A DNA stretch of 64,000 nt from Kaistella gelatinilytica (lineage in GTDB: Bacteria > Bacteroidota > Bacteroidia > Flavobacteriales > Weeksellaceae). A program made the position numbers and the translations under genes. The stretch covers positions 1,240,001 to 1,304,000 of the forward strand of contig NZ_JADPVI010000001.1 of NCBI RefSeq assembly GCF_015679325.1, read 5' to 3'. Positions within the stretch are counted from its first letter, which is position 1; each line of letters begins with the position of its first letter. The notes under the pieces are model-generated. The model saw only the letters and a list, made by a program, of their open reading frames with translations, ran no database searches and had not been told where the DNA came from. Below are positions 1 to 64,000 of the stretch, piece after piece.

Positions 1-240
1 ATTGGCGTGATAACCGATGGTGATCTGCGAAGAATGTTGATGAGTGATCAAGATGTTTCACAAATTTCCGCAAAAGATATCATGAGCAAAAATCCCAAAA
101 GTGTTGACAAAAATGCCTTGGCAAAAGAAGCGATGGCGATTTTGAAAGATAAAAATATCGGTCAGCTGATCGTGACCGAAAACGATAAATATTTCGGAAT
201 CATCGATATTCACCGTTTGTTAGACGAAGGAATTAATTAA
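1..240 (+). CDS. kdsD: Arabinose-5-phosphate isomerase, C-terminal CBS part (truncated by window start)
   Basis: The reading frame is open from base 1 to the TAA at 238-240, so only the last 79 residues are present. They form the end of one CBS motif (IGVITDGDLRR) and one complete CBS motif (DIMSKNPKSVDKNALAKEA followed by GIIDIHRLL). This C-terminal pair of CBS domains is the usual tail of KdsD/KpsF-type sugar isomerases, which convert ribulose 5-phosphate to arabinose 5-phosphate, the first step toward Kdo for lipopolysaccharide. The SIS catalytic domain lies outside the window, so another CBS protein cannot be excluded. The tatC gene follows on the same strand, an order I associate with flavobacterial genomes. 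Confidence 0.8.
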   Translation: MGVITDGDLRRMLMSDQDVSQISAKDIMSKNPKSVDKNALAKEAMAILKDKNIGQLIVTENDKYFGIIDIHRLLDEGIN

Positions 241-352
241 AATAAAATCTCATCTAACTTTCCCATCGTATATCAATAAAAACAGGGCGATATTATCATT
301 ATAAACTTATAATTAAGTAATTTCGCATCTTCAAAACTTAAAAATAAAATTC

Positions 353-1171
353 GTGAGCGAGGCAAAAGAAATGTCCTTTTGGGGACACATTGGGGAATTG
401 AGAGGTCACTTAACCCGCTCAGTTATTGCCATTATTATTGGCGGAATTATTATCGGATTCAATGTAAACTGGATCATGGACAATGTTTTTTTCGGCCCCA
501 CAAGAAATGATTTCTTCACTTTTCGGGTGGTCAATCATTATTCCCGCGAACTTCTTGGTCATGACAGCATTACTTTACCCGGACATTTTGCAGTACAGCA
601 GAAAAAGCTATTTCAGCAATTCAATGTGATGATGGCGGTTTCCGTTTTTGGCGGAATGGTTCTGGCTTTTCCTTATATTATCTGGGAATTATGGCGTTTT
701 ATTTCTCCAGCGCTTCATCCAAAAGAAAGAAAAAATTCTGTTTTCGTTATCAATTTCGTCTGGATCCTTTTTATGCTGGGAATTCTGTGTGGATATTTCC
801 TCATTTTACCTTTCGCCATTAATTTTGGTTTGCTTTTCAAAATTTCAGATTCGATCGTACAACTATTCGATCTGAGTGATTATACGACGTTATTTATGCA
901 GGTCGTTTTAGGAATGGGTGTCGTTTTCCTTTTCCCTGTGATTGTTTATTTCTTGACGATGATCGGTATATTAACGCCGCAATTCATGAGAACTTATCGT
1001 CGTCACGCTATTGTTTTAATTCTTGTTGTAGCGGCGATCATTACTCCTGCCGATGTTTTGAGTATGATCATGGCAGCTTTACCGCTTCTTTTATTGTATG
1101 AATTCAGTATTCTGATGAGTGCTTATACCTTCAAAAAAGTGCAGCAAAGAAAACTGGAAGATGCCATCTAA
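353..1171 (+). CDS. tatC: Sec-independent protein translocase subunit TatC
   Basis: The 272-residue polytopic inner-membrane protein is the receptor core of the twin-arginine translocase, which exports folded proteins. The N-terminus has the family signature FWGHIGELRGHL. The conserved segment after the first periplasmic loop reads WELWRFISPALHPKERK, matching the TatC signal-peptide binding region, and about six hydrophobic segments follow the expected pattern. I accept the GTG start at 353 because it gives MSEAKEMSFWGH, a normal length of leader before the first signature; an in-frame ATG lies six codons later. No tatA or tatB gene is visible nearby, so the partner subunit must be encoded elsewhere. 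Confidence 0.95.
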   Translation: MSEAKEMSFWGHIGELRGHLTRSVIAIIIGGIIIGFNVNWIMDNVFFGPTRNDFFTFRVVNHYSRELLGHDSITLPGHFAVQQKKLFQQFNVMMAVSVFGGMVLAFPYIIWELWRFISPALHPKERKNSVFVINFVWILFMLGILCGYFLILPFAINFGLLFKISDSIVQLFDLSDYTTLFMQVVLGMGVVFLFPVIVYFLTMIGILTPQFMRTYRRHAIVLILVVAAIITPADVLSMIMAALPLLLLYEFSILMSAYTFKKVQQRKLEDAI

Positions 1172-1307
1172 ATAATATTCATCATTCTGTTTATTCTTTT
1201 GCATTAAAGTTGTTAATCGTTTATTCTAAGACAATATTCTGTTTAAAATTTAAATCAAATTTGCTTGAATTTTAAAGTAAACAGACAGCGAATTCGTCTT
1301 TAGTAAA

Positions 1308-2444
1308 ATGGCACTTAATTTTAGCGTTATAAATTTAAAGAAAACCATGATTATAATACTGCTGATCATCGTTGCATTTTTTGCAGTGATAATCCTTTTC
1401 ATGCAACATCCAACATTTGGAAAAGCACCGTCGGGAAAACGTTTGGAAAGAATTCTAAAATCTCCACATTATAAAAAAGACCAATTCGATAACATTAATT
1501 TCACGCCACCGCTTGCAGAAGATGCCTCGATGCCAAAAATAATGTTCCGTTTTCTTTTTGGTTCAAAAAAAAATTTGAGTCCAAAAAATGCATTTAATTT
1601 TTCGAAAACCGATCTGAAGAATTTAGATCCCGATGAAAATGTATATGTCTGGATGGGTCATTCTTCTTATTATCTTCAAATTGATGGTAAGAAAATTCTT
1701 GTAGATCCGGTTTTTAGTGGAAATGCATCACCCGTTTCCTTTACTACAAAAGCTTTTCCAGGAGCTGATCTGTATTCTGCAGATGATATTCCAGAGTTGG
1801 ATTATTTAATAATCACGCATGATCATTGGGATCATCTCGATTATAAAACGGTGAAAGAATTAAATCCCAAAGTAAAAACGGTCATTACAGGGTTGGGAAC
1901 CGGCGAACATTTGGAATACTGGAATTACGATCCAAAAAAAATCATTGAACTGGATTGGGGCGAAAATTTCGATTTAGGAAATGGATTTAAAATTCATGCA
2001 GAAACAGCGAGACACTTTTCGGGACGGACTTTTAAACGAAATCAGGCGATCTGGGCAAGCTTTGTTTTCGAAACACCAGATAAAAAAATCTACATCGGTG
2101 GTGATTCGGGGTTTGACGATCACTTCGAAAAAATAGGTAATAAATATGGCGGTTTTGACTTGGCAATTCTCGAAAACGGCCAATATAACAAAGACTGGCG
2201 ATACATTCATATGATGCCGGAAGAATTTCTTGTGGCAGCAAAAAATCTGAAAGCCAGGCGGATCATTCCCGTTCATAATTCAAAATTTATACTTGCATTG
2301 CATCCCTGGGAAGAACCACTGCAAAAAATTTCGGCGCTGAACGAAAGTGAAAATCTGCGATTAATTACTCCGAAAATCGGAGAAAAAGTAGATTGGGAAA
2401 ATGACCAAAAAGTGTACGATAAATGGTGGGATTTATATCAATAA
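1308..2444 (+). CDS. Membrane-anchored MBL-fold metallo-hydrolase, NAPE-PLD-like
   Basis: The protein has 378 residues. An uncleaved hydrophobic anchor spans about residues 13-32. The metallo-beta-lactamase fold begins near residue 113 with WMGHSSYYLQIDGKKILVDP, a hallmark of the UlaG/NAPE-PLD branch. The metal site THDHWDH supplies His171, His173, Asp175 and His176; further ligands are likely in GGDSGFDDHF and in PVHNSKF near the C-terminus. Relatives cleave phosphodiester bonds in N-acyl-phosphatidylethanolamines, and a role in lipid turnover at the outer face of the membrane is an inference from that family. The gene stands alone, with 136 bp upstream and 118 bp downstream. Confidence 0.85.
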   Translation: MALNFSVINLKKTMIIILLIIVAFFAVIILFMQHPTFGKAPSGKRLERILKSPHYKKDQFDNINFTPPLAEDASMPKIMFRFLFGSKKNLSPKNAFNFSKTDLKNLDPDENVYVWMGHSSYYLQIDGKKILVDPVFSGNASPVSFTTKAFPGADLYSADDIPELDYLIITHDHWDHLDYKTVKELNPKVKTVITGLGTGEHLEYWNYDPKKIIELDWGENFDLGNGFKIHAETARHFSGRTFKRNQAIWASFVFETPDKKIYIGGDSGFDDHFEKIGNKYGGFDLAILENGQYNKDWRYIHMMPEEFLVAAKNLKARRIIPVHNSKFILALHPWEEPLQKISALNESENLRLITPKIGEKVDWENDQKVYDKWWDLYQ

Positions 2445-2562
2445 TATCGGTGATCAATTGTAAAATTTTATTCGTATTGTAAAAATTGGTAATTTCTTGG
2501 TTTTAAAACATTAAATTTAGAGTTGCAAATTCAATTGATTTTTCCAACTTAAACTTCACAAA

Positions 2563-3333
2563 ATGTTAAAAAAATTACAGATCGCAAACGGTTTTTTCCT
2601 CATTTTCACGATTATATTCAATTATTTGAGCAACACGGGAATATTTAATGGTAAAACTATTGCGAATGTTTCCGATCAATACCACAATTTATTTACGCCC
2701 GCAGGTTATGCCTTTTCAATTTGGGGCGTTATTTACTTACTCTTAATCGGATTTGTTTATTATACGGGCAGAAGTTTGTTCAACCCTTCCAAAAATGAAG
2801 CTGACGGTTTTGTAAAAAAAATCGGATGGTGGTTTGTCGTTTCCTGTCTTGCAAATTGTGCGTGGATTTTAACATGGTTATATGGTTACACAGGATTATC
2901 GGTAATTGTTCTGTCGATCGCTTTTATTTCTCTTTTAATCATATTAATGGAAGCTTTAAAGTACAATTCTACTATCGCACAAAAATGGTTCATCAACTTT
3001 CCATTTCAAATTTATGCAGGTTGGGTCAGTGTGGCCTTGATCGCCGCTGTTGCTGCCTGGTTAACCAAAATAAAATGGTCTGCATTCGAAATTTCTGAGG
3101 AAAAATGGACCATCGTAATGATTGTTATCGCGACCATCATTCACGTAGTAATGATCTTCAAAAAGAATGCTCCAATTTTCGCTTTGGTCGCAGTTTGGGC
3201 TTTAATAGCAATAGCTGTTGCAAACAAAGAAGTAAGCCAGTATATTTATATTGCAGCTTTGATTGCGGCGGGATTTATTTTTATAAGCAGTTGCCTGAAA
3301 ATATATCAGGACCGATCCGCCGTAAAAATTTAA
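2563..3333 (+). CDS. TspO-like tryptophan-rich integral membrane protein
   Basis: The 256-residue protein is almost entirely hydrophobic, with about seven or eight membrane segments. The loop NLFTPAGYAFSIWGVIYLLL resembles the TspO/MBR motif that binds tetrapyrroles and cholesterol in the classical five-helix family. This protein is longer than classical TspO (about 160 residues), so it belongs at best to an extended branch. The family assignment rests on that loop and on scattered tryptophans; a specific ligand cannot be deduced. A hairpin terminator follows 25 bp downstream, so the gene is probably monocistronic. Confidence 0.62.
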   Translation: MLKKLQIANGFFLIFTIIFNYLSNTGIFNGKTIANVSDQYHNLFTPAGYAFSIWGVIYLLLIGFVYYTGRSLFNPSKNEADGFVKKIGWWFVVSCLANCAWILTWLYGYTGLSVIVLSIAFISLLIILMEALKYNSTIAQKWFINFPFQIYAGWVSVALIAAVAAWLTKIKWSAFEISEEKWTIVMIVIATIIHVVMIFKKNAPIFALVAVWALIAIAVANKEVSQYIYIAALIAAGFIFISSCLKIYQDRSAVKI

Positions 3334-3357
3334 TAAAAGAAACTCAGTAGTAACATA

Positions 3358-3390
3358 AAGATTTCCCGCAATGGAGATCTTTTTTATTTT
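3358..3390 (+). terminator. Rho-independent terminator after the TspO-like gene
   Basis: A nine-base-pair stem (3358-3366 with 3373-3381) encloses the loop CGCAAT and runs into a T-rich tail. It separates the TspO-like gene from the thiolase gene. Confidence 0.75.
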
Positions 3391-3419
3391 CTTAAATTTA
3401 CAATCATTAAAAATAAAGC

Positions 3420-4634
3420 ATGAAAAACGCATATATTATCGACGGAACTCGTTCTGCGATCGGAAATTTTAAAGGAAGTTTGGCACCCGTAAGAACTGAT
3501 GATCTGATGGCTTCAGTTCTAAAAAGTCTTATTGAAAAAAATCCAGATTTACCTTTAGATAAAATTGATGATGTTATTATTGGTTGTGCGAACCAAGCTG
3601 GTGAAGATAACCGTAATGTGGCAAGAATGGCTTTGCTTCTGGCTGGAATTCCAATCAATGTTCCGGGCGAAACAGTGAACAGATTGTGTGCTTCCGGAAT
3701 GAGTTCGATCGTTCAGGCAATGCGCGCGATCAGATCTGGTGAAGGAGATTTATTTATTTCAGGCGGTGTTGAAGGAATGTCGAGAGCGCCTTATGTTCTT
3801 TCAAAATCAGAATCAGCATTTGGAACAGATTCTAAAATGTTTGATTCCAGTTTCGGATGGCGTTTTGTAAATCCTGCGATGGAGAAAATGTACGGAATTG
3901 ATGCGATGGGAAAAACCGCTGAAAATCTTGCCGAACTTTATAAAATCTCACGCGAACAACAGGATGAATTTGCTTTGAATTCTCAAATAAAAGCGACGAA
4001 AGCGCAGGAAAGCGGACGATTGGCAGAAGAGATTTCTGACATTAAAATTCCACAAAGAAAAGGTGATGCGATCGTTATTAACAAAGATGAGTTTATCAAG
4101 CCAACCTCTACTTTAGAAATTTTAGGAAAACTGCGACCGGCTTTCATGAAAGAAAATGGAACGGTTACTGCTGGAAATGCTTCGGGATTAAATGACGGTG
4201 CCGCTGCAGTAATTATCGCTTCAGATGATGCGGTGAAAAATTATAATTTAAAACCTTTGGCAAAAATCGTAAGTTCTGCCGTAGTTGGTGTCGAACCCAG
4301 AATTATGGGAATCGGTCCGGTTGAAGCAACGAAACTTGCTTTAAAAAGAGCAAACTTAACTTTGGATCAGATCGATATCATCGAATTGAATGAAGCGTTT
4401 GCAGCACAAAGTATTGCGTGTTTAAAAGAATTAGGAATTGCTAATAATGATGCACGAGTTAATGTAAACGGTGGCGCAATTTCTTTAGGTCATCCGCTCG
4501 GAATGAGCGGAACCAGGATTACTTATTCTGCAGCTTTAGAACTTCAAAAAACTGGTAAAAAATATGCTTTGGCTACGATGTGTATCGGTGTTGGACAAGG
4601 TTATGCGATTATTTTGGAAAATGTAAATATCTAA
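3420..4634 (+). CDS. Acetyl-CoA C-acyltransferase (thiolase, PcaF/PaaJ/FadA type)
   Basis: This is a full-length thiolase of 404 residues. The acyl-accepting Cys90 lies in TVNRLCASGM, the active-site His358 in ISLGHPLGMSGTR, and the second Cys388 in ATMCIGVGQGYA. It cleaves 3-ketoacyl-CoA to acetyl-CoA and a shortened acyl-CoA. The N-terminal half (GCANQAGEDNRNVARMALLLAG) resembles 3-oxoadipyl-CoA thiolases of aromatic degradation, but no paa or pca genes are present, so the substrate is unresolved. The 3-hydroxyacyl-CoA dehydrogenase at 7186-8085 could supply the preceding step, though it lies on the other strand in a separate unit. The enzyme is cytoplasmic. Confidence 0.93.
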   Translation: MKNAYIIDGTRSAIGNFKGSLAPVRTDDLMASVLKSLIEKNPDLPLDKIDDVIIGCANQAGEDNRNVARMALLLAGIPINVPGETVNRLCASGMSSIVQAMRAIRSGEGDLFISGGVEGMSRAPYVLSKSESAFGTDSKMFDSSFGWRFVNPAMEKMYGIDAMGKTAENLAELYKISREQQDEFALNSQIKATKAQESGRLAEEISDIKIPQRKGDAIVINKDEFIKPTSTLEILGKLRPAFMKENGTVTAGNASGLNDGAAAVIIASDDAVKNYNLKPLAKIVSSAVVGVEPRIMGIGPVEATKLALKRANLTLDQIDIIELNEAFAAQSIACLKELGIANNDARVNVNGGAISLGHPLGMSGTRITYSAALELQKTGKKYALATMCIGVGQGYAIILENVNI

Positions 4635-4655
4635 ATATTATCATCTTTATTTTAG

Positions 4656-4690
4656 AACCCTTTCAGCCTTTAAAAGGCTGAAAGGGTTTT
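4656..4690 (+). terminator. Strong rho-independent terminator after the thiolase gene
   Basis: The sequence from AACCCTTTCAGCCTT to its complement forms a stem of about 15 bp with a three-base loop, followed by TTTTT. It is one of the most perfect hairpins in the window. Confidence 0.9.
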
Positions 4691-4750
4691 TACTTTTTAC
4701 CGCAAAAACTTTTTTTTATATCGTTAAGAAGAAAACTTACATTTAATTTT

Positions 4751-4852
4751 AGCCCCGATTGAAGCGGCATCCTTTTGCGAAACGAAGTGGAGCAAAAGAT
4801 AAAGCGGAAAGCGGGTACTGTTTTTGAACGAAGCGAATATAGTGTTGCTCCT
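4751..4852 (+). ncRNA. Candidate structured extragenic element, copy 1 (Flavo-1-like)
   Basis: The element begins AGCCCCGATTGAAGCGGC, has an inner hairpin with arms CTTTTGC and GCAAAAG, continues with AGCGGAAAGCGGG, and ends with a GCTCC box. A second copy with the same block order lies at 29321-29415. The GC content is clearly higher than in the surrounding intergenic DNA. The element sits between the thiolase terminator and the 3' end of the convergent VOC gene. I associate the pattern from memory with the Flavobacteria-specific Flavo-1 RNA; this is not verified. A short open frame crossing it has no coding character. Confidence 0.45.
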
Positions 4853-4856
4853 GAAT

Positions 4857-5303
4857 TTAATGCTGTTCAACTTTGGAAGGATCGTCATAATTCACCATCC
4901 ATTCTATACCGAATTTATCTTTCCACATGCCGAAATAAGCGCCCCAAAAGGTATCTGCTAAAGGCATTGTGACGATTCCACCCTCGGATAAATTATTAAA
5001 TAAATGCGTTGCTTCTTCGCGGGAATCTGCATTCAAAGAAACTGCGTAATTGTCACCGGTTTTAAAACCAGGAGTTCCCGGGAAAATATCACTGCCAAAT
5101 AAAATGGTTTCTGCGGAGATTTCTAAACGCACATGCATCACCATCGATTTCTGATCGTCTGACAAAGCCGGAGTTCCTTCCTGTGGCGGCATATCACCAA
5201 AAAAATTAATGTCTGCAAACTCTTTCCCAAAAGCATTTTTATAAAAATCAAATGCCTCTTTGCAGTTTCCGTCGAACATCAAATAAGGATTTACTGTTGC
5301 CAT
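4857..5303 (-). CDS. VOC-family (PhnB-like glyoxalase/bleomycin-resistance fold) protein
   Basis: This 148-residue cytoplasmic protein starts MATVNPYLMFDGNCKEAFDFY and continues with YKNAFGKEF, the signature opening of PhnB-like VOC proteins. The middle HVRLEISAETILFGSDIFPG and the end WGAYFGMWKDKFGIEWMVN are also typical. The fold forms a dimer with a metal or small-molecule site, but members of this branch mostly have no known substrate. The gene lies 16 bp downstream of the secreted-protein gene at 5320-5790 and may be co-transcribed with it. Its 3' end abuts the structured element at 4751-4852. Confidence 0.88.
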   Translation of the reverse strand: MATVNPYLMFDGNCKEAFDFYKNAFGKEFADINFFGDMPPQEGTPALSDDQKSMVMHVRLEISAETILFGSDIFPGTPGFKTGDNYAVSLNADSREEATHLFNNLSEGGIVTMPLADTFWGAYFGMWKDKFGIEWMVNYDDPSKVEQH

Positions 5304-5319
5304 AATTTTTAGTTTTATA

Positions 5320-5790
5320 TTATTGATTTTTCCAGCTGGTTGAGTAAGTCAAATTGCCATCGTAACTCTTCCAGTTGCCGATGAATTCAATGAATTGATG
5401 GTCGATTTTCTCGGTTTTTTTATTCCAGATGAAGGTATAAATAAATTTACCTTTTAAAATTCCAGAATGTTTCCCGGTTCCTTCTTCTGCCAGTTCATAT
5501 TCACCGAAAACGGTATTTCTTTTTTTGCCGTCTTTGTATTTGTCGATTTTCAGTTTGCCTTCGAACTTGGTATTTGTATTTTCTACCAATGAAAAACCAG
5601 AGACGAAATATTCCTGATCATTTTTTTTATTCTGTTCTGAAGTCGTAATTCTAACCTTAATCGGCATTTTTTCGTTGCTGATCGTTCCAAGATAAGGTTG
5701 AGAATTATTCATCCAAACACTGGAAATATTGGGCATCTGCGAGAAAGCAAAAGTGCTGATCAGCAAAAATAAAAGAGTTAATTTTTTCAT
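5320..5790 (-). CDS. Small secreted protein of unknown function
   Basis: The 156-residue protein has a clear signal peptide (MKKLTLLFLLISTFAFSQ) with probable cleavage after Ser-Gln near residue 18. The mature part is a hydrophilic, beta-rich sequence opening with MPNISSVWMNNSQPYLGTI. It shows repeated charged and aromatic strands suggestive of a lipocalin-like or small beta-barrel fold, which is only an inference. No cysteine lies at the cleavage site, so it is periplasmic or exported rather than lipid-anchored. I do not recognise a family. It probably shares a transcript with the VOC gene downstream. Confidence 0.72.
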   Translation of the reverse strand: MKKLTLLFLLISTFAFSQMPNISSVWMNNSQPYLGTISNEKMPIKVRITTSEQNKKNDQEYFVSGFSLVENTNTKFEGKLKIDKYKDGKKRNTVFGEYELAEEGTGKHSGILKGKFIYTFIWNKKTEKIDHQFIEFIGNWKSYDGNLTYSTSWKNQ

Positions 5791-5980
5791 AGTTTGTGTT
5801 TTTAATTAAATTTAAGTCGGTAAATGACAATAAAACTAAATACTTTTTGTCGCTCAAAAAATCACAGAAGTATGCCTTAAAAAATTATTAATAGAAGTTT
5901 ACAAAATGAAAATCTATAGATTTTTAAAGATTTTGTGTTCTTTTAGGAAGCATGATTTTAATCTTATCTTCAACTTAACT

Positions 5981-6000
5981 TTTGTGACTTTGTGGTTTTA
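5981..6000 (-). repeat. Dispersed ACCACAAAGTCAC repeat, copy 1
   Basis: The minus strand reads TAAAACCACAAAGTCACAAA. The same core recurs at 27971-27991 and, in degenerate form, at 28023-28044, 30472-30494 and 33288-33310, always between genes. The rest of the 232-bp gap from 5791 to 6022 is AT-rich and shows nothing else I can name. Confidence 0.5.
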
Positions 6001-6022
6001 AATTTGTGATATTTAGTTCTGC

Positions 6023-6478
6023 CTAAACTCCAAATTGTTCCAGATGGTGATTCAAATGTTTTGCAAACATATTATTCCATTCCTGCGCTTTCAGTTTTCC
6101 GAAAGAGAACGATTCTTTTCCGTCAAATGCATCTCTGCCTAACTGTTGTGTTTTTTGAATGAAGCCGATTAACCGTTTTTTTTCTAGATAGAAATCCTGG
6201 TCTCCTTTAATTTTAAATTGTGGCGCAGTGGGTGAATTTTGTGAATACGATTTTTCTCCGACCACTTTTGGTTTTACGAAATTCTTTAAAATAAACTTCG
6301 CAATTCCACTTGGTGCTTTGTGTTTTTGAGGTTCATAAACCATTTCATAAGTCACGTTGCAGTGCGCCAACATTTGGTCCACGGTCATTGTTCCCCACTT
6401 CCCTCCTGTTTCGGGTGATAGTTTATTGATCCGGTCGATGTAGGTTTGCGCTTCTTTCGCGTTGAAGATATCTTGCAT
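6023..6478 (-). CDS. DUF1569 (DinB-superfamily) protein
   Basis: This 151-residue cytoplasmic protein has the features of DUF1569: KWGTMTVDQMLAHCNVTYEM near residues 27-46, with a likely metal-ligand histidine (LAHCN), and the C-terminal pair AKHLNHHLEQFG giving two more candidate ligands. DinB-superfamily four-helix bundles are often metal-dependent and act as thiol transferases or stress proteins, but the role of DUF1569 is not established. The gene follows the Crp/Fnr regulator gene after 52 bp on the same strand and may be part of its transcript. Confidence 0.8.
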   Translation of the reverse strand: MQDIFNAKEAQTYIDRINKLSPETGGKWGTMTVDQMLAHCNVTYEMVYEPQKHKAPSGIAKFILKNFVKPKVVGEKSYSQNSPTAPQFKIKGDQDFYLEKKRLIGFIQKTQQLGRDAFDGKESFSFGKLKAQEWNNMFAKHLNHHLEQFGV

Positions 6479-6530
6479 AGTTTGTTTTTACTTTAACAAA
6501 AATAGAAATTATTAAGGAACAATTTTCAAC

Positions 6531-7091
6531 TTAAATTTCACTTCTGATTCTACTTAATGTTTCCTGTGAAATCCCAAGGTAAGACGCGATCATGCCTAAA
6601 GGTGCGCGCAGAATAATGTTCGGATTTTCGTGAATTAATCTTAAATATTTTTCTTTAGCTGTGTGAAATTGAAGCGAAGAAATTCGGTCGGTCATTTGAG
6701 TAATGATATTTCCTAGTACAAACCGGCTAAAATTGGCACTTTCTAAAGATACTGAACACAATTCTTCCACTTTTGCGTAGTTGCAGAATTTAACGGTGCT
6801 TTCTTCGACGGCCTCAAAATTATATCGGGTAGGATTATTTTGAAAAAGTGTGTCGGAATTTGCCATTATATTTCCTTCGATATAAAATTTTGTCGTAATT
6901 TCTTTTCCGTTTTCGTAATAAAAAGAACGTATCAGACCTTGTTCTACAAAATAAATATTTCGATTGTATTGATCCTGTTTGCTGATCAGTTCTCCTTTTT
7001 TGAAAGTTTTGGTTTGAAAATCTCCATTTAAAAATTTTTCAATTTCAGGATTGTTTTTCAGATTATGGGGAAGAGCATCGATAAGTTCCAT
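6531..7091 (-). CDS. Crp/Fnr-family transcriptional regulator
   Basis: The protein has 186 residues. An N-terminal cyclic-nucleotide-type beta-barrel (KKGELISKQDQYNRNIYFVEQGLIRSFYY split by its usual loops) is followed by a dimer helix and a C-terminal helix-turn-helix (LGMIASYLGISQETLSRIRS). It lacks the N-terminal cysteine cluster of oxygen-sensing FNR, so an iron-sulfur sensor is unlikely; the signal is unknown. The adjacent 3-hydroxyacyl-CoA dehydrogenase promoter, and the tolC promoter further along, carry TTGAN6TCAA palindromes of the kind this family binds. That makes this protein the best local candidate for their regulator, though this is inference. Confidence 0.88.
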   Translation of the reverse strand: MELIDALPHNLKNNPEIEKFLNGDFQTKTFKKGELISKQDQYNRNIYFVEQGLIRSFYYENGKEITTKFYIEGNIMANSDTLFQNNPTRYNFEAVEESTVKFCNYAKVEELCSVSLESANFSRFVLGNIITQMTDRISSLQFHTAKEKYLRLIHENPNIILRAPLGMIASYLGISQETLSRIRSEI

Positions 7092-7115
7092 TAAAAGCTT
7101 TTTGCGAATTTAACG

Positions 7116-7148
7116 AAAAAGAACGTTTCGAATATTGAAACGTTCTTT
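7116..7148 (-). terminator. Rho-independent terminator of the hydroxyacyl-CoA dehydrogenase gene
   Basis: AAAGAACGTTTC pairs with GAAACGTTCTTT around a seven-base loop. On the minus strand the hairpin is followed by a T-run. Confidence 0.8.
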
Positions 7149-7185
7149 CTATTAAAAGCTACTGTTAAAATTAAGTCTGTTAAAC

Positions 7186-8085
7186 CTATGGTTTCAGAAA
7201 ATCTACGTCTTGAAAAGTAGGATTTGGATATTTATAAAAGCCTTCCAAAGTTGAAAGTCCAAGCTTGTTTTGATCGATAAAATTTTTCTTCAAATAATCT
7301 ACTACTTTACCCGCAGTTTCATCTTTTGTTTTTTCAAATTTAATTTTATTGATGTTATATGCAGTTGTAATTCCTACCACATCCAAAATTCCAAATGGAC
7401 CAACCGGTGCGCCTGTTGCGACCATCCAGGCTTTATCTACCGTTTCTACATCGGCGACATCATTCACCAATAAAGTGGTTGCAGCATCCAAAAGCGGAAC
7501 CAGTAAAGAATTCACAATGTAACCCGGCTGTTCTTTATGAAGTGGCAAAGCAACCATTCCAATATTTTTCGCAAAATCCACAACATCCTGAAAAACTTCG
7601 GGATTGGTCGTTGCATGACCCATAATTTCTGCGGTGTTGTGTTTCCAGATTTCATTCGCAAAATGCAGAGATAATAATTTCTCCGGTCTTCCACTTACCG
7701 AAGCAAACATACTTGGTAACAAGGTTGAAGTGTTGGTTGCAAAAATGGTTTTCTGCGGTGCGAGGGGCGCCAGTTTCGTATAAAATTCCGTTTTAATTGC
7801 GGGGTTTTCCGGTATCGCTTCGATCATTAAATCCGCATTTTTTACAGAATCTTTTAAATCAGTGGAATAAGAAATTCTTTCGAAAGTTTCTTCCAGTTGG
7901 GCATCTGTAACATTAAGATCTTTTTTAAAGTTTTCTGCCAGAATTTGGAAACTCTTTTTTGCTTTTTCTAAAACCTCATCATTAATATCATAAACAACCA
8001 CGTTGAAACCGTGAAAAGCAGACTGAAATGCAATCTGTGAGCCTAAAACTCCACTTCCTGCAATAGTAACATTTTGTATTTTCAT
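7186..8085 (-). CDS. 3-hydroxyacyl-CoA (3-hydroxybutyryl-CoA) dehydrogenase
   Basis: The 299-residue enzyme oxidises 3-hydroxyacyl-CoA to 3-ketoacyl-CoA with NAD. The Rossmann motif IAGSGVLGSQIA opens the protein, an acidic residue near the end of the second strand (VVVYDIND) indicates NAD preference, and the catalytic segment reads FATNTSTLL ... SLHFANEIWKHNTAEI, with the expected Ser, His and Glu. GYIVNSLLVPLL supplies the conserved Asn. The C-terminal helical domain follows with VGPFGILDVVG. Two terminators and its own promoter make it a monocistronic unit. The promoter has a Crp/Fnr-like palindrome, so expression is probably tied to that regulator. Confidence 0.94.
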   Translation of the reverse strand: MKIQNVTIAGSGVLGSQIAFQSAFHGFNVVVYDINDEVLEKAKKSFQILAENFKKDLNVTDAQLEETFERISYSTDLKDSVKNADLMIEAIPENPAIKTEFYTKLAPLAPQKTIFATNTSTLLPSMFASVSGRPEKLLSLHFANEIWKHNTAEIMGHATTNPEVFQDVVDFAKNIGMVALPLHKEQPGYIVNSLLVPLLDAATTLLVNDVADVETVDKAWMVATGAPVGPFGILDVVGITTAYNINKIKFEKTKDETAGKVVDYLKKNFIDQNKLGLSTLEGFYKYPNPTFQDVDFLKP

Positions 8086-8117
8086 TTTTTAAATTTTATT
8101 ATTTTAAATCATTCTCT

Positions 8118-8166
8118 ACCTCAAAGTTGCAATTTAATCGGCACAATTCCTTTGATATATATCAAA
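8118..8166 (-). promoter_or_regulatory. Promoter with Crp/Fnr-type palindrome for the dehydrogenase gene
   Basis: TTTGATATATATCAAA at 8151-8166 is a perfect 16-bp palindrome containing the classical TTGATN4ATCAA box. On the minus strand it is followed by GGAAT, 16 bases, and then CAACTTTG (8122-8129), a one-mismatch match to the TAnnTTTG -7 box. The palindrome centre falls about 40 bp before the expected start, the position of a class II activator. The tolC promoter has the same arrangement base for base in spacing. Confidence 0.68.
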
Positions 8167-8175
8167 ATCGATATA

Positions 8176-8208
8176 AAAAGAACGTCCGAACCGAAGTCCA
8201 GACGTTCT
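8176..8208 (-). terminator. Terminator of the TolC/HlyD/permease operon, UUCG loop
   Basis: AGAACGTC pairs with GACGTTCT, and on the minus strand the inner stem closes with a TTCG tetraloop. A run of T follows. The stem is about 14 bp including wobble pairs. Confidence 0.82.
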
Positions 8209-8240
8209 CAACAAACAAACAGTATGAAAACTGTTATTTT

Positions 8241-9482
8241 TTAATTCAGAAAATTTTCATCGTCAATGATTAAATTCGGATTTTCTTGGCTAGGAATTTC
8301 TTCCTCGTAATCTTCTGAAACATTATATTTTTTAAATAAGAAATGGATTTTAATTTTCAAAGCGATCCAGCCGATAATGAAATAAACCCAACCTAAAATC
8401 AGCAAGTGAACCAGATATTTTTTAGTCAAAATTGCAGATCCATTTTGTACCACCATGATCTTCAGCGCTTCTAAATAAGGCGTTAAAGGAATAATCGCAG
8501 TAAAATTTTTGATAAATTCCGGCATGGCGTAAGTTGGCCACGTAAATCCACTGATAATAAATGCAGGCGACGCGATCACCATTAAATACTGAGTCGCTTT
8601 CAGCGCATCCGGAATTACGATACTTACCAAAACTCCGAGATTCGTCGCTGCGACGACAAAAACTGCGGTGATTAAAAAGAAATTCCAGACATTATCCGGG
8701 ACGGGAATTTTGAAATAGAGACTGCACAGATAGAAAAAAAGAATGTTGAAATTCGCAAAAACCCATATTGGCAGACATTTTATCGCCATCACGGCAACGG
8801 CATATTTTTCCTTACCTGCAAAATCTTTGATGAAGGATTCTCTTTTAAATTCTTCGGAAAATGAAACAGCCATCGCCAATAAAATCACCTGCTGTAAAAC
8901 GACCGCCATCATTGCGGGCCACATAAAAACTAGGTAATTGCTGGTCGTGTTGAAGAGCGTAATATAATTCGCTTTGAAAGGTTCGAACTGGGTTTTCGCC
9001 AAATCGGCATTCATTCCTTTTTTTTGTAGTGCTTTTATTTCTGCTCCGGCGGAAAACGTTCCTAAGGTTTGCTGAATGGCCTTCGTTGCGAAATTCGCCG
9101 TCAAAACGTTTGAAGTGTTTACATAAACATTCACTTCCGGATACTTTTTCTGCAACATCATTGCTTCGAAACGTTCCGGAATGATGATCACTGCAGCTGC
9201 CTCTGTTTTGATAGTTTCATCTTTCAGGTTTGCCGGTTCGTTGATGTAACTCAGCACTTTTATCGCTTTGCTGTCCTGAAGCATTTCCAAAAGTTGGTCC
9301 GATAAAGGCGTGTTGTCGTGATTCACCACGATCACGGGAATGTTTTCTACTTTCCCGGATTGATACGTAAACCCGATCAATAATGCATAGAAAACCGGCG
9401 CTAAAAAGAAAACCGAAATCAAGGTTTTGTTCGTTAAGAACAGGCGGAATTCCCTTTTTAATAAATATCTAATTTGTTTCAT
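8241..9482 (-). CDS. ABC-2 type transporter permease (YhhJ-like export subunit)
   Basis: The 413-residue membrane protein has the ABC-2 layout: one helix near residues 18-38, a large periplasmic domain (to about residue 180, including PVIVVNHDNTPLSDQLLEML), then about five helices. It is the third gene of a tolC-hlyD-permease operon and starts 22 bp after hlyD. It would form the inner-membrane part of a tripartite exporter. No ATP-binding subunit is encoded in the operon, which closes with a terminator, so the energising ATPase must come from elsewhere or the permease works differently. The substrate is unknown; drug or toxic-compound export is the usual guess. Confidence 0.9.
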   Translation of the reverse strand: MKQIRYLLKREFRLFLTNKTLISVFFLAPVFYALLIGFTYQSGKVENIPVIVVNHDNTPLSDQLLEMLQDSKAIKVLSYINEPANLKDETIKTEAAAVIIIPERFEAMMLQKKYPEVNVYVNTSNVLTANFATKAIQQTLGTFSAGAEIKALQKKGMNADLAKTQFEPFKANYITLFNTTSNYLVFMWPAMMAVVLQQVILLAMAVSFSEEFKRESFIKDFAGKEKYAVAVMAIKCLPIWVFANFNILFFYLCSLYFKIPVPDNVWNFFLITAVFVVAATNLGVLVSIVIPDALKATQYLMVIASPAFIISGFTWPTYAMPEFIKNFTAIIPLTPYLEALKIMVVQNGSAILTKKYLVHLLILGWVYFIIGWIALKIKIHFLFKKYNVSEDYEEEIPSQENPNLIIDDENFLN

Positions 9483-9504
9483 TTTGTGACTTTTAGTTAA
9501 ACAA

Positions 9505-10464
9505 TTACTTTAAAGTCACATTAGAATTCACCAAAATATCTTTCGCTGCCTTCTTATTTTCCGGCACAACTTTGATTTCGTAAATCGCTTCTTCCGGTTC
9601 GTAATCAGGGAAAGCCGTCGTGATATCTGCATATTTTGCCAGTTGTTTAATGGCGACAATTTTTCCGGTAAATTCTTTTTTGTTATAGTTTACCAACATT
9701 TTGACGGTCATTCCTTTTTGATATTTCGAAATTTTACTTTCGGGAATCGTGAATCTGAAATAAGAAGTTTCGGGAATGTAACCTGTGAAAAGTGGATAAC
9801 CTGCAGTTGCCAATTCTCCTTTGTTCAACGCGATGGTTTCAATTTCCATGTCATTGGTGGCAATGATGTATTTTTCAGAATTCGCAATATTTGCTTCCTG
9901 CAAAGCGCCGGCTGCTTGATTTGCTTGTCCTTGCGCCATTTCAATTTTTTCGTAGCGCGTTCCGGATTGCACATCATGAAGTTCAGCATTCACCGCATCC
10001 AATTGTGCTTTTGCACCTTGGTATTTTGCAAAATATTCATCGTAATTTTGGGGCGAAAGCAAACTGTCATCATACATATTTTTTGCTCTGTTAAAAGATT
10101 TTTGAGCATATTGAAACTGCTCTTGCAAACCTTTTTGTTTGGCTTTTAACTGACGAAGTTGATCATTGGTTGCTCCATTTTTCGCCATTTGAACTTGTGC
10201 TCTTGCTGCAGAAGTTGCACCTTTTGCCTGCGCAATTTTCGCGGAAACTTCAGGAACATCTAAAATCGCAAGCGTATCGCCAACTTTCACGGTTTGTCCT
10301 TCTTCCACTTTAATGGTGAGAATTCTTCCGGTCAATTTTGGGGCGAAGGAAACAATTTCCTTTTTCGTTTTGCCCACAATTTCTCTTTCAGGTTTTGATT
10401 CTTTACAGCCCGAAAGTGCAAGAGCACTTGCCAAAGCCAAAGAAGTTAATACAGTATTTTTCAT
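9505..10464 (-). CDS. HlyD-family membrane fusion lipoprotein
   Basis: From the ATG at 10464 the protein begins MKNTVLTSLALASALALSGC, a lipoprotein signal peptide with lipobox LSGC. I prefer this start to an in-frame ATG 17 codons upstream, because the upstream codons would bury the signal peptide. The mature part has the biotinyl-lipoyl half (GRILTIKVEEGQTVKVGDTLAILD), a long alpha-helical hairpin rich in Ala and Gln (about residues 75-190), and the beta-barrel end (MTVKMLVNYNKKEFTGKIVA). It bridges the permease and TolC across the periplasm, and the gene lies between those two in the operon. Confidence 0.92.
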   Translation of the reverse strand: MKNTVLTSLALASALALSGCKESKPEREIVGKTKKEIVSFAPKLTGRILTIKVEEGQTVKVGDTLAILDVPEVSAKIAQAKGATSAARAQVQMAKNGATNDQLRQLKAKQKGLQEQFQYAQKSFNRAKNMYDDSLLSPQNYDEYFAKYQGAKAQLDAVNAELHDVQSGTRYEKIEMAQGQANQAAGALQEANIANSEKYIIATNDMEIETIALNKGELATAGYPLFTGYIPETSYFRFTIPESKISKYQKGMTVKMLVNYNKKEFTGKIVAIKQLAKYADITTAFPDYEPEEAIYEIKVVPENKKAAKDILVNSNVTLK

Positions 10465-10568
10465 GTCTATTGTTTGTTTGTTTGTTGTATTGTTGAAGGA
10501 ATTTTCTTCCGTCATTTTCTCTTATCTAAAAGTCTATATCTATTATCTTTCAGTCTGTCCTCTTTAAT

Positions 10569-11975
10569 TTAAAGTTTTTCGAGCTGTAAATTCTGCGTAG
10601 ATTTCATCAGTTCGATGGCGCTTCTTCTTTGATTGAAAATTGCGTTCTGATATTCCAGTTCGGCATTTTGTAAATCATTTTCGGCTTCAATTAAAGCCGC
10701 GGAAGTTTTGGTTCCATATCGAAATTCCTTTTCCACTTGTTCTAAACCTTGTTTTGCAATTTCACGGGATTTTTCTTTCAATTTGATTTGAGAATTCGCT
10801 ATCGTGTAATTCGTTTGATTGTTGGCTAAATTCAGATTCAGTTTTTTAGATGCATCGCGTTTTTTATTTTCCAAAATTTCTTTTTCAATTTTGGCTTTTT
10901 CTACCAGATGCTTTCCTTCATTACCATCAAAAACATCCCATTTAAAACCAACTCCGGCTTGAACCAAAGGCAACACATTTAAATTCGATGGATTAAAATC
11001 CAGTTTCTTTCCAGAGTTGGGCAACAATTCTTTTGACGTTGAAATATTCCCATTAAATAATCCAATATAACTTACGGAAGTTTGCGCCTGAACTTTCGGA
11101 ACCCACCATCTTTCCTCGGCTTTAATTTTATAATCAGTTGCTTTGATGCCGTGATCCAGGGCTTGAATCTCTACTCTATTCTCAATGTTTTGATCAAGAA
11201 CTTCATAGGAAATAGTTTCCAATTGTGGCTGAATTAAAGCAATTCTTTCTCGTTCGATTCCGGTCAATATTTCGATCTGAGTAATCAGCAATTCTTTTTT
11301 TCCTTCGTATTCTACTAATTTCGAATCCAAAGTTGCTTGCGCCAATTCAATTTTTTTATGATCGTAAGGAGTGATTAATCCGTAACCTAATGCTTTATCA
11401 GCCGTTTTTTTATTGATATCTAAACGTTTTTTTGCTTCATCTAAAACTTTCTTCGATTCCTGAACCAAGGCCATTTGATCATACGCTTTAGAAATTTCGG
11501 TAATGATTTCATCCCGGCTTTTCTGCATCAATAAATTTTCAGAAATATTTTTTTCCTTGTTGGCTGCTTTCAGATATTTCACTTTTCCACCAGAATAGAG
11601 CAAAACACTCGCCTCGGCTTTTGCCATGGTTGAAATCCCAGAAATATTAAGATTATTTGAAAGTTGACCTTCAGGAATTACAGCGCCCGGGAAAATGGGT
11701 GGAAGTGCGGGAAGATTAATTTCAGGCGAATTAAGACGCGCGGAAGTGTAGAGATATCCAGCCTTTCCTGTTACTTCAACTTTCGGAAGAAAAACATCTT
11801 TCAGTTTTTGATCATCGAGTTGGGTATATTTATTTTCGAGGGTTTGTTGGGTTAAAGTTCCGTCGTTTTTTAGCGCGCTATCGATCAGTTCCTGTAAAGT
11901 CGGCGCTTGTTGGGCAGAAAAAACCAGCGGGAAAAAGACCAGCAATTTGGCCAAATTATTTTTAAGCGTTTTCAT
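10569..11975 (-). CDS. TolC-family outer-membrane efflux protein
   Basis: From the ATG at 11975 the protein has 468 residues and begins MKTLKNNLAKLLVFF with a signal peptide ending near FSAQQ. Two OEP repeats follow, each with long amphipathic helices (for example TLQELIDSALKNDGTLTQQ and the C-terminal EKEFRYGTKTSAALIEAEND). It forms a trimeric outer-membrane channel. A longer reading frame could begin at 12038, but that codon lies inside the promoter palindrome and upstream of the predicted transcription start, so it cannot be used. The gene heads the operon with hlyD and the ABC-2 permease gene. Confidence 0.93.
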   Translation of the reverse strand: MKTLKNNLAKLLVFFPLVFSAQQAPTLQELIDSALKNDGTLTQQTLENKYTQLDDQKLKDVFLPKVEVTGKAGYLYTSARLNSPEINLPALPPIFPGAVIPEGQLSNNLNISGISTMAKAEASVLLYSGGKVKYLKAANKEKNISENLLMQKSRDEIITEISKAYDQMALVQESKKVLDEAKKRLDINKKTADKALGYGLITPYDHKKIELAQATLDSKLVEYEGKKELLITQIEILTGIERERIALIQPQLETISYEVLDQNIENRVEIQALDHGIKATDYKIKAEERWWVPKVQAQTSVSYIGLFNGNISTSKELLPNSGKKLDFNPSNLNVLPLVQAGVGFKWDVFDGNEGKHLVEKAKIEKEILENKKRDASKKLNLNLANNQTNYTIANSQIKLKEKSREIAKQGLEQVEKEFRYGTKTSAALIEAENDLQNAELEYQNAIFNQRRSAIELMKSTQNLQLEKL

Positions 11976-11997
11976 ATTCGTTGTCTGTTTGTTTGTG

Positions 11998-12046
11998 GGT
12001 ACAAAGTTGAGCATAATATGTTTTGATTCCTTTGACATTTGTCAAA
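11998..12046 (-). promoter_or_regulatory. Promoter with Crp/Fnr-type palindrome for the export operon
   Basis: TTTGACATTTGTCAAA at 12031-12046 has arms TTTGACA and TGTCAAA. On the minus strand it is followed by GGAAT, 16 bases and CAACTTTG (12002-12009), exactly the layout of the dehydrogenase promoter at 8118-8166. The transcript would begin near 11998, giving a leader of about 23 bases that contains ACAAACAAACAG. Confidence 0.65.
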
Positions 12047-12075
12047 AAGGTAATTTGTAAACGAATTTTTCGGAC

Positions 12076-12108
12076 AAAAAAATCCGCTTCAAAATTGAAA
12101 CGGATTTG
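12076..12108 (-). terminator. Rho-independent terminator of the alpha-2-macroglobulin gene
   Basis: The minus strand forms a stem of about 13 bp from AAATCCG to CGGATTT followed by seven T. It isolates the macroglobulin gene from the export operon downstream. Confidence 0.82.
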
Positions 12109-12127
12109 TGATTAGTGGAAGTGAAAA

Positions 12128-15100
12128 TTATTCGGTAATCGTAACTTTCGTTCCTTTCGTATGTGCATTCATTTGCGGTGCGTAATAATTTTGCAACGTT
12201 GTAATTCCATTGCTGAATGTTCCCGATGCGTTACAAATATAATCGTACTCGAAAACATATTTTCCTTTCGGCATGTATTCGATGTAGAAGTTCGTGGACG
12301 CATCTTTAGTCGATTGATAATATCCTAAACCGTTTTTCCATTCATAACCGGAAATGACATTTAAAGGTTCAAATCCTGCCGCTCTCATGTCTTTCAAGTG
12401 AATAAATTCCATATTTCGGTCCGTGTTCAAAATCATTCTTACGGTGACTTTATCACCAACTTTTAAGGGCGAATTTTCTGTAATTTTCACCAATTCTTCG
12501 CCATTCACAGTTTTTACTTTCTTGTACAATTCTTTAGTGATGGAAAGGTAAGATTCGGAAGATTTTATTTTATCCAGATCCTCATAATATTGCCAGAATA
12601 ATCCACCTTGAACAATTCCAGGACCAGGTTTTGTGACGGTCACTGTTCCTAATTTTTTGTCGATATCTTCTCCTTTTAAAGTTGATTTCACATAACCTGT
12701 CGCTTTCGTATCAGGATTGGTTAGTTCTTTTCCGCCCCAAATTATCGTGGCTTTATCACTTTCAGAACTTGTCCAGGATTTTCCTGAATTAAGAATCGTG
12801 AAAATAACTTCCGCCGTTCCGCGTGAACTTCCCCAGGAATTAACTTCTTTCTGCGTGATCAACCAAATTTTCATTTCTTCAATGAAAGTTTCATCCGTTG
12901 GCGTCAACTTATTAAACGCTTCCAAAGCTCCGGCGTGATTCACGGTTTTGGAATTATACCATCCCCAATCGTTGAGATTTTGTTTCCAATAAATTCCTTG
13001 AGTTTCCGATTCTGTGGAAGTTTCTTTTAAATAAGTCAGTAATTTTTTAGATAAAACCGGCAGTTTATAATCATTAAAAAGTAAAGCAGCACGATGCAAA
13101 CCGAAGAACGTAAAATCAGTGATTTTCGCAGTTGGTGCTTTTTTAATGACCAAATTTTTCAGTTGCGCACCTTTTCCTTTTAACGGAAAGTCTTTTTCCC
13201 AGAAATTTCTGGTGTCGAGATAGTCGAGAACATAATTATTCCAAACGTGTTCTTTCTTCACATCCCAATATTTATGAACTTCAGAATCTACATAATTAAT
13301 GAGTTTTGCAACCATTTCTTTTTGCGCTGATGATTGATAATCCGCTGTATTTCCTTTCAGCCATTCATTAATTTTCCCTAAATTTTTCAAGATGTAAAGG
13401 GAGTTGTAATAGGAACTCGGATAACCTTGATACCAGGAAAATCCACCATCTGGATTTTGCAATTTATGCAATTCGCTCCAATCTTCATTGATGGAATTTC
13501 GCATATTATTCGCGTCAAATAATCGAGCGAGTTTTTCCATTTGCTCCGTTTCATTTTTACTTTCCAAAACCCACGGAGTTTCTTCCAAAAGCAATTGTTT
13601 CAGTTCCTGATTTTTTTCCAGGTTAGAAACTAATAAACCTTTGCTTTGATATTCTTCGAAAACGGTTTTTAATTTCGGATTCGCTTTAAAAATTTCGGAA
13701 GCCAAAACATCAGCAAACCATTTATTAAAAACGACATCCGCAGAATTGTTCGTGTCATTTTTCAAACTTGGCAAAGCAAACATAATTTCCCAAATCGGAT
13801 TGGTCGTCAATTCCAAAGTATTGGAGAAATTGGTTGCGGTGGTCGAAGTGTTTTTTGCTAAATTTTCTAAAGTAAAAGTTTTGGTTTGACCTTCTTTCAC
13901 AAAAATTGGAACCGCGTCTGTCACCAACATTCTATTTGGCAACACGGCGATTGCTTTTTGTTCACCATCAGAAAAATTCCCCGCTTTGGCCACGACTTTT
14001 ATAATCATGGGAGAAACATCAATTGGAACTTTTAATTTCCAGCTTACGACTTCATTTCCATTCTCTTTTAATTCAAAGGATTTTTGAGTTTCATTTAAAT
14101 TGAATTTAGATGAAATATCTTCATTCGTAAAAGCATCTAAAATTTGCAACTGCGCAGTTCCACTCAATTTCTTAGCAACTAAACTGGAGAGTTTTGATTG
14201 CAGATTTAATTCATCACCTTCCCGCAAAAATCTCGGATAATTTGGCGTTACCGAAAACTCTTTTTGAGTAACAACTGATTTTTCTAAAGTTGCAGAACGC
14301 GCATCTTTAGTATGTGCTAAAAACATCAATTTCCATTGGGTTAATGCTTCCGGCGAAGTAAATTCAAAAGTGACATTTCCGTCTTTGTCGGTCATTAAAT
14401 TAGGATAGAAAAAGGCGGTTTCGTTAAGATTTTGACGAACTGGGATTTTGTCGAGGTCTAACTTTTTTTCTTCAATATTTTTAGTTTTGATTGAATCTGT
14501 GGCATAACCTACACTCATTTTCTCTCTTTTTACTCCTAGTGCCGTCACCACGACTCCTTCAACATCATGCGATTCTCTAATTTCTTTTGCTGATGCCATT
14601 GGAGCGGAAACGCTATCATACATAACATTCCCATAAATACCGCCATTAAACCAATTAAATTCCGGAATATTTACATTCTTTTGTCCTAAATAAGGAACTC
14701 TTTTGCTAAAGTTTTTCTGCGAAAGATTTTCGTTAATTACATAAGAGTTCATGATGAAAGATCTTTGATAGATTTGTTGGAAAGAATAAGAATTACCCGC
14801 AAATTGATCCAGAGATTTATCATACATATTCGCCAAAACTTCAGCGTTAATTTTTTCTTTATCATCGCCCATAACTTTAACCGTCCATTTTTCTTTTTGT
14901 CCAGGCTGCAATTTATCACGGAAAGTAACGGTTTCAATTCGCAATGGTTTTTTGTCGGAAGCAATTGAAAGATTGATATTTTCAGTTTTTACATCGTTAA
15001 AAGCGACCAACTGAAACTGAACATTGATTTGATCGATGCTTTCATCTTTCGGAAAAGCAACTTCATATTCTAAAAGTCCATTTTTGAATTTTTTCTGTTC

Positions 15101-17956
15101 CGTTAGAGTTTCGCCATTTCCATTTTGAACATAAACATTTACCAAAGCATCCGGAACTGCAGAATACACGTAGATTTTCGCTTTCTCATTTCGCTTGTAT
15201 TCTAATTTTGGCTGGATCACTTTCAAATAAGGATTTTGAGATTCTGTCAAAAATCGCTTGTCATAAACAGCGAAAGTTTTTTCGGTTTTAATGCTATCTT
15301 TTCCTTCTATATTAAAGAGTTCGAGTTTGTAATTTCCAGCAGAAAGTTTTCCAAGATCTAAGGATTCTTCACCTCGTTTCTCTCCATTGATAATGATAGA
15401 TTGTGTTTTCCACTCTTTCTCTTCTTTAGAAAAATAATCATGCGGGAATTTTTGAATGAATTCAGATTTTGAAAACTTCGGCAGATCCTGAATTTGATTT
15501 TCAAAATTAGTTCGGAAAATCCTTTCTTTAGGCTGAAGTTTCGACAATTTAACCTGATACATTTTTTTTAAATTCTGATCATTATAATTTTTAGTTTCTA
15601 CTTTAATTTTGATATTCTCATCGGTGAACGTATCTTTGATATCATCTGCTTTGATATAGTGCGAAACAGAAGCAACTTTTACATTTTCTGTAGAAGATTG
15701 CGTTTCTCCGTTAATGTCGGTTACAGAAGCATTAATTTGATAATTATCAACTTGAATTCCTTCTAAAGTTTCATCTTTTTTCAGATCGAGTTTAATAATA
15801 AATTCTCCTTTATCGTTGGTTTTAACTTCTCCGAGAATTGAGTTTTCATTATCATTTCCTCTTGAATACCACCAAAAATATCTCCAGCGAATATTTTGTT
15901 TTTTGATTTCATAATTCAAAATTGCATTGCTTAAAGCAATACCCGAAAACATCACTGCTTTTCCTTTCAATTCGATGGTTTGCCCGTATTTATATTCTTC
16001 TTTAATGGGTTCAAAAGTCACCTCAAATTTCGGCCGTTTGTATTCTTCAACTTTAAATCCTTTGTAAGCATCTATTTTATTTGCATGAATTTGAAGGGAG
16101 AATTGTCCATTCAGTTTTCCGTTCGGTAAAGTGAAACTTCCGTGGTAAGAACCGAACTCATTGGTAGTGAATTTTTGAGAAGAAATTTTTTCACCGTTGG
16201 CATCATTTAAAGTTATTTCCTGGGAAACACCAGACGACACAGATTCTTTATCCATCAACAATTTCGTGTTGATCACTTTAAAATAAACAATTTGTCCGGG
16301 ACGATAAATTCCGCGATCGATAAAAATCTGCGCCAGATTTTGCTGTCCAGTTTTTTGCGGTTGATCATAATTTCGAGTGCCGTAAACCTGCATCAAATTG
16401 TAATCATTTGAAGAAGGTTGCTGAATCAGATAATGACGGTAATAATCATTATTCTTAGAAACTGGGAATTTAAACAGCGCAAACTGATCTGTTTTTGCCA
16501 CAAAAGAATTGGCTTTGTTATCGTTTGTAAATTCATATATTTTCAGATTTTCATTCGAAACTGATTTCCCATCTTCGCGATTCACCAATTTTAATTGGCC
16601 AGAGATGCTTTTACGTTCATCTTTTTTATTATAAATAATTCTGGAATTTGTGGCAATGAAATAAAAATTCTCCTGAATCGTATTTTCCACCACATATTCC
16701 GCGAGATAGATCCCGGAAGGAAGAGCTTTTATTTCCAGAGAAGTTTTGTGATTTTTATAATCTCGTAAATCCTCTAGATCGAAACTTTCTTTTCTCACCA
16801 ACGTTTTCTTAACCGCTGGAAAACGAGTTTTATCGTACGAATTTGCCACATATTTCAGAAAATTCTGCTGATCGTCTTTAACTTCATAAATATTCAAAGA
16901 AAACTTAGAAACATTTTTTGCGTCGGCAACCAAGTGAATCGGCAAATTTGACTGCGTATGTGTTTCGTAATGAATCGTTAAATTGGGTTGAAGAATACTG
17001 TTTTCCCGATTAAGAATACTATTTATAAATTTAGATTTTGCATATTGTTCTTTCGTATTTTTAATCAAAGCAAGCGCTTCAGTATATTTTTGTTCAGCCG
17101 TTAACTGATCAACTATTTCAGCAATAATTAATACTTTATAATCTCCTTCTGTGGAAGATTTAACCAAATTTTGAAGTTGTTGAGTTTTGTCTTTACAATT
17201 GGTAAAATCACAGTCATCATTTAATTTTTGATGTTGAAAATAAAGTTTTGAATTTCCTGAATTTTTATTTATTAATGCGGAATACAGATCTGAAATCTTA
17301 GATTGATTGATTTTCAGTTCATTTGTAGTGAAGAGTTGCGAATTATTATAGAATTTAATCTCATTCATTGCATTCCAGTCAAATAAAGTGGGGAAGAAAT
17401 GTAAGTCTTCGGTGTCCTCAAAAATTTCTTTGTATTTTGAAATTTGAATTTTCTGCAACTCTACTTTTTTCCCTGCTAAAACGGTAAAATGCTTGGTCAG
17501 ATAATTTTTAAAATCCAGTTTCGACCACGTTTCAATCTGGGAAAGATCCTGATTATTGAAATTGGTTCGCTGATTTATTTGCCACTGATTTTCATTGTAG
17601 TAATCACCAAAAAATTCGCCCAACAAAACCTGAAATAATAATTTTTCGTCGCCTTTCAATTTCTCATCGAAACCGCTCAACTTTTTAAAAAATACGCTTG
17701 AAGAATTATTTTTAGTGTCATCATACGTTTGATTCACGATGCTAAATTCTGCTTTCAAAGAACGAATAAGTTGAATGGCGTTGTCTTCTTTCATAGATTG
17801 GTTTTGAATTTCTAAAATTAAAGGCAGATTCGATTTGAACTTTCCCGTTTTGTAATTTTCAGCGATTTTTTTCCATTGGTCATCATAGTGTTTCTGTCCG
17901 AAAACATAAGCAAAACTAAATAGCAAAAGGAGGATTGTAAAAATTTTATTTTTCAT
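12128..17956 (-). CDS. Large alpha-2-macroglobulin family protein without thioester motif
   Basis: This 1942-residue secreted protein has a signal peptide (residues 1-20, ending YVFG) and no lipobox cysteine. The MG2 segment is recognisable near residue 549 (DRGIYRPGQIVYFKV), and the alpha-2-macroglobulin segment near 1176 (NETAFFYPNLMTDKDGN). The helical complement-like domain (LQNPDGGFSWYQGYPSSYYN) follows. In thioester family members a C-x-E-Q motif precedes that domain; here the aligned stretch, around residues 1400-1410, reads NNSADVVFNKWFADVL, so the covalent trap is absent. Residues about 1130-1152 (VEGVVVTALGVKREKMSVGY) resemble the start of SusC/RagA receptors. Bacterial relatives are thought to guard the periplasm against proteases. 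The gene is divergent from the UbiA-like gene, 51 bp away. Confidence 0.93.
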   Translation of the reverse strand: MKNKIFTILLLLFSFAYVFGQKHYDDQWKKIAENYKTGKFKSNLPLILEIQNQSMKEDNAIQLIRSLKAEFSIVNQTYDDTKNNSSSVFFKKLSGFDEKLKGDEKLLFQVLLGEFFGDYYNENQWQINQRTNFNNQDLSQIETWSKLDFKNYLTKHFTVLAGKKVELQKIQISKYKEIFEDTEDLHFFPTLFDWNAMNEIKFYNNSQLFTTNELKINQSKISDLYSALINKNSGNSKLYFQHQKLNDDCDFTNCKDKTQQLQNLVKSSTEGDYKVLIIAEIVDQLTAEQKYTEALALIKNTKEQYAKSKFINSILNRENSILQPNLTIHYETHTQSNLPIHLVADAKNVSKFSLNIYEVKDDQQNFLKYVANSYDKTRFPAVKKTLVRKESFDLEDLRDYKNHKTSLEIKALPSGIYLAEYVVENTIQENFYFIATNSRIIYNKKDERKSISGQLKLVNREDGKSVSNENLKIYEFTNDNKANSFVAKTDQFALFKFPVSKNNDYYRHYLIQQPSSNDYNLMQVYGTRNYDQPQKTGQQNLAQIFIDRGIYRPGQIVYFKVINTKLLMDKESVSSGVSQEITLNDANGEKISSQKFTTNEFGSYHGSFTLPNGKLNGQFSLQIHANKIDAYKGFKVEEYKRPKFEVTFEPIKEEYKYGQTIELKGKAVMFSGIALSNAILNYEIKKQNIRWRYFWWYSRGNDNENSILGEVKTNDKGEFIIKLDLKKDETLEGIQVDNYQINASVTDINGETQSSTENVKVASVSHYIKADDIKDTFTDENIKIKVETKNYNDQNLKKMYQVKLSKLQPKERIFRTNFENQIQDLPKFSKSEFIQKFPHDYFSKEEKEWKTQSIIINGEKRGEESLDLGKLSAGNYKLELFNIEGKDSIKTEKTFAVYDKRFLTESQNPYLKVIQPKLEYKRNEKAKIYVYSAVPDALVNVYVQNGNGETLTEQKKFKNGLLEYEVAFPKDESIDQINVQFQLVAFNDVKTENINLSIASDKKPLRIETVTFRDKLQPGQKEKWTVKVMGDDKEKINAEVLANMYDKSLDQFAGNSYSFQQIYQRSFIMNSYVINENLSQKNFSKRVPYLGQKNVNIPEFNWFNGGIYGNVMYDSVSAPMASAKEIRESHDVEGVVVTALGVKREKMSVGYATDSIKTKNIEEKKLDLDKIPVRQNLNETAFFYPNLMTDKDGNVTFEFTSPEALTQWKLMFLAHTKDARSATLEKSVVTQKEFSVTPNYPRFLREGDELNLQSKLSSLVAKKLSGTAQLQILDAFTNEDISSKFNLNETQKSFELKENGNEVVSWKLKVPIDVSPMIIKVVAKAGNFSDGEQKAIAVLPNRMLVTDAVPIFVKEGQTKTFTLENLAKNTSTTATNFSNTLELTTNPIWEIMFALPSLKNDTNNSADVVFNKWFADVLASEIFKANPKLKTVFEEYQSKGLLVSNLEKNQELKQLLLEETPWVLESKNETEQMEKLARLFDANNMRNSINEDWSELHKLQNPDGGFSWYQGYPSSYYNSLYILKNLGKINEWLKGNTADYQSSAQKEMVAKLINYVDSEVHKYWDVKKEHVWNNYVLDYLDTRNFWEKDFPLKGKGAQLKNLVIKKAPTAKITDFTFFGLHRAALLFNDYKLPVLSKKLLTYLKETSTESETQGIYWKQNLNDWGWYNSKTVNHAGALEAFNKLTPTDETFIEEMKIWLITQKEVNSWGSSRGTAEVIFTILNSGKSWTSSESDKATIIWGGKELTNPDTKATGYVKSTLKGEDIDKKLGTVTVTKPGPGIVQGGLFWQYYEDLDKIKSSESYLSITKELYKKVKTVNGEELVKITENSPLKVGDKVTVRMILNTDRNMEFIHLKDMRAAGFEPLNVISGYEWKNGLGYYQSTKDASTNFYIEYMPKGKYVFEYDYICNASGTFSNGITTLQNYYAPQMNAHTKGTKVTITE

Positions 17957-18007
17957 AGATTTGTTTTCTGATTGGCAATCTTGAAGGTTTTAAGAACTTG
18001 AAGATTT

Positions 18008-18775
18008 ATGAATATGCACCGTTTAAATTTACTAAAAAAATACATCATCGACAGTCAAATTTATGTTTCATTAATGGGAACTCTATTTGCTGTGTTTTTT
18101 ATGTTTGAGCAGGATATTATCAAAACTCCGACCATTGCACTTATTTTCATTACGTACTTCAGCGGATATTTGTACACGAAATACCAGGACAGCGGAAAAA
18201 TATTTTATAAAGTATTGATCGTAAATGTTATATCCGGACTTATTTCTGCAGCATTAATTATCTACAATCACAATGATGGTAGACTTGTAAAATGGGCGAT
18301 CATCATTATCATTGGACTTTTATATGACAGTAAATTCCTGAAATATTTTGTTCGGAAAATTCCACTTTTCAAAGTTTTTTACGTGGGTTTAACCTGGGCG
18401 TTGATCAACTCCTGGTTGATCTTACCAACTTTTCATCCAGAGATTTTTTGGATCAGTTTACTGTTTATCACCGCGTTGGTTTTACCGTTTGACATTCGGG
18501 ATATGAAATCTGACAATGTCATTACTTTCCCGCGATTAATTGGTGTACAAAAGACCAAATATTTTGCTTACTTTCTTGTTTTTCTTAGTTTAATGATCTC
18601 TATTTTTTATTTAAAACCAGCATATTCCTTTGCCTTTTATTTGACATCCTTAGTCACTTTTATACTCATCTATTTTTCAGAAAATGGTAACAAAGAATCT
18701 TATTTTTCTTTTTGGGTAGAGACTTGCAGCGGAATCCCTTTATTATTTATATTGTTAAATTGGCTCATTAATTGA
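18008..18775 (+). CDS. UbiA-like prenyltransferase-fold membrane protein
   Basis: The 255-residue protein has about seven or eight membrane helices. Residues 162-169 read DIRDMKSD, a perfect DxxDxxxD like the second aspartate motif of UbiA prenyltransferases, and LPFDIRDMKSDNVITFPRLIG matches the usual context when split around it. The first Asp-rich motif (NDxxDxxxD), expected after the second helix, is not present: the position reads YLYTKYQDSGK. A catalytic prenyltransferase is therefore doubtful, and the protein may be a diverged member. It sits 27 bp before the BamA-like gene on the same strand, so co-transcription is likely. Confidence 0.65.
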   Translation: MNMHRLNLLKKYIIDSQIYVSLMGTLFAVFFMFEQDIIKTPTIALIFITYFSGYLYTKYQDSGKIFYKVLIVNVISGLISAALIIYNHNDGRLVKWAIIIIIGLLYDSKFLKYFVRKIPLFKVFYVGLTWALINSWLILPTFHPEIFWISLLFITALVLPFDIRDMKSDNVITFPRLIGVQKTKYFAYFLVFLSLMISIFYLKPAYSFAFYLTSLVTFILIYFSENGNKESYFSFWVETCSGIPLLFILLNWLIN

Positions 18776-18802
18776 TATTCACTTTCCCAAAAAATAAACG
18801 AA

Positions 18803-20605
18803 TTGCGATCTAAATTTATTTTTCCTCTTATTTTATTGTTATCCTCCATTTCTTTTGTCTCCGCACAAGAGAAAAAAGACTCCATATATTACAAAATTGA
18901 AACATTTTCTGACAAACGGAAATCAACAAAATTTATTCACCGCCTGATCTTTCGGCGAGAAGCAGATTCTGTTTCAGTAGAATCAAGAACAAAAGAACAT
19001 GCTCAGGTTAGTTATGATGGCAAAATCATTAGAAATATAAAAATTGAAACCATCGATCCTTTTGGACATAAAACTTCAGATAAAAATGGAGACACGAAAT
19101 GGTATGACCGTCTAGCTGACCGCGTTCACATTGATTCTAAAAAATCAACCATCAATAATTATCTGCTCTTCAAAAAAGGGGAAAAATACAATGCACAGAA
19201 ATTGTATGAATCTGAACGTGTATTGCGGAATATGCAGTTCGTGAACCGCGTAAACATCAGTGTTATTGACAGTTCTGCAACCAAAGATTCTATCGATGTC
19301 ATGGTGAAAATTCTGGATTCCTGGAGTTTGAAACCCAGCTTAAGTTTCTCCGGAAGTAGAATTGGAGCCGGGATCACCGAAGAAAACTTTATGGGTTTGG
19401 GACATGAAGTTAGTTTCCTTTATGACAATGATTTTAAAGATAAACAGAATAAAATCTATGGAAGTTATACGGCATACAATATGTTTGGAACGTTCATCAA
19501 TGCAGGAATTTCTGCAGAAAAAGATTTTTTGGATAATGAAAGAGTCAATTTCAGTGCGCGGCGGGATTTCTTTTCTCCATTAACAAGATGGGCGGGAGGA
19601 TTTACGTTCGAATATTTTATGCGAAAAGTTTTAATGCCCGTTGAAAACACAGATGTATTCCCGGAAGTTCAGATCAAAGTTTACAATCAGGATCTATGGG
19701 GCGGTTATCAGTTTCCTGTTTTTTTTGGAGACAGAAGTGAAATTTCCCGGAACATTGCGGTTTTAGGCCGATTTCAGAACTATCAGTACAAAGACCGTCC
19801 GATCACAGATCAACAAAACTTTTTTGCGACGTACAACAGCTTTTTAGCTTCTGCAACTTATATAGAACGGAAATTCTCTGTGAAAAAAAATGTCTTCGAT
19901 TACAATCTTCCCGAAGATATTCCATATGGAAAATCATTTGGAGTTACCTCAGGATTGATCAAAAGAAGCAGTAAAATAACGCCGTACGCCGGGATTTCCG
20001 CAGGAGTTGGGACTTTTATCAACTGGGGTTATGTTACGGTTAACGCAGAATATGGAAGATTCTTCAACGAAGCCACGGAAAACAGCGATTCCTTCCGTTT
20101 CGAAGGTACTTATTACACCAAGCTGCAGAACTTAAAATTTGGCAAAGTGAGACATTTCTTCTCTCCTACTTTTGCATGGGGAAGCGAATTGTACAATACG
20201 ACCTACAAAGACCGCATCAATCTTTCTACCCAAAACGAATTTCCTGCATACAGCGGTGATTTCATTGGGACAAAAAAATTAATCTTGCGTTATCAAACTC
20301 AATTTTTCATCGATAAGACGTGGAAGAACTTTCATTTTAGTCCGTACAGTATTATCGCTTTAGGCTGGCTTTCACAAAACAATCAAAAATTATTCAGTGC
20401 AAAAACGAACTCAAAATTTGGGATCGGGGTTTTGATCAATAATCCTTATCTGGTTTTCAACAAAATTCAGGTTTCATTTGTTTATTATCCGAACGTTCCT
20501 TTTGATAATAAACCTGTGTTCGATTTTAACAGATATCGCAATGATATGATCCCTTTTAATTCATTCGGAACCGATATTCCTCACTTTGTAAATTTTGATA
20601 ACTAA
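18803..20605 (+). CDS. BamA/TamA-like outer-membrane barrel protein with POTRA domain
   Basis: The protein has 600 residues. The TTG start at 18803 is the only plausible one; it gives the signal peptide LRSKFIFPLILLLSSISFVS split before AQ. A POTRA-like section covers residues about 110-170 (KKGEKYNAQKLYESERVLRN followed by VNRVNISV). A surface-antigen-type beta-barrel fills the rest, with GITEENFMGLGHEVSFLY at its start and an aromatic C-terminus (IPHFVNFDN). Such proteins insert or translocate outer-membrane proteins or lipids. This one is shorter than BamA and has fewer POTRA repeats, so it is not the essential BamA. It stands upstream of the toxin-antitoxin/recF cluster. Confidence 0.8.
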   Translation: MRSKFIFPLILLLSSISFVSAQEKKDSIYYKIETFSDKRKSTKFIHRLIFRREADSVSVESRTKEHAQVSYDGKIIRNIKIETIDPFGHKTSDKNGDTKWYDRLADRVHIDSKKSTINNYLLFKKGEKYNAQKLYESERVLRNMQFVNRVNISVIDSSATKDSIDVMVKILDSWSLKPSLSFSGSRIGAGITEENFMGLGHEVSFLYDNDFKDKQNKIYGSYTAYNMFGTFINAGISAEKDFLDNERVNFSARRDFFSPLTRWAGGFTFEYFMRKVLMPVENTDVFPEVQIKVYNQDLWGGYQFPVFFGDRSEISRNIAVLGRFQNYQYKDRPITDQQNFFATYNSFLASATYIERKFSVKKNVFDYNLPEDIPYGKSFGVTSGLIKRSSKITPYAGISAGVGTFINWGYVTVNAEYGRFFNEATENSDSFRFEGTYYTKLQNLKFGKVRHFFSPTFAWGSELYNTTYKDRINLSTQNEFPAYSGDFIGTKKLILRYQTQFFIDKTWKNFHFSPYSIIALGWLSQNNQKLFSAKTNSKFGIGVLINNPYLVFNKIQVSFVYYPNVPFDNKPVFDFNRYRNDMIPFNSFGTDIPHFVNFDN

Positions 20606-20670
20606 ATTCAAAAATCTTTTTTTAAGAGCATTCTGAAATGAAATTTTTATCTTTACTGAAATTTAGCAGG

Positions 20671-20982
20671 ATGGAAAATTTCGAAGATCTTAAAAACAAA
20701 TTAGTTCAGGCAATCAACGAAAGTTCAGACAAAAATTTGATTTCCAAACTTTGGAAATTAGTGAATATGGAAAACAGTAATTCCGTGTTTGAACCACAAT
20801 CTATCTACGAATCTGAAAAACCGATGACGGAGGAAGAAGTAGAAGACTATTTTCGGGAGGAAGAAATTATTTTACCGCCTGCAGTTTTGAAAATGATTGA
20901 GCGGGGAATGGACGATGTAAAAAATGGAAGAGTTTACACCGAAGATGAAATGGACAAAATGGATGAAGAATGGCTAAATTAA
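20671..20982 (+). CDS. Putative antitoxin of a RelE/ParE-type toxin-antitoxin pair
   Basis: From the ATG at 20671 the protein has 103 residues; an in-frame ATG 11 codons upstream (20638) would add an unlikely basic leader. It is strongly acidic in its second half (MTEEEVEDYFREEEIILP and MDKMDEEWLN). Its end overlaps the toxin gene by 13 bp, the usual arrangement for coupled antitoxin and toxin. I do not recognise a DNA-binding fold with certainty. The function is assigned from gene order, overlap and acidity, not from a known family signature. Confidence 0.62.
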   Translation: MENFEDLKNKLVQAINESSDKNLISKLWKLVNMENSNSVFEPQSIYESEKPMTEEEVEDYFREEEIILPPAVLKMIERGMDDVKNGRVYTEDEMDKMDEEWLN

Positions 20983-21278
20983 AGGTCGAATGGACTCATT
21001 TTGCAAAGCAACAAAGAGACGAAATTTTTTCATATTGGAATATTAGAAATAAAAGCACATCGTATTCGAAAAAATTGAAAATTGAGATCAAACAGAAAAC
21101 TGAGCAATTAAAAGCCTATCCTTTTTCTGGAAAGAAAGTATTTAATAATGAAACTAGAATTTTAATTTTAAAAAATTATAGCCTAATTTATCTTGTTCAA
21201 GGAGAAATCATTTATATTATTTCATTTTGGGAAAATCATCAAAATCCTGAAAAACTCCAAACCATTTTAGGATCATGA
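20970..21278 (+). CDS. RelE/ParE-family toxin
   Basis: The 102-residue basic protein follows the RelE/ParE pattern: an N-terminal strand and helix (VEWTHFAKQQRDEIFSYW), a basic helix pair, the central LKAYPFSGKKVFNNETRIL, and C-terminal strands (YSLIYLVQGEIIYIISFWEN). Toxins of this fold cleave mRNA on the ribosome or poison gyrase; which applies here cannot be read from the sequence. Its start lies inside the antitoxin gene, and its TGA stop overlaps the ATG of recF, so the three genes are probably translated from one message. That coupling to a replication-repair gene is unusual. Confidence 0.82.
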   Translation: MAKLKVEWTHFAKQQRDEIFSYWNIRNKSTSYSKKLKIEIKQKTEQLKAYPFSGKKVFNNETRILILKNYSLIYLVQGEIIYIISFWENHQNPEKLQTILGS

Positions 21279-22378
21279 TCATCAGCAATTTAAAAATTCT
21301 CAACTTCAAAAATCATCAGGAAAGGAATTTCGGATTTTCTGCGCAAATCAATTGTTTTGTGGGCAATAATGGTGTCGGAAAAACCAATATTCTCGATGCG
21401 CTCCATTATTTATCGGTCGCGAAAAGTTTTCTGGGAAACACCGATTTAAATAACATTAAAACTGACGAAGATTTTTTCACCATTGAAGGAACAGTCGATG
21501 ATGGCGAAAAGGAAAATATCATTAAGGTTCAGCAACCGAAAGATGCTAAGAAGCTCATTAAAAAAAATGATAAATCTTATGATAGAATCGCGGATCATAT
21601 CGGTTTTTTACCAAGTGTAATTATCTCACCCTACGATTCGAATTTGATTTCAGATTCGGGGGAAAGTCGCAGAAGATTTTTGGATGCGATGATTTCACAG
21701 ACTGATTTTGAATACCTTTTTAATCTCATTCAATATCAAAAAACGGTTCAACAGAGAAATGCTTTGCTCAAAAGTTTTGCAAAAAACAGATATTTTGATG
21801 CAGATAATCTGGAAATTTACAACCAGCCCTTAATTAAATTTGGTACCAAAATTTTTGTAAAAAGACAGCAGTTTACGGATTCCATATTGCCTTTAATTCA
21901 GAGTTATTACGAAACGATCTCCAACGGAAAAGAAAAAGTTACGGTTAATTATCAATCGGATCTGCAGGAGGGTTTTGACTATTCTCAACCTGACCAGAAA
22001 TTTAAAAATTTACTCCTCGAAAATTTAGAAAAAGACAGAGCGGTAACGTATACTTCCAAGGGAATTCATAAAGATGATCTGCTTTTCGAAATGAACGGAA
22101 ATTCATTGAAAAAAATCGGAAGTCAAGGTCAGCAAAAATCTTTTCTGATCGCGCTGAAACTTTCTCAAATGAACCGAATTAAGGAATTGACCGGAAAAAC
22201 GCCCATTCTTTTACTGGATGATATTTTTGACAAACTCGATGATTCCAGGGTTTCACAATTAATAGAACTCGTCAATCAGGAACATTTCGGACAGATTTTT
22301 ATTACGGACACAAATAAAGAACGAACGGAAAATTTGGTAAAAAGGATCAACGAGGAAAGCAAAATTTTTGAGTTGTAA
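21275..22378 (+). CDS. recF: DNA replication and repair protein RecF
   Basis: The 367-residue SMC-like ATPase loads RecA at gapped DNA together with RecO and RecR. The Walker A motif is at residues 30-37 (GNNGVGKT). The signature motif lies in KKIGSQGQQKSFLIALK, and the Walker B motif is in PILLLDDIFDKLDDSR. The length is normal for the family. The ATG overlaps the TGA of the toxin gene. In Bacteroidota recF is commonly followed directly by the DUF721/DciA gene; here an S23 gene with flanking inverted repeats separates the two. Confidence 0.96.
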   Translation: MIISNLKILNFKNHQERNFGFSAQINCFVGNNGVGKTNILDALHYLSVAKSFLGNTDLNNIKTDEDFFTIEGTVDDGEKENIIKVQQPKDAKKLIKKNDKSYDRIADHIGFLPSVIISPYDSNLISDSGESRRRFLDAMISQTDFEYLFNLIQYQKTVQQRNALLKSFAKNRYFDADNLEIYNQPLIKFGTKIFVKRQQFTDSILPLIQSYYETISNGKEKVTVNYQSDLQEGFDYSQPDQKFKNLLLENLEKDRAVTYTSKGIHKDDLLFEMNGNSLKKIGSQGQQKSFLIALKLSQMNRIKELTGKTPILLLDDIFDKLDDSRVSQLIELVNQEHFGQIFITDTNKERTENLVKRINEESKIFEL

Positions 22379-22380
22379 AA

Positions 22381-22881
22381 GGAGTTTCGGGTTTCGGGTT
22401 CCGTGGCTCGAGTCTTTGAATGTAAACTTATATTAAAAACAATATTTTAATTAAAAAATAGGAAATAATGAGTTACAGAACACTTGATATTTATAAAATA
22501 AGTTTTGATCTTTTTTTAAAAACGCATCCATGTTCGTTAAAACTTCCCAAGTATGAGCTTTATGAATTGGGTAGTCAACTGCGACGATCATCAGATTCTA
22601 TTGTGTCAAACATTATCGAAGGTTATGGAAGAAGCTATTACAAAAAAGAATATGAGAGATTTCTTGTTTTTAGCCACTCAAGTTGCGATGAAACAATTGG
22701 TCATTTAGAAAAACTCATTTGTTTATACCCACATTTAAAAGACGATTTTGAACCGCTTCGAAAAGAGTATGATTTATTAGGTGGAAAAATAAATAACTAT
22801 CTTAAATGGGTCAGAATCAACTGGAACGATGAAAAAACCAAACCTTAAACTCGAAGCTCGAAACTCAAACCTCGTAACTCT
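22381..22881. mobile_element. S23 element framed by 33-bp imperfect inverted repeats
   Basis: The 33 bases at 22381-22413 and the reverse complement of 22849-22881 match at 23 of 33 positions without gaps. Both arms are built of GTTTCGAG-like units. The left arm begins two bases after the recF stop codon; the right arm begins directly after the S23 stop codon and ends three bases before the DUF721 start. The enclosed gene is a four-helix-bundle protein, a family known from intervening sequences inside 23S rRNA genes. I infer an inserted unit; no transposase is present. Confidence 0.55.
22468..22848 (+). CDS. Four-helix-bundle protein (S23 / intervening-sequence protein)
   Basis: This 126-residue protein matches the S23 family: YRTLDIYKISFDLFLKTH at the start, ELGSQLRRSSDSIVSNIIEG in the second helix, YERFLVFSHSSCDETIGHLE in the third, and a final helix ending NNYLKWVR. 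These bundles form pentamers and were first found in insertions within 23S rRNA genes; their biochemical role is unknown. The gene sits alone between recF and the DUF721 gene and is flanked by inverted repeats. That suggests it is a passenger of a small mobile or formerly mobile unit. Confidence 0.9.
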   Translation: MSYRTLDIYKISFDLFLKTHPCSLKLPKYELYELGSQLRRSSDSIVSNIIEGYGRSYYKKEYERFLVFSHSSCDETIGHLEKLICLYPHLKDDFEPLRKEYDLLGGKINNYLKWVRINWNDEKTKP

Positions 22882-22884
22882 AAA

Positions 22885-23175
22885 ATGAAAAAAAAGAGAG
22901 AATACCAATCTTCTGAACTCGTGAAATCTTTCGCGAGATTGTATGGCTTTGAAGATAAATTGCTGGCTTTTGAGGTCAAAGATTTCCTGAATGAATATCT
23001 GAACGATGCCCTTTTCAGTGAAATAGAATCTGTGAATCTCAACAAGAAAATTTTAGAAATAAGAATAAAATCTCCTTTACTGAAGAACGACTTCAGGATG
23101 CGGAAAACTTTTTTTCTGAATAAATTTAATGAACAGTTTCCGGAAGCTGATTTTACTGATCTCCAGATTTTGTAG
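22885..23175 (+). CDS. DUF721 / DciA-like protein
   Basis: The 96-residue protein shows the DUF721 pattern: a short N-terminal helix, then VKDFLNEYLNDALFSEIESV and KILEIRIKSPLLKNDFRM, which resemble the KH-like core of DciA, the loader of replicative helicase DnaB in bacteria lacking DnaC. The link between DciA and recF neighbourhood is known for several phyla, which supports the call. The 3' end runs 23 bp into the convergent SpecificRecomb gene, so both stop codons lie inside the partner gene. A helicase-loading role here is inferred from the family. Confidence 0.78.
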   Translation: MKKKREYQSSELVKSFARLYGFEDKLLAFEVKDFLNEYLNDALFSEIESVNLNKKILEIRIKSPLLKNDFRMRKTFFLNKFNEQFPEADFTDLQIL

Positions 23176-25189
23176 ATACCGTATTATCAACCATCTCCTG
23201 CGAACGAATGTCTAATTTTTCGGATTTTATGGGTAAGAAAAAGCGCAGTGGATTTCTCATAAAATATCTGAAAATTTCCCGATAGATTTCTCTCACTTCT
23301 CCAAAATTTACTTTTCGGGAGCGAAATGCCAAAATCATCGACAATCCGAAACTCACAGCGAAATTAAAAAACCCAATGATGAAAACGGTGGTTATGGTTA
23401 AGAAAATGGTATAAGAATCCACATCAAAACCTTTTCCGTAAAATCCTAAAGCAACATTTCCGGCGGCAAAAGTAATGTGACGAATATCCAGATCTAAACC
23501 TAAAAATAAGCCGATGGGACCGGTTATTCCGAGGAAAACTCCAAACCATAAATTTGACATAATTCCCGGCCAGTTTCGCGCATAATATTCTGAAATACTT
23601 TTTGCTCTTTTCTCCCCAAGAAAATAGTTGAGGGATGGATTCTTCGCAATTCTTTTAGGAATATGGTAGAATACAGAACTGTTCGCAACATTCCCTGAAA
23701 TAATACCGGAAATAAAAAGAAAAAATCCCGCGATACATGAATGAAAAATCGCTTTTGAATGGAAAGGATCGTGATCCAGTAATAATTTGGTTGCTTTTTC
23801 AGCCGCAAAATTTTGCTGGAAAAGAACATCTAAACCATAAATTAATATTAAAGCGACGGGGAAAGAAAGCAGTACATTCCCCATAAATGCGATAAATTGT
23901 GTCCGAAAAAGTTTGGAAACCAAATGCGCAAAATCAACATAGTTCTTCTGCGTATTTTCTCCTTCAGAAAGCACTTTTGCCATCGTCGCAGCAGTCATTG
24001 CAGGCTGTTTTGTAGCTAAAGTAAAATTCATCAAATAAATCATGATGAAACCCATAGCGTAGTTAAAAGAATACAATATGGCGTGAGAAAAATCGCTTCC
24101 GGAAAGAGAACCAAAAAATAATTTCAATACAACCAAACAACCTACGATAATACCACCACCACTCGCTTTCAAAAACATTTTGAGATAATCTCTACGGTTT
24201 GAAGTAATGTAATGAGTACCGGTTTCCGCAGTGTGATTCGTAATAAGATGAGACATCAAAGTGGTGCTGTCTGCAACCAGATCGCGCAGATTCGTCTTGT
24301 GTGATTTATACCTTAATATATTGAAAAACAATTGTTTGGACTTCGATACAGTCTCTTCTTCGTCGTCAACAACCATCACCGACAGAATTTCACCCATTCG
24401 GTCAAGTTGCTGTCTTATTTTGATAAGTGACTGGTTAATTTTACCGGAAATCCCATATTTCGAAGCATTTTTGAAAGCCAGATTGACAAAATCGAGGCCC
24501 TGTTGCAAATAAACTTTGATCTGCTTGTAATGCTCGTCTTTGGAAAAAAGCTCAAAATCAGGATTCTTTTTGTAATTTTCATTCAGAATATCGAGTTCAT
24601 TCTGAAGCGCTACAAAAGGATTGTCAAACTTTCTGTATTCGGGCGCCATGTTGACCACCTCAACATCCATCGCATTTCCGATGACACGCCACGCCAAAAT
24701 ATTCATCGAAAACAGAAGTTCCATTTTCACATTTGGATGGGTAATGAAATCATCAATTTCCAGTAATTTAAAAAATTCTGTTAACTGCTCTTCATGCAGA
24801 TCCCTAAAGTATTGAAGATCGCGCAAAGGTCTTACCGACACACTGTCAACTAAAAACCAAACGGTATTCTCGTTTTCAACAGGAGGTAAAATTTTATTCA
24901 GAAGTCGTTTCTTAAACTCCGGAAAGAAAGCGTTTTCAGATAAAATATTGGCCTCGGTCAGGGATAAATTAAAAGGTTTATCCTTAAAAACATTTTTAAT
25001 ATAATAACCGAAATTTTTGGTGATATCGTGATTAGCACGCAGAAAACTTAAGATCTCCTCAAAATTAATTTCCCGAAGATTTCGAACTAATTCAGAAAGA
25101 GGCTCCAATGATTTCGTCTCGTTTCGGAAACTGAAATATTGCTGGAGCAAAGTTCTAAAATTGATTTTATTTCTACTGTAAATTGGCAT
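23153..25189 (-). CDS. SpecificRecomb-family (Gcr-like) membrane protein
   Basis: The 678-residue protein has an N-terminal soluble helical half (to about residue 340) and a C-terminal half with about seven membrane helices (for example FLKASGGGIIVGCLVVLKLF). It resembles the family named site-specific recombinase after gonococcal Gcr, but it has no catalytic Ser or Tyr recombinase motif, and a polytopic membrane protein is not a plausible recombinase. The historical name should not be taken as a function. It is followed on the same strand by nothing, since the end overlaps dciA convergently; mtgA lies 18 bp upstream and probably shares its transcript. Confidence 0.78.
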   Translation of the reverse strand: MPIYSRNKINFRTLLQQYFSFRNETKSLEPLSELVRNLREINFEEILSFLRANHDITKNFGYYIKNVFKDKPFNLSLTEANILSENAFFPEFKKRLLNKILPPVENENTVWFLVDSVSVRPLRDLQYFRDLHEEQLTEFFKLLEIDDFITHPNVKMELLFSMNILAWRVIGNAMDVEVVNMAPEYRKFDNPFVALQNELDILNENYKKNPDFELFSKDEHYKQIKVYLQQGLDFVNLAFKNASKYGISGKINQSLIKIRQQLDRMGEILSVMVVDDEEETVSKSKQLFFNILRYKSHKTNLRDLVADSTTLMSHLITNHTAETGTHYITSNRRDYLKMFLKASGGGIIVGCLVVLKLFFGSLSGSDFSHAILYSFNYAMGFIMIYLMNFTLATKQPAMTAATMAKVLSEGENTQKNYVDFAHLVSKLFRTQFIAFMGNVLLSFPVALILIYGLDVLFQQNFAAEKATKLLLDHDPFHSKAIFHSCIAGFFLFISGIISGNVANSSVFYHIPKRIAKNPSLNYFLGEKRAKSISEYYARNWPGIMSNLWFGVFLGITGPIGLFLGLDLDIRHITFAAGNVALGFYGKGFDVDSYTIFLTITTVFIIGFFNFAVSFGLSMILAFRSRKVNFGEVREIYREIFRYFMRNPLRFFLPIKSEKLDIRSQEMVDNTVSTKSGDQ

Positions 25190-25207
25190 AATCGCGATAA
25201 AGATAAA

Positions 25208-25852
25208 TTATTTCAAAGTCACATTATTCATTTGTCTCATAATCCAGTTGTGTTTCTTGTTGAGATAGGCAGATGGATTTTTCGGATCGTATTTCGCGGG
25301 ACTGGGCAAGATCGCGGCGATCCAGGCAGCTTCACTTTTCGTAAGATCCTTCGACTTTTTATGGAAGTAATATTGAGAGGCAGCTTCAACGCCAAAAACG
25401 CCACGCCCCATCTCGATGGAATTTAAATACCTTTCCAGAATAACGTCTTTCCCCCAAACCAGCTCGATAATGAAGGTGTAAACCGCCTCAAAACCTTTCC
25501 TGATGTAACTTCTACCCTGCCAAAGAAAAATATTTTTTGCGGTTTGCTGCGAAATTGTACTTCCGCCACGCAATTTTTTTCCCTGTTCATTGTGAGCCAT
25601 GGCTTTTTGAATGGCTTTATAATCGAAACCGTTGTGGTCATAAAAGGCTTGATCTTCAGACGCGATGACGGCCCTTTTCACGTTAGAACCCATTTCATCA
25701 TAAGAAATGTAATCTCTGTCTAGTTTTCCGTATTCAATTAAACCGCCGATCTGCGTTAAAGTGATCGGTGGATTGAAGAATTTCCCCCAAAAAATAAAGA
25801 GAATATTTGCTAAAATAATAATAAAAATAAGTTTTTTAATTTTCTTCCACAT
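25208..25852 (-). CDS. mtgA: Monofunctional biosynthetic peptidoglycan transglycosylase
   Basis: This 214-residue enzyme polymerises lipid II into glycan strands at the periplasmic face. One N-terminal anchor helix (residues 7-23) precedes the GT51 domain. The motifs are present: ASEDQAFYDHNGFD with the catalytic Glu, LRGGSTISQQTAKN, and ERYLNSIEMGRGVFGVEAA. There is no transpeptidase domain, and the length is normal for MtgA. It precedes the SpecificRecomb membrane-protein gene by 18 bp on the same strand. Confidence 0.95.
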   Translation of the reverse strand: MWKKIKKLIFIIILANILFIFWGKFFNPPITLTQIGGLIEYGKLDRDYISYDEMGSNVKRAVIASEDQAFYDHNGFDYKAIQKAMAHNEQGKKLRGGSTISQQTAKNIFLWQGRSYIRKGFEAVYTFIIELVWGKDVILERYLNSIEMGRGVFGVEAASQYYFHKKSKDLTKSEAAWIAAILPSPAKYDPKNPSAYLNKKHNWIMRQMNNVTLK

Positions 25853-25907
25853 AGTTAATGAGTCTGTGAGTAATCAATATTTATCGGTGCAAAAATAGAA
25901 ATATAAT

Positions 25908-26954
25908 TTACTTCAATTCTTTCATGTAAGTTAAATTATAATTCGGGAATAATTCGGGATGAAATATTTTGATATAATCTTTCAATACCAGATCAGCACG
26001 AACCACGCCGCTTTCGAAGTAATCATTAGATTTTCCGACTTCCTTTCCGCTCAACGTATATAATTTTCCGGTGTTGAAAACATTCATTTTGGTGTAATTG
26101 GGATTGATCTGCAGCAATTCTTTTTTGGTTTGATGGTTTCCGACATTGATCCAGTACTCCGCTTTCTGCGATTTGGCGTAAACTTCTTCGAAACTCATTG
26201 GAACTGCTTTAAAATCTGTATTAGATGCATTGATGTAATTTCCATTCGAATCTGAGATAAACCGCGCTAAATTAGATTTTCCGCCAGGCAAAAACCATTG
26301 ATTTCCGTACATTTCATTGGCTAAAACAACAGGTTTTACTTTTGATTTTTGTGCTAAAGTTTTTAAAGAATCGTAGGAGTTTTTAATTTCATCAAATTTT
26401 GAAATCGCCTCCTTTTCTTTTCCTAAAAACTTCCCGAAAACCAATAAATATTTCGATTTTTCTAAAGGGTCTTGCTCTAAATATTCATCCAGAAAAATAA
26501 TTTCAATACCATTTTTTTTGAGTAGATCGTAGGTGTTATCGAAGCTTGCGATGTAATTTGTGAAGATGACATCGGGTTTTAAAGCGATAATTTTTTCGAT
26601 ATCATATTTCTGTTCATTGCCTATATTTTGAATTTTTCCGTCCTCTAATAATTGGTGAATCTTTTTTGAAAAAACGTACTCCGGACTTGAAATCCCGATG
26701 ATTTGATTTTCTGAACCCAATTCAGTAAAGTAACCAACCAAACTAGCATTGAGTAAAATGACTTTTTTGAAAGGTAGTTTCGAAGCCGGTAGATCATAAT
26801 TAAATTTACCGGATTTCAATTTTAGAAAATCTCCTTCAGTTTTAAGCAGAACATTTTGGGAAATTTTTTGCCAATCGTTTTCTACATTTTTGAATTCTTT
26901 TTTGCAGGATAAATTGAGAAATAAGAGGAAAATTAATAAAAAGTAGTTTTTCAT
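25908..26954 (-). CDS. Periplasmic-type binding lipoprotein (BtuF/FepB class III)
   Basis: From the ATG at 26954 the protein has 348 residues and begins with a lipoprotein signal, MKNYFLLIFLLFLNLSC, with lipobox LNLSC. A frame extending to 27026 would run into the tRNA-Arg gene and is rejected. The two lobes are recognisable: PFKKVILLNASLVGYFTELG and IIALKPDVIFTNYIA, then the long helix region and VKPVVLANEMYGNQW, a layout typical of metal-siderophore or cobalamin binding proteins. No permease or ATPase gene is adjacent, so the lipoprotein may be an orphan or serve a transporter elsewhere. The ligand is unresolved. Confidence 0.88.
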   Translation of the reverse strand: MKNYFLLIFLLFLNLSCKKEFKNVENDWQKISQNVLLKTEGDFLKLKSGKFNYDLPASKLPFKKVILLNASLVGYFTELGSENQIIGISSPEYVFSKKIHQLLEDGKIQNIGNEQKYDIEKIIALKPDVIFTNYIASFDNTYDLLKKNGIEIIFLDEYLEQDPLEKSKYLLVFGKFLGKEKEAISKFDEIKNSYDSLKTLAQKSKVKPVVLANEMYGNQWFLPGGKSNLARFISDSNGNYINASNTDFKAVPMSFEEVYAKSQKAEYWINVGNHQTKKELLQINPNYTKMNVFNTGKLYTLSGKEVGKSNDYFESGVVRADLVLKDYIKIFHPELFPNYNLTYMKELK

Positions 26955-26955
26955 T

Positions 26956-26985
26956 TTTGAGACGAATAAAAAATTGTTATATTTG
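26956..26985 (+). promoter_or_regulatory. Bacteroidota-type promoter of tRNA-Arg
   Basis: TTTG at 26956-26959 and TATATTTG at 26978-26985 are separated by 18 bases and match the -33 TTTG and -7 TAnnTTTG consensus. The tRNA starts 13 bases after the -7 box. The -33 box abuts the start codon of the divergent binding-lipoprotein gene. Confidence 0.8.
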
Positions 26986-26998
26986 CAGACCGAAAAAC

Positions 26999-27072
26999 GG
27001 CTTCGTGGCGCAACTGAATAGCGCACCTGATTACGGCTCAGGAGGTTACTGGTTTGAATCCAGTCGAGGTCA
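26999..27072 (+). tRNA. tRNA-Arg, anticodon ACG
   Basis: The 74-base cloverleaf has an acceptor stem pairing GGCTTCG with CGAGGTC (two wobbles), a D-arm GCGC/GCGC, an anticodon stem CCTGA/TCAGG around the loop TTACGGC, and a T-arm ACTGG/CCAGT with loop TTTGAAT. The anticodon ACG reads CGN arginine codons after adenosine deamination. The 3' CCA is not encoded (the sequence after the discriminator A is CTA), so it must be added by nucleotidyltransferase. It lies alone between the binding-lipoprotein gene and prmA. Confidence 0.95.
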
Positions 27073-27074
27073 CT

Positions 27075-27100
27075 AAAACCCTGTTTTTACAGGGTTTTTT
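27075..27100. terminator. Bidirectional terminator between tRNA-Arg and prmA
   Basis: AAAACCCTGT and ACAGGGTTTT form a stem around a short T loop, followed by TTTTTT on the plus strand. The prmA stop codon (27087-27089) lies inside the hairpin, so the same structure ends both convergent units. Confidence 0.85.
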
Positions 27101-27926
27101 CTTTTTCTAATAATAGAGAAACCCATTCTTCCCTTTGTAATTTCTTTTTCAAAGTCAGTTTTTGTTCCCTGCAAACTTCCAGAATATCATCAACATCAAA
27201 GAAACATAGTCCAGACAATAAAAGTTGTCCACCAGTATTTAGTACCGAAACATAAGTTGGAATATCGGAGATCAAAATATTTCTATTGATGTTGGCTAAA
27301 ATAATGTCGAAATTTTCGCTCCCTAAATTCACTGCAGTTCCCTGAGAAATTTCAAGTTCTACGCTATTTCTAGAAGCATTTTCGATGGAGTTTTCTACAG
27401 ACCATTCGTCGATATCAATTGCTACGGTTTTTCCGGCGCCTTGTTGCTTGGCGAAGATGGCTAGAACCGAAGTTCCGCAACCCATATCTAAAACCGTTTT
27501 ATTTTCAAAATTCATGTCGAGCATTTGCTGGATCATCAAATAAGTTGTCGCGTGATGACCGGTTCCGAAAGACATTTTTGGCTGAATAATAATTTCGTGC
27601 GGCAAATTTTGATTGGGATGAAATTCTGCACGAATAGATACTTGATCTTCAATATTGATTGGAGAAAAGTTTTTTTCCCACTCTTCGTTCCAGTTGATAT
27701 TAGGCATTTCCTGAAAAGTGTAAGAAATATTGATATCAGGATTCTGAAGCAAATGAACTTCTTTCAGTTCTTCTTCTTTGAATAATTCTGTTTGAATATA
27801 AGCCAAAATTCCGTCGTTCTCCTCTGTAAAACTGTCGAAACCAATTTCGATGAGTTCTGCCATCAATATTTCGTTCCAGGGTTGTAAAGGCTCTATCTTA
27901 AAATTGAATTCCAAGTAATTGTTCAT
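27087..27926 (-). CDS. prmA: Ribosomal protein L11 methyltransferase
   Basis: From the ATG at 27926 the protein has 279 residues; an open frame continues to 27986, but its extra codons add an unrelated sequence. PrmA trimethylates ribosomal protein L11. The N-terminal substrate-binding domain includes NINWNEEWEKNFSPI, and PKMSFGTGHHATTYLM precedes the SAM site VLDMGCGTSVLAIFA. DIILANINRN is the expected active-site NxN motif. The stop codon is embedded in the terminator shared with the tRNA gene. Confidence 0.94.
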   Translation of the reverse strand: MNNYLEFNFKIEPLQPWNEILMAELIEIGFDSFTEENDGILAYIQTELFKEEELKEVHLLQNPDINISYTFQEMPNINWNEEWEKNFSPINIEDQVSIRAEFHPNQNLPHEIIIQPKMSFGTGHHATTYLMIQQMLDMNFENKTVLDMGCGTSVLAIFAKQQGAGKTVAIDIDEWSVENSIENASRNSVELEISQGTAVNLGSENFDIILANINRNILISDIPTYVSVLNTGGQLLLSGLCFFDVDDILEVCREQKLTLKKKLQREEWVSLLLEKEKTL

Positions 27927-27970
27927 GTTTATCTTTTGTGCAAAAATAAGGTTTTTGGGTGGAATTATCT

Positions 27971-28044
27971 TTAACCACAAAGTCACTTAGGATTTGCGGT
28001 GAATTTTTATACTTTTAATTTTTTAACCACATAAGTCACATTAG
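27971..28044 (+). repeat. Two tandem ACCACAAAGTCAC-type repeats
   Basis: TTAACCACAAAGTCACTTAG at 27971-27990 and TTAACCACATAAGTCACATT at 28023-28042 are related direct copies in the gap before prmA. Further copies lie at 5981-6000 (inverse), 30472-30494 and 33288-33310 in degenerate form. No open frame or structure is evident. Confidence 0.5.
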
Positions 28045-28134
28045 TTTTTTGGAAATTGTATTAAAGAAAAAAGTGAACATTAGTTTAATGCATTTCTTTA
28101 AGAAGTTTTTGAGATGAAATTGCTGGAGAAATTT

Positions 28135-29262
28135 TTATTGATTATATTTTTTAATTTGCACAGAAGAGACTCCAAATATTTTTACTTTTTTGCCTACTTT
28201 TTTCAATAAACCAGTTTCAAAATTTATCTTAAAAACGACGACATCGCCACTTACAGAATTGGTTGCGATGAGAAATTTTCCAGATTCGTCAATTGCAAAT
28301 ATTCGTGGATGCTTCCCTAAAGTTGACTGATAACCAATATTTTTTAAGGTTCCATTCTCATGAATTTCAAAAATTGCGATGTTATTTTCGGAACCGCGAT
28401 TTGAAGCATATAAAAATTTTCCATCAGGAGAAATATGAATATCTGAGCTTTCAAATTTGTCTTTCTGTTTGTCGGAATGCGTATTTATTCTTTGAATACT
28501 TTCTAATTTTCCGTCTTCGTATTTGTAGGCATCAACGGTTCCTGTTAATTCTTCAATGCAATAGGAAAATTTTTCGTTGGGATGAAATGTAAAATGTCTT
28601 GGTCCGCTTCCTAAGGTTGTTTTAGTAAATGGAATCTCTGCCGCTTCAAGAGGTTCGGTTTTCTCGCTATCAAATTTGTAGGTTCGGATCTTATCTGCGC
28701 CCAGATCCGGAAAAAATAAATAGTCAAAGTTCGGTGAAAAAACCGCCGAATGAATATGCGATCGGTCTTGCCTATCTTTATTAATACTTCCTTCTTCAAA
28801 TTGAAAGTTTTGCACCATCGGATCGATCGTTCCGTTATCGGAAAGTGGATAAACGGAAATACTGCCTTCTGTATAATTCCCATTAATGAGCCATTTTCCA
28901 TTTTTATGAACCGTTAGATAAACCGGATTTTCACCACCACTTTTCTGACTGTTGATGAAGTTAAGTGTTTTATTCTCCGGATTAAATTCAAAACTGCTAA
29001 CACTTCCTGCATTTTTAGTTTTGCTTTCGGTGCACGCAAAAACATATTTTCCGTTTGGAGAAATGTTTAGAAAAGAGGGATTGAGAATGTTTTTTACGGT
29101 GGTCACTTTGGTGAGTTTCCCGTTGTCGGTATTCAGTTGATAAACATAAATTCCGTCGGTGTTTTTGTCTCGGTTAAATGAACCCAAAAAAACGTATGTA
29201 TTTTGAGAATATAAATTGAAACAGCTGAAAATAAGAATTAAGAAAGCGATTATTTTTTTCAA
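28135..29262 (-). CDS. Secreted lactonase-family beta-propeller (6-phosphogluconolactonase-like)
   Basis: The 375-residue protein has a signal peptide (MKKIIAFLILIFSCFNLYSQ) and the seven-bladed propeller of the YbhE/Pgl lactonase family. Blade repeats include NPSFLNISPNGKYVFACTE, GGENPVYLTVHKNGKWL and HISPDGKFLYASNRGSENN. The phrase GSGPRHFTFHPNEKFSYCIEE with Arg and His is the conserved active-site face. Because it is exported, a role in cytosolic pentose-phosphate metabolism is unlikely; hydrolysis of an extracellular lactone is an inference. It is monocistronic, with a 200-bp upstream gap that holds the second structured element. Confidence 0.9.
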   Translation of the reverse strand: MKKIIAFLILIFSCFNLYSQNTYVFLGSFNRDKNTDGIYVYQLNTDNGKLTKVTTVKNILNPSFLNISPNGKYVFACTESKTKNAGSVSSFEFNPENKTLNFINSQKSGGENPVYLTVHKNGKWLINGNYTEGSISVYPLSDNGTIDPMVQNFQFEEGSINKDRQDRSHIHSAVFSPNFDYLFFPDLGADKIRTYKFDSEKTEPLEAAEIPFTKTTLGSGPRHFTFHPNEKFSYCIEELTGTVDAYKYEDGKLESIQRINTHSDKQKDKFESSDIHISPDGKFLYASNRGSENNIAIFEIHENGTLKNIGYQSTLGKHPRIFAIDESGKFLIATNSVSGDVVVFKINFETGLLKKVGKKVKIFGVSSVQIKKYNQ

Positions 29263-29320
29263 TTTGTTGATTTAAAATTTTCGGTAAAAATAAATAATTT
29301 TAGATTTATAATATAATCGC

Positions 29321-29415
29321 GCCCCGGATCGAACGGCCTGTTTGAGCTCTTTTTTTTGGGCGGGAAAGAGCGAGGGCAAAAAAAGCGAGTAGTGAAAGCC
29401 GGAAATGTGCGCCCC
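29321..29415 (+). ncRNA. Candidate structured extragenic element, copy 2 (Flavo-1-like)
   Basis: The element opens with GCCCCGGATCGAACGGCC, has an inner hairpin with arms TTTTTTTTG and CAAAAAAAG, continues AGTGAAAGCCGGAAA, and ends TGTGCGCCCC. This mirrors the order of blocks in copy 1 (4751-4852), although the hairpin loops differ. A second TGTGCGCCC follows at 29452-29460, as if the last box were duplicated. It lies antisense to both neighbouring minus-strand genes, in a gap of about 200 bp with nothing else recognisable. Confidence 0.45.
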
Positions 29416-29463
29416 AAAAAATATTTAAGAAAGCCTTTCTACGAATTCAATTGTGCGCCCTAC

Positions 29464-30465
29464 TTACTTTTTATGAAAATGAGAAGGAAATGCGTCTTCG
29501 GGTTTTTGGCGGAAAACATTGAGTAAAATCCAGGATTTGAGGAAGCCGTAACCGTAAGAGAACATTTGAATATACGTTGAAATGATCGCCATTGCTGCGA
29601 TGCTGATGTTTTTAGTTTGGTACAAAGCGTGGAAAAAAATGAGAAAGGTGTACAATCCATAAAATCCTAAAATCAAACCTTGGCGGAAAAAGAAATATTC
29701 GATGAATCCGAGGATGTAACCGATGAGGAAAAAGGAGGGAAATGCGAAGGAAATCTTGACGTATTTCGGATGTCTTTGGTTGAGAATCGGTCGCGCGCAA
29801 CCAAACTGATAAACCTGTTTGGAGAATTTCCCGAAGTCAACTCTTCGTTTATGATAAACGCCAATATTATCGAAAAATGCTGTTGTGAAACCGTTTTCCC
29901 AGAGTTTCATAGAGAGATCCGGATCTTCACCGATGCGCATTTCGGAAAAACCACCCACTTTTTCAAAGGCAGATTTTCGAACGCCCATATTAAAACTTCG
30001 CGGTTGGAATTTCGTAACGGCTTTTTTACTGCCACGAATTCCTCCCGTTGTAAAAACGGAAGTCATGGAATAGGAAATGGCTTTTTGCATGAGATTAAAA
30101 CCTTTGTGCGCTTTGTCTGCGCCACCAAAAGCGTCGCATGCAATTTCTACAAGATTTTTTTTAATGTTTTGAATATAGTCTTTTTCAACGATCACATCGG
30201 AATCTACGAAAACGAGCCAGTCATTTTTGGCTCGTTTTGCCCCGTAATTTCGAGACAAACCGGGACCGGAATTGTCTTTTCGGAAAAATTCAATTTTCAA
30301 ACTTTCGTGAAACAATTCCGAAGTCGGTCGTAAATTGATCAGCGAACCATCATCGACAATAATCACCTCAAAATCTTTATCAGTTTGATGCGACAAGGAA
30401 TTGAGGAGTTCGAAAAGTTCGTCTTTTCGGTTGTAGATGGCGATGATGATTGAAATTGACGGCAT
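29464..30465 (-). CDS. Family 2 glycosyltransferase with C-terminal membrane anchor
   Basis: The 333-residue protein has a GT2 (GT-A) domain: SIIIAIYNRKDELFELLNSL, then VIIVDDGS for nucleotide binding, VFVDSDVIVEKDYI with the DxD-like metal site, and MRIGEDPDLSMKLWENG containing the catalytic ED motif. About three hydrophobic helices follow from residue 235 onward, so the enzyme acts at the inner face of the cytoplasmic membrane. The acceptor is unknown; envelope polysaccharide or glycolipid synthesis is likely. No other sugar-transfer genes are adjacent, so this is an isolated transferase. Confidence 0.92.
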   Translation of the reverse strand: MPSISIIIAIYNRKDELFELLNSLSHQTDKDFEVIIVDDGSLINLRPTSELFHESLKIEFFRKDNSGPGLSRNYGAKRAKNDWLVFVDSDVIVEKDYIQNIKKNLVEIACDAFGGADKAHKGFNLMQKAISYSMTSVFTTGGIRGSKKAVTKFQPRSFNMGVRKSAFEKVGGFSEMRIGEDPDLSMKLWENGFTTAFFDNIGVYHKRRVDFGKFSKQVYQFGCARPILNQRHPKYVKISFAFPSFFLIGYILGFIEYFFFRQGLILGFYGLYTFLIFFHALYQTKNISIAAMAIISTYIQMFSYGYGFLKSWILLNVFRQKPEDAFPSHFHKK

Positions 30466-30568
30466 AGTTTATTTAATCACAAAAGGCACAAATGTTTTAT
30501 TTCTAAAAATTTTTCAAAAGTTCAAAAAAGAAAATGGAGTTGAATAATGATATTTGAATTGACATTTA

Positions 30569-31744
30569 TTAACTGTCTCCTTCTCTGCCTTCTAATTTGT
30601 GAATTTTCTTAGTTCCTTCATACATTTCGAACTGCATAAAACGGCATTCTAATTTTCCGTTGAAGAGTTTGATTTTTCTAGAAGGTCGCAAACCAATTCT
30701 TTTCATAGAATCAAGATCTGAGGAAATTAACCATGCTAAAGTATTGGGATAATTTTTCTTGAAAGTATCGCCGATTTTCGCGTAAAACTCATCATCATTA
30801 ATGACAATTCTTTCGTCATAAGGCGGATTGAAAACCATTAATAATGGAAAAAGATCTTTCTTTGATTCAAAGAAATCCTGCTCTCTAACTTCGATAAGAT
30901 CTTCCATTTCGGCTGCTTCAATATTAATTCTGGAAGCATGCAACATGTTAGGATCAATGTCGTAACCCACAATTTTTCCGGTGAATTCACGAACACGGTT
31001 CAGGCGAACATCTTTGATGGTCTTGAATAATTCTTCGTCATAATTCAACCAGTTCTGAAATCCGAATCTTTTGCGGAAAGTTTGAGCAGGTAAATCCATT
31101 GCGATCATCGCAGCTTCGATCAATAATGTTCCGGAACCACACATTGGATCGAGAAAGTTTCCTTTTCCGTCCCAACCTGCGAGTTGTAACATTCCTGAAG
31201 CCAAAACTTCATTGATCGGCGCTTCACCCTGTTCTTTTCGGTAACCTCTTTTGAATAAGGCATCTCCGGAAGAATCCAAAGAAATCGTCACCAATTCCCG
31301 GTCGATGTGCAGGTGTAATTTTATTTCAGGTTGTTGCGTATCTACGCTAGGTCTTTTGTTGTATTTGAATTTGAAGAAGTCAACGATCGCATCTTTCATT
31401 TTTTGAGACATGAACTGCGAATGCGAAAATCGATCTGAATAGATCGTAGTGTCAATCGCAAAAGTTTGATCAACCGTCATGATCTCATCCCATTGAAAAT
31501 CGAACAGTTTATCGTAAAAACGGTTTTCATCCCAAGCTTTGAAAGTAAGCAACGGAACGAGAACCTTCAGCGCAGTTCTGGCCGAATAATTTATTTTATA
31601 AAGAAAACCAAGATCGCCTTCGCAATTTACGGCGCGGTTTTTAACTTCGACATTTGCGCCACCCAATTTTCTAATTTCTTCTGCTAAAATTTCTTCGAGA
31701 CCGAAAAAAGTTTTGATCTGTATTTTTAAATTTTCTGTATCCAT
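30569..31744 (-). CDS. THUMP-domain class I RNA methyltransferase (RlmL/Trm-like)
   Basis: The 391-residue protein has an N-terminal THUMP region (residues about 10-165, FFGLEEILAEEIRKLGGANV) and a C-terminal SAM-dependent domain. FLDPMCGSGTLLIEAAMIA is the SAM-binding loop and VFNPPYDERI the NPPY catalytic motif typical of N2-guanine or N6-adenine modification of RNA. It resembles the N-terminal half of E. coli RlmKL, which modifies 23S rRNA G2445, but tRNA-modifying relatives have the same layout, so the target nucleotide is undetermined. It is divergent from the methyltransferase gene at 31834. Confidence 0.92.
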   Translation of the reverse strand: MDTENLKIQIKTFFGLEEILAEEIRKLGGANVEVKNRAVNCEGDLGFLYKINYSARTALKVLVPLLTFKAWDENRFYDKLFDFQWDEIMTVDQTFAIDTTIYSDRFSHSQFMSQKMKDAIVDFFKFKYNKRPSVDTQQPEIKLHLHIDRELVTISLDSSGDALFKRGYRKEQGEAPINEVLASGMLQLAGWDGKGNFLDPMCGSGTLLIEAAMIAMDLPAQTFRKRFGFQNWLNYDEELFKTIKDVRLNRVREFTGKIVGYDIDPNMLHASRINIEAAEMEDLIEVREQDFFESKKDLFPLLMVFNPPYDERIVINDDEFYAKIGDTFKKNYPNTLAWLISSDLDSMKRIGLRPSRKIKLFNGKLECRFMQFEMYEGTKKIHKLEGREGDS

Positions 31745-31833
31745 AATTCGTTATTGGCAATTTTCCTTTGGCTCAAGAGAAAGGTCTGGAAATGTTGCTC
31801 AGTTATTTCGGCAAATTTAGTTATTTTTGCACA

Positions 31834-32580
31834 ATGGCATGGTTTGAAACTTGGTTTGATACCCCTTATTATCACATTCTTTATAAAGATAGGGATTTTG
31901 CAGAAGCTGAAAATTTTATATCTCTACTAATCAAATACTTAGCATTACCGAAAGACTCCAAAATTATTGATCTGGCATGTGGAAAAGGACGACATTCTGT
32001 TTTTTTAAATCAGTTGGGCTATGAAGTTTTGGGTTTAGATCTGTCGAAAGAGAGTATTTTGAACAATAAGAAATTCGAAAATTCAACTTTAAAATTTAAA
32101 GTTCATGATATGCGGAAAGAAATTTTCCCGGAAATTCTTAATGAAAAATCAGACGCAGTTTTCAATCTTTTTACGAGTTTTGGCTATTTTGAAAATGAAG
32201 TAGACGATCAAAAGGTCTTTCAATCGATTTCAAATTGTTTGAATGATGAAGGTTATTTTGTTCTAGATTTCCTTAATGCGAAATGGGTAGAAAAAACTTT
32301 AGTTAAAGAAGCGCGGAAAACAAAGGAAGGAATCGATTTTTTGATCAAAAAGAAAATTGAAGACCAACATATTATTAAAGATATCAGTTTTACGGACAAG
32401 GGACAAAAATATGATTACTTTGAAAAAGTGAAACTTCACACTTTAGAAGAAATTGAAAATTATGGCGCGGAATTCGGCTTCGAAAGGGTGAAAATCTTTG
32501 GAGATTATAAATTGGGAGATTTCGATCTGGACCATTCACCACGATGCATCAGTGTCTTCCGGAAAAAGCAACAATATTAA
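31834..32580 (+). CDS. Class I SAM-dependent methyltransferase
   Basis: From the ATG at 31834 the protein has 248 residues and begins MAWFETWFDTPYYHILYK, a leader I associate with a conserved Bacteroidota family. An upstream frame to 31768 adds unrelated residues. The SAM site is KIIDLACGKGRHSVFLNQLG followed by VLGLDLS, and the methyltransferase strand NEKSDAVFNLFTSFGYF comes after. A TATTTTTG box ends four bases before the ATG, which suggests a very short or leaderless message. The substrate is unknown. The ZIP transporter gene follows after 9 bp, so the two are co-transcribed. Confidence 0.88.
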   Translation: MAWFETWFDTPYYHILYKDRDFAEAENFISLLIKYLALPKDSKIIDLACGKGRHSVFLNQLGYEVLGLDLSKESILNNKKFENSTLKFKVHDMRKEIFPEILNEKSDAVFNLFTSFGYFENEVDDQKVFQSISNCLNDEGYFVLDFLNAKWVEKTLVKEARKTKEGIDFLIKKKIEDQHIIKDISFTDKGQKYDYFEKVKLHTLEEIENYGAEFGFERVKIFGDYKLGDFDLDHSPRCISVFRKKQQY

Positions 32581-32589
32581 ATTTCAAGA

Positions 32590-33282
32590 ATGATTATTTT
32601 ACTATTAATTTTAAGCGTTTTGATCGGTGTTTTTCTGGGGAAATTTTTCGGAGAAAGAGAGAAATTTGCTAAAAATCTTCTGGTCGTAAGTGCGGGATTT
32701 TTAATTACGATCTGCCTTAATGAAGTTTTCCCTCAAGTTTATTCAGGGGAACATCATAATATCGGATTGTGGGTAATTGGCGGCGTTTTGCTCCAGATGT
32801 TACTCGAAAATTTAACGAAGGGATTTGAACACGGTCACTTTCATCATCATACAGAAGGTAAAAACATTCTTCCTTTGGCTTTGATGGTTGGACTCTTTGT
32901 TCATGCTTTTCTGGAAGGAATTCCTTTAGCAAATCAAAAGGTAATTTTGAGTCCATATCTGACCGGAATTTTGGTTCATAACATTCCAATTTCCTTTATA
33001 CTCGGTGCTTTTTTGGTTAAAAATAAAAAGTTTTCGGCTTCCTCTTTTCTAATTATTACCATTTTCGCATTAGCTTCTCCGTTTGGATTGCTGTTAGGAA
33101 AATATTTTAATCCGGATTTAGAAGTTTACTTTCTTGCTTTGGTGGGTGGAATTTTCCTTCATATTTCATCCGTTATTATTTTTGAAAGCAACAAAAATCA
33201 TAATGTTGATTGGCAGAAAATCGGTTATGTAACCTTGGGAATTTTGCTTGCGATGACCGGTCATCTTTTTCATCAGCACTAA
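32590..33282 (+). CDS. ZIP-family divalent metal transporter
   Basis: The 230-residue protein has about eight membrane helices and a histidine-rich cytoplasmic loop (HGHFHHHTEGK, near residues 82-92) between helices three and four. The signature metal-binding helices read LFVHAFLEGIPLA and ILVHNIPISFILGAFLV, with the expected His and Glu ligands. ZIP proteins bring zinc or iron into the cytoplasm. It is translated from the same message as the methyltransferase gene upstream, with no visible metal operator of its own. Confidence 0.92.
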   Translation: MIILLLILSVLIGVFLGKFFGEREKFAKNLLVVSAGFLITICLNEVFPQVYSGEHHNIGLWVIGGVLLQMLLENLTKGFEHGHFHHHTEGKNILPLALMVGLFVHAFLEGIPLANQKVILSPYLTGILVHNIPISFILGAFLVKNKKFSASSFLIITIFALASPFGLLLGKYFNPDLEVYFLALVGGIFLHISSVIIFESNKNHNVDWQKIGYVTLGILLAMTGHLFHQH

Positions 33283-33287
33283 AAATT

Positions 33288-33310
33288 TTTAAACCACAAA
33301 AGACTAATTT
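33288..33310 (+). repeat. Degenerate ACCACAAA repeat after the ZIP gene
   Basis: TTTTTAAACCACAAAAGACT resembles the copies near 5981 and 27971. The rest of the 171-bp gap to 33453 holds only the terminator at 33392-33426. Confidence 0.4.
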
Positions 33311-33391
33311 AAATATAGACTCTATTCCTGTTTAAGTTCGCAGTAGTTAGAGTTTGCTATACCTTTTTAGAGGTTCTTGAAATCTTTACCT

Positions 33392-33426
33392 AAAAAAAGA
33401 AGACTTCGAATTTCTTCGAAGTCTTC
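33392..33426 (-). terminator. Rho-independent terminator of the FadL-like porin gene
   Basis: GAAGACTTCGAA pairs perfectly with TTCGAAGTCTTC around a four-base loop. On the minus strand a seven-base T-run follows. Confidence 0.88.
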
Positions 33427-33453
33427 AATTATTTATTAAGATCGTTCTAAAAT

Positions 33454-34860
33454 TTAGAATTTCCAACCAAGTGTAACAAAGAAATTATCTTTCTTATTTT
33501 TCACATTGGATACAATTGAAGCATCTGAATTCACAACATATTGATCAGAGAAATAACCTGTATTTTTTGCAAATGACCCTTGAATAAAAGGACTGTTGTA
33601 TTCTGAAGTTACATTTTGATAAGCTGCATCTATATAAAAAGATTTGAAATCGTAACCAATTCCGGCACCGATCGTATTTCTTTTTCCGACGAATAAATTG
33701 TCGTAACCAACGTTTGCGGAACCACCATTATCTGGAACTGAATTAATTTTCACTGTGTCAAAAGGGCTCGAAGCAAACGCATAACCACCTCTCAATCTGA
33801 AATCACTGATCCTATATTCTGCACCAACTTTAACTTCAGAAAGATTTTTGGTGTTATTTGAAATCAATTGATTCAACTCGGTTTCTGCAGGTCCGTCAAC
33901 TTTATATTTCGCTTTGGTTAATCCTAATGAATAATCAACATTGATCGCAAAATTTTTATTTGCCACATATGCTGCACTTAAGGTTGCTTTCAAAGGCGTA
34001 GAAAGATTGCGGGATTCTCTATAAGTACCATCTCCGGTTGAAGCATTTCCATATTCGCTATAAATTCTTTCGATACTCCACCATGTTGGGGATTCCAGCG
34101 CAGCACCTAATCTAAACTGGTGACTGATCTTACCGATAATACCAAGCGTCGCAGAAAAACCGTTCGATGTTTCAGAAAATGGAGTGTATTGTTTATTATA
34201 AACGTCGGTACTATTCGTTTTATCAGTAAACGCTGCAGTATCGTATTGATCGATCGCGGCACTGTGAAAATTTAATCCCGCGCCGACATAAATTCTATTG
34301 TCATAATTACCACCAACTCCGATCGACATTTTAGAAAGATTTCCGTATCGGTTGTAAGCGTGTCCTGCGAAAGCAAGGTTGTCTATTACAACGCCTCCAC
34401 CATCTTTAATGTCGTAAATTAAATTGCTGTTTCCGGCAGTTTCAGAATAATCTTCTAATGATTGATTGGAATAATTAACTGCAACATTCACAAATTTCCA
34501 GGGCGACGATGAATCTAACTGAAAAGCAGCGATCCCACCTGTATTTCCTAAATTCGTCTTGTTAACTTTGTAGTTTAAAGTTTTTCCGGCGTAGGATGTT
34601 GTGTTTTTATTATTTTCAATGAATAAAGTTCCGGAAATTTCGCTCGCAATACTTACCGCGATACCTGCAGGATTAGAATTAAGAACCGAAACATCTCCGC
34701 CTAAAGCTCCCATAGAACCTGCCATACCATTGTATTTAGACGATCCGTTCAGCGCTGAATTTGAATAAACTTCTACTGTATTTCTAATTGTTGAAACATC
34801 TTGAGCACTTGCAAAATAGGCAACAGATATACTCAAAACCGTTAAGGATTTTTTGATCAT
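33454..34860 (-). CDS. OmpP1/FadL-family outer-membrane porin
   Basis: The 468-residue protein has a signal peptide ending FASAQ and the FadL-family N-terminal hatch sequence KYNGMAGSMGALGGDVSVL followed by NSNPAGIAV. The rest is a beta-barrel with alternating aromatic and polar residues, ending in the outer-membrane signature FFVTLGWKF. FadL-type channels admit hydrophobic molecules such as long-chain fatty acids; the actual substrate is unknown. It follows the Tyr/Gly-rich lipoprotein gene after 34 bp on the same strand, so both envelope proteins are probably co-expressed. Confidence 0.88.
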   Translation of the reverse strand: MIKKSLTVLSISVAYFASAQDVSTIRNTVEVYSNSALNGSSKYNGMAGSMGALGGDVSVLNSNPAGIAVSIASEISGTLFIENNKNTTSYAGKTLNYKVNKTNLGNTGGIAAFQLDSSSPWKFVNVAVNYSNQSLEDYSETAGNSNLIYDIKDGGGVVIDNLAFAGHAYNRYGNLSKMSIGVGGNYDNRIYVGAGLNFHSAAIDQYDTAAFTDKTNSTDVYNKQYTPFSETSNGFSATLGIIGKISHQFRLGAALESPTWWSIERIYSEYGNASTGDGTYRESRNLSTPLKATLSAAYVANKNFAINVDYSLGLTKAKYKVDGPAETELNQLISNNTKNLSEVKVGAEYRISDFRLRGGYAFASSPFDTVKINSVPDNGGSANVGYDNLFVGKRNTIGAGIGYDFKSFYIDAAYQNVTSEYNSPFIQGSFAKNTGYFSDQYVVNSDASIVSNVKNKKDNFFVTLGWKF

Positions 34861-34894
34861 TTTTTTATTAGTATTAAAATAAATTTTTTAAACA

Positions 34895-35911
34895 TTATCT
34901 TCTGAAACCACCACCTCCGCTAGATCTGGTAGAACCGGAATTTGAAGATCCACTATTACCACCATTGAATCCACCACCTGAATTTCCTGATCTGAAACCA
35001 CCACCATCATTAGAATTGCTTCTTGTTGGCTGTTGGTAAGTTGGAGCTTCCTGTCTTGGTGAATTGTTTTGTCTCGGTGTATTGTAGGGTTGAGAATTTG
35101 TTCTGATTCTCGGCTGTGAATTGTTTTGTTGATTGAATCTTGGGTTATTTTGATTGCCATCATTCATTCTTGGAGTATTATATCTCGGAGCATCATTTCT
35201 GAAACCTCCTGAATTATTACTTCTAATCGATGTATTTGAAGGATTATTTCTAAAACCTGAATTGTTAGAATTTATAATTCTTCCACTGTTAGAATTTCTC
35301 AAATTATTAAAGGAACCATCGCTTCCACTTCTCTTGTTGATAAAACCGCCGTTGTAACTATTATAATTACCATATCCGTACCCGTAATTCCCGTAAGGAT
35401 TGTAGCCGTAATATGGGTTATAACCATAATAATTATTGTAATAACCATAGTAAGGAGAATAGTAACCGTACCAAGGATTGTAACCCCATGGATCGTACAT
35501 ACCGCCATATCCAAAAGATGAACCCCAACCGAAACTCATCCCAAGACCAAATCCGGAATAGAATCCATAAGGATAACCCCAGGAAGAATCGCTATAATAA
35601 GTGTCTGTACCATTATAATTTCCCCATTCAGTACTCTGATTATCTTTCCAGTTGTCATTACGGTTATCGGTATTTAGATATTTATTTGCACTATCATTTG
35701 CCTGATAATCGTAGTATTCGCCTACTCTATTCCCGCTGTTCATCACGGTTCCTTCCGGTAAAGTATCTCTGCTTGGGTCGTAATATACTCCGTCGGTCTC
35801 ACTGTAACCCATTTGGGAGCCACAAGACATCAAAAGTAATCCACCTGCAACTGCCAAAACTCCTTTGGATTTCAGCAAATTGACTAATTTTTTATAAGTA
35901 ATTTTTTCCAT
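34895..35911 (-). CDS. Tyr/Gly/Asn-rich low-complexity lipoprotein
   Basis: The 338-residue protein has a lipoprotein signal with lipobox LLMSC near residue 30. After an ordinary segment (SETDGVYYDPSRDTLPEGTV) comes a stretch at about residues 110-190 made of Tyr, Gly, Asn and Pro in short repeats such as YYGYNPYYGYNPYG. The C-terminal third is Asn/Ser/Arg/Gln-rich and disordered, ending GGGFRR. No enzymatic domain is visible. Such sequences can act as adhesive or structural envelope proteins or form phase-separated assemblies, which is speculation. It is the first gene of a unit with the FadL-like porin gene. Confidence 0.85.
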   Translation of the reverse strand: MEKITYKKLVNLLKSKGVLAVAGGLLLMSCGSQMGYSETDGVYYDPSRDTLPEGTVMNSGNRVGEYYDYQANDSANKYLNTDNRNDNWKDNQSTEWGNYNGTDTYYSDSSWGYPYGFYSGFGLGMSFGWGSSFGYGGMYDPWGYNPWYGYYSPYYGYYNNYYGYNPYYGYNPYGNYGYGYGNYNSYNGGFINKRSGSDGSFNNLRNSNSGRIINSNNSGFRNNPSNTSIRSNNSGGFRNDAPRYNTPRMNDGNQNNPRFNQQNNSQPRIRTNSQPYNTPRQNNSPRQEAPTYQQPTRSNSNDGGGFRSGNSGGGFNGGNSGSSNSGSTRSSGGGGFRR

Positions 35912-36063
35912 GATAAGGTGAAAAGTTTAATTTAATTTATATTTGCAATTTATACCAAAACTATACCAATTAAATAGTATGAATTTTGAGTAAAACTACG
36001 CTTTTTAGATTAGATTCAAAGCGCATCATTAAGTTAAATCAATAGATAAAATAATATATTATA

Positions 36064-37539
36064 ATGGCAAAATTGACCTCGAGAGCAGAAGATTATAGCA
36101 AATGGTATAATGAACTGGTAGTTAAAGCAGATTTGGCAGAAAATTCCGGAGTTCGTGGTTGTATGATCATCAAACCTTATGGTTATGCGATTTGGGAAAA
36201 AATGCGTGATGAAATGGATAAAAAATTCAAAGAAACAGGGCACGAAAATGCCTATTTCCCTATTTTTATTCCCAAAAGTCTGTTTGAAGCAGAGGAAAAA
36301 AATGCAGAAGGTTTCGCAAAGGAATGTGCCGTTGTAACTCATTACCGTTTAAAAACAGATCCTAATAATCCTAAAAAACTCATCGTAGATCCGGAAGCGA
36401 AATTGGAAGAAGAATTAATTGTTCGCCCAACTTCTGAAGCCATTATCTGGAATACTTATAAAAACTGGATTCAATCTTACCGTGATTTGCCGATCTTAAT
36501 TAATCAGTGGGCAAATGTAGTTCGCTGGGAAATGAGAACCCGCTTATTTTTAAGAACGGCCGAATTTCTATGGCAAGAAGGTCATACTGCGCACGCAACA
36601 AAAGAAGAAGCAATTGTGGAAACGGAAACAATGCTCGATGTTTATGCAAATTTTGCAGAAAATTTCATGGCGATTCCTGTAATTAGAGGAATTAAAACGG
36701 CTTCCGAACGATTTGCCGGAGCCGACGAAACCTATTGTATCGAAGCTTTGATGCAGGACGGAAAAGCGCTTCAGGCCGGAACTTCTCACTTTTTAGGACA
36801 AAATTTCGGTAAAGCATTTGACGTAAAATTCACCAACAGAGAAGGTAAAATCGAGCACGCATGGGGAACTTCCTGGGGAACTTCTACCCGGTTAATCGGT
36901 GCTTTGATCATGACGCATTCTGATGATTTAGGACTAATTCTACCACCGACTTTGGCTCCGATACAAGTTGTTATTGTGCCTATCTTTAAAGGAGAAGAGC
37001 AATTGCAGCAAGTGAGCGAAGTTGCTTTTGAGATTCAAAGAAAATTGAAAGAGAAAGGAATATCTGTCAAATATGATAACAGAACTGAAAATAAACCAGG
37101 CTGGAAATTCGCGGAATATGAATTAAAAGGAGTTCCTATCAGAATAGCGATTGGCGCCAGAGATCTGGAAAATCGAACGGTTGAAATCGCGAGAAGAGAT
37201 AATCTGACGAAAGAAACGCAACCTTTAGAAAACATAGAGGTTTACATTGAAAACCTTCTTAAAACCATTCAGGAAGATATTTATAAGAAAGCTTTAAACT
37301 ATCGTGACGAGCACATCACCGAAGTAAATTCGTACGAAGAGTTCAAAAAAGTGTTGGACGAAAAAGGTGGTTTTATTTCTGCGCACTGGGACGGGACAGA
37401 CGAAGAAGAGGAGCAGATCAAAAATGAAACAAAAGCCACAATCAGATGTATTCCTTTGGATAATAAAATGGAAGAAGGCGTTTCATTGCTCACAGGCAAA
37501 CCTTCAACACAACGCGTAATTTTCGCGAAATCGTATTGA
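36064..37539 (+). CDS. proS: Prolyl-tRNA synthetase (archaeal/eukaryote-like short form)
   Basis: The 491-residue class II synthetase attaches proline to tRNA-Pro. Motif 2 lies in [20 protein letters not shown] and motif 3 in [17 protein letters not shown]. The enzyme lacks the internal editing domain of the long bacterial form and has the C-terminal zinc-domain-like extension of the ProS type 3 group, as in many Bacteroidota. It stands alone with a 152-bp upstream gap; a TATATTTG box at 35938-35945 could be its promoter, which would imply a long leader. Confidence 0.95.
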
Positions 37540-37662
37540 TGATAAAATGATGATTATATTGCTTATTAAATGTTAATTTTTATATAAAATTAAGATCTTT
37601 CTAAATAAATGGATTAATATTTGCTTATCTTAGGAAACGTTAAACTTTAAAAATAAACTATT

Positions 37663-38952
37663 ATGGCTTTAAACATCATTGATCTTATTAAAGGACAATT
37701 AGGTCCTGCATTGGTTTCTCAAGCTGCTTCACAGTTCGGAGAAAGTGAATCTGGAATTTCTAAAGCAATCAGCGGATTACTTCCGGCTGTTGTTGGTGGA
37801 ATGGCAAATAATGCCGACAAACCTGGAGTTCTCGATGCGATTACAGGTGCTTCTTCAAGCGGTATGCTTGGTAATTTACTGGGAGGATCTACAAACAACT
37901 CTTTAATTACTACAGTTTTAACTGCGATTTTTGGAGATAAAATTGGTGGAATTGTTAATGCAATATCTACTTATTCCGGAGTGAGCAATTCTACTTCGAG
38001 TTCACTATTAAACATGGTTACCGGAGCAACTCTAGGTTCTGTTGGAAAATACGCCGCAGATAATAATTTAGGGGCATCTGGAATAACCAGTTTGTTACAT
38101 GATCAAAAAGGAATCGTCTCATCATTGCTTCCTGCTGGATTATCTTTAGCTTCTTTGGGAGTTGGAAATATGTTTGGCGGTCACGAGGCAGAAAAAGTAA
38201 AAGTTACTTCTTTCGATGAACCTAAAATTGAGGTCAACAGAGGTGGAAATACAAATACCCACGTAAACGTTGATAAAGCAGACAATACCACTGAAGGAGG
38301 ATCAATCTGGAAATGGTTATTGCCGTTATTACTTCTTGCTCTTGCCGCATGGTTCTTATGGAAACAATGTAACAAGCCTGCAACTGAAACAGCAACAACT
38401 ACTGACTCTACAATGGTGAACAAAGATTCTGCGGCTGTAGCAGTTCCAGCAGATTCGGCTACAATGACAACTACCAAAACTGATGAAAACATCGATTTGA
38501 ATGGTACATCATTAAAAGGTATGAAAGGAGGTCTGGAAGATTCAATGATTTCCTTCCTAAAATCTGGCGGATACAAAAATGCTGCTGATGATGCTGCTTT
38601 GAAAGATACTTGGTACACTTTTGATAAAGTAAACTTTAAAATGGGATCTGCAACTGATTTAGAAGCAGGTTCTGCAGGACAGATGGATAATTTATTAGCA
38701 ATTTTAAAAGCCTATCCAGAAGCTAAAATCAAAGTTGGTGGTTATACTGATAAAGTTGGCGACGAAGCAGCTAACGTGAAGTTATCTCAAGCCAGAGCTG
38801 ATTATATCAAAAAATGGTTAACTGAAAAAGGAGTTGGTGCACAGGTAATGACTGCTGAAGGTTACGGAAGTAAATTCGCAACTGTTGCTCCTACTGCTTC
38901 AAACGATGAACGTGCTATTGACAGAAAAATGGCAGTAAGATTTGCAAAATAA
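37663..38952 (+). CDS. DUF937-OmpA fusion protein anchored by one membrane helix
   Basis: The 429-residue protein has three parts. Residues 1-165 form a DUF937 domain (NIIDLIKGQLGPALVSQAAS, Gly/Ser-rich, YidB-like). A single hydrophobic helix is near 220-240 (WLLPLLLLALAAWFLW). The C-terminus is an OmpA-like peptidoglycan-binding domain (VNFKMGSATDL, AKIKVGGYTDKVGDEAANVK, LSQARADYIKKWLTEKGV, NDERAIDRKMAVRF). There is no N-terminal signal peptide, so DUF937 should be cytoplasmic and the OmpA domain periplasmic, tethering the inner membrane to the wall. A terminator with a UUCG loop follows. Confidence 0.9.
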   Translation: MALNIIDLIKGQLGPALVSQAASQFGESESGISKAISGLLPAVVGGMANNADKPGVLDAITGASSSGMLGNLLGGSTNNSLITTVLTAIFGDKIGGIVNAISTYSGVSNSTSSSLLNMVTGATLGSVGKYAADNNLGASGITSLLHDQKGIVSSLLPAGLSLASLGVGNMFGGHEAEKVKVTSFDEPKIEVNRGGNTNTHVNVDKADNTTEGGSIWKWLLPLLLLALAAWFLWKQCNKPATETATTTDSTMVNKDSAAVAVPADSATMTTTKTDENIDLNGTSLKGMKGGLEDSMISFLKSGGYKNAADDAALKDTWYTFDKVNFKMGSATDLEAGSAGQMDNLLAILKAYPEAKIKVGGYTDKVGDEAANVKLSQARADYIKKWLTEKGVGAQVMTAEGYGSKFATVAPTASNDERAIDRKMAVRFAK

Positions 38953-38971
38953 TCTTTAGAATATATAATGT

Positions 38972-39000
38972 AAATCCTGACTTCGGTCGGGATTTTTTTT
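38972..39000 (+). terminator. Terminator after the DUF937-OmpA gene, UUCG loop
   Basis: AATCCTGAC and GTCGGGATT pair around a TTCG tetraloop, followed by eight T. Confidence 0.9.
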
Positions 39001-39008
39001 GCTTAAAT

Positions 39009-39055
39009 TTTGTGCATTAGATTTATTTATTTAAATTTGTTAGTCTAATCTAACA
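39009..39055 (+). promoter_or_regulatory. mntH promoter with dyad operator at the start site
   Basis: TTTG (39009-39012), 19 bases and TAAATTTG (39032-39039) form a textbook Bacteroidota promoter. Overlapping its end, TGTTAGTCTAATCTAACA (39038-39055) is an inverted repeat with six-base arms around six bases. A repressor bound there would block the start site. The sequence resembles DtxR-type boxes (TTAGnnTAAnCTAAC), suggesting control by manganese or iron. Confidence 0.7.
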
Positions 39056-39066
39056 TTTAACAATTT

Positions 39067-40407
39067 ATGGCTTCAAAACTCCTCAAGCAAGGTTGGAGAA
39101 AAGAAAGATCTTCAAATTCTTTACCTGAGGTTTTCTCCAGTATCAACATCCCTAAAGACGCAGGTTTTTGGCGGAAACTCATGGCTTTTGCAGGACCGGG
39201 TTTAATGGTTGCTGTCGGTTACATGGATCCGGGAAACTGGGCAACAGATATTGCAGGTGGTGCACAATTTGGCTACACCTTACTTTCTGTTATTTTAATT
39301 TCAAATCTTTTTGCAATTGTTCTACAGCATTTATCTTTAAAATTAGGAATAGTTGCAGAACGGGATTTGGCGCAAGCTTGTAAAGATCATTTCAATCCGA
39401 CCACCAATTTTATTTTATGGATATTATGTGAGATCGCCATCGCCGCCTGTGATCTGGCAGAAGTAATCGGATCTGCAATTGCCATAAATCTACTCTTCGG
39501 CATTCCATTAACGTGGGGAGTTGCAATTACGATCGTTGATGTATTTCTAATATTATTTCTGCAGGCAAAAGGTTTCCGCGTGATTGAAAGTATTGTCGCG
39601 GGTTTGATCGTTGTAATTTTCGGGTGTTTTGCTTACGAGATCATTCTTAGCAAACCCGATATTTTCCCTATTTTAGCGGGAATGGTTCCTCAAAAAGAAA
39701 TTATCACCAATCCAACAATGCTTTATATTGGCATCGGAATTTTGGGAGCGACCGTGATGCCCCATAATTTATATTTACACAGTAGTATCGTTCAGACCAG
39801 AAATTACGAACGAACACCTGCAGGTAAAAAAGAAGCCATCAAATTTGCAACGATCGACAGCAGTGTTTCGCTGTTCCTTGCCTTTTTTATCAATGCCGCC
39901 ATCTTAATCGTCGCAGCAGCTACTTTTCACACCACTGGAAATAAAGATGTTGCAGATATTCACGATGCTCACAAAATGTTGACACCTCTTTTAGGAACTA
40001 CTTTCGCAAGTATATTTTTCGCAGTTGCACTACTCGCCTCCGGACAAAACTCAACTTTAACAGGAACTTTAGCCGGACAAATTGTAATGGAAGGTTTTCT
40101 GAATATCCGTTTGAAACCTTGGTTGCGACGATTAATTACCCGTTTGATCGCAGTGATTCCAGCCTTGATTGTGACCATTCTCTATGGAGAAAAAGGCACC
40201 ACCGATCTATTGGTTTTAAGTCAGGTGATTCTCTCCATGCAACTGAGTTTTGCGGTCATACCTTTAGTAATGTTCACTGGTTCAAAATTGAAAATGGGTG
40301 AATTCGTAAATAAATTATGGATGAAAATATTAGTTTGGATCATCGCCGGAATTATCCTTATTCTCAACCTTTACCTTCTCATTGAAACATTTTTTCCTTC
40401 CCATTAA
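39067..40407 (+). CDS. mntH: Nramp-family Mn2+/Fe2+ transporter
   Basis: The 446-residue proton-coupled metal importer has eleven predicted helices. The metal site is formed by VGYMDPGNWATDIAGG in the first helix and GATVMPHNLYLHSS in the sixth, both fully conserved. QNSTLTGTLAGQIVMEGFL is the consensus transport signature. It is monocistronic, between a terminator and the grpE promoter region, and has a dyad operator on its promoter. Confidence 0.96.
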   Translation: MASKLLKQGWRKERSSNSLPEVFSSINIPKDAGFWRKLMAFAGPGLMVAVGYMDPGNWATDIAGGAQFGYTLLSVILISNLFAIVLQHLSLKLGIVAERDLAQACKDHFNPTTNFILWILCEIAIAACDLAEVIGSAIAINLLFGIPLTWGVAITIVDVFLILFLQAKGFRVIESIVAGLIVVIFGCFAYEIILSKPDIFPILAGMVPQKEIITNPTMLYIGIGILGATVMPHNLYLHSSIVQTRNYERTPAGKKEAIKFATIDSSVSLFLAFFINAAILIVAAATFHTTGNKDVADIHDAHKMLTPLLGTTFASIFFAVALLASGQNSTLTGTLAGQIVMEGFLNIRLKPWLRRLITRLIAVIPALIVTILYGEKGTTDLLVLSQVILSMQLSFAVIPLVMFTGSKLKMGEFVNKLWMKILVWIIAGIILILNLYLLIETFFPSH

Positions 40408-40474
40408 ATCTCATCAAAGGAAATAGTAGCAATTTTTAAATTTAAAAATTCCTTTGAAGTTTCCATAATGGAGT

Positions 40475-40562
40475 TTTTCTGCTAAAATTTCCTATCATTA
40501 ATGTTCATAAATGAAGATTTTCTGCCGAATTGTCCTAAAATGCTCTTTGGCAAAATCTTTGC
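40475..40562 (+). promoter_or_regulatory. Candidate sigma-54 promoter with duplicated upstream motif before grpE-dnaJ
   Basis: TGGCAAAATCTTTGC at 40548-40562 matches the -24/-12 sigma-54 consensus TGGCAC-N5-TTGC at all but one position, with correct spacing of GG and GC. Upstream, TTTTCTGCTAAAATTTCCTA (40475-40494) and TTTTCTGCCGAATTGTCCTA (40518-40537) are direct copies 43 bp apart, about four helical turns. They could be activator sites. The start would fall near 40574, 18 bases before the grpE ATG. Confidence 0.55.
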
Positions 40563-40591
40563 GAATTGATGATTATTAAAAATATAAAATT

Positions 40592-41131
40592 ATGTCCGAA
40601 AATCAAGATATGCAAGACGATCAAATGAATTCGCCAGAAGAATTCACTGAGAATAATGAAAATGAAACGGTAGAAAACGTGACAGCAACACCTTCGCCGG
40701 AAGAACTTTTGGCAGAGGAAAAAGACCGGTATATCCGTCTTTTTGCGGAGTTTGAAAACTATAAAAAAAGAACTTCCAAAGAAAAAATGGAGTTTTTCCA
40801 GTATGCCAATCAAGATATGATGATTTCAATGTTGGGTGTTCTCGATGATTTCGAAAGAGCCTTAAAAGAAATTGCTAAAAACGGAAATGAAGCCGATTTA
40901 CAAGGCGTTGAACTGATCTATCAAAAATTGAAAAATAAGTTGACAGAAAAAGGATTGAAATTAATGGAAGTAAATGCCGGCGATGATTTTAATGTTGATT
41001 TTCACGAAGCTATTACTCAGATTCCTGCACCTACCGAAGCATTGAAAGGTAAAATCGTAGATGTTATCGAATCAGGATATATGTTGAACGATAAAGTGAT
41101 TCGTTTCGCAAAAGTGGTTACAGGTCAATAA
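40592..41131 (+). CDS. grpE: Nucleotide exchange factor GrpE
   Basis: The 179-residue protein releases ADP from DnaK. An acidic disordered N-terminus (residues 1-45) is followed by the long helix (EKDRYIRLFAEFENYKKRTS) and the beta-rich head (GDDFNVDFHEAITQIPAP followed by VIESGYMLNDKVIRFAKVVV-like end). It is the first gene of a grpE-dnaJ operon, with 69 bp in between. The promoter upstream looks sigma-54-like, which would be an unusual way of controlling a chaperone operon. Confidence 0.95.
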   Translation: MSENQDMQDDQMNSPEEFTENNENETVENVTATPSPEELLAEEKDRYIRLFAEFENYKKRTSKEKMEFFQYANQDMMISMLGVLDDFERALKEIAKNGNEADLQGVELIYQKLKNKLTEKGLKLMEVNAGDDFNVDFHEAITQIPAPTEALKGKIVDVIESGYMLNDKVIRFAKVVTGQ

Positions 41132-41140
41132 AATATTAAT

Positions 41141-41179
41141 GATAAAAGATAATTGATGACTCATTAATTATCTTTTATC
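41141..41179 (+). repeat. 14-bp perfect inverted repeat between grpE and dnaJ
   Basis: GATAAAAGATAATT (41141-41154) and AATTATCTTTTATC (41166-41179) are perfect complements around 11 bases. It lacks a T-run, so it may act as an mRNA processing or attenuation hairpin in the intercistronic gap. A related AT-rich inverted repeat lies at 53741-53780. Confidence 0.65.
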
Positions 41180-41200
41180 TTTTATCAATTATAAAGGAAG

Positions 41201-42319
41201 ATGTCAAAAAGAGATTATTACGAAGTTTTAGAAATATCTAAATCTGCCTCACCAGAGGAAATAAAAAAAGCCTACCGAAAAATGGCGATCAAATTTCACC
41301 CAGATAAAAATCCGGGAGACAGTGCAGCCGAAGAAAAATTCAAAGAAGCAGCTGAAGCTTATGAAGTTTTGAGCGACGGTAACAAAAAAGCTCGTTATGA
41401 TCAATATGGTCATGCAGGAATGGGCGGTGCTGCAGGAGGTTATGGTGGTGGCGGTTTCGGCGGCGGAATGAATATGGACGATATTTTCAGCCAGTTTGGA
41501 GATATTTTTGGCGGACATTTCGGCGGCGGCGGTGGTGGTTCTCAAAGACAACAATTGCGTGGTTCTAACCTTCGGGTGAGAATTAAATTGAATCTGGAAG
41601 AAATTGTTAATGGAACTACGAAAACCATTAAAGTCAAGAAAATGAAACTGGCTCCCGGAGCTACTGCAAAAACGTGTACAACCTGTAATGGGAGTGGTGT
41701 TCAGATCAAGGTGATGAATACCATGTTCGGGCAAATGCAAACTCAGGCGCATTGTTCAACTTGTCAGGGAATTGGTAAAATTGCCGATAAAATTCCAGCT
41801 GGTGCAAACGCACAAGGTTTAATTAAAGAAGACGAAGAAGTTACTATAAACATTCCGGCAGGAGCGAGAGAAGGAATTCAGCTCAGCGTTCGCGGAAAAG
41901 GAAACGACGCTCCATTCGGTGGAAATCCTGGAGATTTACTGGTTGTTGTAGAAGAAGAAATTGATACGACCATCAAACGGGAAGGCGATAATCTTCATCA
42001 GGAATTGTATGTTTCTTTTGCGGAAGCAGCTTTAGGAACGCAAAAAGAAATTCCTACCGTTGGTGGAAAAGTAAAAATTAAAGTTGATCCCGGAACACAA
42101 TCTGGTAAAATCCTGAGACTTTCAGGGAAAGGATTACCGAGCATCGACAGTTACGGAAAAGGCGATATGTTCGTTCATATCAATGTTTGGACGCCACAAA
42201 GACTTTCTCCCGATCAAAAAGAATTTTTCGAAAATCAAATTAAAAATGGTGAAATGATGGCAGAACCTTCCGGAAAAGAAAAAACTTTTTTCGATAAGGT
42301 TCGGGACTTATTTAATTAA
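41201..42319 (+). CDS. dnaJ: Chaperone DnaJ with reduced zinc region
   Basis: The 372-residue protein stimulates DnaK. The J-domain has HPD at residues 33-35, and the Gly/Phe linker runs from about 73 to 115. The zinc region has only two CxxCxGxG motifs (Cys159/162 and Cys185/188) instead of four; the remaining pair corresponds to the second zinc site, and the flanking pair is lost. The C-terminal client-binding domains are complete ([21 protein letters not shown] to the end). I believe the reduction is shared by related genera. The gene follows grpE and ends at a strong terminator. Confidence 0.95.
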
Positions 42320-42322
42320 TAT

Positions 42323-42353
42323 AAAAAAAGAGACTTTTCGAAGTCTCTTTTTT
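42323..42353. terminator. Terminator after dnaJ, UUCG loop
   Basis: AAAAAAGAGACTT pairs with AAGTCTCTTTTTT around TTCG. The A and T runs make it work on both strands. Confidence 0.9.
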
Positions 42354-42418
42354 ATTTAAAGCATAATGATTAAAGATTTTATAGGATGTTTTGGCACTAA
42401 ATTGCTAACCATAGAGGT

Positions 42419-43282
42419 ATGAAGAAATTAATTTTAAATTATCATTTTTGGGTCATCGGAAGTTTGGGAATGATCGTCAGTTCCTGTTCTACAAAATTTA
42501 AAACCATCGAAGAAAATGGTTCCAAAAAAATCTATAATATCAAATACGGCGATCATCTGCAACAACGAATGGATGTTTTTCTTCCCGCCAATTATTCAGC
42601 TGAAACTCCTGTCGTAATGATTGTTCACGGTGGTGGTTGGAAATTCGGTCATAAAGAACATATGAAAATGATTCAGAATTTTTTATTTAAGAACAATATT
42701 CCGAGCATCAACATTGATTATCGTTTATTGTCAAAGGAAGTTCGTTATCATCAACAGGTTGAAGATATTTCAAAAGCCATTTCCAAAAGCAATGAAATGG
42801 CTGAAAGCTGGAATTTAAAACCAAGTAATTACATTTTGTTGGGTGAAAGTGCAGGCGGACATTTAGCACTCCTTTATGGCTACCAAAACCCTCAGGAGAT
42901 CAAGAAATTGATTTCAATGAGCAGTCCGACCGATTTTTATTCTGAACGATATCAGAAAAGCAAATATTACAAACGCACAAAAGGAGTTTTTCAAAAAGTA
43001 GTTGGGGAAAAATATGACACGAATTTAGAAGCTTTTAAACAAGCAAGTCCAATCGCAAATGTCTCCAATATTCCAACGTTAATTTTTCAGGGAGATAAAG
43101 ATTTTTTGGTCAATAAGAATCAGGGTTTAGCTTTGGATTCGGTGTTGACTTCAAAAAAAATCCCTCATAAATTAGTAATTATGAAGGATTCTGGTCACGT
43201 ACCGAGATTTATAAAAAGAAAGCGTGAATCCTTTATTTTTCCAAATATCTTGACATTCATTACAGAGGGAAATAATCAGTGA
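42419..43282 (+). CDS. Lipoprotein alpha/beta hydrolase (BD-FAE/carboxylesterase-like)
   Basis: The 287-residue protein has a signal with lipobox VSSC near residue 23, so it is lipid-anchored. The alpha/beta-hydrolase core includes the oxyanion motif VMIVHGGGWKFGHKEH, the nucleophile elbow LLGESAGGHLALLYG, and candidate catalytic Asp and His in IFQGDKDFLVNK and MKDSGHVPRF. The HGGGW motif is typical of esterases that act on acylated sugars or small esters. A second, related hydrolase lipoprotein is encoded at 62776-63600. The natural substrate is unknown. Confidence 0.9.
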   Translation: MKKLILNYHFWVIGSLGMIVSSCSTKFKTIEENGSKKIYNIKYGDHLQQRMDVFLPANYSAETPVVMIVHGGGWKFGHKEHMKMIQNFLFKNNIPSINIDYRLLSKEVRYHQQVEDISKAISKSNEMAESWNLKPSNYILLGESAGGHLALLYGYQNPQEIKKLISMSSPTDFYSERYQKSKYYKRTKGVFQKVVGEKYDTNLEAFKQASPIANVSNIPTLIFQGDKDFLVNKNQGLALDSVLTSKKIPHKLVIMKDSGHVPRFIKRKRESFIFPNILTFITEGNNQ

Positions 43283-43330
43283 TCATATTCTCTACAACTT
43301 TATCCAGAAAGAACACCTTTAATATTAAAT

Positions 43331-43360
43331 CAAAAAAAAACAGCATTTCGAAAAATGCTG
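43331..43360 (-). terminator. Rho-independent terminator of the DedA gene
   Basis: CAGCATTT and AAATGCTG form the stem on the minus strand around TTCG-like loop bases, followed by nine T. Confidence 0.85.
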
Positions 43361-43387
43361 TAGTATATTTTGATCAACGAATTGAAG

Positions 43388-44086
43388 TTATTCCGGACGA
43401 TCTTCCTCTTTTGAAGCTACCGCTTCTTTCTTTTTACCAAAGAAAAATTTAGCAATAATCGGAACAGTTGTGATCAATACGATGATGATGATGATCACTT
43501 CTAAATGGGCTTTTAAATCGATGTTAAATTGATTTTGAAATAAAGCATCCAAATAATGGCCTGCAAAAATAAGGGAGAACGACCACAAAAATGCGCCAAC
43601 CACATTATCAATTAAAAAACGGGTTTTATCCATTTTTACAATTCCCGCAACGATTGGAGTAAAAGTTCTTACAACGGGTAAAAATCTCGCCATAATCACA
43701 GCCAGTGCGCCGTGTTGCTCGAAAAAGTCGTGTGCCTGAAAAAGGTATTTCTTCTTGAACAGAAATGAATCTTCTCTTTTGTAAAGTGCAGGACCAGCTT
43801 TCACACCGAACCAATATCCAATTTCATTTCCAATCACCGCCGCAATCGAAACTGCTGTCGCTAAGATTGTTGTATCTAAAAAACCACTTCCCGTAGAACC
43901 GAAAGTTTCTTTAATAATTTCTACCGCATAAATTCCGGAAACGAAAAGCAAACTGTCTCCAGGTAAGAAAAACCCTACAAATAAACCAGTCTCCGCGAAG
44001 ATGATAAATAAAATGAGCCAAAACCCGCCCATTTTTATATAAAATTCAGGATTTAACAGATCCTTCCAACTTTCAAAGTTTTCCAT
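43388..44086 (-). CDS. DedA-family membrane protein
   Basis: The 232-residue protein shows the DedA signatures GFFLPGDSLLFVSGI near the N-terminus and ARFLPVVRTFTPIVAG in the middle, with about five membrane segments. DedA proteins act in lipid flipping across the membrane (undecaprenyl phosphate or phospholipid recycling) and support membrane potential. The C-terminal tail is charged (KKKEAVASKEEDRPE). It lies downstream of the sterol-desaturase-type gene on the same strand, 73 bp away, and ends at its own terminator. Confidence 0.92.
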   Translation of the reverse strand: MENFESWKDLLNPEFYIKMGGFWLILFIIFAETGLFVGFFLPGDSLLFVSGIYAVEIIKETFGSTGSGFLDTTILATAVSIAAVIGNEIGYWFGVKAGPALYKREDSFLFKKKYLFQAHDFFEQHGALAVIMARFLPVVRTFTPIVAGIVKMDKTRFLIDNVVGAFLWSFSLIFAGHYLDALFQNQFNIDLKAHLEVIIIIIVLITTVPIIAKFFFGKKKEAVASKEEDRPE

Positions 44087-44159
44087 ATATTTTCTAAAAA
44101 AACAAAAATACCTTATTAAAATCGGTAATGAAAATTATTTAAGGCGATTTAACACTATT

Positions 44160-45128
44160 TTAATTCGAATTCTTCTGCAATGTGGCAATTCGCTCGTCTT
44201 TTCCGTTGTAACTCCAACCGGGAGCTCTGAAAATATAGTTCATTTTCGCTCGAAAATTAGGCGCAGATTTCACATCTTTTATCAAATTCCCCAATTCATC
44301 GAAAACGATGTGGAAAACATTGTGAGTTTGAATGTTATGCAGAATTCCGTACTCTTCAACTTTTTTATTTTCAGCTTTGTAAGTTCCAAATAGATGATCC
44401 CAAATCATCAAAATTCCAGCAAAATTTTTATCCAGATCTTCAATTTTTCTGGAATGATGAACGCGGTGATTAGACGGTGAATTGAAAATTTTATCGAACC
44501 AGCCGAGTTTTCCAATCGCATTGGTATGCGGCCAAAACTGATAAATTAAATTAATTTGATGCATCATCGCAATCATGATCGGGTGAAAACCCACCAAAAT
44601 AAAGGGGATATACCAAATATCGCGGTAAATAATTTCGAACCAACCCTGTCGTAAAGCGATCGCAAAACTAAGGTGCGTCGCAGAATGATGATTAACATGT
44701 CCCGTCCAAAGTAGCCGAATTTTATGGCTCAACCGATGGTGCCAGTAAAACCCAAAATCCTGAACGATCAAAACCAAAAGCCATAACCACCAATGGTCGA
44801 GCTGCCATTTTAAAGTGAAAAATTCCGAAAAATTCTCAATTCCAAAAAGATTGGTTAATCGAAGGTGATTGTAAATCCAGAAAAAGTAGGAAAGCGAAAT
44901 GGCCTTCATCCCAAAATCCAAAAACACGGCGCCCAAACCTAATCCTACACTGGAAAGTTCATCTTTTACCAGTTTTTTCGTCAATAATTTTTGAGGAATT
45001 TGATATAAAAACGTTTCGCCCAAAATCAAAAGTATAAATCCGGGAACAAAATACGTAACCGGATCTGTAAAATCCAACGGACTGAACAAACCATGGTTAT
45101 TGAAAAATTGAGTGATTGTTTCTTTCAA
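44160..45128 (-). CDS. Sterol desaturase / fatty-acid hydroxylase family membrane protein
   Basis: The 322-residue membrane protein carries the di-iron histidine clusters of the family: HHRLSHK near residue 125, HVNHHSATH near 143, and a third NHRVHHSR near 220. These ligate two iron atoms in an enzyme that hydroxylates or desaturates lipid chains. In Bacteroidota such enzymes hydroxylate sphingolipid or iso-fatty-acid chains or ether lipids, but this protein's substrate is not known. It is 35 bp downstream of prfB on the same strand and may be co-transcribed. Confidence 0.9.
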   Translation of the reverse strand: MKETITQFFNNHGLFSPLDFTDPVTYFVPGFILLILGETFLYQIPQKLLTKKLVKDELSSVGLGLGAVFLDFGMKAISLSYFFWIYNHLRLTNLFGIENFSEFFTLKWQLDHWWLWLLVLIVQDFGFYWHHRLSHKIRLLWTGHVNHHSATHLSFAIALRQGWFEIIYRDIWYIPFILVGFHPIMIAMMHQINLIYQFWPHTNAIGKLGWFDKIFNSPSNHRVHHSRKIEDLDKNFAGILMIWDHLFGTYKAENKKVEEYGILHNIQTHNVFHIVFDELGNLIKDVKSAPNFRAKMNYIFRAPGWSYNGKDERIATLQKNSN

Positions 45129-45163
45129 AATTTTGATTTTATTTTAAAATTATCGAAAAAAAT

Positions 45164-46276
45164 TTAAAGGGTGAAATCGTCTTCTGAAACTGCAGTTCCG
45201 TCTGCCATTAAAAATGCTTTCAAAAATGGGGTCAAATCACCATTCATAACGCCATCAACATCGGACGTTTCGTATCCGGACCGTACATCTTTTACGAGTT
45301 TGTAAGGATGCATCACATAATTACGAATCTGACTTCCCCACTCGATTTTCATTTTACCGGCTTCGATCTCGTTTCTCGCTTTCATTCTTTCGGCAAGTTC
45401 CATTTCGTACAAACGGGATTTTAGCAATTGCATCGCTTTCTCTTTATTTTGAAGTTGAGAACGCGACTCAGAGTTTTCGATTATAATTCCGGAAGGAGCG
45501 TGACGAAGGCGAACCGCGGTTTCTACCTTATTTACATTTTGTCCTCCTGCGCCACTCGAACGCATGGTTTCGAAGGAAATATCGGCAGGATTAATGTTAA
45601 TTTCAATCGTGTCATCAACCAAAGGATACACATAAACCGACACAAAACTCGTGTGTCTTTTTGCATTTGAATCGAACGGCGAAATTCTCACCAAACGGTG
45701 AACACCATTTTCCCCACGCAAATAACCGAACGCAAATTCACCATCAATTTCTAAAGTCACGGTTTTCACACCGGCAACTTCACCTTCCTGAAAATTCAAT
45801 TCGCGCAGCTTGTAACCTTGCTTTTCTGCCCACATCGTGTACATTCTCATGAGCATTTGTGCCCAGTCGCAAGATTCTGTTCCACCTGCTCCTGCGGTAA
45901 TTTGCAAGACCGCAGAAAGTTCGTCGCCTTCATTAGACAACATATTTTTAAATTCCAGATCTTCAATTTTTTGTACAAGTATTGGGAAAGATTCGTTGAG
46001 TTCCGCTTCAGAATCTGGATCTTCTTTTGCAAAATCCATCAAAACCTGAATGTCTTCAAATCGGGAAAAAATTTCTTCATAATCATTGACCCATTTCTTT
46101 TTGGACCGAAGTTGCTTCATGAAAATTTCGGCTTCTTTCGGCTGATCCCAAAATTCCGGCGAGAGTGTTTTCTCTTCGTCATTGGAGACTTCGATTTTTT
46201 TCTTTTCAATTTGAAGATATTTATACAATTCACCAATTCTGGTTTGAATATCTTTTATCTGGTCGCTGTTAATCAT
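45164..46276 (-). CDS. prfB: Peptide chain release factor 2
   Basis: The 370-residue factor recognises UGA and UAA. SPF (residues 199-201, in VRISPFDSN) is the RF2 stop-codon tripeptide and GGQ (244-246, in [11 protein letters not shown]) the peptidyl-hydrolysis motif. The protein is encoded in one uninterrupted frame: the N-terminal region has no internal UGA and no CTTTGA slippery site, so the autoregulatory frameshift seen in E. coli is absent. The gene leads a run that includes the sterol-desaturase-type gene. Confidence 0.96.
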
Positions 46277-46386
46277 ACTCCAGCAAAAATACGGAAATTT
46301 TCGCTCAACCTAAATTGAATTCTGAAATGGATTACATTTTTTTTGAAAGGATTAATTTTAAAAATAATAGAATTAATTATTTTCAG

Positions 46387-47493
46387 TTAAATAATTTCCG
46401 CCACCATTTCCCCAATTTTCGGCGCTAAAGCAACGCCCATTCCGGAGAGTCGAACTGCTGCAATTTGTCTGTTTGAAATTTTTTCTATAATTGGCGATTT
46501 CTCTGTTCCCATTGCCATAATTCCGCTCCATTGACTGGAGATTTTAAATTCCTGATCGGGTAAAATTACTTCCCTTAAAAATTGAATTAGGTAGTTTTGA
46601 AGAAATTCTGTCGTTTCTAAAGAAGTGGTTTCTTCCGTCTGAAAATCCTGATTTCTTGCGCCACCCAAAAGAATTCGATTCCCCAGATTCCGGAAATAAA
46701 TAAATCCTTCATCGTAATGAAAAGTTCCTTCCAGTTTTAAATTTTCGATAGGTTCGGTGAGAAGAATTTGTCCACGAACCGAAAATAAATCAATGTTTGA
46801 GATCAGATCATTTGCAAAAGCATTAGTTGCAATCACTAATTTTTCAGATTGAATTTGAAAATTTTTAGCAATTACTTTTACTGAATTTTCATCTTCTGAG
46901 ATTTCCAGAACTTCCGACCCAAAAAGAAATTCAATTCCTAAATGCTGACATTTTTCCAAAAGTTTCTGAACCAATTTTCCTGAATGTAATGAACCTTCAC
47001 AAGGATTTTCCACTAAAAATCCGGTAGTTTTTAAACCAAATTGAGTAATTTTTTCCGGACTTAAAAAGAAAGTTTTTTCTGATCCGGTAATCGTTTTCAA
47101 CTTCTCGTTAACTTCCTCAATCCGCTGTAAAGGCTTTTCATCATTTAGAATTTCAAAACCGCCGCAATTTTCAAAATCAATTTCTTCTGCTTTAAAATAT
47201 GTTTGAATTTTCTGCAAACCTTCAAAACGCATTCTGATCAGATCTAAAGTTTTTGGCCAACCCATTTTTTCAACATCTGCAATAATTTCGGTCAAACTTC
47301 CAAAGCATGCAAAACCAGCATTTCTTGTCGAAGCTCCCATCGGAACAGAACTTCTATCGACCACTAAAATTGATTGTTCAGGAAATTTTTCTTTAATAGA
47401 AATTGCTGACCATAAGCCGGTAAAACCTGCACCAATGATAATTACATCGCGATTTCGGTAAAAAGTTTCGAGTTCCCAAATGCTTGGTTTCAT
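46387..47493 (-). CDS. FAD-dependent oxidoreductase (DadA/glycine-oxidase-like)
   Basis: The 368-residue flavoenzyme has the dinucleotide-binding motif VIIGAGFTGLWSAISIKE followed by the acidic VVDRS, and a family phrase STRNAGFACFGSLTE. The C-terminal flavin contact ISNRQIAAVRLSGMGVALAP completes the fold. Such enzymes oxidise amines or D-amino acids. The exact substrate is not visible. The gene stands alone, 91 bp upstream of a terminator for the phosphorylase-like gene. Confidence 0.9.
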   Translation of the reverse strand: MKPSIWELETFYRNRDVIIIGAGFTGLWSAISIKEKFPEQSILVVDRSSVPMGASTRNAGFACFGSLTEIIADVEKMGWPKTLDLIRMRFEGLQKIQTYFKAEEIDFENCGGFEILNDEKPLQRIEEVNEKLKTITGSEKTFFLSPEKITQFGLKTTGFLVENPCEGSLHSGKLVQKLLEKCQHLGIEFLFGSEVLEISEDENSVKVIAKNFQIQSEKLVIATNAFANDLISNIDLFSVRGQILLTEPIENLKLEGTFHYDEGFIYFRNLGNRILLGGARNQDFQTEETTSLETTEFLQNYLIQFLREVILPDQEFKISSQWSGIMAMGTEKSPIIEKISNRQIAAVRLSGMGVALAPKIGEMVAEII

Positions 47494-47527
47494 AAGTTGA
47501 AAATTTTAAAATGAGGGTAAATGTAAA

Positions 47528-47553
47528 GAAAAATCCGCCTCATTATACAACCA
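47528..47553 (-). terminator. Rho-independent terminator upstream-strand end of the FAD oxidoreductase/phosphorylase gap
   Basis: On the minus strand ATCCGTCT pairs with AGGCGGAT around 12 bases, followed by TTTTT. It ends the phosphorylase-like transcript, which runs leftward from 49243. Confidence 0.75.
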
Positions 47554-47584
47554 GACGGATCTTAAATATTGAAATATTTTAAAT

Positions 47585-49243
47585 TTATACGGTATAAATT
47601 TGTTTATAATATTCATCGGCCATTCGGTCAGAATTAAAGGCAACTTTCACATCATCCATCGCATTTTGCTGAATTTTTCTCCATTGGTCGGGATTATCGT
47701 AATACGTTGGAAGAATTTCATTTTCCAAAACTTGGTATAAATTTTCGAGATCAAAATTATCCTGATCATAAATACTCATATTGTCATAATCTGCTTGTGG
47801 CGTCACGAATGAATTAACTCCATTTTTTGCAAATTCCGGGATCCAGCCATCATCCGTAGAAAGATTGACAGAACCACACATTGCAGCCGACATACCTGAA
47901 GTCCCGGAAGCTTCTCTCGGAACTCTTGGATTATTAAGCCACAGATCAGAACCTTGTTTCATGGACTTACTCAACGCAAGTTCGTAACCGGTAAGAACCG
48001 CCATATTTTTGTAATATTTGCTTTCTTCAACCAAAGTATTAAACGTAGAAATCGCCGAATAATCCATTGGATAAGGTTTTCCCGCCCAAATAATCTGTAC
48101 CGGATATTTTGGATTGTTTAATAATCTTTCGAATCTTTCCTTGTCGTGAAGAAGCAGATCGGCTCTTTTGTAGCCGGCAAATCTTCTCGCCCAAACAATG
48201 GTGAAAATATTGGGATTGAAAAGATTTCCGGTTTGATCAGCTACAATTCTGAACATTCTTTTTTTCAAATGCTTTTTTCTAAAGTCGAAAAGAACCGAAT
48301 CATTATCGTCTTTTGCATCGAACAATGGTTTATCTGCCCAATATTTGAAATCCTGAGCATTGGTGATCGCTTTAATTTCACAAATTCTGGAGTATTTGCT
48401 CCACATTTTACGGGAAACTTCACCATGAAGTTGAGAAACTCCATTGGCAACTCTGGCCATTCTCAGCGCACATAATGAGTGATTAAAACGGTCATCTTCT
48501 ACGCCTTCAATCGTTTTCACTTCATCCAGCGATAAACCGGAGAAATAAGACATGTCATGACATAAATTGATATTGTGTTTCTCGTTTCCTGCTTCTTCAG
48601 GAGTGTGTGTGGTGAAAACCAACTTTTCTTTTACTTTCTCTAAATCGCCACCAAATTTTTCCAGTAAATAAAATGCTGCAGGCAATCCGTGCGCTTCATT
48701 CAAGTGATAAACATCTCTTTCACAATTAATTACATCCAATAATTTTGCTCCACCTTTTCCAAGTAAAACATATTGCGCGATCTTTGTGGATTCGTTCGCA
48801 TCATATAATCGATGACAGATTGTTTTTGAGATATGGTCGTTTTCCGGCACATCGGTAGAAAGAAAAAACATTGGTGCCGTATGGAAAATGTCAGGATCAA
48901 GGTAATAAACCTTTACCCAAACTGGCGCGGAGTGTATATCAATTTGAAATTTTATGCCCGTATCTTCGAGAAAAGAATACATTTTTTTCGTCCAGGTTGG
49001 CTGCAATGTTTGGTCGTGATTTCTGGCCTGATCGTAATAGCCAAATTTCCACAAAATACCAATTCCTACCAGATCCTGCTTAAGGTTGAAGGCACTTCTC
49101 ATGTGAGAACCCGCCAAAAATCCCAGTCCGCCGGAATAAATTTTTAATGCCTGATCGATGGCAAATTCCATTGAAAAATAGGCGACCTTTTTCGAATATT
49201 CTGGGTTGATGCTGAACGGCATCGTAAAGTTTTTAAAATCCAT
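47585..49243 (-). CDS. Alpha-glucan phosphorylase-like protein lacking the PLP lysine
   Basis: This 552-residue protein matches short alpha-glucan phosphorylases (GT35): VAYFSMEFAIDQALKIYSGG split at its start, LNEAHGLPAAFYLLEK, and the C-terminal NNPRVPREASGTSGM region. In phosphorylases a Lys that binds pyridoxal phosphate follows GTxxM; here residue 452 is Ser (codon TCG at 47888-47890), giving GTSGMSAAMCGSVN. Without that Lys, phosphorolysis by the usual mechanism would not be possible, so it may act as a different glucosyltransferase or be a regulatory relative. I recall similar substitutions in other Bacteroidota, but this is not verified. Confidence 0.85.
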   Translation of the reverse strand: MDFKNFTMPFSINPEYSKKVAYFSMEFAIDQALKIYSGGLGFLAGSHMRSAFNLKQDLVGIGILWKFGYYDQARNHDQTLQPTWTKKMYSFLEDTGIKFQIDIHSAPVWVKVYYLDPDIFHTAPMFFLSTDVPENDHISKTICHRLYDANESTKIAQYVLLGKGGAKLLDVINCERDVYHLNEAHGLPAAFYLLEKFGGDLEKVKEKLVFTTHTPEEAGNEKHNINLCHDMSYFSGLSLDEVKTIEGVEDDRFNHSLCALRMARVANGVSQLHGEVSRKMWSKYSRICEIKAITNAQDFKYWADKPLFDAKDDNDSVLFDFRKKHLKKRMFRIVADQTGNLFNPNIFTIVWARRFAGYKRADLLLHDKERFERLLNNPKYPVQIIWAGKPYPMDYSAISTFNTLVEESKYYKNMAVLTGYELALSKSMKQGSDLWLNNPRVPREASGTSGMSAAMCGSVNLSTDDGWIPEFAKNGVNSFVTPQADYDNMSIYDQDNFDLENLYQVLENEILPTYYDNPDQWRKIQQNAMDDVKVAFNSDRMADEYYKQIYTV

Positions 49244-49315
49244 TTTCTGTCTTATTTAAAATAAGGTGCAAATGTATTGAAATATTGTTTTACGATAATT
49301 TTTTAAATAAAATAA

Positions 49316-49348
49316 TTTGAATACGGAATAATATAAACCGTATTCAAA
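49316..49348 (-). repeat. Inverted repeat, possible terminator of the NTF2-like gene
   Basis: TTTGAATACGG and CCGTATTCAAA are perfect 11-bp arms around 11 bases. The tail is AT-rich but lacks a strict T-run. The remainder of the 197-bp gap from 49244 to 49440 shows no gene. Confidence 0.6.
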
Positions 49349-49440
49349 ATTTAAAAATATATTGTTGAATTTGAAATACTTCAATGCAGAAATTTATGCA
49401 ATTTCTATTTGAAGATATTCAAGAAAATTTCGAGAAATAA

Positions 49441-49806
49441 TTATGAAAAAGCAGAAGTATCCTTGAAATAGTCCGATAACGATTTTATCTTACCACAGTC
49501 CGTAAAACTTATTACCGTACAAATATTATTGGTATAAATTCCTTTTCCTCTAAGGTTACCAATAGAAATTGTTTCGTAAAAATATTTTCCTTTACCCAGA
49601 TCAAAAATTTCAGATTCGCACCAGTTGATACTCTCATATTTTCTAAAAATTGCCCGGAACATAGCTAAAATACGTCCTCCACCCTGAATTTCTTTCGCAG
49701 GTGGAATCCAGATCTTACTTTCTTCGTTGAACCATTTTTGTAGATTTTCTACTTTCAAGGAATTCAAATCCTCCATAAATGATGTTACTTTACAATCCAT
49801 GCGCAT
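49441..49806 (-). CDS. NTF2-like (SnoaL-type) small protein
   Basis: The 121-residue protein has the alpha-plus-beta cone pattern of NTF2/SnoaL proteins: FMEDLNSLKVENLQKWF, a middle RILAMFRAIFRKYESIN, and beta strands KYFYETISIGNLRG and NNICTVISFTDCGKI. These folds bind small hydrophobic molecules or act as isomerases and cyclases, but no catalytic residues can be assigned. The start could be this ATG or one ten codons later. It is divergent from the DinB-family gene, 44 bp away. Confidence 0.78.
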   Translation of the reverse strand: MRMDCKVTSFMEDLNSLKVENLQKWFNEESKIWIPPAKEIQGGGRILAMFRAIFRKYESINWCESEIFDLGKGKYFYETISIGNLRGKGIYTNNICTVISFTDCGKIKSLSDYFKDTSAFS

Positions 49807-49850
49807 ATATACGATGAAAACATTAACTTTAGATTTAATTTTTAATAAAA

Positions 49851-50444
49851 ATGAAAAATTTACTATTAAAAAGATTTCAATACTATAAAGATCTGGGAGA
49901 TAAAACCTTTGATCAGCTCAATGATGATCAGGTTTTGTGGCAGTTTAACGCAGAAAGCAATTCGATTGCAACAATAGTAAAACATATTTCCGGCAACATG
50001 ATTTCGCGCTGGACCAATTTTCTTACAGAAGATGGCGAAAAAGAATGGAGAGATCGGGATGCAGAGTTTGAAAACGACATCCATTCAAAAACTGAAATGC
50101 TTCAGATCTGGGAAAAAGGCTGGAATGTTTTAATGGATGCTTTAAGTCAAATCAATGAGGAAAATATAAATTCTACTATTTATATCCGGCGTGAGAAGCA
50201 TTCGGTTTTAGATGCGCTTCTGCGTCAATTAGCGCATTATCCTTACCATATTGGACAAATTATTTATGTGGCTAAAATGTTACAAAATGAAAGCTGGAAA
50301 ACGCTTTCTATCGCCAGAAATAAATCTCATGAATACACGACTGAACTTTTAAAAAAACAATCAGTTGGTGATATTCAGGAAAATTCTTCACCCGTTTGTT
50401 ACGCAAAAAGCGATGAAGTTCGTGATGAATACAAAATAGAATGA
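49851..50444 (+). CDS. DinB-superfamily protein (DUF1572-like)
   Basis: The 197-residue protein has the DinB four-helix pattern: MKNLLLKRFQYYKDLGDK, NSIATIVKHISGNMISRW with the first candidate metal His, and LLRQLAHYPYHIGQIIYVAKM carrying two further histidines. DUF1572 proteins are small metal-binding enzymes of unknown substrate. A separate DinB-superfamily protein, DUF1569, is encoded at 6023-6478. The gene ends about 80 bp before mtaB. Confidence 0.88.
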   Translation: MKNLLLKRFQYYKDLGDKTFDQLNDDQVLWQFNAESNSIATIVKHISGNMISRWTNFLTEDGEKEWRDRDAEFENDIHSKTEMLQIWEKGWNVLMDALSQINEENINSTIYIRREKHSVLDALLRQLAHYPYHIGQIIYVAKMLQNESWKTLSIARNKSHEYTTELLKKQSVGDIQENSSPVCYAKSDEVRDEYKIE

Positions 50445-50492
50445 GTTCTAAAATGAAGGTCAACGAATTATTTTTTGAAATTTTGAATTCCT

Positions 50493-50500
50493 TATCTTTG
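50493..50500 (+). promoter_or_regulatory. -7 promoter box of mtaB
   Basis: TATCTTTG fits TAnnTTTG and lies about 22 bases before the TTG start codon of mtaB. A TTTG at 50474-50477 is 15 bases upstream, closer than the usual 17-23. Confidence 0.55.
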
Positions 50501-50522
50501 CAGTCTTAAATTTTTTATCAAA

Positions 50523-51872
50523 TTGAATTCACTTCACTCAAAAACGGCTGCTTTTCATACTCTTGGCTGTAAATTAAATTTTGCAGAAACCTCAACAATT
50601 GCCCGACAATTAACCGGGGCAGGTTACGAAAAAGTAAGTTTCGATGATAAAGCAAATGTTTATGTCATCAACACCTGTTCGGTTACAGAAAATGCAGACC
50701 GAGAATGTAAGCTTCACGTGAAGCGAGCTATGAAGGCTAATCCAGAAGGTTTAGTAGTTATTTTAGGATGTTATGCGCAGTTGAAACCGGAAGAAATCTC
50801 GGCAATTGAAGGCGTAGATCTGGTTTTAGGAGCGAAAGAAAAATTTAATATCCTGAGTTATCTGGAAGATCTGCAGAAAACCGAAAGCCACGGGATCATT
50901 CATTCCTGCGAAATTGATGAAGCAGATTTCTTTATCGGAAGTTATTCGATCGGAGACCGAACCAGAGCATTTTTAAAAGTTCAGGATGGTTGCGATTATA
51001 AATGTACGTATTGCACGATTCCTTTAGCACGTGGAATTTCGCGTTCTGACACCATCGAAAGTGTCGTACAAAATGCCAAAGAAATTGCAGCGAAAGGCAT
51101 TAAAGAAATCGTTTTAACCGGTGTAAATATCGGTGATTACGGCAAAGGTGAATTTGGAAATAAAAAACACGAACATACTTTTCTGGATTTAATTTCAAAT
51201 TTAAATAAGGTCGAAGGAATTGAAAGAATTCGGATTTCCTCCATCGAGCCTAATTTATTGAAAGATGAAAGCATCGATCTGGTGGCTCAAAGCAAAAGTT
51301 TTGTTCCGCATTTTCACATGCCGCTGCAAAGTGGAAGCGATGATTTGCTGAAGAAAATGAAACGCCGATATTTGACTTCACTCTATCAAAACAGAATTAA
51401 TAAAATACATGAAGTAATGCCCGATTGCTGCATCGGCGTTGATGTGATTGTGGGATTTCCGGGAGAAACAGAAGAAAAATTTTTAGAAACCTATAATTTC
51501 CTGAATCAATTACCCATCAGTTATTTACACGTTTTTACTTATTCTGAACGAGAAAATACCGAAGCTGCAGAAATGGAAGGAGTTGTTCCAATTCCGGAAA
51601 GAAAACGACGCAACAAAATGCTCAGAATTCTGTCGGAGAAAAAGAAAATGGCATTTTACCAGACTCAGGTCGGGAAAACTCTACCAGTTCTTTGGGAACA
51701 CGAAAATAAAAACGGAATGATGTTCGGGTTTACAGAAAATTATGTTCGGGTACAAAAACCTTTTAACATTCATTCGGTGAATCAAATTGAACATGTTGAA
51801 CTCCAAAAAATTCAGGAAGACGGAAGCGTATCAATTGGTTTAAGTTTCGATAAGTTTCTGGAAAAAGTTTAG
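50523..51872 (+). CDS. mtaB: tRNA t6A37 methylthiotransferase MtaB
   Basis: The 449-residue radical-SAM enzyme adds a methylthio group to N6-threonylcarbamoyladenosine at position 37 of tRNA. The first iron-sulfur cluster binds in the UPF0004 domain (FHTLGCKLNFAET, NTCSVTENADRECK, ILGCYAQL). The radical SAM motif is VQDGCDYKCTYCTIPLARG, a CxxxCxxC. A TRAM domain ends the protein. The start is TTG at 50523; no in-frame ATG lies upstream, and the TAnnTTTG box sits just before it. Confidence 0.95.
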   Translation: MNSLHSKTAAFHTLGCKLNFAETSTIARQLTGAGYEKVSFDDKANVYVINTCSVTENADRECKLHVKRAMKANPEGLVVILGCYAQLKPEEISAIEGVDLVLGAKEKFNILSYLEDLQKTESHGIIHSCEIDEADFFIGSYSIGDRTRAFLKVQDGCDYKCTYCTIPLARGISRSDTIESVVQNAKEIAAKGIKEIVLTGVNIGDYGKGEFGNKKHEHTFLDLISNLNKVEGIERIRISSIEPNLLKDESIDLVAQSKSFVPHFHMPLQSGSDDLLKKMKRRYLTSLYQNRINKIHEVMPDCCIGVDVIVGFPGETEEKFLETYNFLNQLPISYLHVFTYSERENTEAAEMEGVVPIPERKRRNKMLRILSEKKKMAFYQTQVGKTLPVLWEHENKNGMMFGFTENYVRVQKPFNIHSVNQIEHVELQKIQEDGSVSIGLSFDKFLEKV

Positions 51873-51906
51873 TATTTTCAAAAAGGAATGCAATTAAAAT
51901 AATGAA

Positions 51907-51934
51907 AAACACCGCTGAAGTGCGGTGTTTTTTT
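51907..51934 (+). terminator. Rho-independent terminator of mtaB
   Basis: AAACACCGC and GCGGTGTTT form a nine-base-pair stem around TGAAGT, followed by seven T. Confidence 0.9.
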
Positions 51935-52026
51935 ATGCATATTATTAATGACTGCAAAGCTCTCTGCCTTTTTTAATGAGGAGAAAATCGTAATAATAAA
52001 AATTTGAGTTACAAAGTCATTGACTT

Positions 52027-52179
52027 TTATTTACCAGGTACGTCTTCGCCTACATTCATTTCACTAAGCAATTCGGGAAAGTACATCAAAAGGATAAAAT
52101 AGAAAATAATTAATAAAACAATGATTAAAACTGAGCCAATAACAAGCGGTCCCGGTGTATTTTTTTTTGAAGATTCCAT
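52027..52179 (-). CDS. Small single-pass membrane protein
   Basis: From the ATG at 52179 the protein has 50 residues; an in-frame ATG ten codons upstream is also possible. It has a polar basic N-terminus (MESSKKNTPG), one long hydrophobic helix (residues about 13-34) and an acidic end (SEMNVGEDVPGK). No family is known to me. The single-helix plan and clean codons make a real small membrane protein likely, possibly a subunit or regulator of a larger complex, but there is no functional evidence. Confidence 0.5.
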   Translation of the reverse strand: MESSKKNTPGPLVIGSVLIIVLLIIFYFILLMYFPELLSEMNVGEDVPGK

Positions 52180-52234
52180 CACTTTATAGTTTGGTGTGTT
52201 ATCTTTCAAGGAGCTATTTTTGTGCCATTAAAAA

Positions 52235-52849
52235 CTAGTGGTGATAAACATCCTCATACATGACGCCGGCTTCAATTCTGATGGGTAAAAAGTTGACTTC
52301 AGGCACTATTGGGCAATTATAATCGTACGCATTATATGCACAGAACGGTTGATAGGATTGATTGAAATCGATGATTATTTCTCCGGCTTCAGGTATTCTT
52401 AAATCGAGATATTTACCACCACCATAAGTTTCTTCTCCATTTGTTTCATCCCGAAAAGGAAGAAATAAATAATCTTCGAAACCTTCTTTTTTGATCAAAT
52501 TTAAACTTTGATAAACAGCTAAAGTGTAGGCTTGTCCGTCCAGATAAAAAGTGGCTTTCCCAAATTCGATGTAAGGTTGAGTTCGTCCCGATGAAGTTGG
52601 AAGTTCGAAAGCCGTTGCATTTTCGGTCTTCGTAAATTTTGCTTTAACACGGTATTTTAAGTCAACAGGAAAGAAAGGATGTCTTTTGAAACTGGTGAAA
52701 TTACTTCCTCTTAAGGGTGTTTCCTTTGGGTTTTTATATTCAGCATTCAACTCATCCTGGAATTTTTTAATAGCAGATATTTCTTTTTTCTGTGCTGAAG
52801 AAAAGGTTGATATTAATAGAGATAGCAAGATCAAAAGATAATTTTTCAT
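52235..52849 (-). CDS. Secreted DUF1684 protein
   Basis: The 204-residue protein has a signal peptide (ending STFSSAQ) and the DUF1684 core: PLRGSNFTSFKRHPFFPVD, AKATFYLDGQAYTLAVYQSL in its local form, YLFLPFRDETNGEETYGGG, and YQPFCAYNAYDYNCPIVP near the C-terminus, where two cysteines follow the conserved Asn-Pro-like segment. The function of the family is unknown; a periplasmic, possibly thiol-containing or calcium-binding role is only a guess. The start overlaps the stop codon of the lipoprotein gene at 52846-53322, so the two are co-translated. Confidence 0.86.
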   Translation of the reverse strand: MKNYLLILLSLLISTFSSAQKKEISAIKKFQDELNAEYKNPKETPLRGSNFTSFKRHPFFPVDLKYRVKAKFTKTENATAFELPTSSGRTQPYIEFGKATFYLDGQAYTLAVYQSLNLIKKEGFEDYLFLPFRDETNGEETYGGGKYLDLRIPEAGEIIIDFNQSYQPFCAYNAYDYNCPIVPEVNFLPIRIEAGVMYEDVYHH

Positions 52850-53322
52850 TTTTTGTAATATTTTTTCCGAACGGTTTCGTAATAATTTTCATCTGTGGAA
52901 ATGTAGAAAGGAAGCTCGACATAATTCTGATCGCGATACATTCCGAGATGAAGATAATACTGCCTTTGAATTTTTTCCTGCTTGATCTTAAAATTAAAAA
53001 CATCAAGAAAGTTCTTTGGCGAATTTGGAGTATGTACAGAAACTAATTTCTCGACCGTGCCTTTCCCGTTGATCCGGTCGATCCTTTCGCAGGTTTTTTT
53101 TATAGAATCAGAAGAAAGTTTAAGCTGAAATCTTTTAGAAATATTAAATCCTGCAATTTCCGAATAGTCTTTATTACTGCATTTTTTAAGAAATGTTTCG
53201 GCAAAGTTCTGTGCGATCTGCTTTCTTTCTAAACCAATAGAACTTAGCGAAACCGCACTGTTACGGGAATTACAATTAACCAAAAATAAAGACAGGAGAA
53301 GAAGTAAGTAATTTTGTTTCAT
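52846..53322 (-). CDS. Small lipoprotein of unknown function
   Basis: The 158-residue protein has a signal with lipobox LVNC near residue 17. The mature part is alpha-plus-beta with a charged C-terminus (YYETVRKKYYKK). I recognise no family. It ends inside the start of the DUF1684 gene by four bases and lies 2 bp after the hypothetical gene at 53325, so three small genes form one transcript. Its job is presumably in the envelope, as with the other members of this run. Confidence 0.7.
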   Translation of the reverse strand: MKQNYLLLLLSLFLVNCNSRNSAVSLSSIGLERKQIAQNFAETFLKKCSNKDYSEIAGFNISKRFQLKLSSDSIKKTCERIDRINGKGTVEKLVSVHTPNSPKNFLDVFNFKIKQEKIQRQYYLHLGMYRDQNYVELPFYISTDENYYETVRKKYYKK

Positions 53323-53324
53323 AT

Positions 53325-53714
53325 TTAAGTAAGCTTAACCCGGTAAACATCTGTACCGTTTCTTTTGATATTTTTCACATGAAAACCACCTTCTTCGGGA
53401 ATCACTTCCTGCAGATCAAAAGTTTTGCAGTCTTTGGGCAAACCCGTAAATACAAGCGTAAACCAAAAATCTTTGAATGGCGGAACCTCCGTCCAGTAAG
53501 GGAAAAGCGAAATGTTTTCGTGATGGATCAAACTGCTTCGATGCGCTAAAGAATCATCGATCAAAAAAGTAGAACTCCATATTCTGATCAAACTGCCTTC
53601 AAAATAAGTTGCTGGAAAACAGCAGTGCACAATTACCTGCTTTTCTTCCTCCACCTTTGGCTGAAGCGCTTGCAGTACTTCCTGTATAATTTCAGGTTTG
53701 GTGATGGTTGCCAT
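53325..53714 (-). CDS. Conserved hypothetical cytoplasmic protein
   Basis: The 129-residue protein has no signal peptide or membrane segment. It contains an HCCFPATYFEGSLIRIW segment, SLAHRSSLIHHENISLFPYW with several histidines, and a C-terminal beta part (GGFHVKNIKRNGTDVYRVKL). The histidines and cysteines could bind a metal, but I see no matching family. It leads the small-gene run and is separated from mqo by 80 bp with an inverted repeat. Confidence 0.68.
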   Translation of the reverse strand: MATITKPEIIQEVLQALQPKVEEEKQVIVHCCFPATYFEGSLIRIWSSTFLIDDSLAHRSSLIHHENISLFPYWTEVPPFKDFWFTLVFTGLPKDCKTFDLQEVIPEEGGFHVKNIKRNGTDVYRVKLT

Positions 53715-53740
53715 TTTGTTGATCAGTAATCGATAATAAA

Positions 53741-53780
53741 TAATGAGTAATAAAGTTTTCAGATTGCTTATTACCCATTA
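53741..53780. repeat. AT-rich inverted repeat upstream of the small-gene run
   Basis: TAATGAGTAATAA (53741-53753) and TTATTACCCATTA (53768-53780) are complementary at 12 of 13 positions. The arms are related to the hairpin between grpE and dnaJ. Confidence 0.6.
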
Positions 53781-53794
53781 ATCATTGCTTATTT

Positions 53795-55300
53795 TTAATA
53801 TTCCAGTTCTAATTTTTCTTTCGTGTAATTTCTTACTTTTTCTGCGAGATCATTATTTTCAGATAATTTTTGACCGTAAGACGGAATAATTTCCAGAAGT
53901 TTTTCCTTCCATTCATTTTCCAGTTTCTCGGGGAAACATTTTTCAATGACCTGCATCATGGCAAAAACCGCTGTAGAAGCACCGGGAGAAGCGCCTAAAA
54001 GTGAGGCGATCGTTCCATTTTTGTTGACCACGACTTCTGTCCCAAATTCTAATTTTCCGCCCAGCTTATCATCTTTTTTAATGATCTGAACACGTTGTCC
54101 CGCAATTTTTAATTCCCAGTCTTCCTCGTTCGCATCTTTTACAAACTCCCTCAAATGTTGAATTCTTTGCGCTTTCGTCATGGCAACCTGTCGAACCAAA
54201 TACTGCGTTAAAGGCAAATTATGCCACCAAGCTCCGAAGAGAGAGCGAATATTTTTAAAGTTGACACTTTCCGGAAGATCAAGATAACTGCCTTCCTTCA
54301 AAAATTTGGTAGAAAAACCAGCAAAAGGACCAAACAGAAGTGCTTTCTTACCATCAATAATTCGTAGATCCAGGTGTGGAACGCTCATTGGTGGTGCATC
54401 AACCGTTGCCTGCGTATAAACTTTTGCATGATGTTGCGCTATTAATTCAGGATTATAGGTAACGAGCCATTCCCCAGAAACCGGAAAACCGCCGTATCCT
54501 GCACTTTCAGGAATATCTGAACTGTCGAGAAGTGGCAATGCGTAACCTCCGGCGCCAATAAAAACGAAATCTGCATGCACATCTTGCTTATGATTATGAA
54601 GGCGGTCTTTAATTTTTATATTCCAGCTTCCATCTGCCAAAAGGTCTAAATCTTTTGCTTCATGGTAGAGGAAAATTTCTACGTTGGATCCATCCGCCAG
54701 AAATCTGCCCATTTTTCTCGTTAATGTTCCGAAATTCACATCGGTTCCTAAATCCATTTTCGTTGCAGCTAGAACTTCATTATCTTTCCTTTTGCTCATG
54801 ATCAGCGGAATCCATTCTCTGAGCTGGTCATGATCGGTAGAAAATTTCATCCCTTTGAAAAGGTTTGATGTTATCATTTTCTCATGACGTTTCCTTAAAA
54901 ATTCAGAATCACTTTTCCCAAAAACCAAACTCATGTGTGGACAGGAATTAATGAAATTTTTTGGCTCCTGGATATAATTTTTTTCAAGGAGATAAGACCA
55001 GAACTGTTTTGAAATTTCAAACTGTTCCGCAATATTTTCAGCTTTGGAAATATCGATGCTTCCATCCTCTTTTTCTAAGGTATAATTCAGTTCGCAAAAA
55101 GCAGAATGTCCTGTTCCTGCATTATTCCAGGCTGCAGAACTTTCGCTGGCGAATCTTCCGAGGCGTTCGAAAATCGCAATCTTAAGATTAGAATCAAATT
55201 CGTGGAGAAGTGTTGCGAGTGTGGCACTCATAATTCCGCCGCCGATCAGGACAACATCGTACTTTGGTTTTGGAGTTCTTTTGGTAAGGAAATCGGGCAT
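53795..55300 (-). CDS. mqo: Malate:quinone oxidoreductase
   Basis: The 501-residue peripheral membrane flavoprotein oxidises malate to oxaloacetate and passes electrons to the quinone pool, bypassing NAD-linked malate dehydrogenase. The FAD-binding motif is DVVLIGGGIMSATLATLL, and SSAAWNNAGTGHSAFCELNY is the family's signature. The C-terminal FLAGASPGAS-like segment is present as LLGASPGASTAVFAM. No other TCA-cycle genes are adjacent. It lies 38 bp downstream of the hemolysin-III gene on the same strand. Confidence 0.96.
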   Translation of the reverse strand: MPDFLTKRTPKPKYDVVLIGGGIMSATLATLLHEFDSNLKIAIFERLGRFASESSAAWNNAGTGHSAFCELNYTLEKEDGSIDISKAENIAEQFEISKQFWSYLLEKNYIQEPKNFINSCPHMSLVFGKSDSEFLRKRHEKMITSNLFKGMKFSTDHDQLREWIPLIMSKRKDNEVLAATKMDLGTDVNFGTLTRKMGRFLADGSNVEIFLYHEAKDLDLLADGSWNIKIKDRLHNHKQDVHADFVFIGAGGYALPLLDSSDIPESAGYGGFPVSGEWLVTYNPELIAQHHAKVYTQATVDAPPMSVPHLDLRIIDGKKALLFGPFAGFSTKFLKEGSYLDLPESVNFKNIRSLFGAWWHNLPLTQYLVRQVAMTKAQRIQHLREFVKDANEEDWELKIAGQRVQIIKKDDKLGGKLEFGTEVVVNKNGTIASLLGASPGASTAVFAMMQVIEKCFPEKLENEWKEKLLEIIPSYGQKLSENNDLAEKVRNYTKEKLELEY

Positions 55301-55337
55301 ATTGATAATTTAGAATTACGAATTTCGATAAAAGTTT

Positions 55338-56015
55338 TTAAATATGCGTCGCAGAAAGCGGAACTACATAAAAATAAACAGAGATAAAATGGCAGAACGT
55401 TCCAAGCAAAACGAAAAGATGGAAGATCGCATGATTCAACTTCAATTTATCAATGCTGTACAAAATTGCGCCTAAAGTATAGGCAACTCCGCCAGAAATC
55501 AGCCATAAAACGCCATTAAAATCAAGTTGCTGCAAAAGACTTTTAAAACTGAAGATGATCAGCCAACCCATTGCAATATAGAGAATGGTCGATAAAATAT
55601 TGAATCTTCCTGTAAAGAAAATTTTAAAGATAATTCCCACGAATGCAATGCTCCAAACAATAGAAAAAATAGTATAACCTTCTGCTCCATTCAGAGAAAC
55701 CAAAACGAACGGCGTATAACTTCCGGCAATTAAAACGTAGATCGCGGCATGGTCGAAAATGTTCATCCGATATCTTATTTTGGGACTTTTTGAATAATGA
55801 TACATGGTCGAAGCTGAATATAACACGATCATGCTCAAACCAAAAACAGGAAAGCTGATCATCGCCCAAACATTTTCCAGATCAATTGCACGAAAAATCA
55901 ATAAAACCATCGCGAGCACACTCATCAGCAAACCGATAAAATGGGACCAGACATTCAACTTTTCTTCTAAAGCTGAATAAGTATGAATGGTATATTGTTT
56001 TTCAGTTTTCATCAA
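55338..56015 (-). CDS. Hemolysin III / PAQR-family membrane protein
   Basis: The 225-residue protein has seven predicted helices and the family motifs NVWSHFIGLLMSVLAMVLL with a His, TMYHYSKSPKIRYRMNIFDH with Ser, His and Asp, and the C-terminal HAIFHLFVLLGTFCHFISVY with further His ligands. These form the zinc site common to PAQR/TrhA proteins. TrhA-type proteins influence membrane-lipid homeostasis; the old name hemolysin is not supported by function. The start overlaps the stop of gpsA by four bases (ATGA), so the two are translationally coupled. Confidence 0.9.
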   Translation of the reverse strand: MMKTEKQYTIHTYSALEEKLNVWSHFIGLLMSVLAMVLLIFRAIDLENVWAMISFPVFGLSMIVLYSASTMYHYSKSPKIRYRMNIFDHAAIYVLIAGSYTPFVLVSLNGAEGYTIFSIVWSIAFVGIIFKIFFTGRFNILSTILYIAMGWLIIFSFKSLLQQLDFNGVLWLISGGVAYTLGAILYSIDKLKLNHAIFHLFVLLGTFCHFISVYFYVVPLSATHI

Positions 56016-57019
56016 TTCAATATCGCTGTTAATTTTTTATATTGCTTTTCGGCATTTTTCTCTTCATACAAAATACTGTAAATGATATCGATAATCGGAG
56101 TTTTTAAATTTTTATCTTTGGATGTTTTGTAGATAGAATCTGCGGCATAATAACCTTCAGCAATCATATTCATGGACTGAATCGCAGATTTTACCGTATA
56201 TCCTTTACCAATTAAATTCCCCAAATTTCTATTTCTTGAAAAAAGTGAATATGCGGTTACGAGTAAATCTCCGAGGTAAGCACTTTCATTAACATCTCTG
56301 GGTGTTTCGTGGATTCCTTCTAAAAAAACCTCCATTTCGCGGATCGCATTCGTTACGAAAACTGCCGTGAAGTTATCACCATAACCAAGGCCGCTTGCAA
56401 TTCCGGCTCCGATGGCGTAAATATTTTTCAGGATGGCGCTGTATTCATTCCCCATAACGTCGCAACTGGAGTTTACTTTAATAAAATGCGAGGAAAAAAG
56501 ATCGTGTAGAATCTTTTGATTTTCCGCGGTGGAAGCAATCGTTAAATAAGAAAGTCTTTCCATGGCAACTTCTTCCGCGTGACAAGGTCCTGCGATGACT
56601 GCCTGATCCTTAAAATCTATTTTGAATTCATCATGCAGATAATTCGCAACAACATCATTCACTTTCGGCACGATTCCTTTGATAGCAGAAACAAACATTT
56701 TACCCGAGTAATCGCACGTCATCTTATCTAAACTTTCCGATAAATAAATGGAAGGCGTTGCTAAAACCACAATATCACAGGCTGAAACCAGTTCATTAAC
56801 ATTCGTCGTTATCGCTAAATTTTTAACATTAAAATTGACCGCCGTCAAATAAGTTGGGTTATGGTGACGCAGCTCGATGGCTCCTTTCACAAATTCGTTT
56901 CGAACACACCAGTGCACGACTTTGCAATTTTCGGTGAGCATTTTTACAATAGCTGTTGCAAAACTTCCACTTCCTATTACTCCAACCACTCTATCGTCGA
57001 TTTGATCTTTATTTGCCAT
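56012..57019 (-). CDS. gpsA: NAD(P)-dependent glycerol-3-phosphate dehydrogenase
   Basis: From the ATG at 57019 the protein has 335 residues (the frame extends to 57100, but the extra residues are unrelated to the family). It makes glycerol 3-phosphate from dihydroxyacetone phosphate for phospholipid synthesis. The Rossmann motif VIGSGSFATAIVKML is modified from the common GxGxWGT. VSAIKGIVP, AGPCHAEEVAMERLSYL and LKNIYAIGAGIASGLGYGDN contain the conserved Lys and Asn. It is followed by the PAQR gene. Confidence 0.94.
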   Translation of the reverse strand: MANKDQIDDRVVGVIGSGSFATAIVKMLTENCKVVHWCVRNEFVKGAIELRHHNPTYLTAVNFNVKNLAITTNVNELVSACDIVVLATPSIYLSESLDKMTCDYSGKMFVSAIKGIVPKVNDVVANYLHDEFKIDFKDQAVIAGPCHAEEVAMERLSYLTIASTAENQKILHDLFSSHFIKVNSSCDVMGNEYSAILKNIYAIGAGIASGLGYGDNFTAVFVTNAIREMEVFLEGIHETPRDVNESAYLGDLLVTAYSLFSRNRNLGNLIGKGYTVKSAIQSMNMIAEGYYAADSIYKTSKDKNLKTPIIDIIYSILYEEKNAEKQYKKLTAILN

Positions 57020-57071
57020 AATAATTACTTCAAATACAAAGATACAAATTAGAATCATTTTTAGTGGAAAT

Positions 57072-57097
57072 AAAAAGACACTCGTTGCAGAGTGTCT
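57072..57097 (-). terminator. Rho-independent terminator of the secreted-protein gene
   Basis: AGACACTC pairs with GAGTGTCT around six bases; on the minus strand a T-run follows. It separates the secreted-protein gene from gpsA. Confidence 0.85.
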
Positions 57098-57112
57098 CAT
57101 TTAATTTTCCTT

Positions 57113-58564
57113 TTAGTTACGGCATTCTCCGTATTCTTTTGCGATCTGTATTAAGTTATCAATTTCTCTGATGTTAAAACTGTTATTTTTAATATCAGCA
57201 ACAACAGATTTACAGTCTTTCAGATATTCGGCGAGTCTTGCGCCATCTTTATCCGATGAATTTCGATCTAACATGAGAGCTTTTGGATCCTTGTCGATTT
57301 TAATAACCAATTTTTGCTTTTCAACAGGATCCTGAAAAACAGATATTCCGCGACCTTTATATAACAATTCGTAATAATAGGAATTGTTAAAACTTAAAGA
57401 GTTTAAATTCTGAAGTTTTTTCATGGCTTCTCCTTTCACATCCAAACCATAATAACAAGTTTCGCCTGTGCTTGTTTTCACACAAAACTGCGCTCCTGTA
57501 GAAGCGTTGATTGTTTTGCTTCTCGGCTGATTTTTCTCATTAAGGTATTTCACGATGACAACTTGACCGAACTTATCGGCAACTTCCGTTGGCAAAACCT
57601 CTCCTGTATTATTTACATCTAGCTGCTGGAAATAAACGGTTACGTTCCCTTCTGTTTTTGTACCATTTTTTTCGATAACAAATCCGGGAATTCCATATAA
57701 ATTAACTGAGCGCTGTTTTGCATCATCAATTCTCGCTACTCTTACTTTTTCATTATCATTTTTTGCCTGATGAGCAAGCATATATCCTTCTGCCATTACT
57801 CTAGTCACTAATTCCTGCGCAAAAAATTTGTTGGATGGCGTATACATTTCCTTTGAATTATAAAAGAATTTTTTTCCATCATAAGTATTCACTTCATATT
57901 TACGGTGACCGTCTTTCGATTCTTTTACCGAGGCTACCAACGTTCCGTCTAAATCATAAATAGAAACGCAGCTTTTACTATCAAAAGCACTACACGGAAT
58001 CATATTAATTCTGCCGATAATTTTTGCCGCACTACCAAAAGTACTCGCAATAATTTCGTTCGTATTGGTTATTTTGGGGTTAAAATTTGCGGTTATCCCA
58101 TTTATTTTTGAATTGATCTCTCCTGCATCTGTTTTCGCTTGAACAGCGATATCAGAAAATGTTCCAGTCCCTTTTTCATAGATCTTATCCAATGCATTGG
58201 TATCAATTCCCTGGCTTGTGAATACATTGTATTTTACAGCTAAACCATGCGTTATAATACGTTCTGAATTTAAAGAAGTCACTAAAACTTCATAGGGAAT
58301 TTCGCCTTTTTTAGTACCATCGGCTGATTGCACGATTAAATAATACAGTGGATCGGGAGAAGTAGATTGCATAATTCCTTTAAAATCAACCTGGAAAATT
58401 TTTTCACCATTCAATTTTGAATATTCATAATGATCGCGATAAGGATTTTTCACGATCGCTATTGGAATATTATTTAATAGTACCTGTTCTTTTTTAATTT
58501 TAACATCCTGGGAAAAAATTGTAATTGAGATAAATAGTAAGACAAAAAGTAGCTGTTTCTTCAT
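57113..58564 (-). CDS. Secreted protein of unknown function, about 480 residues
   Basis: From the ATG at 58564 the protein has 483 residues with a signal peptide (MKKQLLFVLLFISITIFSQ). The body has a beta-rich first half (KKEQVLLNNIPIAIVKNPYR and EKIFQVDFKGIMQST) and a helical last third (LAEYLKDCKSVVADIKN, ending with YGECRN). Four or more cysteines are spread through it, for example IPCSAFDSKSCVSIYDLDG, so disulfides are possible. I do not recognise a domain. It is monocistronic, with a 223-bp AT-rich upstream gap that holds nothing else visible. Confidence 0.75.
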   Translation of the reverse strand: MKKQLLFVLLFISITIFSQDVKIKKEQVLLNNIPIAIVKNPYRDHYEYSKLNGEKIFQVDFKGIMQSTSPDPLYYLIVQSADGTKKGEIPYEVLVTSLNSERIITHGLAVKYNVFTSQGIDTNALDKIYEKGTGTFSDIAVQAKTDAGEINSKINGITANFNPKITNTNEIIASTFGSAAKIIGRINMIPCSAFDSKSCVSIYDLDGTLVASVKESKDGHRKYEVNTYDGKKFFYNSKEMYTPSNKFFAQELVTRVMAEGYMLAHQAKNDNEKVRVARIDDAKQRSVNLYGIPGFVIEKNGTKTEGNVTVYFQQLDVNNTGEVLPTEVADKFGQVVIVKYLNEKNQPRSKTINASTGAQFCVKTSTGETCYYGLDVKGEAMKKLQNLNSLSFNNSYYYELLYKGRGISVFQDPVEKQKLVIKIDKDPKALMLDRNSSDKDGARLAEYLKDCKSVVADIKNNSFNIREIDNLIQIAKEYGECRN

Positions 58565-58802
58565 AATTTTTTTTTGCAAGATACAATATTAAACAAAGTA
58601 GAAATCCAAGATATAAAAGACAAAACATTAATAGAAAGAAGATTAAATAAAAGTATTCCATTCGACTTTTGAACAAAAATGAAAGAAATCGTTTAATTAA
58701 ACCTTACGTTAAAGTTTTTATAAAATTAATTACTGAAAGATAATTTTTTATTAGTTTTGCAAACCAAAATTTCATAAAAATTTGTAATTCAACAAGATAA
58801 GA

Positions 58803-59720
58803 ATGAAGAACTTTTTAAGCAAAAAGAAAAACACAAACCTACTTTTGGGAGCTTTACTACTGCTTGTTTTCGGGCAAGCTCTTTATATAGGAAAGCTTTT
58901 CTCTGAGAAAAACAATAAAAATTACGAAGTTAATTTAGTACAGATCAACACTCAAAAAGACAGTATCGATTACTCTGAATTGCGCAACGATCTTGTTTTG
59001 GTGGATCATACGGTAAGAGAACTCAATTCTTTTTTGGCTTCTAAAAATATTTCGGATGAAAAGATTGCAACACTTGCTCAAGACAGCCTTTCGGATGCAG
59101 TTTATCTTTCAAAACAAAGCAATCGTTACAGCCAATATTTAGTCGATCTACAAAATAAACTGCAGCAAGTTCCGCTCGGAATTCCTACGGATGGTTATAT
59201 TTCTTCTAATTTCGGAAAAAGAATTAATCCGATTCCTTTCAGAAATGTTCTACTCGCTTCGGTTGGTAGTACAAAGCCTGTTGCAAAAGCAACTCCACAA
59301 AACGTTGAAGTGAAAGACAGTCTGGGAAATGTCGTAAAAAAAGTTTCACCAAATTCTGCTGAAAATTCTCTTGCAGAAAAAAACAATCCACCGGCAGAAG
59401 CGGATCAGATTCAGTTTCATAAAGGTTTGGATATTGCCGTTCCTTATGGATCAGATGTTCGTGGTGCCGCAAAAGGAACTGTAATTTTCGCTGGGGTAAA
59501 AGGCGGTTACGGAAACTGCGTCATTATTTCTCATGGCAACGGTCTAGCAACTCTTTACGGGCATCTTTCTCAAATTTTAGTTAAAGCAAATGATCTCGTA
59601 CAAGTGAATCAGGTGATTGCAAAATCAGGAAATACAGGTCGATCGACAGGACCACATCTTCACTATGAAGTTCACAAAAACAACACGCCGGTGAATCCGA
59701 AACTGTTTCTGAATATTTAA
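58803..59720 (+). CDS. M23-family peptidoglycan endopeptidase with membrane anchor
   Basis: The 305-residue protein has an N-terminal membrane helix (residues 12-30) and a short coiled coil to about 120. The LytM domain contains the zinc ligands His206 and Asp210 (HKGLDIAVP) and the catalytic pair at 285 and 287 (GPHLHYEVHKN). Between SSNFGKRINP and His206 lies an insert of about 60 residues (145-203), rich in Lys, Ala, Pro and Glu, which most M23 enzymes lack. It cuts peptide cross-links in the wall during growth. It is monocistronic and ends at a terminator. Confidence 0.92.
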   Translation: MKNFLSKKKNTNLLLGALLLLVFGQALYIGKLFSEKNNKNYEVNLVQINTQKDSIDYSELRNDLVLVDHTVRELNSFLASKNISDEKIATLAQDSLSDAVYLSKQSNRYSQYLVDLQNKLQQVPLGIPTDGYISSNFGKRINPIPFRNVLLASVGSTKPVAKATPQNVEVKDSLGNVVKKVSPNSAENSLAEKNNPPAEADQIQFHKGLDIAVPYGSDVRGAAKGTVIFAGVKGGYGNCVIISHGNGLATLYGHLSQILVKANDLVQVNQVIAKSGNTGRSTGPHLHYEVHKNNTPVNPKLFLNI

Positions 59721-59743
59721 AGAAGTAATTTTTAAAACTCATT

Positions 59744-59775
59744 AACGCTTCTGAATATCGGGAGCGTTTTTTTTT
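59744..59775 (+). terminator. Rho-independent terminator of the M23 gene
   Basis: AACGCT and AGCGTT form the stem around a 13-base loop; nine T follow. Confidence 0.8.
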
Positions 59776-59826
59776 GCGGTAAAATTTACTCAAATTTGCA
59801 GCACGTCCCAAAAATGAAGCTGAATT

Positions 59827-61944
59827 ATGAAATTATGTATCGCTGAAAAGCCAAGTGTTGCACGAGATATTGCCAAAGTTTTAGGCGCAGATGTGCCTAA
59901 ACAAGGTTATTTTGAAGGCAATGGATATTGGGTGACCTGGACGTTCGGACATTTCTGCACGCTGAAAGAACCGCATGATTACAGTCCGCATCTTAAATCT
60001 TGGGCATTATTTAATCTTCCTATCATTCCTGAACCTTTTGGAATTAAATTAATAGAAAATGCAGGTGCTCAAAAGCAGTTTAAAACCATTGAAAAGTTAG
60101 TTCAAGATTGCGAAGAAGTCATTAACTGTGGTGATGCGGGACAAGAAGGAGAACTCATTCAACGCTGGGTTTTACAAAAAGCGAAATGTAAAAAACCGAC
60201 AAAAAGATTGTGGATATCTTCTTTAACTGAGGAAGCAATTAAAGAAGGTTTTGCCAATTTAAAACCGGCGGAAGATTATCAAAATCTTTATCTCGCAGGA
60301 AATGCACGCGCAATTGGTGACTGGCTTTTAGGAATTAATGCAACGCGGTTATTCACGAAAAAATTTGGCGGAAACAAAACAGTGCTTTCTATCGGACGCG
60401 TGCAAACGCCGACTTTAGCGATGATCGTTCAGCGACAAAAAGAAATTGATGCTTTTGACACCGAAGAATATTGGGAACTGAAAACCAATTACCGCGACGT
60501 TCTTTTCACGGCGGCGATCGACCGTTTAAAAACGAAGGAAAAAGCGGAAAAAGGCCTGGAATATTTAAAGCAAAACCTTTTTAAAATTATCTCTTTTGAA
60601 ATTAAAGAAGGAAAAGAAAAGAATCCACGACTTTTTGATTTGACCGCTTTGCAGGTCGAAGCGAATAAAAAATATGGTTATTCGGCAGAAAATACGTTGA
60701 AATACATTCAAAGTTTGTACGAGAAAAAACACACGACTTATCCAAGAGTTGATACGACTTACCTTTCCGAAAGTTTGCATCCGAAAATTGCAGGGATTCT
60801 TCAAAGCATGAATTTTTACCTGGAATTTACCGCTCCACTTTTGGCACAACCGATTCCGAAATCGAAAACGGTTTTTGATGATGCGAAAGTCACCGATCAC
60901 CACGCGATTATTCCGACAGAAATTCCTCCTTCTTCCAATTTAAGCAGAGAGGAAAAATTGATTTATGATTTGATTGCGAAACGATTTATCACCGTTTTTT
61001 ATCCGGAATGTAAGATTTCCAATACTTTGGTGGAAGGTCAGGTTGGAACGATTCCTTTTAAAACTTCAGGTCGTCAAATTTTAGAATTAGGATGGCGGCA
61101 AGTTTATGTAAAAGATAAAAAAGAAGAGGCCGAAAAAAAGGAGAAAGACGAAGAACAAACTATTCCCGAATTTAAAGCCGGGGAAAAAGGACCGCACAAA
61201 CCTATAATTCATCAGGGGAAAACCAGTCCGCCAAAACCTTATACGGAAGCAACTTTACTTCGGGCCATGGAAACTGCGGGAAAACAAGTCGATGATGAAG
61301 AATTGCGGGAAATGATGAAAAACAATGGGATTGGAAGACCTTCAACGCGCGCAAACATTATTGAAACGCTTTTCAAAAGAAATTATATCGAGCGGAAGAA
61401 AAAAAATATTCTGGCGACTTCAACCGGCGTTCAACTGATCGATACGATTCAGGATGAATTGCTCAAAAGTCCCGAATTAACAGGAGAATGGGAATTTAAA
61501 TTAAGAAAAATTGAGCGTGGTGAATATGATGCTTCTCAATTTAAAGAAGAGTTGATCACAATGGTGACGAATTTAACGCGAAATGTCATCAACGAAAAAG
61601 CAAAAGTGATTTCTATTCAGGAAGAAATTCAAACGAAAGAAAAAAAAGAATCAACGCCTAGAAAAACGGTCGCAATTATTTGGGAAGAAGAACAATGTCC
61701 GAAATGCAAGGAAAGCAAACTGATGAAAGGGAAAACTGCGATCGGTTGTTCTAATTTTAAAGGTTGTGGATTTAAAGTTCCATTTCAAATTTTTGGGAAA
61801 AAGTTGACGGAAAAACAAATTCAGGATTTGATCATTAAAGGAAAATCATCCAAACTGAAAGGTTTTACAGAACATCCGGAAAGTTTATTAGAGGGAGTTT
61901 TGCGTTTGCGCGATAATTTCAATATTGAATTGAAAGCTGATTAA
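59827..61944 (+). CDS. topB: DNA topoisomerase III
   Basis: The 705-residue type IA enzyme relaxes and decatenates DNA. The TOPRIM domain starts LCIAEKPSVARDIAKVLGAD and contains NCGDAGQEGELIQRW with the metal-binding acidic residues. The active-site tyrosine lies in KHTTYPRVDTTYLSE. ARAIGDWLLGINATRLFT and MKNNGIGRPSTRANIIETL are further family motifs. At the C-terminus a single zinc-ribbon-like cluster (CPKCKE with GCSNFKGCGF) is followed by a 50-residue tail. It stands alone between terminators and the FKBP promoter. Confidence 0.95.
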   Translation: MKLCIAEKPSVARDIAKVLGADVPKQGYFEGNGYWVTWTFGHFCTLKEPHDYSPHLKSWALFNLPIIPEPFGIKLIENAGAQKQFKTIEKLVQDCEEVINCGDAGQEGELIQRWVLQKAKCKKPTKRLWISSLTEEAIKEGFANLKPAEDYQNLYLAGNARAIGDWLLGINATRLFTKKFGGNKTVLSIGRVQTPTLAMIVQRQKEIDAFDTEEYWELKTNYRDVLFTAAIDRLKTKEKAEKGLEYLKQNLFKIISFEIKEGKEKNPRLFDLTALQVEANKKYGYSAENTLKYIQSLYEKKHTTYPRVDTTYLSESLHPKIAGILQSMNFYLEFTAPLLAQPIPKSKTVFDDAKVTDHHAIIPTEIPPSSNLSREEKLIYDLIAKRFITVFYPECKISNTLVEGQVGTIPFKTSGRQILELGWRQVYVKDKKEEAEKKEKDEEQTIPEFKAGEKGPHKPIIHQGKTSPPKPYTEATLLRAMETAGKQVDDEELREMMKNNGIGRPSTRANIIETLFKRNYIERKKKNILATSTGVQLIDTIQDELLKSPELTGEWEFKLRKIERGEYDASQFKEELITMVTNLTRNVINEKAKVISIQEEIQTKEKKESTPRKTVAIIWEEEQCPKCKESKLMKGKTAIGCSNFKGCGFKVPFQIFGKKLTEKQIQDLIIKGKSSKLKGFTEHPESLLEGVLRLRDNFNIELKAD

Positions 61945-62019
61945 CATTTCCTCTGGAAATTGAACGCAGCAGAAACTTATTTGCTCTAAGCTTATACTTT
62001 GTCAATCAGATCATTTTTC

Positions 62020-62053
62020 TTGAAATTCAATTTAATTGAAAATATTATCTTTG
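62020..62053 (+). promoter_or_regulatory. Promoter of the FKBP-type isomerase gene
   Basis: TTG at 62020-62022 and TATCTTTG at 62046-62053 are 23 bases apart, within the Bacteroidota range. The transcript would have a leader of about 80 bases before the ATG at 62140; the leader is AT-rich with no obvious structure. Confidence 0.6.
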
Positions 62054-62139
62054 CACCAAGAAAAGATGAACCGAAAAGTAATCTTTATTATTTATAATTT
62101 CTAGAATATAATTTTGATATTCTTGATAACATTAACTTT

Positions 62140-62640
62140 ATGAAAATAGACAAAAATCACGTAGTATCATTACATTACACGTTAAATGCCATCGAAGAAA
62201 ACGGTGAAAAAACATTCATCGAAAAAACAGATGCTGAAAATCCTTTCACTTTTTTATATGGTGTAGGAATGATGTTGCCAAAATTTGAAGAACATCTTCA
62301 GGGAATGGTTGCAGGCGACAAAAAATCTTTTACCATCGTTCCGGAAGAAGGATACGGCGACAAAGATGAGAATGCAAAAACAGAATTGCCGATCGCAATG
62401 TTCGAAGAGTCCGGAATTCCGCCAGTTGGAGCAATTTTACCTTTACAGGATCCTGAAGGAAATCACTTGAACGCAATCGTTTTAGAAGTAACTCCAGAAG
62501 CTGTTATCGCTGATCTTAACCATCCAATGGCAGGGAAAACTTTGCATTTCGATCTGGAAGTTGAATCAACCCGTCCAGCGACGGAAGAAGAGTTAGATCA
62601 TGGTCACGCTCATGGCGTTGATGGGCACGAAGAACATTAA
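62140..62640 (+). CDS. SlyD-type FKBP peptidyl-prolyl isomerase
   Basis: The 166-residue protein has an FKBP core split by an insert-in-flap domain: VVSLHYTLNAIEENGEK, FLYGVGMMLPKFEEHLQGMV, then the flap PEEGYGDKDENAK. The C-terminus is rich in histidine and acidic residues (HGHAHGVDGHEEH) and could bind nickel or other metals, as in SlyD. It catalyses proline isomerisation and acts as a folding chaperone. The promoter and terminator bracket a single gene. Confidence 0.94.
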   Translation: MKIDKNHVVSLHYTLNAIEENGEKTFIEKTDAENPFTFLYGVGMMLPKFEEHLQGMVAGDKKSFTIVPEEGYGDKDENAKTELPIAMFEESGIPPVGAILPLQDPEGNHLNAIVLEVTPEAVIADLNHPMAGKTLHFDLEVESTRPATEEELDHGHAHGVDGHEEH

Positions 62641-62660
62641 GAAAACTTATCTTATAAATT

Positions 62661-62690
62661 AAAAGCTGCGAATTTCTCGCAGCTTTTTTT
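62661..62690 (+). terminator. Rho-independent terminator of the FKBP gene
   Basis: AAAAGCTGCGA pairs with TCGCAGCTTTT around five bases, followed by a T-run. Confidence 0.92.
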
Positions 62691-62775
62691 GTTTTTAAAT
62701 GAAAATATTTGCAATTATTTTACGCTTCTTCTATTAAATCAAAACCCAATTCATCAAAATCTCGTATTTTTAAAC

Positions 62776-63600
62776 ATGCAAAAATTAATTTATATCATGC
62801 TTGGATCTCTACTTTTTATGAGCTGTCAATCTAGAAAATACAAAGATGTGGTTTACGGGCAAACTGCAAATAAAGAAGATTTAAAACTCAATATTTTCGT
62901 ACCGAGTAATTCTGAAAATAAAAAGTTACCGGTTTTAATTTTCGTTCATGGTGGAAACTGGAACAGTGGTAATAAAGATCAATATGGTTTTTTCGGTCGA
63001 AACTTTGCGAAGAACGACGTGATCACGGTGATTCCTTCCTATACTTTGAGTCCAAACGCAAATGTTGATGAAATGACGACGGAAATCGCTTCTGCCGTAA
63101 AATGGGTTCAAAGTAATATTTCAAAATACAACGGAGACGCAAAAAATCTTTTTGTGACGGGACATTCTGCGGGTGCGCAACTCGTAGCTTCTGCAGTTTT
63201 AAATCCGAAGTTCGGTATTAATGAACAATCAATCGCGGGAATTATTTTAAATGACGGCGCCGGAATTGATATGAAGGATTATCTGGAAAGAAATCCGCCG
63301 ACTTCTCAAGACGATTATCTGGCAACCTGGAGTAATGATCCGAAAAACTGGTATCAGGCTTCTCCCATTAATTTCCTGGATAAAAATTCGCCGCCATTTT
63401 TAATTTATGTGGGAACGAAAACGTATCAATCCATTAAGACTGCTAATGAACATTTTCTGAAAAAACTCAATGAATTTCAGCCAGATGTGAAACCGATCAT
63501 GCTGAATAAAGGTCATATTCCCATGGTGTTGCAGTATTTTTGGTCTGGAAGTGATCGTTTTAAAGAAACGACTGATTTTATGAAAAAGAATCGGAAATAG
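62776..63600 (+). CDS. Lipoprotein alpha/beta hydrolase
   Basis: From the ATG at 62776 the protein has 274 residues; the frame opens at 62689, but the added residues have no signal character. The signal ends at lipobox LFMSC. The core shows VLIFVHGGNWNSGNKDQ (oxyanion region), FVTGHSAGAQLVASAV (nucleophile Ser in GHSAG) and a terminal NKGHIPMVL with the likely catalytic His. It resembles the hydrolase at 42419-43282 and belongs to the same esterase branch. Substrate unknown; an envelope esterase is plausible. Confidence 0.88.
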   Translation: MQKLIYIMLGSLLFMSCQSRKYKDVVYGQTANKEDLKLNIFVPSNSENKKLPVLIFVHGGNWNSGNKDQYGFFGRNFAKNDVITVIPSYTLSPNANVDEMTTEIASAVKWVQSNISKYNGDAKNLFVTGHSAGAQLVASAVLNPKFGINEQSIAGIILNDGAGIDMKDYLERNPPTSQDDYLATWSNDPKNWYQASPINFLDKNSPPFLIYVGTKTYQSIKTANEHFLKKLNEFQPDVKPIMLNKGHIPMVLQYFWSGSDRFKETTDFMKKNRK

Positions 63601-63616
63601 AAATCTTTCGGAGCTT

Positions 63617-64000
63617 TTATAAAATCATCCAAAAAGTACTTCCTTCATTCAAAGTACTTTCTACACCGATCTCGCCGCCTTGTTTTTCGATGAAATTTTT
63701 GCTGATCGCTAAACCTAAACCGGTTCCGTTCTGGTGTTCTTCCGGAACTTGAAAATAGCGGTCAAAGACTTTAGATAAATACTTTTCGTCTATTCCCTTC
63801 CCGAAATCCTGCACAGAAAATTTGACTTTACCATTCTCAGCTTTTGTAGAAAGAATTATTTTTTGACCGATCTCCGAATGTTTGATGGCATTGGTCAAAA
63901 AATTATTGAGAACCCAAACCGTTTTGTCAAAGTCAGCTTGTACGTTTTGAACTTCTTCTGTTTGAATGTCTGAAATCAATTCAATCTCTTTATTTTCCGC
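63617..64000 (-). CDS. Sensor histidine kinase, C-terminal ATPase part (truncated by window end)
   Basis: The frame is open from the right edge to the stop at 63617. The 127 visible residues are the HATPase_c domain: WVLNNFLTNAIKHS (N-box), VQDFGKGIDEKYLSKVFDRYFQ (G1 and F boxes), and GTGLGLAISKNFIEKQGGEI (G2 box). This end of a two-component kinase binds ATP for autophosphorylation. The sensor and histidine-bearing domains lie outside the window, so the signal and the partner regulator cannot be named. It is convergent with the lipoprotein hydrolase gene. Confidence 0.92.
   Translation of the reverse strand, partial: AENKEIELISDIQTEEVQNVQADFDKTVWVLNNFLTNAIKHSEIGQKIILSTKAENGKVKFSVQDFGKGIDEKYLSKVFDRYFQVPEEHQNGTGLGLAISKNFIEKQGGEIGVESTLNEGSTFWMIL

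Follow-up and report, generated by a model that had tools for sequence, protein, structure and literature searches.

A shared operator upstream of export and dehydrogenase genes in Kaistella gelatinilytica and the small Crp/Fnr-type regulator predicted to read it

Organization of the locus

We analysed a window of 64,000 nucleotides, the whole stretch of DNA under study, from the 3.2 Mb genome of Kaistella gelatinilytica, a member of the Bacteroidota whose closest named relatives are in Kaistella, Chryseobacterium and Cloacibacterium. The genes described here are on the minus strand and are ordered macroglobulin-like gene, tolC, hlyD, ABC-2 permease, dehydrogenase, and a gene for a 186-residue regulator. 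The large macroglobulin-like gene (12128-17956) is upstream of tolC (10569..11975), which codes for a TolC-type outer-membrane efflux protein of 468 aa (PF02321). A longer tolC reading frame with a start at 12038 was rejected; that start is inside the operator described below, and the orthologues support the ATG at 11975. The next gene codes for an HlyD-type periplasmic adaptor (9505..10515; PF16576), whose orthologues begin at MKNTVLTS, internal to this reading frame, and is followed by an ABC-2 type membrane permease gene (8241..9482; PF12698); an ATPase gene is absent from this tolC-hlyD-ABC2 operon. A 3-hydroxyacyl-CoA dehydrogenase family gene of the PRK08293 or diketoreductase type (7186..8085; PF02737, PF00725) and the Crp/Fnr-type regulator gene (6531..7091; PF00027, 2.7e-12) complete the group. 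Terminator-hairpin stretches, also on the minus strand, are located 3' of the ABC-2 gene (8168..8230; RNA fold -20.7 kcal/mol, z -4.7) and at the end of the macroglobulin-like gene (12044..12120; RNA fold -17.7 kcal/mol, z -5.5). Hairpins thus stand ahead of both promoters, such that the export genes and the dehydrogenase constitute separate transcription units with one operator each, and the hairpin after the ABC-2 gene implies that the dehydrogenase is driven by its own promoter.

The two promoters are separated by 3.9 kb. Each unit is preceded by a composite site on the minus strand, which reads TTTGATATATATCAAA-GGAAT-N16-CAACTTTG at the dehydrogenase gene (8122-8166) and TTTGACAAATGTCAAA-GGAAT-N16-CAACTTTG at the tolC operon (12002-12046). 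The predicted operators, TTTGATATATATCAAA (8151..8166) and TTTGACAAATGTCAAA (12031..12046), share the palindromic form TTTGAY-N4-RTCAAA, and abut GGAAT at 8146..8150 (consensus RGAAT, moderately conserved) and 12026..12030, respectively. The -7 box CAACTTTG of the dehydrogenase promoter is at 8122..8129, with TTTG at 8122-8125 and a predicted +1 at about 8117; that of the tolC promoter is at 12002..12009, with TTTG at 12002-12005 and a predicted +1 at about 11997. An earlier sequence-only reading had drawn attention to these two matching composites, and both are present where it placed them. Three of its details required correction: the palindrome is 21 nt from CAACTTTG and 25 nt from TTTG in both promoters, rather than 22 bp from the box; the second palindrome had been written as its plus-strand complement and not as the minus-strand reading; and the crp gene, described as next to one site, is separated from it by the dehydrogenase gene, at a distance of about 1.06 kb.

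Genome-wide pattern searches of the 3.2 Mb sequence yield just two exact matches to TTTGAN6TCAAAGGAAT, both at these promoters, and the same is true of the longer composite TTTGAY-N4-RTCAAA-N25-TTTG. If one mismatch is permitted in the longer composite there are nine matches in the genome, compared to one for the reversed control. These nine were considered as further regulon members and rejected, as all overlap predicted reading frames and none is placed as a promoter at a gene start; one further site, close to a different crp paralogue (C1:244268), falls within that paralogue gene and was likewise rejected as an operator. The bare palindrome with one mismatch allowed is not significantly over-represented in the window (23 found versus 17.8 expected), so that the evidence is carried by the spacing and the conservation.

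Conservation and promoter geometry

A search of 296 genomes from the same family recovered 42 exact sites for TTTGAYN4RTCAAAGGAAT, compared to a single site for the reversed pattern, and the majority directly precede tolC orthologues. Six of the 42 (TTTGACGAATATCAAAGGAAT, L047-L052) were set aside as regulatory candidates, being located within one conserved coding gene. A pattern-free inspection gives a similar picture, with the palindrome present upstream of all 35 of the examined tolC orthologues of at least 65% identity, and its spacing to ACTTTG or AATTTG mostly unchanged. The dehydrogenase occupies this position in three species, all of which retain operator 1 (TTTGATATATATCAAA in the genome studied here, TTTGACAAATGTCAAA in G149 and TTTGATATATATCAAg in G134) and its spacing to TTTG, although in one of these species a half-site has decayed. 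The tolC operon and the regulator co-occur in the identical 26 of 36 genomes of the genus, which, together with the presence of only two operators genome-wide, supports the small regulon originally proposed; the tolC operon and the regulator are adjoining and joint loss is to be expected, so this co-occurrence is supporting evidence only.

A survey from the regulator's side recovered 80 loci from named Bacteroidota genomes, using search patterns that favour E-type recognition helices, a preference that has no bearing on the flanking DNA. The palindrome TTTGAYN4RTCAAA is close to crp or tolC in 60 of the 80. The order crp, operator, tolC, hlyD, ABC2 recurs in Flavobacteriaceae, Cyclobacterium, Arcticibacter and Brumimicrobium, the TolC proteins of which are only 27-45% identical to that in the window. 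As far as comparison of genomes can show it, the site is a real control element that belongs to a small regulator of the Crp/Fnr type and has a phylum-wide distribution. Neither the operator sequence nor anything relevant to Crp/Fnr regulons of this kind was found in the non-subscription literature searched.

The standard position of a class II activator, known from Escherichia coli CRP and FNR, is centred at -41.5. Within the surveyed loci, TTTG begins at exactly +25 from 54 of 62 palindromes, with no other offset represented more than twice, noting that some of the loci are closely related. In 52 of these 54 promoters there is an A three bases ahead of TTTG, the consensus T of TAnnTTTG is present in just 14, and no conserved -33 element was found in the set. 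In Flavobacterium psychrophilum the TAnnTTTG box is at -12 to -5 (PMC9723704), and in combination with the 25-nt spacing this positions the palindrome at -49 to -34. The operator centre, as predicted from the position of the box, is thus at about -41.5 in both promoters of the window, and the rigid spacing in the relatives bears out the class II placement suggested from the sequence-only reading.

The geometry is also informative as to the direction of control. The same Crp/Fnr protein could bind both promoters and repress them until released by its ligand, in the manner of a local TetR- or MarR-like switch, and most of its relatives are indeed local regulators of one operon situated beside an efflux operon, a layout typical of derepressed pumps. 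A repressor would have no need of such rigid spacing, however, and a centre at -41.5 in 54 of the 62 cases is where a class II activator is expected; furthermore, -7 boxes mostly without the T and a -33 element that is not conserved resemble activator-dependent promoters. Repression of both promoters is therefore considered unlikely.

The regulator and its covariation with the operator

The 186-residue protein is a member of the Crp/Fnr group by domain and fold and is neither FNR proper nor CRP proper. It contains a cNMP_binding domain (PF00027; 46.9 bits, cut-off 27.5), and its scores are 23.9 bits against the FNR model (cut-off 228) and 19.8 bits against the CRP equivalog NF008732 (cut-off 266). 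No Pfam helix-turn-helix family is matched in the profile search. The C-terminal helix-turn-helix is recognized from the AlphaFold model (mean pLDDT 93.4), with helices at 165-172 and 176-185, and from an end-to-end structural alignment of the model to FNR (Z 18.6, rmsd 2.4, 181 residues), in which residue 1 corresponds to FNR 23 and residue 186 to FNR 218. The recognition helix, SQETLSRIR, is of the E..SR type and the protein terminates directly after it, such that the wing is absent. Residues E177, S180 and R181 fall on FNR E209, S212 and R213, the residues through which FNR recognizes TTGAT.

Comparison with characterized relatives shows where this protein departs from them. The fold, the recognition residues E, S and R, the TTGAT half-site and the -41.5 centre are as in FNR (Aliivibrio fischeri and E. 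coli). Unlike FNR, the protein lacks the N-terminal iron-sulphur cysteines (there is no cysteine in the first 100 residues) and the wing, and ends after the recognition helix; the promoters differ from those of FNR in having a Bacteroidota-type -7 box and in the control of one or two local units. With E. coli CRP it shares the cNMP_binding fold, the TGA-N6-TCA core and the class II -41.5 position, but the half-site is TTTGA and not TGTGA, the CRP-model score is below cut-off, and cAMP is not expected; the ligand is probably something other than cAMP. The closest solved relative by sequence is a cyclic nucleotide binding regulatory protein of Cytophaga hutchinsonii (PDB 3dn7; 9e-12), which has the same short build, and for which the structure entry assigns neither operator nor function.

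A close relationship is seen between the recognition helix and the operator. Across the 80 loci the palindrome is near 59 of 63 regulators with an E..SR helix and near none of 16 others (uncorrected Fisher p 2e-13), and a blind search for palindromes at about equal spacing in the loci without E..SR returned TTTAA-N6-TTAAA. When operator types are scored under the condition that TTTG stands at +25, tolerating one mismatch, 55 of the 63 E..SR loci have the TTTGA type and none the TTTAA type, whereas the 14 Q..SV loci include 12 with the TTTAA type and none with the TTTGA type. Six control half-sites give almost no matches; one of them has five one-mismatch matches among the Q..SV loci, which are most readily understood as the same TTTAA...TGAAA sites counted again. 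We constructed a tree from sequences from which the recognition helix was omitted, with 68 scorable rows including the window, all of which are concordant (E..SR with TTTGA...TCAAA, 56/56; Q..SV with TTTAA...TTAAA, 12/12). On this tree helix and operator each switch three times, independently and in step. Three events are too few for significance once phylogeny is corrected for (sign test p 0.25), and what gives the relationship its strength is that base and residue correspond exactly. Held-out loci agree with it: the TTTGA operator is beside none of 31 non-E helices, it is present exactly in 8 of 20 E..SR loci (another 10 of the 20 having no such operator nearby), and TTTAA is present in one of two Q..SV loci. 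A V..SR helix paired with TTTWAC is perhaps a further combination in this family. In altered-specificity mutants of CRP at Glu181, loss of Glu accompanies loss of G at that half-site position. The loss of Glu together with G at the equal position is similar here, with the difference that the switch from E..SR/TTTGA to Q..SV/TTTAA is natural and has occurred about three times.

This joint switching ties a Crp/Fnr protein to the site and, together with the conserved footprint, favours the neighbouring regulator as its probable reader, as had been proposed. The operators could instead belong to a different regulator, either of the TetR type or another Crp/Fnr paralogue, with the nearby crp a bystander. 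The genome encodes six PF00027 proteins, one of which (C1:996880-997140) has a related recognition helix, ESLSR, and might also bind the predicted operators. It is difficult to reconcile a bystander with three coordinated changes of helix and operator, or with the placement of crp adjoining the site in Weeksellaceae, Flavobacteriaceae, Cyclobacterium, Arcticibacter and Brumimicrobium, and inspection by eye of the listed neighbourhoods revealed no TetR-like gene; we regard this alternative as very improbable.

The most likely scenario, to which we assign a probability of about 0.83, is that both palindromes are operators of the 186-residue regulator, which would act by class II activation to switch on export and the dehydrogenase in response to a ligand. 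The regulator would bind as a dimer, the recognition helices (E177, S180, R181) reading one TTTGA half-site each, and when centred at -41.5 it would cover the position of the missing -33 element. From there it would recruit RNA polymerase, as class II activators do, to the weak -7 box (xAnnTTTG). Occupancy of the cNMP-type domain by the ligand would then turn on the two units, tolC-hlyD-ABC2 for export and the dehydrogenase.

The possible signal and its context

The dehydrogenase carries the 3HCDH_N and 3HCDH domains of its family and scores 430 bits against NF006143 (3-hydroxyacyl-CoA dehydrogenase; cut-off 312); the nearest solved structure is 4dyd, a diketoreductase. In three of the surveyed loci (L161-L163) an operator is followed by an oleate hydratase gene (PF06100; NF010584) and then a dehydrogenase homologue, and another operator stands ahead of a gene for an alpha/beta hydrolase, after which comes the regulator. 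In L180 crp is followed by the dehydrogenase and then oleate hydratase, and about 21 nt past crp there is an operator of the TTTAA type with one mismatch. In L192 and L220 a related hydrolase gene follows the export genes. An enzyme of Nocardia that oxidises 10-hydroxystearate, identified through homology to a Micrococcus luteus enzyme, is annotated as a 3-hydroxybutyryl-CoA dehydrogenase (PMC7101164). The PRK08293 diketoreductase-like type and the operons shared with oleate hydratase make hydroxy fatty acids a likelier guess than beta-oxidation. The proposed regulon linking metabolism and export is supported, with its metabolic part tentatively revised from acyl-CoA to hydroxy fatty acids. 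Family resemblance and gene context suggest the gene product as a candidate long-chain hydroxy-fatty-acid (10-hydroxystearate) dehydrogenase.

A related arrangement is known from Lactobacillus, in which oleate co-induces an oleate hydratase, a fatty-acid pump and the tetR gene of the pump (PMC11429459). The ohyA-farE-tetR genes of Lactobacillus and Staphylococcus resemble the present system in combining efflux, oleate hydratase and a dedicated regulator gene. They differ in that regulator and pump are of the TetR type and FarE there, and of the Crp/Fnr type and TolC-HlyD-ABC2 here, no TetR-family gene being seen beside the pump by eye in the listed neighbourhoods, and in that a response to fatty acids is predicted here from context. 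The company of a lipase-like hydrolase, oleate hydratase and this dehydrogenase in the regulator family points towards (hydroxy) fatty acids. Our best guess for the ligand is accordingly one of these or a similar lipophile, and the regulator probably turns on genes by which fatty acids or comparable oily compounds are exported and detoxified; that the system responds to unsaturated or hydroxy fatty acids we would propose with moderate confidence. No oleate hydratase was found in the genome studied here, so that the fatty-acid reading rests on relatives.

The signal could equally be another lipophile, an antibiotic or a redox cue, the dehydrogenase being an ordinary 3-hydroxyacyl-CoA dehydrogenase that shares the regulator by chance, and we give this about even odds. 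It would account for the lack of oleate hydratase in this genome and for a score above the NF006143 cut-off. Other members of the regulator family precede RND pumps, amidases, DoxX-like genes and genes for metallo-beta-lactamase-fold proteins, indicating that ligands differ within the family. Chance sharing fits less well with the recurrence of dehydrogenase, oleate hydratase, alpha/beta hydrolase and regulator in varied orders (L161-L163, L180), or with operators ahead of both the hydratase and the hydrolase. Such an alternative signal would leave intact what the favoured scenario says of operator and regulator, and only the ligand is in dispute.

To our knowledge, local regulators in the Bacteroidota are poorly known and most Crp/Fnr proteins there have no assigned operator. 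We tentatively suggest, at somewhat less than even odds, that the short wingless proteins form a phylum-wide Bacteroidota Crp/Fnr family with invariant class II geometry and repeated natural switches of specificity, and that the branch in the window would sense fatty acids and regulate both export and the oxidation of hydroxy fatty acids. The recognition helix predicts the operator in this group, a single composite pattern locates the genomic targets, and the natural switches supply ready-made pairs of helix and operator for tests of specificity. The fixed -41.5 geometry suggests that class II activation is compatible with the unusual -7 promoters of the Bacteroidota, and through the link to oleate hydratase a flavobacterial response in defence against fatty acids would become directly testable.

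The export operon and the thiolase gene

The tolC-hlyD-ABC2 operon (8241-12038) contains a permease gene and lacks an ATPase gene, both in this genome and in the listed relatives. Either the ATPase must be supplied from elsewhere, or the permease must differ from those of the usual ABC-2 exporters. The ABC-2 gene of one relative (G158; locus L068) is made up of two overlapping reading frames, split near 3176-3179 downstream of the operator, possibly reflecting a frameshift or a sequencing error. In most congeners, a thiolase gene (3420-4634, plus strand, in the window) flanks the regulator cluster on its far side, and there is no operator of the TTTGA...TCAAA type upstream of it.

Variant loci in other genomes

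The oleate hydratase match in G160 (L300; C2:277150-277827) is partial and is interrupted by a TGA codon. This copy of the gene is broken; four other species of the same genus carry an intact one. A regulator and an operator of the Bacteroidota type adjoin an amidase gene on a contig assigned to Limnohabitans, a member of the Pseudomonadota (L218); this contig is probably a binning contaminant.

Other regulators and a candidate operator class

Four loci of a Chryseobacterium-like genus, g21 (L080-L082 and L084), encode a more distant Crp protein (about 26-34% identity) followed by TTTGAYTTTTRTCAAAGGAAT and a 359-residue membrane-protein-like gene (MKKRIIGFDLARAYAIFGM...); the build is as in the window, with a different target. 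A second short regulator with the helix PESLSRVRKE is encoded in the Kaistella gelatinilytica genome itself (L098; C1:996880-997140), and could compete for both window palindromes. TTTAACNNNNGTAAAA or TTTATCNNNNGTTAAA, at the 25-nt spacing between palindrome and -7 box TTTG, is frequent beside regulators with a V..SR helix (L340, L347, L352, L372 and L374). TTTWAC/TTTWTC perhaps represents a third operator class that accompanies the V..SR helix.
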